From the IMG/VR virus record IMGVR_UViG_3300020469_000178, positions 1-29,380 of that record: a stretch of DNA of 29,380 nt. One strand, written 5' to 3'. Under the pieces are notes generated by a model, which was not told the DNA's origin, did no database searches, and saw nothing but the letters and a program-made list of their open reading frames with translations. Positions within the stretch are counted from its first letter, which is position 1; every line of letters begins with the position of its first letter. This document shows, piece by piece, positions 1 through 29,380 of the stretch. Made by a program: the position numbers and the translations under genes. Source of the DNA: a virus.

Positions 1-336
1 AATGCTGCTCAAACAGCCGCGGAAACATTTGCAACTAATGCTGCTACAACTGCGGTTGCAAGCGTAATTGATACTGCACCAGATTCATTAAACACTCTTA
101 ATGAATTGGCTGCCGCGTTAGGTGACGATGCAAACTTTGCTTCAACTGTTACTGCTGCTCTTGCTGGTAAGGCAGACTCGACTACAGTTTCATCTGTAAG
201 TACAGTCGCTAATACTGCGTTACAACCAGCGGATGCTTCTGGATTATCGGTAGATGATGCTGATAAATTAGATGGAAACCACGGTACACACTATCGTATC
301 AACATTTATGATGCAAACGGTACATTAGTTAACTAA
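1..336 (+). CDS. Fibre-like structural protein, C-terminal part (5' truncated)
   Basis: The reading frame is open from the first base, so the gene begins outside the window; only its last 111 residues are visible. The segment is rich in Ala, Thr and Asp and contains a stretch of the type DSLNTLNELAAALGDD followed by NFAST, then ALAGKAD. This is a low-complexity repeat common in phage tail-fibre and other virion proteins. It ends with a YRINIYDANGTLVN tail of the kind seen at the C-terminus of T4-like fibre or structural proteins. A TTG inside the frame at 106 is not needed as a start. It lies just upstream of the neck genes, consistent with a virion component. Which fibre or whisker protein it is cannot be decided from this fragment. 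Confidence 0.75.
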   Translation, partial: NAAQTAAETFATNAATTAVASVIDTAPDSLNTLNELAAALGDDANFASTVTAALAGKADSTTVSSVSTVANTALQPADASGLSVDDADKLDGNHGTHYRINIYDANGTLVN

Positions 337-344
337 TAAACTTG

Positions 345-352
345 TATAAATA
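345..352 (+). promoter_or_regulatory. T4-type late promoter (TATAAATA)
   Basis: An exact TATAAATA box lies 50 bases before the gp13 start, just after the stop of the fibre-like gene. In T4 this octamer is the -10 element recognised by gp55-RNA polymerase together with the sliding clamp. It would drive the neck and terminase gene run. Confidence 0.8.
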
Positions 353-353
353 T

Positions 354-383
354 AACAGGGTGTCATTTGATGGCACCCTTGTT
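354..383 (+). terminator. Strong hairpin between fibre-like gene and gp13
   Basis: AACA-GGGTGTCA (354-365) pairs with TGGCACCC-T-TGTT (371-383): 12 base pairs with one G-T pair and a single bulged T, and a 5-base loop. It is followed only by a weak T-rich stretch (TTGTTATAA). It probably ends or stabilises the upstream transcript. The late box at 345-352 would start transcription inside its 5' arm, so the late mRNA itself may not form it. Confidence 0.55.
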
Positions 384-401
384 ATAACATAGGAATAAGT
401 T

Positions 402-1154
402 ATGGTGCCGAATAATAAAGACGAGTTGATGGATTACTGCTTGAGGTCTTTAGGACATCCAGTAGTAGAAGTAAATATTGACGATGATCAACTGGACGAT
501 AGAGTTGATGAAGCTTTACAATGGTTTCGTGAACATCACCCAGACGGATCGAAGAGACAATATTTATCACATCAATTAACACAGGATGACATCGACAACG
601 GATACATCGATTTTGGTGTAGATGTTATGTCGGTTGTCAGAATGTTGCCTGTTAATACTGTTCAGGGACAGACCAATTTCTTTGACATCAAATATCAAAT
701 GATGTTGAACGACATTACAGATTTAAATAATTATGCCGGCGATATGGCATATTATGAACAAATGCAACAACATCTATCAATGTTAGATATGAAACTTTCT
801 GGTCATCCAGAAATAACATTTGATAGACAAAATAATAGAGTAAATTTCTTCTTAGGAAAATCCAAAGTTCCAGTAGGTCAATATGTAGTCTTTGAGATTT
901 ATGGAGTTCGAACTCCAAACTCAACATACGAGTACAACTCACTTTGGAATCATCCATTCGTAAAATCTTACACAACGGCTCTTGTCAAGAAACAATGGGG
1001 TACTAACCTCACTAAGTTTGATGGAATGACTTTGCCTGGCGGTGTTACTGTAAACGCTCGACAAATATACGAAGATTCGTTACAGGACATTGAAAAGATT
1101 ATGGAAAAGTTTAGAGAAGAGGAAGACGAAGGCCCGATCTTCTTTGTAGGTTGA
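402..1154 (+). CDS. gp13: Neck protein gp13-like
   Basis: This 250-residue protein resembles the neck protein annotated as gp13 in marine T4-like phages. The N-terminus has the typical pattern LMDYCLRSLGHPVVEVNIDD followed by DRVDEALQWFREHH, and the C-terminus has ALVKKQWGTNL, LPGGVTVNARQIYED and a final FFVG. gp13 joins gp14 to seal the filled head and build the neck to which the tail attaches. It is shorter than T4 gp13 (309 residues). The start follows a late promoter and AGGAATAAGTT. It is one base away from the gp14 gene, as expected for a neck operon. The family assignment rests on recognised sequence patterns and synteny with gp14, gp15 and gp16. Confidence 0.82.
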   Translation: MVPNNKDELMDYCLRSLGHPVVEVNIDDDQLDDRVDEALQWFREHHPDGSKRQYLSHQLTQDDIDNGYIDFGVDVMSVVRMLPVNTVQGQTNFFDIKYQMMLNDITDLNNYAGDMAYYEQMQQHLSMLDMKLSGHPEITFDRQNNRVNFFLGKSKVPVGQYVVFEIYGVRTPNSTYEYNSLWNHPFVKSYTTALVKKQWGTNLTKFDGMTLPGGVTVNARQIYEDSLQDIEKIMEKFREEEDEGPIFFVG

Positions 1155-1155
1155 T

Positions 1156-2274
1156 ATGGCCACTAATCGTTATATAAGTCAATCCGTAAGAAATGAACAG
1201 AATCTTTACGAAGATTTGATCATTGAGTCCATACAATTTTATGGACAAGATGTATATTATCTCCCCAGAGAAATAATAAACAAAGATAAAATCTTCCTTG
1301 ATGACGTTCCATCACGTTTTTCCGAATCATACAAAGTTGAAATGTATATCGAAAACACCGAAGGTTTCGAAGGTGAAGGTGATCTATTCACTAAATTTGG
1401 TATCGAATTAAGAGACCAAGCAACATTTGTCGTAGCCAGAAAAAGATGGCAAGGTTTAATCGGTGACTTTTTAGAATCTCAAAAGTTTAGACCTAGAGAG
1501 GGGGATTTAATATTTCTTCCCGTTTCTGAATCTATTTTCCAAATAATGAAAGTCGAAACAGAATCGCCTTTCTATCAATTAAGTCAACTACCTACCTTCA
1601 GGTTACAGTGTGAGTTGTTCGAATATAATGACGAAGATTTTGATACTGGAATAGAAGGAATAGACATCGTAGAACAAGAATCAGCGTTTAAATACGAACT
1701 GACAATGTCTGAGTATTCTTCTACGACAGCTGAATTAACATCTGTTATTGATAGTGATGGTAAAGTCACAGATCTAAATATTGATAACGGCGGAGGGTTT
1801 TATACATCTCTACCAACCGCAACATTTTCATCTCCAGAAGATTCCAGTGGAACTACTGCGGAGGTTACATTAGAAATAGAGAATGGTGTGGTCACTGGTG
1901 GTATAATAGATAATCAGGGAAGCTTATACACAAGTCCACCAACGGTTACTGTAACCGCTCCAATATCTGGTGGAAGTTTCTTAGACAATCAGACCGTGAC
2001 ACAAGTTAACACAGACTACACCATTAAAGGAGAAGTTAGTACTTGGAATAGTGAAACCAAAATTCTATCAATCGCACACACAGGCGCGACAGATGGTAAA
2101 TTTCATTTATGGTCAACTGACGCTCCAGTAACAAGTGAAACTGCAAGTTGGATACCATCATCAATAGTGGAAATACAAGACATACAGGCTGATGCACAGA
2201 ATGAAGTCTTTGACGATTTTGAAGCAGACTTTTTAGACTTTAGTGAGTCCAATCCATTTGGAGATCCGTTATAA
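1156..2274 (+). CDS. gp14: Neck protein gp14-like with inserted beta-repeat segment
   Basis: The N-terminal part matches gp14 of T4-like phages: DVYYLPREIINKDKIF near residue 32, VPSRFSESYKVEMYIEN, then GDLFTKFGIELRDQATFVV. gp14 forms the neck with gp13 between the portal and the tail completion protein. At 372 residues it is well above T4 gp14 (256). The extra length lies around residues 180-285. It contains two similar units of the form IDNGGGFYTSLPTATF and IDNQGSLYTSPPTVTV, separated by a VTLEIENGVVTGG-like strand pattern. Such YTSxPTxT repeats are known as beta-rich modules in other phage virion proteins. The gp14-like C-terminus resumes with QDIQADAQNEVFDDFEADF. The gene starts one base after the gp13 stop and its stop overlaps the gp15 start. 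Confidence 0.85.
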   Translation: MATNRYISQSVRNEQNLYEDLIIESIQFYGQDVYYLPREIINKDKIFLDDVPSRFSESYKVEMYIENTEGFEGEGDLFTKFGIELRDQATFVVARKRWQGLIGDFLESQKFRPREGDLIFLPVSESIFQIMKVETESPFYQLSQLPTFRLQCELFEYNDEDFDTGIEGIDIVEQESAFKYELTMSEYSSTTAELTSVIDSDGKVTDLNIDNGGGFYTSLPTATFSSPEDSSGTTAEVTLEIENGVVTGGIIDNQGSLYTSPPTVTVTAPISGGSFLDNQTVTQVNTDYTIKGEVSTWNSETKILSIAHTGATDGKFHLWSTDAPVTSETASWIPSSIVEIQDIQADAQNEVFDDFEADFLDFSESNPFGDPL

Positions 2275-3056
2275 TGTTTGGAAATCATTTTTACAATAAG
2301 AGAGTGAGAACTACTGTATCTATCTTTGGTTCTTTGTTTAATAATATTCATGTTATTAGAACGAACGCATCTAATGAAGTTATTTCACAGGTTAAAGTTC
2401 CATTGTCATATGCACCTAAAAGAAACTTTTTAGAAAGACTGTCCGCAATGGCTGACGGTGAACAAGCTGAAAGAAGAGTAGCGATGAAACTTCCTCGAAT
2501 GTCATTCGAGATTGTAGATATGTCTTATGATCCTATAAGACAGTTACCAAAAGTAAATGCATATAGAGAGACATTGGCTGCGGACAACACCAAAGGAAGA
2601 AAAGTATATACTGGAGTTCCTTATAATATTCAGTTTCAATTAAACATTTATGCAAAATCCCAAGATGATGCTTTGCAGATTGTTGAACAGATCATTCCTT
2701 ACTTTGCGCCACAATATAATTTGACGGTAAAACCGTTTGTCGATTATCCAGACGTAAAGGAAGACGTTCCAGTCGTTTTACAGGGAGTTACCTTTTCCGA
2801 TGATTTTGAAGGTGGATTCGAACAAAGAAGAACTATTGTTTATACTTTAGATTTTCAGATGAAAATTAATTTTTATGGGCCTGACAGAGATCGAGCGATT
2901 ATTAGAGAGGTCAACTCACCTTTAAATATACTTGCTGCGAATGAAAATCAATTTGTTGAAACTATAAATATTACTCCCGATCCTATTGAAATAAGTCCTG
3001 ATAGTGATTATGGATTTAACGTGAAATACTTAGACAGTGATGGTAATGAGTTCTAA
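2274..3056 (+). CDS. gp15: Tail completion and sheath stabiliser gp15-like
   Basis: This 260-residue protein has the gp15 signature start MFGNHFYNKRVRTTVSIFGSLFNNI, followed by VPLSYAPKRNFLERL and PRMSFEIVDMSYDPIRQ. gp15 caps the contractile tail as a hexamer, holds the sheath, and connects to the gp13/gp14 neck. Its length is close to T4 gp15 (272). The start codon overlaps the last base of the gp14 stop (TAATG), which suggests translational coupling. Its 3' end overlaps the start region of gp16. The order 13-14-15-16-17 agrees with T4. Confidence 0.93.
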   Translation: MFGNHFYNKRVRTTVSIFGSLFNNIHVIRTNASNEVISQVKVPLSYAPKRNFLERLSAMADGEQAERRVAMKLPRMSFEIVDMSYDPIRQLPKVNAYRETLAADNTKGRKVYTGVPYNIQFQLNIYAKSQDDALQIVEQIIPYFAPQYNLTVKPFVDYPDVKEDVPVVLQGVTFSDDFEGGFEQRRTIVYTLDFQMKINFYGPDRDRAIIREVNSPLNILAANENQFVETINITPDPIEISPDSDYGFNVKYLDSDGNEF

Positions 3057-3426
3057 TAAAGAAAAAAACATTGATAATGATTATGAACATTCTAGAGAAA
3101 CATATTACGACCTTATAGAAAAGGGTAGAAAGTCTTTAGAATTGATGATTGAGGTTGCTCGTGAAAGTGAACATCCTAGAGCGTTTGAAGTTTTGTCTGG
3201 TATGATAAAAAATATATCTGACGTGAACGATAAACTTATGGACTTAAACAAAAAACATAAGGAAATCAATAAACCAGACGACACTAAGGCTCTTCCTAAC
3301 GGAACGACAAATAATAATGTTTTTATAGGTTCAACTACTGATCTCCAAAGAATGTTGAATAAAATAGAAGATGATAAAAACGTGATAGAAATAAATGATG
3401 CAATCGACAGTACTGGATCAAAGTAA
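3046..3426 (+). CDS. gp16: Small terminase subunit gp16-like
   Basis: A 126-residue, highly charged, helical protein with the gp16-type core ESEHPRAFEVLSGMIKNISDV followed by NDKLMDLNKKHK. This is a coiled-coil oligomerisation segment. In T4, gp16 forms a ring that stimulates the gp17 packaging motor and recognises concatemeric DNA. The start is uncertain: in-frame GTG (3037), ATG (3040) and ATG (3046) are all possible within the end of gp15. I chose 3046 because it gives MSSNKEKN without the odd MMVM prefix. The 3' end overlaps gp17 by 32 bases, as often happens in this gene pair. Confidence 0.87.
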   Translation: MSSNKEKNIDNDYEHSRETYYDLIEKGRKSLELMIEVARESEHPRAFEVLSGMIKNISDVNDKLMDLNKKHKEINKPDDTKALPNGTTNNNVFIGSTTDLQRMLNKIEDDKNVIEINDAIDSTGSK

Positions 3427-5041
3427 ATTTAGTGTTGCTTCTCACTATCTAGGCAATCCAAATGTAAAACGTGACGGTGTAGAAGAGGAGTGGACACAAA
3501 AGAAACTTCTCGAATACAAAAAATGCATGGACGATCCAGCGTACTTTGCACGTGTCTATGTTAAAATCATATCCTTAGATAAAGGTCTCATACCTTTTGA
3601 ACTTTACGATTATCAAGAAAAAATGTTCGATCATTTCAATGATAATCGATTCTCCATCGTTTTAGCCTGCCGACAATCTGGAAAATCTATAAGTTCTGTA
3701 GCATATCTGTTATGGTATGCATTGTTTCATCCAGAAAAAACTATTGCTGTTCTCGCGAACAAAGGTGCAACTGCGAGAGAGATGTTAGCACGTGTCACTT
3801 TAATGTTGGAAAATCTTCCTTTCTTTTTACAGCCTGGATGTAAAGCATTAAATAAAGGATCAATAGAATTCAGCAACAATTCTCGTATTGTGGCTTCTGC
3901 AACTTCAGGTTCTTCTATTCGTGGTATGTCTGTAAACCTTCTTTTCCTAGACGAGTTTGCGTTTGTTGAAAACGATGCGGAGTTTTATACATCGACTTAT
4001 CCAGTTATTTCTTCTGGTAGAAATACTAAAGTTATTATCTGTTCTACCGCAAACGGTATCGGTAATGTGTTTGAAAAAATATGGACAGGCGCTCAACAAG
4101 GAACTAATGAATATAAATCATTCGAAGTAAATTGGTGGGATGTACCTAATCGAGATGAAAAATGGAAAGAAGAGACGATAGCAAACACCTCGAAAATGCA
4201 ATTTGATCAAGAGTTCGGAAACACCTTTTTTGGTACAGGCAATACACTTATCAATGGGGATACGCTGTTAAAGCTCAGGGCAAAACCATATCGAAGGGCC
4301 TTAGAACAAGGCGATTTGTTAATTTATAAAGATCCTATAAAGGATCATCAATACATCACTTTAGTGGATGTAGCTCGTGGAAGAGGTCAGGATTTCAGTA
4401 CGTTTAACGTAATCGACATTACTGTCCAACCCTTTAAACAGGTTGCGGTCTATCGCAATAATAGTATTTCTCCGATCCTATTTCCAAATATTATTTATAA
4501 ATATTCAACTCTCTACAATAACGCATACACGGTTGTGGAGTCTAATGATCAAGGTCAGATGGTTTGTTACGGATTGCATTATGAATTAGAATATGAAAAC
4601 TTGCATGTAGAGTCCGCTATCAAGGCAAACGCTCTCGGATTGGAAATGACACGCAAGGTGAAACGTCTTGGTTGTTCTGCCCTAAAAGATTTATTAGAAA
4701 ATCATAAACTTGAGGTTTGTGACGAACAGACTATATTAGAAATTTCCACATTTACCGCAAGGGGTAATTCATACGAAGCGTCAAGTGGCAATCATGATGA
4801 CTTGATGATGAACTTAGTTTTGTTTGGGTATTTTGTCTCTACTCAGTTCTTTTCTGACATGACAGATATTGATCTAAAAAGAATGATGTTTGAAGAAAAA
4901 ATGGCTGCAATAGAAGAAGACGTTCCTCCCTTTGGTATGATTGATGATGGCACTGATTACATGAATGAGATAGAAAGTAGAGAAACTGATGGATGGCATC
5001 ATATGGATAACATTGGTGATTTTAATGAAGATTGGTCGTAA
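3395..5041 (+). CDS. gp17: Large terminase subunit gp17-like (packaging ATPase/nuclease)
   Basis: The 548-residue protein has both halves of a T4-type terminase. The ATPase has Walker A ACRQSGKS (residues 91-98), Walker B LLFLDE (182-187) and the coupling motif STANG (near 217). The RNase H-like nuclease has Asp325 in LVDVARGRGQD, an acidic VVESND (near 380-385) and GNHDD (465-469), corresponding to the T4 catalytic Asp-Glu-Asp set. It cuts concatemers and drives DNA into the prohead through gp20. Its length is close to T4 gp17 (610). Either ATG at 3395 or 3398 could start it, and neither has a strong Shine-Dalgarno. An internal TATAAATA at 4496-4503 is probably chance. Confidence 0.96.
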   Translation: MMQSTVLDQSKFSVASHYLGNPNVKRDGVEEEWTQKKLLEYKKCMDDPAYFARVYVKIISLDKGLIPFELYDYQEKMFDHFNDNRFSIVLACRQSGKSISSVAYLLWYALFHPEKTIAVLANKGATAREMLARVTLMLENLPFFLQPGCKALNKGSIEFSNNSRIVASATSGSSIRGMSVNLLFLDEFAFVENDAEFYTSTYPVISSGRNTKVIICSTANGIGNVFEKIWTGAQQGTNEYKSFEVNWWDVPNRDEKWKEETIANTSKMQFDQEFGNTFFGTGNTLINGDTLLKLRAKPYRRALEQGDLLIYKDPIKDHQYITLVDVARGRGQDFSTFNVIDITVQPFKQVAVYRNNSISPILFPNIIYKYSTLYNNAYTVVESNDQGQMVCYGLHYELEYENLHVESAIKANALGLEMTRKVKRLGCSALKDLLENHKLEVCDEQTILEISTFTARGNSYEASSGNHDDLMMNLVLFGYFVSTQFFSDMTDIDLKRMMFEEKMAAIEEDVPPFGMIDDGTDYMNEIESRETDGWHHMDNIGDFNEDWS

Positions 5042-5054
5042 AGAACTAAAAAAT

Positions 5055-5062
5055 TATAAATA
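5055..5062 (+). promoter_or_regulatory. T4-type late promoter (TATAAATA)
   Basis: An exact TATAAATA sits 14 bases after the gp17 stop and 66 bases before the gp18 start. It would give the tail sheath/tube genes a separate, strong late transcript, as expected for proteins needed in high copy. Confidence 0.85.
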
Positions 5063-5128
5063 GAACTATTGAGAAAGAATTCCGTATTATGAATAACTTA
5101 TTATACCTTAACATAAAAGGACACTATT

Positions 5129-6586
5129 ATGACTCTTAAATTTTCTGAGTCTCCAGCGGTTTCTATTCGTGAGATAGACCTAACAGGCGTAGTGCCTGCG
5201 GTCACATCTACAACTGGTGCTATCGTGGGTGACTTTAATTGGGGCCCAGACACGCCAGTTCTAATCGGAAACGAATCGGAATTAGCTACAGTTTTTGGTA
5301 ATCCCACAAGTGGAGGTGTTGGTTCTGAATCATTTTTAGCAGCAGCACACTTCTTAAAATACTCTTCTAGTTTATATGTTGTAAACACAGCTGAAGGTGG
5401 TAAGTCTTCGGATGCACAGTTTATAGCCAAATACAAAGGCGCTCTTGGAGACTCAATACAGGTATGTGTTGGAGATTCGAGCGATGATAGTTCGGTTTCG
5501 AGTTATTTTGATGCATCACCTGAAGGCGATGAAATGCATGTTGCCGTCAAAGTTAGCGGTGAAGTTGTAGAAACTTTTGATTTCGTCTCTTCTCAGCCTG
5601 GAGCAAAAACATCTAATGGAACTAATAACTACGTTGTCGATGTAATTAACTCTAGATCATCATGGATAACTTTATCAGACGTTCCATCAGCAGGTACTTT
5701 CGATTTATCTGGAGGTTCAAACTCATCTAGTACTAAAGCTCATGTTTTATCTTGTTTTGATAAACTTGCAAATAAAGATGACTTTCAGATTGATTTTTTA
5801 ATATCTCCCGAAATACATGTGGCGACAGTAGATGTTGCCAATAAAATGATTTCAATAGCAGAACAAAGAAAAGATTGTGTTGCTGTGGTTTCAATTCCTA
5901 CAACGGGAAGCATTACTACCGATTACGCTACTCTGACAGCGAGTAGTTATGCATTTGTCGTACAGGCTGGTTTAAAAGTTTATGACAAATACAATGATAA
6001 GTATGTGACGATTTCAGCTTCTGCGTCTACAGCAGGAATTATGGCATCTTCTGATTCAGTAAGCGCGCCGTGGTTTTCACCAGCTGGATCTCGTAGAGGT
6101 ATGTACTTAGGTGTCACTGAGTTATCAGACAATCCAAGTAAAACTGAAAGAGATACAATGTATAAGAGTGGAGTCAATCCAATAATTAGTGTGCCTGGTC
6201 AAGGTATAATGTTATTCGGTGATAAAACCTATCTAAAACGCCCATCAGCATTTGACAGGATAAACGTAAGACGTTTATTCTTAGTAATCGAAAGGGCAAT
6301 CAGTCAAGCGGGCGAAAACGTCATGTTTGAATTTAACGATGAATTTACTCGAGCAGAGTTCGTGAATATAGTCGAACCCTTCCTACGAGAAGTTCAAGGA
6401 AGACGCGGAATCAGTGACTTTAGGGTTGTTTGTGATGAAACAAATAACACACCAGAAGTTGTAGACCGCAATGAATTTGTAGCTTCTGTCTTCATCAAAC
6501 CAGCACGATCTATCAACTACGTAACATTAAACTTCGTAGCAGTTAGAACTGGTGTCGAGTTTGAAGAAGTAGTTGGTACGGTATAA
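5129..6586 (+). CDS. gp18: Tail sheath protein gp18-like
   Basis: A 485-residue contractile sheath subunit. The N-terminus FSESPAVSIREIDLTGVVPAV is typical of gp18 proteins, which exchange terminal strands between neighbours. The C-terminal half carries the conserved core: YKSGVNPIISVPGQGIMLFGDKT, RINVRRLFLVIERAIS, FEFNDEFTRAEF and VFIKPARSINYVTLNFVAV. This is clearly shorter than T4 gp18 (659), which suggests loss of the surface-exposed outer domains. It has its own late promoter and an AAAGGACA ribosome site and is followed 11 bases later by the tube gene. Confidence 0.95.
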   Translation: MTLKFSESPAVSIREIDLTGVVPAVTSTTGAIVGDFNWGPDTPVLIGNESELATVFGNPTSGGVGSESFLAAAHFLKYSSSLYVVNTAEGGKSSDAQFIAKYKGALGDSIQVCVGDSSDDSSVSSYFDASPEGDEMHVAVKVSGEVVETFDFVSSQPGAKTSNGTNNYVVDVINSRSSWITLSDVPSAGTFDLSGGSNSSSTKAHVLSCFDKLANKDDFQIDFLISPEIHVATVDVANKMISIAEQRKDCVAVVSIPTTGSITTDYATLTASSYAFVVQAGLKVYDKYNDKYVTISASASTAGIMASSDSVSAPWFSPAGSRRGMYLGVTELSDNPSKTERDTMYKSGVNPIISVPGQGIMLFGDKTYLKRPSAFDRINVRRLFLVIERAISQAGENVMFEFNDEFTRAEFVNIVEPFLREVQGRRGISDFRVVCDETNNTPEVVDRNEFVASVFIKPARSINYVTLNFVAVRTGVEFEEVVGTV

Positions 6587-6597
6587 GGGGAATAGAC

Positions 6598-7122
6598 ATG
6601 TCATTAAGAGTAGATGATTTTAAAGCAAAACTAAAAGGTGGCGGAGCACGACCTAATTTATTTCGTGCAACTGTTAATTTCCCAGCATATGCGGGCGGAG
6701 ATGTAGAATTAACTTCGTTTATGTGTAAAGCTGCACAATTACCAGCGTCTGTAATGAATGTTATCGAAGTTCCATTTCGAGGAAGACAATTAAAAATTGC
6801 TGGAGATCGTACCTTTGAGGTATGGAGTCCAACAATCATTAACGACACAGGTTTCGAAGTGCGTAATGCATTGGAGAAGTGGATGAACGGAATTAACGGT
6901 CATAGTGCAAATACAGGTATAACTAATCCAGTCGGATATCAGGCAGATCTGCTTGTAGAACAATTGGATAAAGACGGATCAGTCCTAAAAACTTATAACT
7001 TCAGAGGATGTTTCCCTACAAATCTAAGTGCAATTGAACTAAGTTATGATACAGTAGATACTCTCGAAGAGTTCACTGCTGAGTTTCAGGTTCAGTATTG
7101 GGAAGCGAATACTACTAGTTAA
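6598..7122 (+). CDS. gp19: Tail tube protein gp19-like
   Basis: A 174-residue tube subunit, similar in length to T4 gp19 (163). The sequence has the family features: an N-terminal RPNLFRATVNFP, AAQLPASVMNVIEVPFRGR, IAGDRTFEVW, then DTGFEVRNALEKWMNGIN and a C-terminal EEFTAEFQVQYWE. Hexameric rings of this protein stack inside the gp18 sheath to form the DNA channel. It lies directly behind gp18 with a GGGG-containing ribosome site 7 bases upstream, so the two are probably co-transcribed. Confidence 0.93.
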   Translation: MSLRVDDFKAKLKGGGARPNLFRATVNFPAYAGGDVELTSFMCKAAQLPASVMNVIEVPFRGRQLKIAGDRTFEVWSPTIINDTGFEVRNALEKWMNGINGHSANTGITNPVGYQADLLVEQLDKDGSVLKTYNFRGCFPTNLSAIELSYDTVDTLEEFTAEFQVQYWEANTTS

Positions 7123-7128
7123 TATTAG

Positions 7129-7136
7129 TATAAGTA
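7129..7136 (+). promoter_or_regulatory. Possible late promoter variant (TATAAGTA)
   Basis: TATAAGTA differs by one base from the T4 late box and lies between the gp19 stop and the gp20 start. Transcription from it would begin about where the 7144-7165 hairpin starts. The same variant occurs at 13319, before uvsY. Confidence 0.5.
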
Positions 7137-7143
7137 TGTGGTA

Positions 7144-7165
7144 CGGAGAGGAAATATCCTCTCCG
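7144..7165 (+). other. Perfect hairpin in the gp19-gp20 gap
   Basis: CGGAGAGGA (7144-7152) and TCCTCTCCG (7157-7165) form an uninterrupted 9-bp stem with an AATA loop. No T-run follows (AACTATG), so it is not a standard intrinsic terminator. It could be a 5'-terminal stabilising stem on the gp20 transcript or a 3' stabiliser of the gp18-gp19 message. Confidence 0.65.
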
Positions 7166-7190
7166 AACTATGTTATAAGGTAAAAAGGAT

Positions 7191-8714
7191 ATGGCAGAAC
7201 AAGATAATAGTATTCTAAAATTATTCGGATTCGAGTTAAAAAGATCTGGCTCGAAACCAAAAGAACTGGAAAACAAAAAACTTCCGTCTATAGTTCCTAA
7301 AGTTGACGAAGATGGTGCTGGATATGTAACAGCGTCAGGGTCGCACTTTGGCCAATACGTTGACATAAACGGAACTTCTGCAAAAGATAATCACCAACTA
7401 ATTAAAAAATATCGCGGAATCGCAGAACACCCCGAAGTGGACGCGGCCATCGAAGATATTATTAACGAATCTATTGTCGCTTCTGAATTAGAATCTTCGG
7501 TAAAATTGGATTTAGACAAGGTAGAAACAAGCGACAAAATAAAAAAAGTTCTTAACGAAGAGTTTGAAAATGTTTGTTCGATGTTAAACTTCGAAGAACA
7601 TGGACATGACTTGTTTAGAAGTTGGTATGTTGATGGAAGAATATATCACCATTTATTGGTTAATGAAAGTAATCTAAAGGCTGGTATTCAAGAAATACGT
7701 CCAATAGATTCAACAAAGGTGAGAAAGGTAAAAGAAGTCGAATACAAAAAAGACCCCACGACTGGTGCGAAAATTGTAGATAAGACTAAAGAATTTTATA
7801 TATTTCAGGAAAAGGCAGGTTCTAATACTGGTGTTAAAATATCACCAGATTCAATTTCATATGTCACATCTGGTCTTTTAGATCCAGAAAAGAAACGTGT
7901 CGTCTCACATTTACATAAAGTCATAAAGCCTGTCAATCAACTGAGAATGATGGAAGACTCCCTTGTGATTTACAGACTTGCACGTGCGCCTGAAAGAAGA
8001 ATATTTTATATTGATGTGGGTAATTTGCCGAAAGGTAAAGCGGAATCACACATGAAAGATATCATGACTCGTTATCGAAACAAGTTAGTATACGATGCGA
8101 GTACTGGTGAAATGAAAGACGATAGAAAACATATGTCAATGTTGGAAGATTTTTGGTTACCTAGACGAGAAGGTGGTCGAGGAACCGAAATAAGTACCCT
8201 TCCAGGCGGTGAAAATTTGGGTCAGATAGATGATATAATTTATTTTCAGAAGAAAGTGTATCGTTCATTAAATGTCCCAATGAATCGTTTAGAACAGGAA
8301 GCGCAATTTAGTTTAGGAAGAGCTACAGAAATAAACCGAGATGAGGTTAAGTTTCAGAAATTTGTAGACAGATTAAGAAAGAAATTTTCTTATTTATTCA
8401 TAGGTATTCTTAAGAAACAATGTTTGTTGAAAGGAATCTGTACAGAGCTAGATTGGGATCAGTGGAAAAATGATATTAATATAGACTTTTTGCGTGATAA
8501 TCATTTTGCGGAATTAAAAGAATCTGAAATATTGAGAGAAAGATTACAAACTATGGATCAAGTTTCTCAGTATGTTGGGGAATATTTCTCACGTGAGTGG
8601 GTGATGAAGAATGTCATGCGATTTGGTGATGATGATATTGAAGAGATGGCAAAACAAGTCGAAGCTGAAAATGAAAAAGGCGATGACGAAACAGAAGATG
8701 ACCTTGAGGTATAA
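7191..8714 (+). CDS. gp20: Portal protein gp20-like
   Basis: A 507-residue portal vertex protein, close to T4 gp20 (524). Recognised segments include HPEVDAAIEDIINESIV, FRSWYVDGRIYHHLLV, IRPIDSTKVRKVKE, VIYRLARAPERRIFYIDVGN, LPKGKAESHMKDIM, FWLPRREGGRGTEISTLPGG and LEQEAQFSLGRATEINRDEVKFQKF. Twelve copies form the DNA entry channel at one vertex, nucleate head assembly, and dock the terminase and later the neck. The start follows AAAAAGGAT. The stop is one base before the next gene, in the T4 order 20-67-68-21. Confidence 0.96.
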   Translation: MAEQDNSILKLFGFELKRSGSKPKELENKKLPSIVPKVDEDGAGYVTASGSHFGQYVDINGTSAKDNHQLIKKYRGIAEHPEVDAAIEDIINESIVASELESSVKLDLDKVETSDKIKKVLNEEFENVCSMLNFEEHGHDLFRSWYVDGRIYHHLLVNESNLKAGIQEIRPIDSTKVRKVKEVEYKKDPTTGAKIVDKTKEFYIFQEKAGSNTGVKISPDSISYVTSGLLDPEKKRVVSHLHKVIKPVNQLRMMEDSLVIYRLARAPERRIFYIDVGNLPKGKAESHMKDIMTRYRNKLVYDASTGEMKDDRKHMSMLEDFWLPRREGGRGTEISTLPGGENLGQIDDIIYFQKKVYRSLNVPMNRLEQEAQFSLGRATEINRDEVKFQKFVDRLRKKFSYLFIGILKKQCLLKGICTELDWDQWKNDINIDFLRDNHFAELKESEILRERLQTMDQVSQYVGEYFSREWVMKNVMRFGDDDIEEMAKQVEAENEKGDDETEDDLEV

Positions 8715-8715
8715 T

Positions 8716-9009
8716 ATGGTAGACGAAAGAGAAGTAACAGTAAATGATTTAGTTGATGCTATTAGTCAAAAAGAATTTAATAGAGCGGAAACTATTTTTA
8801 ATTCAGTCCTTGGTAACAAAATGGACACAGCCTTAGACGCTGAAAAAATCGCGGTGGCTGCTGACGTTTTCGATCCTCCTTCAGAGGAAGAGGAAGTAGA
8901 TATGGAATCTGAATTAGAATCTGCAATGGAAGATGACGTAGAAGAAACAGAAGAAACTTCAGATGAAGTTGAGGCTGTCGATGAAGTGGCTGAAGAAGAA
9001 GTTGCATAA
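8716..9009 (+). CDS. gp67: Prohead core protein gp67-like
   Basis: A 97-residue, strongly acidic protein. Its N-terminus TVNDLVDAISQKEFNRAETIFNSVL is typical of gp67-type core proteins, and its C-terminal half is almost only Glu, Asp, Val and Ser. In T4, gp67 is an internal scaffold component that is cut to peptides by gp21. The position between portal and protease supports this. The ATG at 8716 lies one base after the gp20 stop. A longer frame running upstream inside gp20 is only overlap. Confidence 0.8.
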   Translation: MVDEREVTVNDLVDAISQKEFNRAETIFNSVLGNKMDTALDAEKIAVAADVFDPPSEEEEVDMESELESAMEDDVEETEETSDEVEAVDEVAEEEVA

Positions 9010-9037
9010 AAAAAGTGCATCTTAAGAACCTAATTTG

Positions 9038-9045
9038 TATAAATA
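9038..9045 (+). promoter_or_regulatory. T4-type late promoter (TATAAATA)
   Basis: An exact TATAAATA lies between the gp67-like and gp68-like genes, 18 bases before the next start codon. It would boost the core, protease, scaffold and capsid genes. Confidence 0.82.
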
Positions 9046-9063
9046 CTATGTAAAGGTGCAAAT

Positions 9064-9291
9064 GTGAAGTCTTTTAAAGAAATTAGAGAAAAAAAGAAAA
9101 CCGTAAAAGGTGAAACAGTTTTCTCCAGTAAAGCTGGAGGAAGAATCTCTAAGGTTCAGGTATCGATATCAAAAGAACCCAAGGGGTTTGTTGTCTATAT
9201 TGATGGAGACAAATTGGACACATTTAAGTCTCAGGGAGAGGCCATGAAAGCACTAAAAAGTACTGTAAAAGAATTAGGTGGTAAACTATAA
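9064..9291 (+). CDS. Prohead core protein, gp68-like by position
   Basis: A 75-residue basic protein (MKSFKEIREKKKTVKGETVF, then SKVQVSISKEPKGFVVYIDGDKL and an amphipathic C-terminal helix). Proteins of this type sit between genes 67 and 21 in marine T4-like phages and are usually called prohead core proteins. T4 gp68 is larger (141), and I can show position and general character rather than clear homology. The start is GTG. An AAAGG element at 9052-9056 with a 7-base spacer supports it, and no in-frame ATG lies nearby. Its stop overlaps the gp21 start (TAATG). Confidence 0.65.
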   Translation: MKSFKEIREKKKTVKGETVFSSKAGGRISKVQVSISKEPKGFVVYIDGDKLDTFKSQGEAMKALKSTVKELGGKL

Positions 9292-9953
9292 TGAAACTTA
9301 TTACAGAATTTAATGAGAATAATGACGTAGAGTGCATTATCGAAGCCAAAGAGAACGGAGAGAAATCTTACGTAATCGAAGGAATTTTTGCACAAGCGGA
9401 TAAAAAGAATAGAAACGGTAGAGTATACCCAAAGCCAATTATGGAATCGGCTGTGGGAAAATATGTTACTGAACAGGTTAGCAAAAAAAGAGCCGTGGGT
9501 GAGTTGAATCATCCAGAAGGCCCTACTGTTAACTTGGATAAAGTTTCGCACCTCATTACCAACCTTAAAATGGAAGGTAATAATGTGGTCGGAAAGGCAC
9601 AAATACTGGATACCCCAATGGGAAAGATTGTGAAAGGTCTTCTATCGGGTGGTGTACGGTTGGGTGTCTCAACTCGTGGTATGGGAAGTCTTGAGACAAA
9701 AAATGGCGTAAATTACGTCAAAGAAGACTTTATTCTTAGTACGGTAGATATCGTACAAGACCCCAGCGCGCCTGATGCTTTTGTTAATGGTATAATGGAA
9801 GGCGTAGATTGGGTCTGGAATAATGGTATTCTTGAACCTCAAGTAATTGAAGATATGGAGACTGAAATCAAAGAATCGCCGGTCGCACTTCGTCCAGAAG
9901 TTCAGATTCGTGAGTTTAAGAATTTCCTCTCGTTAATCAAATCTAGACTATAG
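9291..9953 (+). CDS. gp21: Prohead maturation protease gp21-like
   Basis: A 220-residue serine protease of the herpes/T4 prohead protease fold, about the length of T4 gp21 (212). Visible features are the N-terminal YVIEGIFAQADKKNRNGRVYP, the catalytic His in GELNHPE (His74) and the catalytic Ser in GVSTRG (Ser127), followed by DFILSTVDIVQDPSAPDAFV. In T4 it sits in the scaffold, is activated after assembly, and cuts scaffold and capsid proteins after short (I/L)-x-E motifs. Such motifs occur in gp23 here. It is translationally linked to the gene before it and 9 bases before gp22. Confidence 0.95.
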   Translation: MKLITEFNENNDVECIIEAKENGEKSYVIEGIFAQADKKNRNGRVYPKPIMESAVGKYVTEQVSKKRAVGELNHPEGPTVNLDKVSHLITNLKMEGNNVVGKAQILDTPMGKIVKGLLSGGVRLGVSTRGMGSLETKNGVNYVKEDFILSTVDIVQDPSAPDAFVNGIMEGVDWVWNNGILEPQVIEDMETEIKESPVALRPEVQIREFKNFLSLIKSRL

Positions 9954-9962
9954 GAGTCAGTT

Positions 9963-10997
9963 ATGACTGAAGAAAGTAAAGTCGAAGTTGAACTTCACGA
10001 TGAAAAAATTAACGATATCGTGGAGGAAACTCTCGAAGAAAAAACGGAGCCTAAAGGTGGTTCTACAGATGTCAAAGCCCCTAGTGAGGATGATTCTGTA
10101 GCGTCAGTCGATAAGGCTGCGAAGGCGACATCGAAAACAAATTTGCCAAAGACAAAAGCTGGAATGATCAACGCCATGTATAAAAGCATGAGTAAGATGA
10201 AAAAAACCGATCTTCAAGCTGCATATGGAAAAGTAATGGAAGATATGGAAAATGAAGATCTAGTAATAGAGTCAGACACCACATCTGAAATTAATGCTTT
10301 GGTAGAAAGTGAAGCAACATTATCTGAAGAGTTCAAGCAAAAAACTGCTGTTATCTTTGAAGCTGCTGTAAAGTCTAAATTATCTGAAGAGGTAAGTAGA
10401 CTAGAAGAGCAGTACAAAGAAGAACTATCAGAAGAAGTTGCTACGATAAAGGAAGATTTGGTTTCTTCTGTAGATTCATACTTGAACTACGTTGTAGAAT
10501 CTTGGGTAGAAGATAATAAAATTGCGATACAGAACGGATTGCGTACTGAAATTGCTGAAAACTTCATGACCAAGTTAAGAGACGTATTTGTAGAGTCTTA
10601 TGTCGAAGTACCAGAAAGTAAAGTCGATCTAGTTGACGATATGGCATCTCAAGTTGCTGAGTTAGAAGAGAAATTAAACTCTACTACAGGTGACGCGATT
10701 GCTTTAGCAGAAGAGTTAGAAACTTACAAGCGTGAGTCAATCATCTCAGAAGCATGTCGAGATCTAGCAGACACCCAAACAGAGAAGTTAAAAGGTCTTG
10801 TAGAAGGACTTGATTTTGAGAACGAAGAAGAGTTCACAAAGAAAGTTGCTACTGTTAAAGAATCTTACTTCTCAAAAGAAATTGTAGAGCAGACCAGTGA
10901 AGCGGAATCATTAATTGAAGAAGCTGACGAAGAAGTTGAAGTTTCTTCTGTAATGGAGCACTACTTAACTACTCTTAGAAAAACATCTAAAAAATAA
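9963..10997 (+). CDS. gp22: Prohead scaffolding core protein gp22-like
   Basis: A 344-residue acidic, Glu/Lys/Ser/Val-rich, mostly helical protein that lies between protease and capsid genes, as T4 gene 22 does. It contains KAGMINAMYKSMSKMKKTDLQAAYGKVMED, long coiled-coil-like segments (for example SSVDSYLNYVVESWVEDNK and VDDMASQVAELEEKL), and a C-terminal SSVMEHYLTTLRK. The latter resembles the conserved tail of gp22 that contacts the shell. It is longer than T4 gp22 (269). It forms the inner core of the prohead and is digested by gp21. An AGGAG site precedes the start. Confidence 0.92.
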   Translation: MTEESKVEVELHDEKINDIVEETLEEKTEPKGGSTDVKAPSEDDSVASVDKAAKATSKTNLPKTKAGMINAMYKSMSKMKKTDLQAAYGKVMEDMENEDLVIESDTTSEINALVESEATLSEEFKQKTAVIFEAAVKSKLSEEVSRLEEQYKEELSEEVATIKEDLVSSVDSYLNYVVESWVEDNKIAIQNGLRTEIAENFMTKLRDVFVESYVEVPESKVDLVDDMASQVAELEEKLNSTTGDAIALAEELETYKRESIISEACRDLADTQTEKLKGLVEGLDFENEEEFTKKVATVKESYFSKEIVEQTSEAESLIEEADEEVEVSSVMEHYLTTLRKTSKK

Positions 10998-11009
10998 GGA
11001 ATGACTAAA

Positions 11010-12323
11010 ATGCAATCTTTTGATACTTTAATCGAAAAGTGGTCTCCAGTACTAAACGAAGAAAGTGCTGGTTCAATCAAAGACCATCAACGTAAAGCTG
11101 TTACAGCTTGTGTTCTTGAGAACCAAGAACGAGCAATGGCAGAGCAAAGACTCCATGAAAATGGTTTCATTAATGAAGACGCTGCTGCTAACAACACATC
11201 ATCACAATCACGATGGGATCCAGTATTGATCTCATTAGTAAGACGTGCAATGCCTAACTTGATGGCGTATGACGTATGTGGTGTACAACCAATGACTGGC
11301 CCAACTGGTCTTATCTTCGCTATGAAGTCAAGATTTGACGGTGGTTCAACATCAAACACTGAAGCTTTGTTTTCAGAAGCTAAGAATGGCGTATCAGGTG
11401 ACGGTTCAACCAAACCTGCTGATCCATCTGGTTTTGACGGCGTAGACTCTGGAGACTCACGAGCTACTGATCTTGCTGCGAGTGGAATGTCAACTGAAGC
11501 TGCTGAAGCTTTAGGAACTGGAGGTACTGGTGGAGATTTCGCTGAAATGGGATTCACCATTGAGAAGTCAACTGTTACCGCAAAGTCACGTGCTTTGAAG
11601 GCAGAATACTCTCTAGAACTCGCTCAAGACTTGAAAGCTATCCACGGTTTGGACGCAGAGACAGAGTTGGCGAACATCTTATCAACTGAGATCCTCGCGG
11701 AAATCAACCGAGAAGTAGTACGTACAATCAACTCTCAGGCAAAGACTGGAGCACAACAATCTAACGTAACTAAGAAAGGTATTTTTGACCTATCTTCAGA
11801 TGCGGACGGACGATGGTCAGCTGAGAAGTTCAAGGGTCTAGTAATTCAGTTAGATAGAGAAGCTAACGTAATTGCTAAAGAGACACGTAGAGGAAAGGGT
11901 AACATTGTTGTTTGTTCTTCTGACGTTGCTACCGCTCTTGCTGCTTCTGGAATGTTAGACTACTCACCCAATATGTCAACTTCATTGCAGATAGATGACA
12001 CAGGTAGTACTTTCGCTGGAACATTGAACGGAAGAATGAAAGTGTACATCGATCCATACGCAACTACAGATTACATCACTGTAGGATATAAGGGAACTAA
12101 CGCATATGACGCTGGTATTTTCTACTGCCCATATGTACCCTTACAGATGGTAAAAGCTGTAGGTGAGAATGACTTCCAACCACGTATCGGGTTCAAGACT
12201 CGTTATGGTATGGTATCTAACCCATTCGTAGGGCCAACACCTTCAGACAACTTGGCTGCTGCTAAGAGCAACCAATACTACAGAATCTTCAGAGTGGACA
12301 ACATTTTGAACGCTTCTTCATAA
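11010..12323 (+). CDS. gp23: Major capsid protein gp23-like
   Basis: A 437-residue major head protein. Signature segments include LIEKWSPVLN, HQRKAVTACVLENQERAM, SRWDPVLISLVRRAMPNLMAYDVCGVQPMTGPTGLIFAM and the C-terminal KAVGENDFQPRIGFKTRYGMVSNPF. It is smaller than T4 gp23 (521), so surface insertions are probably reduced. The leader before the SRWDPV core contains LHE (residues 48-50) and INE (54-56), both fitting gp21 cleavage. Maturation probably removes about the first 56 residues. I chose ATG 11010 because the AAGGA at 10996-11000 is then 9 bases away; ATG 11001 would touch it. Codon use is visibly less A/T-biased than in neighbours, as expected for the most abundant protein. Confidence 0.97.
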   Translation: MQSFDTLIEKWSPVLNEESAGSIKDHQRKAVTACVLENQERAMAEQRLHENGFINEDAAANNTSSQSRWDPVLISLVRRAMPNLMAYDVCGVQPMTGPTGLIFAMKSRFDGGSTSNTEALFSEAKNGVSGDGSTKPADPSGFDGVDSGDSRATDLAASGMSTEAAEALGTGGTGGDFAEMGFTIEKSTVTAKSRALKAEYSLELAQDLKAIHGLDAETELANILSTEILAEINREVVRTINSQAKTGAQQSNVTKKGIFDLSSDADGRWSAEKFKGLVIQLDREANVIAKETRRGKGNIVVCSSDVATALAASGMLDYSPNMSTSLQIDDTGSTFAGTLNGRMKVYIDPYATTDYITVGYKGTNAYDAGIFYCPYVPLQMVKAVGENDFQPRIGFKTRYGMVSNPFVGPTPSDNLAAAKSNQYYRIFRVDNILNASS

Positions 12324-12350
12324 AAAATAGAATCCCAAAAGGATCATTTT

Positions 12351-12377
12351 AGGGGAGACTTAGGTCTCCCTTTTTTT
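12351..12377 (+). terminator. Rho-independent terminator after gp23
   Basis: GGGAGAC (12353-12359), loop TTAG (12360-12363), GTCTCCC (12364-12370), then seven T residues. This is a textbook intrinsic terminator that ends the capsid transcript and separates it from the following riboswitch-peptide cassette. The last T is also the first base of the next late promoter. Confidence 0.92.
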
Positions 12378-12384
12378 ATAAATA
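12377..12384 (+). promoter_or_regulatory. T4-type late promoter of riboswitch-peptide cassette
   Basis: An exact TATAAATA starts on the last T of the gp23 terminator. The predicted transcript start, a few bases downstream, lies almost at the 5' edge of the first aptamer-like element at about 12389. The cassette therefore appears to be transcribed as a separate late RNA. Confidence 0.8.
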
Positions 12385-12388
12385 ATAG

Positions 12389-12447
12389 TCCGTTCATTTA
12401 TATTTTTCATATAAACGGAAGTAGTCTTTAGACGAAGGAACGCATCT
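12389..12447 (+). promoter_or_regulatory. glnA-type glutamine riboswitch aptamer, copy 1
   Basis: The element carries the conserved words of the glnA/Downstream-peptide glutamine aptamer: CGTTCA, ACGGAAGTAG and CGAAGGAACGC. Three helices are visible. P1 is CGTTC (12391-12395) with GAACG (12438-12442). P2 is TTTATAT (12397-12403) with ATATAAA (12409-12415). P3 is GTC (12424-12426) with GAC (12431-12433). The conserved words lie in the joining regions, as in known members, while P2 and P3 differ fully from copy 2 but keep pairing. That is covariation within the window. Published members bind L-glutamine and often occur in tandem. Assignment is from recalled consensus, so a covariance-model search would settle it. 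Confidence 0.87.
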
Positions 12448-12500
12448 TCGTTCATCTCGAAAGAGACGGAAGTAGGTGATTTTACCGAAGGAACGCATCT
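12448..12500 (+). promoter_or_regulatory. glnA-type glutamine riboswitch aptamer, copy 2
   Basis: The second copy follows directly. P1 is CGTTC (12449-12453) with GAACG (12491-12495). P2 is TCTC (12455-12458), a GAAA tetraloop, and GAGA (12463-12466). P3 is GGT (12475-12477) with ACC (12484-12486). The conserved words GACGGAAGTAGG and CGAAGGAACGCATCT are the same as in copy 1. The CATCT at its 3' edge (12496-12500) could pair with GGATG (12517-12521), which overlaps the Shine-Dalgarno of the peptide gene. That gives a possible way for ligand binding to control translation; this last point is inference. Confidence 0.88.
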
Positions 12501-12523
12501 AACTTTTAACTAAGGAGGATGTC

Positions 12524-12691
12524 ATGGCTACATACTATAGAGGTGTCAATATCCAAAACCAACCCACCGAGAAAAGGGCTAAGCAATTGTCTGGTCTTTA
12601 TCGTGGCGTGTCTTGGAAAATTGAAGATCTAAAGCAGTCATTGAAGCAACCACGAGAGCGAGTCTATCGTGGTGTAAAATGGACTGCCTAA
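12524..12691 (+). CDS. Riboswitch-controlled small YRGV-repeat peptide (DUF4278-like)
   Basis: A 55-residue basic peptide. It contains three spaced copies of a Tyr-Arg-Gly-Val core: YYRGVNI (4-10), LYRGVSWKI (25-33) and VYRGVKW (48-53). This motif is the hallmark of the short DUF4278-type peptides found in cyanobacteria and their phages, whose function is unknown to me. A nearly perfect ribosome site, TAAGGAGG, ends 5 bases before the ATG, so initiation should be strong unless blocked. The gene has its own late promoter, two glutamine aptamer-like elements in its leader and a terminator behind it. This fits the Downstream-peptide arrangement, in which glutamine aptamers precede very short ORFs. 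A role in nitrogen status or host glutamine metabolism is inference. Confidence 0.88.
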   Translation: MATYYRGVNIQNQPTEKRAKQLSGLYRGVSWKIEDLKQSLKQPRERVYRGVKWTA

Positions 12692-12706
12692 TATAGGTAA
12701 GAATGG

Positions 12707-12733
12707 AAGGGGTTCGAAAGAGCCCCTTTTTTT
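12707..12733 (+). terminator. Rho-independent terminator after peptide gene
   Basis: GGGGTTC (12709-12715), GAAA tetraloop, GAGCCCC (12720-12726) with one T-G pair, then seven T residues; flanking A and T residues extend the stem. It closes the riboswitch-peptide cassette 15 bases after its stop. Confidence 0.92.
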
Positions 12734-12747
12734 ATATGTATTTTTTG

Positions 12748-12755
12748 TATAAATA
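12748..12755 (+). promoter_or_regulatory. T4-type late promoter (TATAAATA)
   Basis: An exact TATAAATA lies between the terminator and the tail-tube-like gene, 22 bases before its ATG. It restarts late transcription after the isolated peptide cassette. Confidence 0.83.
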
Positions 12756-12777
12756 AATATGTAATTAAGAGGTCATT

Positions 12778-13302
12778 ATGCCAGTACAAACCACCACAGG
12801 ATTATTAACAAATACGTTAACTGACAACAAAGGTTTTTTACAACCCACAGGGTTTCGTATTGTTATAAACAAAGGGTATTACTCCAACCTACAATATTTT
12901 GCACAATCAGTTATACACCCAGGCGCAAGCGTAAATCCAGTAGAATTACCTATAAGAAAGGTGACTACGGTTCCTTTAGCTGGAGATAAAATAACATATT
13001 CAGAATTAGAACTCACCTTGATTTTAGATGAGGATATGACTGGTTATAAAGAAATGCAGGCTTGGTTGGAAAGAACTATTGATAATAACACCAGAGGTGT
13101 CATGGAAACTCCAGTTTCTTCCATCTATTCAGATGTGACTGTAGTTGTATTATCAAGTCAAAATAATGAGACTGTAAAAATAAAATATCACGACTGTATT
13201 CCTACAGCTCTCAGTTCAATTGATTTAAACGCTACCACAGGTGACGTTACATATCTAACATTTAATGCTACATTTAGATTTGCAAAATTTGAAATAATTT
13301 AG
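12778..13302 (+). CDS. Tail-tube-family protein (gp3-like by position)
   Basis: A 174-residue protein with the same overall pattern as gp19: N-terminal QPTGFRIVINKG, VIHPGASVNPVELPIRK, VPLAGDKITYSELELTLILDEDM, YKEMQAWLERTI and a C-terminal TYLTFNATFRFAKFEI. The tube-like strand-helix order suggests a paralogue of the tail tube subunit. In marine T4-like phages the protein at this place, between gene 23 and uvsY, is usually annotated as tail completion and sheath stabiliser gp3. T4 gp3 has about the same length (176). I see tube-fold resemblance and synteny. The exact role (terminator at the tube top or baseplate-side tube initiator) is not decided. AGAGG lies 6 bases before the ATG. Confidence 0.72.
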   Translation: MPVQTTTGLLTNTLTDNKGFLQPTGFRIVINKGYYSNLQYFAQSVIHPGASVNPVELPIRKVTTVPLAGDKITYSELELTLILDEDMTGYKEMQAWLERTIDNNTRGVMETPVSSIYSDVTVVVLSSQNNETVKIKYHDCIPTALSSIDLNATTGDVTYLTFNATFRFAKFEII

Positions 13303-13318
13303 TCTTAGTTATTACTAT

Positions 13319-13326
13319 TATAAGTA
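13319..13326 (+). promoter_or_regulatory. Possible late promoter variant (TATAAGTA) before uvsY
   Basis: TATAAGTA, one base off the late consensus, lies 22 bases before the uvsY ATG. It overlaps a short AT-only-type hairpin, TATTACT (13310-13316) with AGTAATA (13323-13329). Either feature alone is weak evidence. Confidence 0.4.
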
Positions 13327-13348
13327 ATACTGAAGTTTGAGGTATATT

Positions 13349-13798
13349 ATGTTATTGGATTTAGAAACTATTATGAAAGAGTGGGCGAACGATTGTGAGA
13401 TCTCTACGCACCAATTAGATGAAGTGTCAAGACAAACACCTAGTTTACATGCAAAGTATTTAGAGCGACGACAATTAGCAAGGTTAAAATTAAAACACGT
13501 GAAACACTTGCAAAAAGTTCTGTTAAAAGAAAAATGGCTCTATTACAACGGAAAAATGGATGAGGAAACTTTAAAGGGCAAAGGGTGGGAACCTGATCCT
13601 TTTAATGGTTTGCGAATACTTAAAGGTGAAATGGATTACTATTACGACTCTGACCCAGAGATAATCGCTTCTGAAGAAAAAATTGAATACTATGAATCTT
13701 TAGTTGAGGCGCTCACAGAAATAGTTGACACATTAAAGTGGAGACATCAAACTATAGGTAATATGATAAGATGGAGACAGTTTGAAGCTGGTGCCTAA
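13349..13798 (+). CDS. uvsY: Recombination mediator UvsY-like
   Basis: A 149-residue helical, charged protein that directly precedes uvsW, as in marine T4-like genomes. Features include LDLETIMKEWANDCEI, HAKYLERRQLARLKLKH, KEKWLYYNGKMDEE and a C-terminal TLKWRHQTIGNMIRWRQFEAG. These match UvsY, the factor that loads the recombinase UvsX onto gp32-coated single-stranded DNA. Its length is near T4 UvsY (137). The ATG at 13349, after TTTGAGGT, is preferred over an upstream in-frame TTG at 13337. Confidence 0.9.
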   Translation: MLLDLETIMKEWANDCEISTHQLDEVSRQTPSLHAKYLERRQLARLKLKHVKHLQKVLLKEKWLYYNGKMDEETLKGKGWEPDPFNGLRILKGEMDYYYDSDPEIIASEEKIEYYESLVEALTEIVDTLKWRHQTIGNMIRWRQFEAGA

Positions 13799-13804
13799 TT
13801 CACT

Positions 13805-15325
13805 ATGGAAAAAATCCAAATACAAATGAAAGACCATTCCCAAATTTTGGTCACCGCACATCCGTCTATAGATCAAGAACTGCGAGAGTATTTTGCGTTT
13901 TACGTTCCAGGCTATAGATATATGCCGGCATATAAAAGAAGACAGTGGGACGGTAGGATAAAACTTTATAATCAAATCACAAAAGAATTGCCTGTAGGAT
14001 TATATACACATCTGAGAAAATTTTGTGGTGATAGATTTTATCCTATGGAAATTGTTAATAATTCTAAATATGGTATTCCATCACATAGAGATGAAGTAGA
14101 TCATCCATTTCTAATTAAATGTATGGACAGATGGAAAATGCCTTTTGAACTTAGAGACTATCAATATAAAGCTGTAACACATGGACTAGAAAAAAGACGT
14201 TGTTTACTATTGTCTCCAACTGGAAGCGGCAAGAGCTTCATTATATACAATTTGTTACGGTTTGTCAAGGAAAATAATAATATTAATAAGACTTTAATTA
14301 TAGTGCCTACCACGTCTCTCGTAGAACAAATGTATAAAGATTTTTCAGACTATGGATATAATGTAGAAAAAAATTGTCATATGATATATTCTGGTAAAGA
14401 TAAGTCAACCGAAAAACCAGTAATCATTTCCACATGGCAATCGATTTACAGATTCGGTAGAGAATTTTTTGCACAATTCGAAGCTGTATTTGGTGATGAA
14501 GTTCATTTGTTCAAAGCTAAATCATTATCTAATATGATGGATAAGTGTGTTAATGCGAGATATCGTTTTGGTACAACTGGTACACTTGACGGTACAGAGA
14601 CGAATAAATTAGTTTTAGAAGGTCTGTTCGGCCCAACATATAAAGTTACTTCTACAGTCGCTTTACAAGACTCTGGAACTTTGGCGGAATTAGATATATC
14701 CGTTTTGTTATTAAGATATCACAATGATATATGTCATCACATGGATGGAAAAACTTATCAGGAAGAAATTGATTGGATTGTTACAAATGAATCCAGAAAC
14801 AACTTTATCACAAAGTTAGCCACAGATCAAAAGGGAAATACTTTAGTGATGTTTCAATTTGTAGAGAAACATGGAAAGGTTCTATTCGACAAGATAAAAA
14901 GAGTCGTTGATAGTGATAGAAAGGTTTTTTATGTTTCTGGTGAAGTGGGAGCTGCTGATAGAGAATCTATTCGTAGTATAGTTGAGAAACAAGAAGATGC
15001 TATTATTGTTGCCTCATTAGGGACATTTAGTACAGGGATAAATATTAAAAACTTACATAATATTGTGTTTGCAACCCCAAGTAAATCTCAAGTAAAAGTG
15101 TTGCAAAGTATAGGACGAGGGTTGAGAAAGTCAGATAATGGAGAACCAACAAAATTATTTGATATTGCTGATGATTTTCATAAAAAAGGATATAAGAATT
15201 TTACGTTAAAACATTCGGCTGAAAGAATAAAAATATATACTAAAGAGGGATTTAATTATAAAATTTATCCCATAGATATGAAGACCGCAAAACTGGAAGA
15301 AAACGATGGCAGTGTTAAAAGTTAA
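13805..15325 (+). CDS. uvsW: Recombination helicase UvsW-like
   Basis: A 506-residue superfamily 2 helicase of the same size as T4 UvsW (503). An N-terminal DNA-binding region (YMPAYKRRQWDGRIKLYN) is followed by the Q-like LRDYQYKAV, Walker A SPTGSGKS (137-144), IIVPTTSLVEQM, the box DEVH (231-234), TTGT (257-260), ASLGTFSTGINI and motif VI QSIGRGLRKS. UvsW unwinds R-loops and branched DNA and shifts T4 from origin- to recombination-dependent replication. It starts six bases after uvsY and its 3' end overlaps the next gene by 20 bases, which suggests coupling. Confidence 0.96.
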   Translation: MEKIQIQMKDHSQILVTAHPSIDQELREYFAFYVPGYRYMPAYKRRQWDGRIKLYNQITKELPVGLYTHLRKFCGDRFYPMEIVNNSKYGIPSHRDEVDHPFLIKCMDRWKMPFELRDYQYKAVTHGLEKRRCLLLSPTGSGKSFIIYNLLRFVKENNNINKTLIIVPTTSLVEQMYKDFSDYGYNVEKNCHMIYSGKDKSTEKPVIISTWQSIYRFGREFFAQFEAVFGDEVHLFKAKSLSNMMDKCVNARYRFGTTGTLDGTETNKLVLEGLFGPTYKVTSTVALQDSGTLAELDISVLLLRYHNDICHHMDGKTYQEEIDWIVTNESRNNFITKLATDQKGNTLVMFQFVEKHGKVLFDKIKRVVDSDRKVFYVSGEVGAADRESIRSIVEKQEDAIIVASLGTFSTGINIKNLHNIVFATPSKSQVKVLQSIGRGLRKSDNGEPTKLFDIADDFHKKGYKNFTLKHSAERIKIYTKEGFNYKIYPIDMKTAKLEENDGSVKS

Positions 15326-15707
15326 AAAAGATCTACGTCAATTAAAACTCATAAGCGGTGACGAACTTGTGTGTGAGATAATAGAAGAACATAAAACACA
15401 TTTTCTCGCGAGGAATGTTTTGAAGATCGCGACAAAGGCCGATACTGGTTCTAAAAAATATTTTACCTTTAGTCCTTACATGGTTTATCAGGAGGGTATG
15501 TTACAAGTTGTAATGTTAATGACTAGTCACATGATGGCTTTTGCGATACCCACTTCAGAAATGGTTGTTCAGTATGAGATAGCTTTAAAGGAAATAGATA
15601 GATTAATAAACGAAGGTGAAAAAGACTTAGAACAAATAGAGGATGTTGTGGAAGAATACTTTAAGGATTATTTAAAACCAGACGTTAAAAAACCAAAATT
15701 ACACTAA
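15306..15707 (+). CDS. Conserved hypothetical phage protein, possibly Sm-like
   Basis: A 133-residue protein of unknown function. The first third reads LRQLKLISGDELVCEIIEE, then HFLARNVLKI and YFTFSPYMVYQ. This strand pattern, with a GDELVCEI turn, resembles the small Sm/LSm-like barrels often found in marine T4-like phages. The C-terminal half is helical and acidic (EKDLEQIEDVVEEYFKDY). Its start lies within the last codons of uvsW, so it is probably made with the recombination proteins. RNA or DNA binding would fit the fold but is inference. Confidence 0.7.
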   Translation: MAVLKVKKDLRQLKLISGDELVCEIIEEHKTHFLARNVLKIATKADTGSKKYFTFSPYMVYQEGMLQVVMLMTSHMMAFAIPTSEMVVQYEIALKEIDRLINEGEKDLEQIEDVVEEYFKDYLKPDVKKPKLH

Positions 15708-15789
15708 TATTTTCTATATTCATCCCTGAGGGCAGTAGATATATTATACAGGATTAAACAACTTTTGTCAAGTACTTATTTAAAAAAAT

Positions 15790-15951
15790 ATGAAGCAACA
15801 GACCAAAAAAACTGTCAAGTCTCCTTGTATAGGCGTTTGTTTGCTTAGTGAAAATGTTTGTCTTGGTTGTCATCGGACAGCTGAAGAAATTACAAATTGG
15901 ATGTACATGACTGACAAAGAAAAGTTAAAAACACTGAAAAGAATTAAATAA
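15790..15951 (+). CDS. Short cysteine-rich DUF1289-like protein
   Basis: A 53-residue ORF not overlapping any other gene. It contains SPCIGVC (residues 11-17), then CLGCHRTAEEITNW (24-37) and MTDKEKLKTLKRI. The spacing Cys-x3-Cys, Cys-x2-Cys followed by R-T-x-E-E-I-x-x-W matches DUF1289 proteins, small cysteine-rich proteins mainly known from proteobacteria. The four Cys (13, 17, 24, 27) could hold a metal or an Fe-S cluster. An in-frame TAA just upstream makes ATG 15790 the first start, but no Shine-Dalgarno is visible (TTTAAAAAAATATG). The leader 15708-15789 contains a possible -10 (TATTAT near 15742) with no good -35. The stop is followed five bases later by the gp55 promoter. Confidence 0.8.
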   Translation: MKQQTKKTVKSPCIGVCLLSENVCLGCHRTAEEITNWMYMTDKEKLKTLKRIK

Positions 15952-15955
15952 GTTA

Positions 15956-15984
15956 TTGACATACAAGAGAAATTAGTGTATAAT
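15956..15984 (+). promoter_or_regulatory. Consensus sigma-70 promoter of gp55
   Basis: TTGACA (15956-15961), 17 bp, TATAAT (15979-15984): a perfect host-type promoter. It starts the early half of the window, in front of the late sigma factor gene. The 19 bases TAGTGTATAATGTGTAACA (15974-15992) recur exactly at the gp45 promoter. Confidence 0.92.
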
Positions 15985-16030
15985 GTGTAACATTAAGAAT
16001 AAAAACTTAACATTAAAAATGGTATAAATT

Positions 16031-16624
16031 ATGGCCACGGCAGCATCTAAAAGACCACATTACGTGAACAACAAACAATTTAGTCAGGCGGTAGTAGACT
16101 ATGTTTTACACTTGAGAGAATGTGAAGAAAAGGATTTACCAAAACCTATAGTTCCTAACTATATTGCGGAATGTTTCCTAAAAATATGTGAAGGTCTTTC
16201 TCACAAGGCCAACTTCGTTCGCTATACTTATAGAGAAGAGATGGTTATGGATGCCGTTGAGAATTGTTTAAAAGCAATAAATAGGTTTGATCCAGAGGCT
16301 GCAACCAGAACAGGAAATCTAAATGCGTTCGCATACTTCACCCAGATTTCTTGGTACGCATTTTTACGAAGAATTCAGAATGAGAAAAGACAACAAGATA
16401 TTAAGATGAAATATATTTCAGAAGCTGCGATTGAAGATTTCCTAGTTAATGGTCAAGACATTGACGGTCATATACATACACAACCGTTTGTCGATGTTCT
16501 TAGACAGAGAATAGATTTAGTTAAAGACGCTGATACCCATTTCAAACATTACGCAAAAGAAGAAAAGAAAAGAAAAAGAAGAACTGTAAAGGTTGATTCT
16601 GATTTGTCGGATTATTTAGAATAA
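16031..16624 (+). CDS. gp55: Late-transcription sigma factor gp55-like
   Basis: A 197-residue, divergent sigma-70-family protein, near the size of T4 gp55 (185). The region-2-like core shows FVRYTYREEMVMDAVENCLKAINRFDPE (63-90) and NAFAYFTQISWYAFLRRIQNEKRQQ (98-122), the core-RNA-polymerase-binding and -10-melting helices. It directs RNA polymerase to TATAAATA boxes such as those found here at 345, 5055, 9038, 12377 and 12748. The C-terminus after a Lys/Arg stretch is VDSDLSDYLE, which fits a short acidic-hydrophobic sliding-clamp-binding tail as known for T4 gp55. It is transcribed from a host-type promoter, as expected for a gene needed before late expression. Confidence 0.93.
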   Translation: MATAASKRPHYVNNKQFSQAVVDYVLHLRECEEKDLPKPIVPNYIAECFLKICEGLSHKANFVRYTYREEMVMDAVENCLKAINRFDPEAATRTGNLNAFAYFTQISWYAFLRRIQNEKRQQDIKMKYISEAAIEDFLVNGQDIDGHIHTQPFVDVLRQRIDLVKDADTHFKHYAKEEKKRKRRTVKVDSDLSDYLE

Positions 16625-16627
16625 CGC

Positions 16628-16657
16628 TTGACAAGTATATCCTATCTGTGATATAAT
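16628..16657 (+). promoter_or_regulatory. Sigma-70 promoter of gp47-gp46
   Basis: TTGACA (16628-16633), 18 bp, TATAAT (16652-16657), with TG one base before the -10 (extended -10). It lies between the gp55 stop and the gp47 start. Confidence 0.88.
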
Positions 16658-16689
16658 ACGGTCTTATATAAATTTTTTATAGGTAATAA

Positions 16690-17745
16690 ATGAAACTTGC
16701 CATTCTGAATGATACGCACTGTGGTATTCGTAACTCTTCTGATATCTTCATGAAATATCAAGAAAGTTTTTATACTGATATATTTTTTCCATATATGTTG
16801 GAAAATAATATAACTCAAATACTACATCTTGGTGATTATTATGATAATCGAAAAACTGTAAATTTCAAAGCTCTTCATCATAATCGAAAAATATTCTTAG
16901 AGAAACTTAGAGAGTATGGTATCACTATGGATATCATATTAGGCAATCATGATTGTTATTTTAAGAACACTAATGATCTAAACTCTTTAAAAGAGTTACT
17001 AGGTCATTACATGAATGAAGTCAATATTATTGAAGAACCTCGCGTCATGGATTATGATGGGTGTAAGATTGGTCTAGTCCCTTGGATAAATCCAGAGAAC
17101 GAAAAGGAATATCTCAAATTTATCAAAAACTGTAAAACTGAAATCATCGGAGCTCATTTAGAACTTACGGGATTCGAAATGGATAGGGGTCTAGAATGTC
17201 GTGATGGAATGTCCCCAGCACACTTCGATAAGTTTGAAATGGTTTTAACTGGTCACTTCCATGCGAAATCAACACGAGGCAATATATATTATCTCGGTTC
17301 ACAAATGGAGTTTTACTGGAATGACTGTCATGATAAAAAATACTTCCACGTCTTTGACACTGATACGCGAGAACTAACCCCTATTCTCAATCCTTTAACG
17401 CTACATCAAAAGATATATTATGACTGTGACAAGATAGATGTACTTCAAGATCTCTCTTATATTGATAATAAGTTTGTAAAACTAATTGTTGTTAATAAAG
17501 GAGACCCTCTCATTTTTGAAAGATTTGTGGATAGAGTTCAGATGCGTTCAATACATCAACTCAAGATAGTAGAAAACTTTAGAGAATTTCTAGGCGACTC
17601 TGTTAATGGTGATATAAAGATTGATGATACTAGAGAATTAGTTCACAAGTATATTGATATGGTAGATACCGACTTAGATAAAAACAGAATAAAATCAGAA
17701 ATATCTGAACTTATGTTAGAAGCACAAAACTTAGAAATAGCCTAA
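16690..17745 (+). CDS. gp47: Recombination nuclease subunit gp47-like (Mre11/SbcD family)
   Basis: A 351-residue metallophosphoesterase, similar in size to T4 gp47 (339). All motifs are visible: NDTH (Asp8, His10), HLGDYYDNR (Asp49), LGNHD (85-89 region), GAHLE (His156) and TGHFH (His189, His191). These residues bind the two metal ions. With gp46 it forms the Mre11-Rad50-like complex that resects DNA ends for recombination-dependent replication and helps host DNA breakdown. It has its own early promoter and lies 9 bases before gp46, in the T4 order 47-46. Confidence 0.97.
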   Translation: MKLAILNDTHCGIRNSSDIFMKYQESFYTDIFFPYMLENNITQILHLGDYYDNRKTVNFKALHHNRKIFLEKLREYGITMDIILGNHDCYFKNTNDLNSLKELLGHYMNEVNIIEEPRVMDYDGCKIGLVPWINPENEKEYLKFIKNCKTEIIGAHLELTGFEMDRGLECRDGMSPAHFDKFEMVLTGHFHAKSTRGNIYYLGSQMEFYWNDCHDKKYFHVFDTDTRELTPILNPLTLHQKIYYDCDKIDVLQDLSYIDNKFVKLIVVNKGDPLIFERFVDRVQMRSIHQLKIVENFREFLGDSVNGDIKIDDTRELVHKYIDMVDTDLDKNRIKSEISELMLEAQNLEIA

Positions 17746-17754
17746 GAGTATTAT

Positions 17755-19479
17755 ATGATAATTTTCGAAAAACTTAAATACAAGAATTTTCTGTCCACTG
17801 GAAATTCTTTTACAGAAATCGATCTACAAGCTGCACCGACCACATTGGTGGTTGGTCAGAATGGTGCTGGAAAGTCAACAATGTTGGACGCTTTATCTTT
17901 TGGACTGTTCGGTAAAGCTCATAGAAAAATATCTAAAAATCAATTGATCAATACAATAAATTCTAAAGATGCTTTGGTAGAAGTGGAATTTGTAATCGGT
18001 TCAAAAAAATACAGAATTGTTCGTGGAATAAAACCAAACATATTCGAAATATACGTAAATGGTGTAATGCTCGATCAAAGTTCACACGCAAAAGAATATC
18101 AACAAATACTGGAAAAAAATATTCTGAAACTAAACCACAAATCTTTTCACCAGATTGTGGTTCTAGGCTCTGGTTCTTTTGTACCTTTTATGCAGTTAGG
18201 TCAATCTCAAAGAAGAGATGTTATCGAAGATCTTTTAGACATCAATGTATTTTCTAAAATGAATCAACTATTAAAAGAGAAAATAAGTTTATTAAAAATC
18301 AATGTGTCAGAGAACGATCATAAATTAGAAGTTGTGGACACTAAAATAAAATCTCAAAAGAAATATATAAGAGACTTGACTGCAATTACTACTGAGAATA
18401 GAAAGAAGAAAGAAAATGAAATAAAAGAGCTCAGAGAAAAAATTAAGTTATTGACTAAACAAAATTCAAAACTTTCAAAAAGCATTGAAAAGTTGCTTCC
18501 GACATACACAGATCAATTACAATCTTTAACTGATAAGAAAACAAAACTTACTACATATAATACTCAGTTTAAAACTAAAGTAAAAGCTGTCGTGAAGGAA
18601 TCCAAATTTTTTGAAGAAAACGAATCCTGTCCTACATGTGAACAAACTATATCCGAAGATCTTAGAAAAGACAAACTTTCGGAAACCCAAAAGAAAGCAA
18701 AAGAGTTGAACCAAGCGATGGAAATGGCTTCAGAGGAATTACTGAATATAGATTCTAAAATCGATGATGTGAATGAACAGATCTCAATTATACAAAAAGA
18801 CCAAACAGAAATGTATAGTAATAATAAATCCATTTCTCAGTTTCAGAACCAAGTGGACAACATACAAACAGACATAGATGAACTAGTGAATAATACTGGA
18901 AACATGGGTCAAGCGAATGACGATCTAGAAGAACTAAATGATCAGAAACATGAATGTCAAGACGAAAGATATAGACTTAACGAACAGGCTTCTTACAATA
19001 GAGTTGCATCAGAATTATTGAAAGATACTGGAATAAAAACTAAAATTATAAAACAATATATTCCAGTCATTAATCAATTGACAAATCAGTATCTACAGAT
19101 TTTAGACTTCTTTGTCCACTTTGACTTAGACGAGAATTTTCAAGAAACCATTCGATCTAGACACAGAGATTCTTTTACCTATGATTCTTTTTCAGAAGGT
19201 GAGAAACAAAGAATAGATTTATCATTATTGTTCACTTGGAGACAAGTTGCAAAAATGAAAAATTCAGTAGCGACAAATCTACTGATACTTGACGAAACAT
19301 TTGATTCATCGTTAGATGATGATGGTGTTGATAACCTTATGAAAATTATAAACTCTTTGGGTGGTGATACAAACGTGTTCGTTATATCCCACAAGGCTGA
19401 GTTAGAAGACGCTCAGTTTGAAGACAAACTAGTTTTCAGTAAAAATAAAAACTTCTCCACATTGAAAAAAGCTGCATAA
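17755..19479 (+). CDS. gp46: Recombination ATPase subunit gp46-like (Rad50/SbcC family)
   Basis: A 574-residue SMC-like ATPase close to T4 gp46 (560). Walker A is VGQNGAGKST near residues 33-42. A coiled coil follows, with a zinc-hook CPTC (Cys292, Cys295) at its tip, then the second coil arm. The C-terminal half has the ABC signature FSEGEKQR, Walker B NLLILDETFDSSLDD and the H-loop VFVISHKAEL. Dimerisation through the zinc hook and ATP-driven clamping present DNA ends to the gp47 nuclease. Confidence 0.97.
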   Translation: MIIFEKLKYKNFLSTGNSFTEIDLQAAPTTLVVGQNGAGKSTMLDALSFGLFGKAHRKISKNQLINTINSKDALVEVEFVIGSKKYRIVRGIKPNIFEIYVNGVMLDQSSHAKEYQQILEKNILKLNHKSFHQIVVLGSGSFVPFMQLGQSQRRDVIEDLLDINVFSKMNQLLKEKISLLKINVSENDHKLEVVDTKIKSQKKYIRDLTAITTENRKKKENEIKELREKIKLLTKQNSKLSKSIEKLLPTYTDQLQSLTDKKTKLTTYNTQFKTKVKAVVKESKFFEENESCPTCEQTISEDLRKDKLSETQKKAKELNQAMEMASEELLNIDSKIDDVNEQISIIQKDQTEMYSNNKSISQFQNQVDNIQTDIDELVNNTGNMGQANDDLEELNDQKHECQDERYRLNEQASYNRVASELLKDTGIKTKIIKQYIPVINQLTNQYLQILDFFVHFDLDENFQETIRSRHRDSFTYDSFSEGEKQRIDLSLLFTWRQVAKMKNSVATNLLILDETFDSSLDDDGVDNLMKIINSLGGDTNVFVISHKAELEDAQFEDKLVFSKNKNFSTLKKAA

Positions 19480-19484
19480 AGTGC

Positions 19485-19513
19485 TTTACATTTCTTGTGG
19501 ACTAGTGTATAAT
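19485..19513 (+). promoter_or_regulatory. Sigma-70 promoter of the clamp gene
   Basis: TTTACA (19485-19490), 17 bp, TATAAT (19508-19513). Its -35 side (CTTTACATTTCTTGT) is repeated at the gp43 promoter, and its -10 side (19503-19521) is repeated at the gp55 promoter. An ATG inside TATAATG at 19512 opens a longer frame but cannot be the start of a transcript from this promoter. Confidence 0.88.
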
Positions 19514-19541
19514 GTGTAACAAATTAATAAGGAATTATATT

Positions 19542-20219
19542 ATGGAACTCTCAGAAAGAACTATCAACGTACTTAAAAACTACGCTACGATAAACCCCAA
19601 CATTGTTTTCAATGAAGGGAATACAATCAAAACAATGGCTGTCGCACGTAATGTTGTGTCTAGTGCTGCTGTCGAAGAAAACTTCCCAAGGACTTTTGGG
19701 ATTTATGATCTCAATGAATTTTTAAGTGCATTGAGTCTTGTTAAGAATCCAAGTATGACTTTTGGTGATGACTACTTGACTGTAAACGATGGATCAGGAT
19801 TATCGGCTATCAAATACTTTTATTCAGATCCCGACATGTTAACCGCACCCAACAAAGATATTACCATGCCAGAAGCTGAAGTAAAGTTCACATTAACCCA
19901 AGAAACTTTAGGTCAACTGAAAAGAGCGTCTTCTGCTTTGGGTCATAATGAAATAACTATATCTCCGTCTGGGGGATCAATAAAATTGACTGTGGGTGAC
20001 AATTCTGACTCCACCTCAAATGAATTTTCAATCGAAGTAGATGGAAATTATCCAGATGATGTTGACTTCAAATTTGTAATTAATGTGAATAATCTCAAAG
20101 TTATAAATGAAACATTTGAGGTTTCTGTTTCTAGTAAACTTATAAGTAATTTCACAAGTTTACATTCTGACATACAATATTTTGTCGCTTTAGAAAAAAC
20201 ATCAACCTACGGAGTATAA
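19542..20219 (+). CDS. gp45: Sliding clamp gp45-like
   Basis: A 225-residue protein, near identical in length to T4 gp45 (228). Recognised parts are MELSERTINVLKNYATINPN, the RNVVSSAAVEENFPRTFGIYDLNEFLSALSL segment and GDDYLTVNDG. The C-terminus SDIQYFVALEKTSTYG is typical of the trimeric clamp. It tethers the polymerase gp43 to DNA and activates late promoters through gp55. ATG 19542 is chosen because AAGGA (19529-19533) lies 8 bases upstream. The longer version starting at 19512 would begin within the -10 box. Confidence 0.95.
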   Translation: MELSERTINVLKNYATINPNIVFNEGNTIKTMAVARNVVSSAAVEENFPRTFGIYDLNEFLSALSLVKNPSMTFGDDYLTVNDGSGLSAIKYFYSDPDMLTAPNKDITMPEAEVKFTLTQETLGQLKRASSALGHNEITISPSGGSIKLTVGDNSDSTSNEFSIEVDGNYPDDVDFKFVINVNNLKVINETFEVSVSSKLISNFTSLHSDIQYFVALEKTSTYGV

Positions 20220-20224
20220 ATAAA

Positions 20225-20440
20225 ATGGCTGCTACTAATCAAGAACAATTGAATGACTTGGCGAACAGAATCGCTAGATCCACCGTTGCTGTTATTGATA
20301 CAATAACGACTAGGGGTGGATTCAAGGGTGAAGAGTTAATGACTATTGGAACCTTAAGAGAACAAGCTATTCAAGTAATTAGTTTGGTGGATCAATTATC
20401 TCCCGATAATGATTCAGTCGAAACCGAATCAAAAAAATAA
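20225..20440 (+). CDS. Small conserved hypothetical protein after gp45
   Basis: A 71-residue protein, mainly helical: NQEQLNDLANRIARSTVAVIDTI, then TRGGFKGEELMTIGTLREQAIQVI and an acidic, Ser-rich tail. I do not recognise a named family. The RGxFKGEEL-type centre and its place right behind the clamp gene look like a conserved small protein of marine T4-like phages. It starts 6 bases after the gp45 stop, with GGAG about 10 bases before its ATG, so it is likely co-expressed with the clamp. A TATAAATA at 20215 overlaps this junction but is too close to the ATG to serve it. Confidence 0.75.
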   Translation: MAATNQEQLNDLANRIARSTVAVIDTITTRGGFKGEELMTIGTLREQAIQVISLVDQLSPDNDSVETESKK

Positions 20441-20446
20441 TTTATC

Positions 20447-20652
20447 GCGGAGATCCGTATAGAGTCAATGAGTGCCCCTCATTGAAGGTAGGGGAAGTTC
20501 CTACTCTCCGCTCCAAATTAGAACCCCGAAGAGACTGAAGCTCAGTCCAGTTCCTTCAAAACCACAACCTATTGACTGAGATACGAATTGATTGCCCACC
20601 GATCAATTAAGAGACTAATGCCCGAATCTGGTTGTTTGGGTATAGGGTGGGC
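20447..20652 (+). ncRNA. Candidate structured RNA / leader of the lipoprotein gene
   Basis: This gene-free stretch is visibly GC-richer than its surroundings and full of complementary segments. A three-way junction is closed by GCGGAGA (20447-20453) with TCTCCGC (20505-20511). It holds an 8-bp stem 20465-20472/20478-20485 and a 5-bp stem 20488-20492/20500-20504. CTCAGTC (20541-20547) can pair either back to GACTGA (20533-20538) or forward to GACTGAG (20574-20580). The hairpin AATTGAT/ATCAATT (20586-20592/20602-20608) has a loop GCCCACC fully complementary to GGTGGGC (20646-20652), a possible 7-bp pseudoknot. CCCGAA/TTTGGG (20621-20626/20635-20640) is a further stem. The pseudoknot ends just before the lipoprotein ribosome site. 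Known family: none recognised. Confidence 0.55.
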
Positions 20653-20668
20653 CGAATTAGGATGTCTT

Positions 20669-21058
20669 ATGCGTTTGTTTTTTATATTATTAATTATAAT
20701 GTGTTCTTCATGCACAGGTACAACAACGTCTTTTAAAAAAATATCTAAAGATGGATTTTTTTTCGAAGGAAAGGAAGTAGAGACGTTAAAACCAAATGTT
20801 GAATTTATTATCATGAAAAACGAAGAAGAGTTCAACGCAATAAGAAAACAATTTTTTGGTCACCATTGGAATACAGTAGAAGCCTTTACTAGATGGAGAC
20901 CAAAAACAGAGACTTGTATCATATACGTGAAAGATCCAGAGTGGAAATATGAACCAGAATATATTGGACATGAAGTGGCTCATTGTATTTGGGGAAACTG
21001 GCATGAAACCAAAGTAAAACCCGTGAATAATTATCTGGATAGATTAGAAGAAAATTGA
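20669..21058 (+). CDS. Putative lipoprotein with HExxH metalloprotease-like motif
   Basis: A 129-residue protein. The N-terminus MRLFFILLIIMCSSCTG is a short lipoprotein-like signal with a probable lipidated Cys in MCSSC (Cys12 or 15). Further on is GHEVAHCIWG, an HExxH zinc motif of the kind found in zincin metalloproteases. The sequence around it (YEPEYIGHEVAHCIWGNWH) has another His four residues on that could be the third ligand. The ATG at 20669 has AGGA 6 bases upstream; longer in-frame starts (TTG 20588, ATG 20618) would spoil the signal peptide. A cell-envelope role in the infected host is inference. Its stop codon TGA is shared with the -35 box of the gp44 promoter. Confidence 0.78.
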   Translation: MRLFFILLIIMCSSCTGTTTSFKKISKDGFFFEGKEVETLKPNVEFIIMKNEEEFNAIRKQFFGHHWNTVEAFTRWRPKTETCIIYVKDPEWKYEPEYIGHEVAHCIWGNWHETKVKPVNNYLDRLEEN

Positions 21059-21083
21059 CAAACATATATCATTGTGGTATACT
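21055..21083 (+). promoter_or_regulatory. Sigma-70 promoter of gp44-gp62-regA
   Basis: TTGACA (21055-21060), 17 bp, TATACT (21078-21083) with TG one base before it (extended -10). The -35 hexamer contains the stop codon of the lipoprotein gene. The leader ends with ATATTATGGAG, also present before gp43. Confidence 0.88.
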
Positions 21084-21116
21084 GTACAAATTGAATTTTA
21101 TATTATGGAGTAACTT

Positions 21117-22052
21117 ATGGAAGAATTTCTTTGGGTTGAAAAGTATCGACCGAAAAAAGTTTCTGAAACTATATTAACAAATGAACTAAAATCCACCTTC
21201 CAATCTATAGTTGATGGTGGAGAAATTCCTAACATGTTGTTTACGGGTACAGCTGGTACTGGTAAGACAACAATCGCACGTGCAATATGTGAACAGTTAG
21301 GACTCGACTATATAGTTATAAATGGTTCAGAAGAGGGTAACATTGATACCCTACGCGGAAAGATTAAGCAGTTCGCCTCGTCTGTATCTCTCTCAGGGGG
21401 TTACAAAGTTGTAATCCTTGACGAGGCGGACTACTTAAATCCCCAATCCACACAACCCGCTCTTCGTGGTTTTATCGAAGAGTTCTCTAAAAACTGTCGA
21501 TTTATTCTCACTTGTAATTTTAAAAATAAAGTCATAGAACCCCTTCATTCTAGGTGTTCCAACTACGAATTCACTTTCAGTAAAAAAATCCTTGCGAAAC
21601 TTTGCGGTCAATTTATGATCCGACTAGAAACTATTCTTGAAGAAGAGAATGTCTCATACAATAAAGATGTTGTTGCTGGTCTTATCATGAGATACGCCCC
21701 AGATTGGAGACGTGTTTTGAATGAGGCTCAGAGAGGGTGTATAGGTGGTACTCTATCCACTATTGTCATGGACAAAGACGACAATAGTAACTATACACAA
21801 CTCTTTTCTCATATTAAAAACAAGGATTTTAAAAAGATGCGACAATGGGTTGTCAACAATGTCGATCTAGAACCAGCTGCAATATTTCGTGACGTATATG
21901 ATAATATGTCTGAACATGTCGTGCCAGAGAGTATACCACAACTGGTTTTGATTCTCGCGGACTACCAATATAAAAACGCATTTGTCGCGGATCATGAATT
22001 AAACTTGGTCGCCTGTCTAACTGAAGTTATGGCGAATGTTGACATAAAATGA
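21117..22052 (+). CDS. gp44: Clamp loader large subunit gp44-like
   Basis: A 311-residue AAA+ ATPase, close to T4 gp44 (319). It has the N-terminal LWVEKYRPKKVSE, Walker A GTAGTGKTT (44-52), Walker B VVILDEADYL (98-107) and the SRC motif (145-147) that supplies the arginine finger. The C-terminal collar domain follows. Four gp44 and one gp62 open the gp45 ring and place it on primer ends. The stop overlaps the gp62 start (ATGA), a coupling arrangement also known from T4. Confidence 0.96.
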   Translation: MEEFLWVEKYRPKKVSETILTNELKSTFQSIVDGGEIPNMLFTGTAGTGKTTIARAICEQLGLDYIVINGSEEGNIDTLRGKIKQFASSVSLSGGYKVVILDEADYLNPQSTQPALRGFIEEFSKNCRFILTCNFKNKVIEPLHSRCSNYEFTFSKKILAKLCGQFMIRLETILEEENVSYNKDVVAGLIMRYAPDWRRVLNEAQRGCIGGTLSTIVMDKDDNSNYTQLFSHIKNKDFKKMRQWVVNNVDLEPAAIFRDVYDNMSEHVVPESIPQLVLILADYQYKNAFVADHELNLVACLTEVMANVDIK

Positions 22053-22429
22053 GTCCTTTCGATTTTTTAAAAACTATAAACTCTTCTAAAAAAGACTTGA
22101 TGTTAGAAGACCCCGATAATGAGAAACTATATAATTCTTTTATCGTGAATCGTAGTCTTTCGTACTTTCCAGATACAGTTTTTATGGCTAATGAAATGAA
22201 TCGATTCCACCACTTGGACAACAAACTACAATATCATTTTTTTATAAATATTATACGCAAACGCAACCGTTTTAGTAAATGGTCTAAAGCGGATAATATC
22301 AATAATATACAAGCTGTGAAAGAGTATTTTGGTTATAGTGACAGCAAGGCGAAACAAGCGTTATCTATATTAACTGAAGACCAAATTACGGCTATTCAAA
22401 ATAAGGTTTTTAAAGGTGGAAGAAAATAA
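22049..22429 (+). CDS. gp62: Clamp loader small subunit gp62-like
   Basis: A 126-residue protein in the T4 position between 44 and regA. It begins SPFDFLKTINSSKKDLM and contains NSFIVNRSLSYFPDTVFMANEMNRFHHLDNKLQ, typical for gp62 of marine T4-like phages, followed by FINIIRKRNRFSKW. It is clearly shorter than T4 gp62 (187). The start lies in ATGA, overlapping the gp44 stop, and its end overlaps the next gene's GTG start by 14 bases. Confidence 0.92.
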   Translation: MSPFDFLKTINSSKKDLMLEDPDNEKLYNSFIVNRSLSYFPDTVFMANEMNRFHHLDNKLQYHFFINIIRKRNRFSKWSKADNINNIQAVKEYFGYSDSKAKQALSILTEDQITAIQNKVFKGGRK

Positions 22430-22826
22430 TTTAGTAGAATGGAATCCTCTGAAAATGTTAGAAATAATACTAACTGAACCAGATGATTTCCTAAAGGTGA
22501 GAGAAACTCTGACCCGAATAGGCGTATCGTCAAGACGAGACAATACATTATATCAATCATGTCACATACTACACAAACAAGGAAGATACTTCATAGTTCA
22601 TTTCAAAGAGTTGTTTTTATTAGATGGAAAGAAATCTAATTTAGAAGAAAATGACATCCTAAGACGAAACACCATTGCTCTTCTTTTACAGGATTGGGGC
22701 TTAGTGGATATCCAAAATAAAGATATGGTAAAAGACTCTGCTCCTATGAGACAGATAAAAATCATATCGTATAAAGAAAAAGAGAACTGGAATCTTCAAC
22801 CTAAATACAATATAGGAAATAGTTAA
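22416..22826 (+). CDS. regA: Translational repressor RegA-like
   Basis: RegA binds around start codons of early phage mRNAs and blocks their translation, including its own. The match to T4 RegA (122 residues) is obvious: EPDDFLKVRETLTRIGV, LYQSCHILHKQGRYFIVHFKEL, LLLQDWGLVDI and the C-terminal WNLQPKYNIGN. The start is uncertain. GTG 22416 gives 136 residues with MEENNLVEWNPLK before the T4-equivalent beginning. ATG 22455 (MLEIIL) corresponds exactly to the T4 start but has only a weak GGAA 11 bases upstream. It follows gp62 in the order 44-62-regA-43. Confidence 0.95.
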   Translation: MEENNLVEWNPLKMLEIILTEPDDFLKVRETLTRIGVSSRRDNTLYQSCHILHKQGRYFIVHFKELFLLDGKKSNLEENDILRRNTIALLLQDWGLVDIQNKDMVKDSAPMRQIKIISYKEKENWNLQPKYNIGNS

Positions 22827-22843
22827 TAACAAAGGATTTAATT

Positions 22844-23386
22844 ATGACAGTCGGTTATGGAATATTCTCGGAAGAAAGAGAAGAAAATATAAAAAACAAA
22901 GTGCCTTTTTTTGGTAAACTTCCCGTAGATGTTCCAAAAGTTTTTAATTGGAACGAATACGTGACTTTGATGGATTCGCATCCAGAAGAGTTGTACGATA
23001 GAAATACTAAAAAAATGAGACTAGGACTTAATTCTTTTCATAATAGGCCGTCAGCTCCAGTGTTCGCAAAATTTATCGTGGAAGAAATGCAAGATTTTTT
23101 CTCTTTACATCAAAATAAAATAACAAATATTGCATTTAGTGGATTTGGTCGAGATAGTGACAGTTATCCATGGCATAAAGACTCTATGGATGTATTTTTT
23201 TGTCAAGTGATTTCGAATATAAAACTTCGCGTAGAGGGTGTCAACAATGATGAACCCTTTGATTTTGGGCCTGGTGAATATGTTTGGTTACCTAGAGGAA
23301 CTCACCATCAAATAATACCAAGTGATTCTAGAGTTAGTTTCTCCTTTGGGGTTGAAGGTGAACCTGACCCTTGTACTTATTTCTAA
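22844..23386 (+). CDS. 2OG-Fe(II)/cupin-like oxygenase-type protein
   Basis: A 180-residue protein with an HxD motif in YPWHKDSMDVFF (His111, Asp113). A distal His follows in LPRGTHHQI (His154 or His155), and Arg163 or a nearby residue could bind 2-oxoglutarate. The DFGPGEYVWLPRGTHH turn is typical of double-stranded beta-helix (cupin) enzymes. Marine T4-like phages often carry 2OG-Fe(II) oxygenase genes near regA. The substrate is unknown. AAAGGA precedes the ATG. Its stop overlaps by 4 bases the stop of the leftward gene. Confidence 0.75.
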   Translation: MTVGYGIFSEEREENIKNKVPFFGKLPVDVPKVFNWNEYVTLMDSHPEELYDRNTKKMRLGLNSFHNRPSAPVFAKFIVEEMQDFFSLHQNKITNIAFSGFGRDSDSYPWHKDSMDVFFCQVISNIKLRVEGVNNDEPFDFGPGEYVWLPRGTHHQIIPSDSRVSFSFGVEGEPDPCTYF

Positions 23387-23652
23387 AACAAATCATCTTC
23401 GTAAGGAATATCTTCTATAAAAACTTGTAGAGTTAAACCTTCATGTCTGAATGATAATGTTATTCTGTCACAATCATAATTAGAATATGACTTTCCGTTT
23501 TTATCTATGACTTCAATACGAGTTGTTACGGCTGGTATCTCTTGTTCAAAATCTCCTAAGATGTACGGATAATCTATATCTGGATTATCATCTTGTTGTT
23601 GCTTTTTCCAATCTTCGTATTCCTTCCATTCTTCATCCCATTCGTTTGACAT
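23383..23652 (-). CDS. Leftward small hypothetical protein, acidic and Trp-rich N-terminus
   Basis: An 89-residue protein on the minus strand, the only leftward gene I support. It starts MSNEWDEEWKEYEDWKKQQQ, then has a more regular domain (ITLSFRHEGLTLQVFIEDIPYEDDLF). No other gene occupies this space, the composition is protein-like, and the gene fits exactly between its neighbours, with its stop overlapping the oxygenase stop by 4 bases. I do not recognise a family. The upstream side at 23653-23720 is a divergent AT-rich promoter region; a TATAAT-like element for this gene can be read on the minus strand near 23711, without a clear -35. Confidence 0.72.
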   Translation of the reverse strand: MSNEWDEEWKEYEDWKKQQQDDNPDIDYPYILGDFEQEIPAVTTRIEVIDKNGKSYSNYDCDRITLSFRHEGLTLQVFIEDIPYEDDLF

Positions 23653-23669
23653 AATATTTTTCTCTAGGG

Positions 23670-23698
23670 TTGATTTTCTTTAATTTTTATGTTATAAT
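23670..23698 (+). promoter_or_regulatory. Sigma-70 promoter of hsp20
   Basis: TTGATT (23670-23675), 17 bp, TATAAT (23693-23698), with TG one base before the -10. The leader of about 65 bases (23706-23771) carries GGCATGCC, a short palindrome, and ends with ATGGAG before the ATG. Confidence 0.75.
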
Positions 23699-23771
23699 AA
23701 GTATATATAATTATAGGCATGCCGAATTGGTCGGGTGTCTTAAAATCTTGCATAACATATGGAGAAAAAAT

Positions 23772-24182
23772 ATGACTACTGTAAAACAATTATTCCCACG
23801 TAACGCATTTGTGGGTTTCGATCATCTTATTAACGAACTGGATTTTGTAGCTAAAAACGCTAGCGACAATTACCCACCACATAATATCATAAAGGTATCA
23901 GACACAAATTATCTTATCGAAATCGCCGTGGCTGGATTTACTCAAGAACAAATCGAAGTTGAATCTATTGAACGTACTCTCACTGTTGTGGGTGATAGTA
24001 GCGGTTCTGCTGAAAAGGATTATATCCATCGTGGCATCTCAACTAGAAAGTTTAAGAGAGTATTCAGATTGTCCGAATACGTAGAAGTTAGTGGTGCTAA
24101 TCTGAAGGATGGAATTCTTTCGATCCAGTTGGAGATTGAATTACCTGAAGAAAAGCGACCTCGAAAAATTATCATTCAATAA
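23772..24182 (+). CDS. hsp20: Small heat-shock protein (Hsp20/alpha-crystallin family)
   Basis: A 136-residue protein of the IbpA type. The alpha-crystallin domain is visible from YPPHNIIKVSDTNYLIEIAVAGF through ERTLTVVGD, YIHRGISTRKFKRVFRL and ANLKDGILSIQLEIELPEE. The C-terminal PRKIIIQ holds the I-x-I motif that links dimers into oligomers. Such chaperones are frequent in marine T4-like phages and are thought to protect proteins during infection or assembly. ATG 23772 has GGAG upstream. The frame is open further back, but that part holds the promoter and reads unlike protein. Confidence 0.94.
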   Translation: MTTVKQLFPRNAFVGFDHLINELDFVAKNASDNYPPHNIIKVSDTNYLIEIAVAGFTQEQIEVESIERTLTVVGDSSGSAEKDYIHRGISTRKFKRVFRLSEYVEVSGANLKDGILSIQLEIELPEEKRPRKIIIQ

Positions 24183-24195
24183 CGAGGAAATTATA

Positions 24196-24318
24196 ATGCG
24201 GGCGATACTCCGAAAGACCTTAAAGAGTACTGAAAAGATTGACGAAGCACATCTCGGAAATTTGGTAATCTTGGTCTTGATGGTTGGTTACTTATTGGCT
24301 ATAATACCACTTATTTAA
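24196..24318 (+). CDS. 40-residue single-helix membrane peptide
   Basis: A small ORF starts after GAGGA (24184-24188, 7 bases before the ATG). A charged N-terminal half (MRAILRKTLKSTEKIDEAHL) is followed by one strongly hydrophobic stretch, LVILVLMVGYLLAIIPLI, long enough for one membrane helix, at the C-terminus. It is 13 bases behind hsp20 and is followed by a strong hairpin, so it is probably the last gene of the hsp20 transcript. The function is unknown; a tail-anchored inner-membrane peptide is likely. Confidence 0.7.
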   Translation: MRAILRKTLKSTEKIDEAHLGNLVILVLMVGYLLAIIPLI

Positions 24319-24336
24319 CAAACCAAAACTTTTTAA

Positions 24337-24356
24337 GGGTGGGTTTCGGCCCACCC
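24337..24356 (+). terminator. UUCG-type hairpin after the hsp20 operon
   Basis: GGGTGGG (24337-24343) and CCCACCC (24350-24356) enclose T-TTCG-G, giving a 7-8-bp stem with a TTCG tetraloop. Very stable hairpins with this loop are known from T4 transcripts. No T-run follows (AACTAAAAAT), so it may act as an mRNA 3' stabiliser or an imperfect terminator. Confidence 0.7.
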
Positions 24357-24375
24357 AACTAAAAATAGGATTTAT

Positions 24376-25185
24376 ATGATAGCATATCAAATTGTAATAA
24401 AAGGTGACCTAGTATCAGAAAGATATGCGGCAATATCTAGGAGATCCTTTCAACCAGCTATAGACGCTGGAATCATTTCAGAAATTCGCACATTCGATGC
24501 GATAACCCCACAATCTCCAGATTTTCAAGAACATATCGACAAATTTTTATGGGAAGCTAGTCTCATGGGGATTGATATTAATTCTGGAAAAAATAAGGAC
24601 GATCACTCTGATAGTGAAAAAGCTGGCATGTGTTCTCATTGGGAACTTATGAAAATGCAGAGTGAGTCGAATGAAAGATTTTTTATTATGGAGCATGATA
24701 CTTATCTTCTTCCACAATATATAGACGTGTTAAAATTATTAATAGAATTTACTTTAGAAGAAGATCCGATATATGTGAATATAGGTTTGTTTATGGGAAT
24801 GTATTCTTTTGACCCACAATGTGCTCATTATCAATATGATCTATTAAGATATAAAAACTTTCCCATTAACTGTGGGCCTTATTGCACTTTACAAAGACTT
24901 TTTAGAACCTATACGACACGACATTTAGAAAAACCAGAAATAGACTACTATGGTAAAAAGGTAACAGTAATTCACCCTTGGAATCAATGCACCACATTAG
25001 GATTTGGACGTGAATGTGGTTTATATTTTAATAAACCAGATCTTGACGAAAAGAATAGTATACCAAATCCAACAACACAAGTAATTTCTAAAAGACTTCT
25101 TGTTACACAAGATCATCACGGATATCCAGATAGACATATAAACCAGCCTTGGACGAGACATAATTATTTTCACGTTATTGAATAA
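24376..25185 (+). CDS. GT25-like glycosyltransferase
   Basis: A 269-residue protein with a pattern like family 25 glycosyltransferases (LPS-type). The N-terminus AYQIVIKGDLVSERYAAISRR corresponds to the usual start of the nucleotide-sugar fold. SEKAGMCSHWELM (80-92) recalls the conserved SH-containing segment, and FFIMEHDTYLLPQY (102-115) stands where GT25 enzymes have the metal-binding IxEDDxxL. Here the motif is EHD. The acceptor is unknown; host surface sugars or virion decoration are possible. It lies between the hsp20 hairpin and the gp43 promoter, as an accessory insertion in the replication region. Confidence 0.6.
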   Translation: MIAYQIVIKGDLVSERYAAISRRSFQPAIDAGIISEIRTFDAITPQSPDFQEHIDKFLWEASLMGIDINSGKNKDDHSDSEKAGMCSHWELMKMQSESNERFFIMEHDTYLLPQYIDVLKLLIEFTLEEDPIYVNIGLFMGMYSFDPQCAHYQYDLLRYKNFPINCGPYCTLQRLFRTYTTRHLEKPEIDYYGKKVTVIHPWNQCTTLGFGRECGLYFNKPDLDEKNSIPNPTTQVISKRLLVTQDHHGYPDRHINQPWTRHNYFHVIE

Positions 25186-25193
25186 AAAAAAAC

Positions 25194-25222
25194 TTTACAT
25201 TTCTTGTCGAATACTGTATAAT
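25194..25222 (+). promoter_or_regulatory. Sigma-70 promoter of gp43
   Basis: TTTACA (25194-25199), 17 bp, TATAAT (25217-25222). CTTTACATTTCTTGT is shared with the gp45 promoter. The short leader has ATATTATGGAG before the ATG, as before gp44. Confidence 0.9.
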
Positions 25223-25246
25223 GGTGGTTAATATTATGGAGATTAT

Positions 25247-27727
25247 ATGGAATTCTACACCTCGGTAACACGATACGGAAACAACATCCTTTATATGGGT
25301 TACAAAAACGGCGTTCGTATAAAAAGACGAGTACCCTTTCAACCCACTCTATTCATACCAAGCAAACGGAAACAAACTACGTGGCGTTCTTTGGAAGGAA
25401 TTAACTTAGAACCTATAAAACTTGACTCTATGAAAGAAGCTTCAGACTTTATTAGACGATATGACAATGTGGAAAACTTTAGAGTTTATGGTATGAATAA
25501 CTTTATATATCAATTCATTTCTGAAGAACATCCCCATGATGTTAAGTTTGATCCCAAACAAATTGAAGTTACCTATATTGATATCGAGGTTCATTCGGAA
25601 GATGGATTCCCAGAACCCGATGACGCTGATCATCCGATAACCGCAATAACGATTATCGGTAGAGATAATGTCCGTAGAGTCTGGTCTTGTATTGACTATA
25701 ACAATACGAGAGATGACGTTCTCTACGTGAAGTGTGAAGACGAAGCGACTCTATTGGCCAAATTTATAAAGCACTGGCAAGAATGGACTCCCGATATAAT
25801 TTCTGGTTGGAATTCAATTTCTTTTGACATGAAGTATCTAATCAATCGAACTAGAAAAATATTTGGCGATAAAGAAGTTTCGAAGTTTTCTCCTTGGGGT
25901 AGAGTGACTTTAAAGAAAGGACGAATAAACAAGTATGGTATGGACGGAGCTGACACATATGATATTATGGGAGTAACGCAATTAGACTATTATGATTTAT
26001 TCAGAAAATTTACATATAATACTTTAGGTCAGCAAGAATCTTACAGACTAGATCATATTGCAAATGTTGTTTTGAAAGAAAGAAAATTATCATATGAAGA
26101 ACACGGAACTCTCCACAATCTTTACATAAAAGATCCACAGAAATATATCGACTATAATATAAAAGATACTGAACTCGTTCTTAGACTTGATAATGAATTG
26201 GATCTTATCAATTTGGTCATGACAATGGCTTATCGTTCGGGAGTTAACTTTACGGACACGTTAGGAACTACCACAATATGGGATGTTATCATTTATCGAA
26301 TACTAAACAATTCGAATATAGTGTGTCCACCAAAAGTAGAGAAGGCTAAAACACCATACCCTGGCGGTTATGTAAAAGACCCACAAGTTGGAAAACACGA
26401 ATGGGTTACTTCTTTTGATTTGAATTCATTATATCCAAATTTAATCGTTCAATATAATATGTCACCAGAAACCGTTTTGGATGGAATAGTTCCAAATATA
26501 TCAGTGGATAAAATTCTCTCTAGAGAGATAACCGTAGATGGTGACTTTTCAGTTTCACCAATAGGAACTAAATTTAGTCACGATAGGAAGGGAATTGTCC
26601 CACAAATTATTACGAAATATTATAATGATCGAAAAATAATAAAGCGACAATTATTAGAAACCAAACAAGAATACGAAAACACTAAAGATCCAGTTCTATC
26701 TAGTAAGATCAACCAATTAGATAACCAACAAATGTCAATTAAAATCTTAATGAACTCTCTTTATGGTGCGTTAGGTAATAGATGGTTTAGATATTTTGAT
26801 CAAAGAGTGGCGGAGTCTATAACTATGGCTGGTCAACTTGCGATCAAATGGGCGGAACGAACCGTAAACGATGAAATGAAAAAACTTCTTAATACAGATG
26901 AAGATTATGTTGTCGCGATTGACACCGACTCTGTTTATATTAGAATGGGAGATTTGATTAAGAAATTCAATCCTAAAAATCCTGTCAAGTTTTTAGATAA
27001 AATTTGTTCTGATCACTTTGAAAAAGTCTTGAGTAATTCGTATAAAGAAATGGCCGACATTACAAACGCATATGAAAACCGAATGGAAATGACCAGAGAG
27101 GTTATTGCGGACAAGGGAATATGGGTCGCAAAAAAGAGATATATTTTGAATGTACATAATAATGAAGGTGTTCAATATCTCGAACCTAAACTGAAAATGA
27201 TGGGTATAGAAGCCATCAAGTCTAGCACTCCTATGGAAGTTCGCGGCAAATTTAAAGAAGTTTTTCATGTAATAATGACAGGTAATGAAGACGATACGCA
27301 AAGTTTCATAAAAAATTTTAGAGAAGAATTTAAAACTTTGCCTCCCGAATCCGTATCCTTTCCCAGAGGCGTTTCTGAGTTAAACAAGTGGAGAGACGCA
27401 AAAACCATCTACAAAAAAAGTTGTCCGATTCATGTTCGTGGGAGTTTACTTTACAATAAAGAAATAAATGATCGTTCTTTGGATAGACGATACGAGTCGA
27501 TCAAAAATGGTGAGAAGATAAAATTCTGTTATCTGAACATGCCTAATCCTATCTCTGAAAATGTAATATCATATCCACACTTTTTACCACCAGAAATAAA
27601 TTTACATAAGTTTATTGACTATAACAAAATGTTTGATAAAACTTTTCTTGATCCATTAGTTCCTATATTGGATGCGGTCAACTGGTCAGCCGAACCACGT
27701 GCGACATTGGAGGACTTCTTTGGATAG
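25247..27727 (+). CDS. gp43: DNA polymerase gp43-like (family B)
   Basis: An 826-residue replicative polymerase, slightly shorter than T4 gp43 (898). Exonuclease motifs: YIDIEV with Asp112 and Glu114 (the same numbers as T4), SGWNSISFD (Asp194) and [10 protein letters not shown] (Asp307). Polymerase motifs: [10 protein letters not shown] (Asp391), [15 protein letters not shown] (499-512), C AIDTDSVY (Asp559, Asp561) and VAKKRY (627-632). All catalytic residues are present. The last residues, ATLEDFFG, form the C-terminal clamp-binding peptide that docks on gp45. The gene has its own host-type promoter and GGAG. Its last codons also contain the ribosome site and TTG start of the following gene. 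Confidence 0.98.
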
Positions 27728-28115
27728 AATTATAGAACAGATGTTTACCAAGGCCGAGATAGAAACATATAAAAATATACGAAGATGTCAACAGAATATC
27801 GGTAAATTTTTAGAAGATTATATAAACACAAAATTAACCGATAATGTCGTCTTTGTTGGACGTGATAAGAATAGACCTGAAGGTGCGGATTATATTGTAG
27901 ATGGTGTGTCGTGGTCTATAAAAAATGCTTGGAACACCGATAATCACTCTATGAAAAAGTATAGAGAGGATAGAAATATTCTTCATTGGTATAGATTGAA
28001 TAAAGATGAGTCCACTAACTGGCATACTTTTTTTATTAAGGGACTGTCTGAAAATGGTTTTAGAGAGTATATGAACACTGAACCCCAAGCATCACTTGAG
28101 GATTTTTTCATTTGA
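27720..28115 (+). CDS. Small nuclease-like protein with clamp-binding C-terminus
   Basis: A 131-residue protein. Residues IGKFLEDYI (27-35) and [18 protein letters not shown] (55-72) resemble the core of PD-(D/E)xK nucleases such as SinI-like restriction enzymes found in some marine T4-like phages: an early Glu32, Asp57 and Lys68, with Ser66 where an acidic residue is usual. The last residues ASLEDFFI mirror the ATLEDFFG clamp-binding end of gp43 just upstream, so it probably binds gp45. The TTG start at 27720 is supported by GGAGGA (27709-27714) 5 bases upstream. ATG 27741, seven codons later, lacks such a site. Nuclease activity is inference. Confidence 0.68.
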
Positions 28116-28140
28116 CAAAACACTTTAAATGTGGTATAAT
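28112..28140 (+). promoter_or_regulatory. Sigma-70 promoter directly before the primase-like gene
   Basis: TTGACA (28112-28117), 17 bp, TATAAT (28135-28140), with TG one base before the -10. The -35 contains the TGA stop of the upstream gene. Only six bases separate the -10 from the ATG at 28147, so the transcript should start at or next to the start codon. Confidence 0.88.
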
Positions 28141-28146
28141 ATCAGA

Positions 28147-29091
28147 ATGAATTACGAATTAACTATATTCAAAAATCAATTTGACAATAAGACTCACAGA
28201 AAAGTCTCATATCAAACATGGGATAAGTTTGTGGATCTTTTATATAAACTGAGTAAACAGAAGGGGCAGAAAGGTGGAAAACATTCTAGTGTTCTTATTA
28301 CTCCTGCTATTTTTAAAGCCGATAGTACGAGGTCTAATACTAATACTTTATATTGGGGTGGTTGGTGTGCTGTGGACGTTGATGATCACAATTTTGGCAA
28401 TGATATTTGTTCTTTAGAAAAAAAACTTTCCGACAAATTAGGAGAAATAGATTATGTTGTTTATAGTACTGCTTCTAGTAGGAGTGACAATCTCAAGTTT
28501 CGCATTGTATTTCGTCTCGACACCCAGATCGAAAAAGAAGAAATTAAAGCCTTCTGGTATGCGTTAAACAGTGAACTCGGTGATATTGGAGATCCACAGA
28601 CTAAAGATCTCTCTCGGATGTATTACGTTCCAGCAGATTACCCCAATGCATATAGTTTTATATTTCATAAAACAACTGGTATCACCCTCAATACTTCTGA
28701 GTTAATTTCTAAACATCCTTATAGAGAAAAAACTGGAAATTCTTTCTTAGATCGGTTACCTTTAGAAATGCAAAAAGTCGTAATAGAACATCGTAAAAAT
28801 AGTCTAAATAATACTGAGTATACGTGGACTGGTTATCAAGATTGTCCATTCTTTCCTAAACGAATGGCGATGGAATATCAAACGATATCGGGCACTGGAT
28901 GGTATGCTAAGATGTATAAAATCATGATAGCAATAGCTGGTAGCGCGGTTAAGAGTGGATATCCAATAACTGCAACTCAAATATCTGAGTTGTGTAAAGA
29001 GTTTGACGCCTCAACTGGTAACTGGTATGAGAGTAGACCTCTTATTGTAGAAGCGGATAGGGCGTTAGAATACATTTATAGGAAAGGGTAA
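28147..29091 (+). CDS. Archaeo-eukaryotic-type primase-like protein
   Basis: A 314-residue protein with the motif order of AEP/PrimPol primases in plasmids and phages. GWCAVDVDDH (72-81) supplies the metal-binding Asp pair. YSTASSRSDNLKFRIVFRLD (106-125) is the Ser/Arg nucleotide-binding motif. GDPQTKDLSRMYYVPADYP (148-166) gives the third acidic motif with the typical SRxYYxP continuation. The C-terminal half looks like a helical PriCT-type region (AKMYKIMIAIAGSAVKSGYPI). T4's own primase, gp61, is of another family and is not in this window. An earlier in-frame ATG at 28129 lies inside the promoter, so ATG 28147 is preferred. The mRNA may be leaderless. Catalytic activity is inferred from motifs only. 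Confidence 0.68.
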   Translation: MNYELTIFKNQFDNKTHRKVSYQTWDKFVDLLYKLSKQKGQKGGKHSSVLITPAIFKADSTRSNTNTLYWGGWCAVDVDDHNFGNDICSLEKKLSDKLGEIDYVVYSTASSRSDNLKFRIVFRLDTQIEKEEIKAFWYALNSELGDIGDPQTKDLSRMYYVPADYPNAYSFIFHKTTGITLNTSELISKHPYREKTGNSFLDRLPLEMQKVVIEHRKNSLNNTEYTWTGYQDCPFFPKRMAMEYQTISGTGWYAKMYKIMIAIAGSAVKSGYPITATQISELCKEFDASTGNWYESRPLIVEADRALEYIYRKG

Positions 29092-29380
29092 TGAAAATAC
29101 TTGTAACAGGGGCGGCTGGATTTATTGGTTCGCAACTAACAAATCGTTTAAAAGAAAGAGGCCATGAAACAATGGGTCTTGATAATTATAATAATCACTT
29201 ATACGAACCATACTTAAAAGAGGATAGGGTAAAACATTTTGATATCGCAGTTGGGGAATATGACTTAAGACGCAAAACAGAACTAACTAAAATAATCAGA
29301 CATTTTAAACCAGACACTATTGTTCACTTAGGAGCTCATGCTGGCGTTAGAGATTCGTTCGGAAAGGAAGCTGAGTATCA
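29091..29380 (+). CDS. NAD-dependent sugar-nucleotide epimerase, N-terminal part (3' truncated)
   Basis: The first 96 residues of an extended short-chain dehydrogenase/reductase. MKILVTGAAGFIGSQL holds the NAD-binding GxxGxxG (Gly7, Gly10, Gly13), then GLDNYNNHLYEPYLKEDRV, IAVGEYDLR and TIVHLGAHAGVRDS. This combination is typical for UDP-glucuronate/UDP-glucose 4-epimerase-like enzymes of surface polysaccharide synthesis. The ATG overlaps the stop of the primase-like gene by one base (TAATG). The catalytic YxxxK lies beyond the window edge. With the GT25-like gene it hints at sugar modification. Confidence 0.88.
   Translation, partial: MKILVTGAAGFIGSQLTNRLKERGHETMGLDNYNNHLYEPYLKEDRVKHFDIAVGEYDLRRKTELTKIIRHFKPDTIVHLGAHAGVRDSFGKEAEY

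Follow-up and report, generated by a model that had tools for sequence, protein, structure and literature searches.

Between the major capsid and tail-tube genes of a T4-like phage lies what is probably an autonomous late unit, in which a tandem glutamine switch would govern a DUF4278 peptide that may act on nitrogen assimilation. The window (the whole stretch of DNA analysed) is a 29.4-kb fragment of this phage from a virus collection, and no close phage isolate was found for it at the DNA or protein level. It encodes portal, protease, scaffold, gp23, tail genes, UvsY/UvsW and gp55, together with SbcCD, sliding clamp, clamp loader, RegA and DNA polymerase. Our analysis supports the interpretation given in the initial annotation, which had described a closed, glutamine-controlled cassette. 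The 454 nt between the end of gp23 (12323) and the start of the gp19-like tail-tube gene (12778) hold, in order, a terminator, a late promoter, two aptamers, a Shine-Dalgarno sequence, a 55-aa ORF, a terminator and the next late promoter. The features of the cassette and its surroundings are as follows.

11001..12323, plus strand: gene 23, major capsid protein, upstream neighbour (Pfam Gp23, E 1.6e-143)
12351..12377, plus strand: intrinsic terminator closing the gp23 transcript (stem 12351-12372 and T tract); its T-run enters the late promoter
12377..12384, plus strand: T4-type late promoter TATAAATA of the cassette (from sequence)
12389..12446, plus strand: glutamine riboswitch aptamer copy 1 (RF01739, 58.1 bits, E 1.5e-10)
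12447..12499, plus strand: glutamine riboswitch aptamer copy 2 (RF01739, 60.9 bits, E 2.5e-11)
12495..12522, plus strand: predicted sequestering hairpin hiding the Shine-Dalgarno sequence (MFE and centroid fold; tail/RBS complementarity over loci)
12512..12518, plus strand: Shine-Dalgarno sequence AAGGAGG (from sequence)
12524..12691, plus strand: 55-aa DUF4278 protein with three YRG boxes (PF14105, 33.2 bits, cut-off 25.3, residues 1-52)
12705..12735, plus strand: intrinsic terminator closing the cassette (11-pair stem, 12705-12730, and T tract)
12748..12755, plus strand: late promoter TATAAATA of the tail-tube gene (from sequence)
12778..13302, plus strand: gp19-like tail tube, downstream neighbour (Pfam Phage_T4_gp19, 28.5 bits; PHROG 45)
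16031..16624, plus strand: gp55-type late sigma factor, which would drive the cassette promoter (PHROG 234, E 4e-51)
19512..20219, plus strand: gp45-type sliding clamp, a late-transcription partner in T4 (PHROG 223)

The capsid and tail-tube flanks, the strong Shine-Dalgarno sequence and the two flanking terminators are thus all as first described. The space between gp23 and the tail-tube gene is only 80-95 nt in the annotated relatives Phage C48C1, Mosig, Melnitz and S-8S56; in P-HM1, S-BM3 and HTVC008M it is filled by other small ORFs.

The aptamers had been proposed to belong to the glnA/Downstream-peptide group. The glnA assignment stands: two abutting RF01739 copies are the sole Rfam matches in the window, each well over the gathering score of 35, and neither copy failed the covariance-model search. 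The Downstream-peptide assignment falls, because RF01704 has no match in the window at its gathering score. A 23-nt blastn match in a roseophage was likewise rejected as a riboswitch, as that record has no RF01739 match. From their sequence, the two aptamers would sense L-glutamine. A change of ligand behind a conserved fold is very improbable, given that every conserved word of RF01739 is intact in both copies and that they score as high as cellular members. Aptamer 2 ends 25 nt before an ORF with a strong Shine-Dalgarno sequence, and the complementarity between aptamer tail and ribosome-binding site (RBS) is specific to the locus, which places the pair in the leader of that ORF.

The ORF carries YRGV at three places, as the initial annotation had reported, and the profile comparison that it had suggested identifies the product as DUF4278. 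This family alone covers the protein, in which no other scores above its cut-off, and 15 of 15 YRG relatives match it; 14 relatives from viral, SAR86, Porticoccaceae and cyanobacterial loci do so alongside the peptide, with E values of up to 0.01. Identity is 47-49% to two other viral peptides, 37% to the Porticoccaceae, 33% to the SAR86 and 22-30% to the cyanobacterial ones; M1 and the three YRG boxes are invariant in the alignment and Y26 is nearly so. Against contigs whose proteins are 95-96% and 73% identical, dN is 0.024-0.18, dS 0.12-0.80 and dN/dS close to 0.2, and we therefore take the ORF to be a real protein. An overlapping 37-aa frame (12519-12632) starts from another ATG, which lies within the Shine-Dalgarno region; the codon substitution pattern favours the DUF4278 frame over it. 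Distant matches are to PHROGs 545 and 5049, both phage families of unknown function, and there is no solved structure among the peptide's relatives. AlphaFold2 models three β-hairpins (mean pLDDT 72.7, pTM 0.28), a model too uncertain to be suited to a fold search.

Transcription of the cassette would be late. TATAAATA occurs nine times on the plus strand of the window against 2.4 expected and once on the minus strand, and the late sigma factor encoded in the same window bears out the earlier claim of a gp55-type promoter at 12377; the two together are the components of a T4-type late transcription unit. Terminator-like stems are also in excess (four found in the region, 0.5 expected). Going by the spacing of late starts in T4, the first base of the transcript would be at about 12388-12390, within about three bases of aptamer 1. 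Moreover, the association of late promoter and riboswitch is not peculiar to this phage: of 207 viral riboswitch loci, among the matches listed, 48 have TATAAATA no more than 120 nt upstream against 4.0 expected, a twelve-fold enrichment that is absent from cellular loci (5 of 118 against 2.7 expected).

In the predicted free fold, nucleotides 12495-12500 (GCAUCU) pair with 12517-12522 (GGAUGU) and 12503-12505 with 12512-12514, while the inter-aptamer linker joins the 3′ strand of copy 1 P1 to the 5′ strand of copy 2 P1. The folding energy of the leader is unremarkable (z −1.49) and a single fold proves little, so we examined the pairing over many loci. Riboswitch loci were gathered by pattern from viral contigs and bacterial genomes, the next ORF was read, and each aptamer tail was paired with its own ribosome-binding region and with those of other loci. 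Own pairing proved stronger in viral loci (−7.22 kcal against −5.78 across loci, z −12.4, among the matches listed) and in genome loci (z −8.7), and in neither set did any of 2,000 permutations equal it. With one viral locus kept per dissimilar payload (n=74, among the matches listed), which lowers the kinship among loci while leaving some of it in place, z is still −10.8, and an exact 4-nt complement is present in 48 of these 74 representatives against 16.5 expected. The complement occurs in compensating versions (CAUC/GAUG, CACU/AGUG, CACC/GGUG and CAAU/AUUG), and beyond its last G the P1 strand is mostly unpaired with the RBS. In the first viral scan the tail had to be CATC, whereas the other scans left it free; tail frequency does not drive the test.

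This conserved, locus-specific complementarity upholds the proposal that the aptamers control the peptide ORF, and we are confident that the tandem riboswitch does so at the level of translation. Because the complementarity is locus-specific, control is most likely translational and ON with glutamine, a direction that we regard as likely. We propose that RNA polymerase with the gp55-type factor starts at the 12377 promoter, so that, judging from the promoter consensus, the messenger would have hardly any sequence ahead of aptamer 1. Without glutamine, the CAUCU tail of aptamer 2 would pair with the ribosome-binding site and leave the peptide untranslated, and the linker between the aptamers would self-pair, as in the predicted fold, so that neither P1 helix could form. 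When glutamine is high, both aptamers would fold, P1 of copy 2 would reclaim the base of the hairpin, and the freed Shine-Dalgarno sequence would allow the peptide to be made. Two aptamers in tandem should sharpen this response.

The opposite sign, in which glutamine shuts the peptide off so that it is made under nitrogen starvation and raises nitrogen uptake for virions, is unlikely. The sequestering helix shares only one base with P1, so that, at the level of secondary structure, exclusion between it and the bound aptamer is not obvious and either sign is allowed. OFF control would also suit the ammonium transporter and glutamate synthase-like genes (read from their ORFs) that the riboswitch precedes in SAR11, SAR116 and SAR86. 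Against this, the predicted free fold is the sequestered state, and a review (PMC6316151) reports that nitrogen excess raises DUF4278 genes behind this aptamer.

The peptide would most likely bind and restrain a component of host nitrogen assimilation late in infection, be it glutamine synthetase (GS), PII or a partner. This target comes from the regulation and company of the DUF4278 family, and by that analogy we assign the peptide, plausibly if tentatively, an effector role in nitrogen assimilation. According to the same review (PMC6316151), IF17 has DUF4278 as its N-terminal portion and can inhibit GS without it. A peptide that consists of DUF4278 only therefore need not inhibit GS, which would be one option, binding of PII or another nitrogen protein being the alternative. 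The cassette suggests that the phage reads host nitrogen supply while virions are built. It is improbable that the peptide is instead a small virion or assembly protein whose riboswitch only fits dose to amino-acid supply, even though the late promoter and the site between capsid and tail-tube genes would suit one: most relatives of the phage have no such peptide, several unrelated payloads use the same slot, and the three-box peptide with its tandem riboswitch is also found among ordinary cellular genes in SAR86 and Porticoccaceae.

How regular is this arrangement? Viral contigs with a gp23 97, 86 and 70% identical to that of the window carry the cassette at this position too, between gp23 and the tail-tube gene. 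The initial annotation had called for a survey of T4-like phages after gene 23, and the cassette does occur there, as a sporadic insert rather than a regular neighbour. In an unbiased sample chosen by gp23 it is absent from all 67 close relatives, and in a distant gp23 lineage the riboswitch is found in 4 of 65 by pattern and 3 of 20 by Rfam; a regular link to gene 23 is thereby rejected, and we conclude from these counts that the site behind gp23 is a hot spot in which the cassette turns up only occasionally. The freshwater-2 and manA RNAs also lie behind gp23 in the distant T4-like lineage; one contig (L595:3741-4392) has glutamine riboswitch, manA and freshwater-2 in series, and RNAs of these kinds are seen behind gp23 in L577, L583, L584, L588, L590, L593, L600, L613 and L619. 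In another contig (L544:4599-4720, minus strand) an opposite-strand glutamine riboswitch lies about 900 nt behind gp23.

Such sporadic occurrence would fit a selfish or relic cassette of host origin, transcribed and inconsequential for the phage, as would a slot that takes many inserts (gp23/tail-tube gap 80 to 1400 nt in relatives), the freshwater-2 and manA RNAs among them. We nonetheless consider such a relic quite unlikely, as the peptide is under purifying selection and the promoter, terminators and RBS pairing are kept in relatives at 70% capsid identity.

Marine viral contigs commonly carry glutamine riboswitches; we found at least 212 such loci. At least 39 of these are tandem, and at least 51 follow gp23 directly and have payloads of at least five types. 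Over all the loci, payloads include at least 27 of YRG type, at least 39 NPFYP-type, at least 66 W..YC-type, at least 15 GTSGY, at least 11 RPRxxKN and others; the genes upstream of the riboswitch at other loci are mixed, with no single neighbour. The proteins of 28-80 aa behind viral glutamine riboswitches (loci L010-L128 and L306-L446) belong to several unrelated families, most of which have no Pfam or PHROG match among the matches listed. It is possible, if doubtful, that marine phages of many lineages share modular glutamine-sensing late cassettes, often behind the capsid gene, whose interchangeable micro-proteins (YRG/DUF4278, NPFYP, W..YC, GTSGY and RPRxxKN types) tune host nitrogen assimilation at glutamine surplus during virion assembly, in heterotrophic and cyanobacterial hosts.

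Cellular counterparts bear on the host. In cyanobacterial genomes, YRG proteins mostly follow the riboswitch. SAR86 and Porticoccaceae each have a three-box YRG peptide behind a tandem riboswitch, flanked by ordinary chromosomal genes, with an integrase gene about 2 kb from the Porticoccaceae copy. Relatives of the SAR86 single cell have the riboswitch in 49 of 107 cases and the YRG peptide in 8 of 107; for the family of the Porticoccaceae MAG the counts are 4 and 9 of 112. Some SAR86 genomes contain up to seven RF01739 copies, and in three (L296, L453 and L455) the riboswitch precedes what reads as a type II glutamine synthetase. The window has a DUF1289 gene (15790-15951), a domain found only in phages of Proteobacteria among phage records with a named host, and its gp23 is nearest to that of phage C48C1, followed by SAR11 and OM43 phages. 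Peptide identities, DUF1289 and gp23 relatives together favour a proteobacterial host, which these sequences make more likely than a cyanobacterium.

Glutamine riboswitches in cyanophages, Melnitz and Mosig were already known, as was their pairing with DUF4278 in cyanobacteria. In the literature searched there is no mention of DUF4278 together with phage. A phage tandem cassette uniting glutamine riboswitch and DUF4278 behind a late promoter, its gammaproteobacterial counterpart and several unrelated riboswitch-controlled micro-proteins in viruses appear undescribed in that literature. In the cassette one would have a direct case, open to experiment, in which a virus times a gene to host nitrogen state through a metabolite-sensing RNA during virion building. 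It extends the riboswitch-DUF4278 pairing beyond cyanobacteria to phages and marine gammaproteobacteria, and the survey catalogues riboswitch-controlled micro-proteins that lack annotation in abundant ocean phages, as a starting point for finding their targets.

The closest cyanobacterial systems are outlined in the review (PMC6316151), which states that cyanobacterial glutamine aptamers mainly precede DUF4278 genes and that a riboswitch raises expression of the DUF4278 gene PMM1846 when nitrogen is in excess. Like the type 1 glutamine riboswitch/DUF4278 system (gifB/IF17) described there, our cassette combines RF01739 with the same downstream domain. Unlike it, the unit is phage-borne, with tandem aptamers, a T4-type late promoter and its own terminators, and its peptide is the DUF4278 part alone, 22-30% identical to the cyanobacterial ones; the C-terminal IF7-like inhibitory part of IF17 is absent from the 55-aa protein. 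With the type 2 (RF01704) picocyanobacterial PMM1846 system, as described in that review, it shares a short DUF4278 protein under glutamine control, and differs from it in having aptamers of glnA type with no RF01704 match. A small DUF4278 gene, PHM1_181, is present in the isolated cyanophage P-HM1 (GU071101, 157493-157618), where no glutamine riboswitch was matched.

RF01739 aptamers also occur in the T4-like marine phages Melnitz, Mosig and S-CREM1, where, unlike those of the window, they are single and lie elsewhere in the genome; neither Melnitz nor Mosig has a DUF4278 match. In Melnitz (MZ577097), which like Mosig is in culture, the riboswitch (46398-46446) is followed on the plus strand by an unannotated 32-aa ORF, MTLYQQWCYLKAQKEYRRRQKILMYFRIRLKG, at about 46469-46567 (L304:1070-1168), with a Shine-Dalgarno sequence and a tail/RBS complement. 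The published view is that the Melnitz switch controls tmRNA; the tmRNA sits upstream of the switch. In Mosig (MT647606, 92025-92250, minus strand; L305) it lies directly ahead of Mosig_00116, whose 51-aa product belongs to the RPRxxKN class; members of this class also follow viral riboswitches beside gp23. Compared by description, the peptide resembles PirA (PMC8092223), a nitrogen-regulated protein that is likewise small and similar in length; PirA, unlike it, is under NtcA control (PMC8092223). The SAR86 (G013) and Porticoccaceae (G012) units have the same tandem RF01739, three YRG boxes and YRGVSW end as our cassette, and differ from it in being cellular, with a longer leader of about 60 nt and a peptide 33-37% identical to that of the phage.
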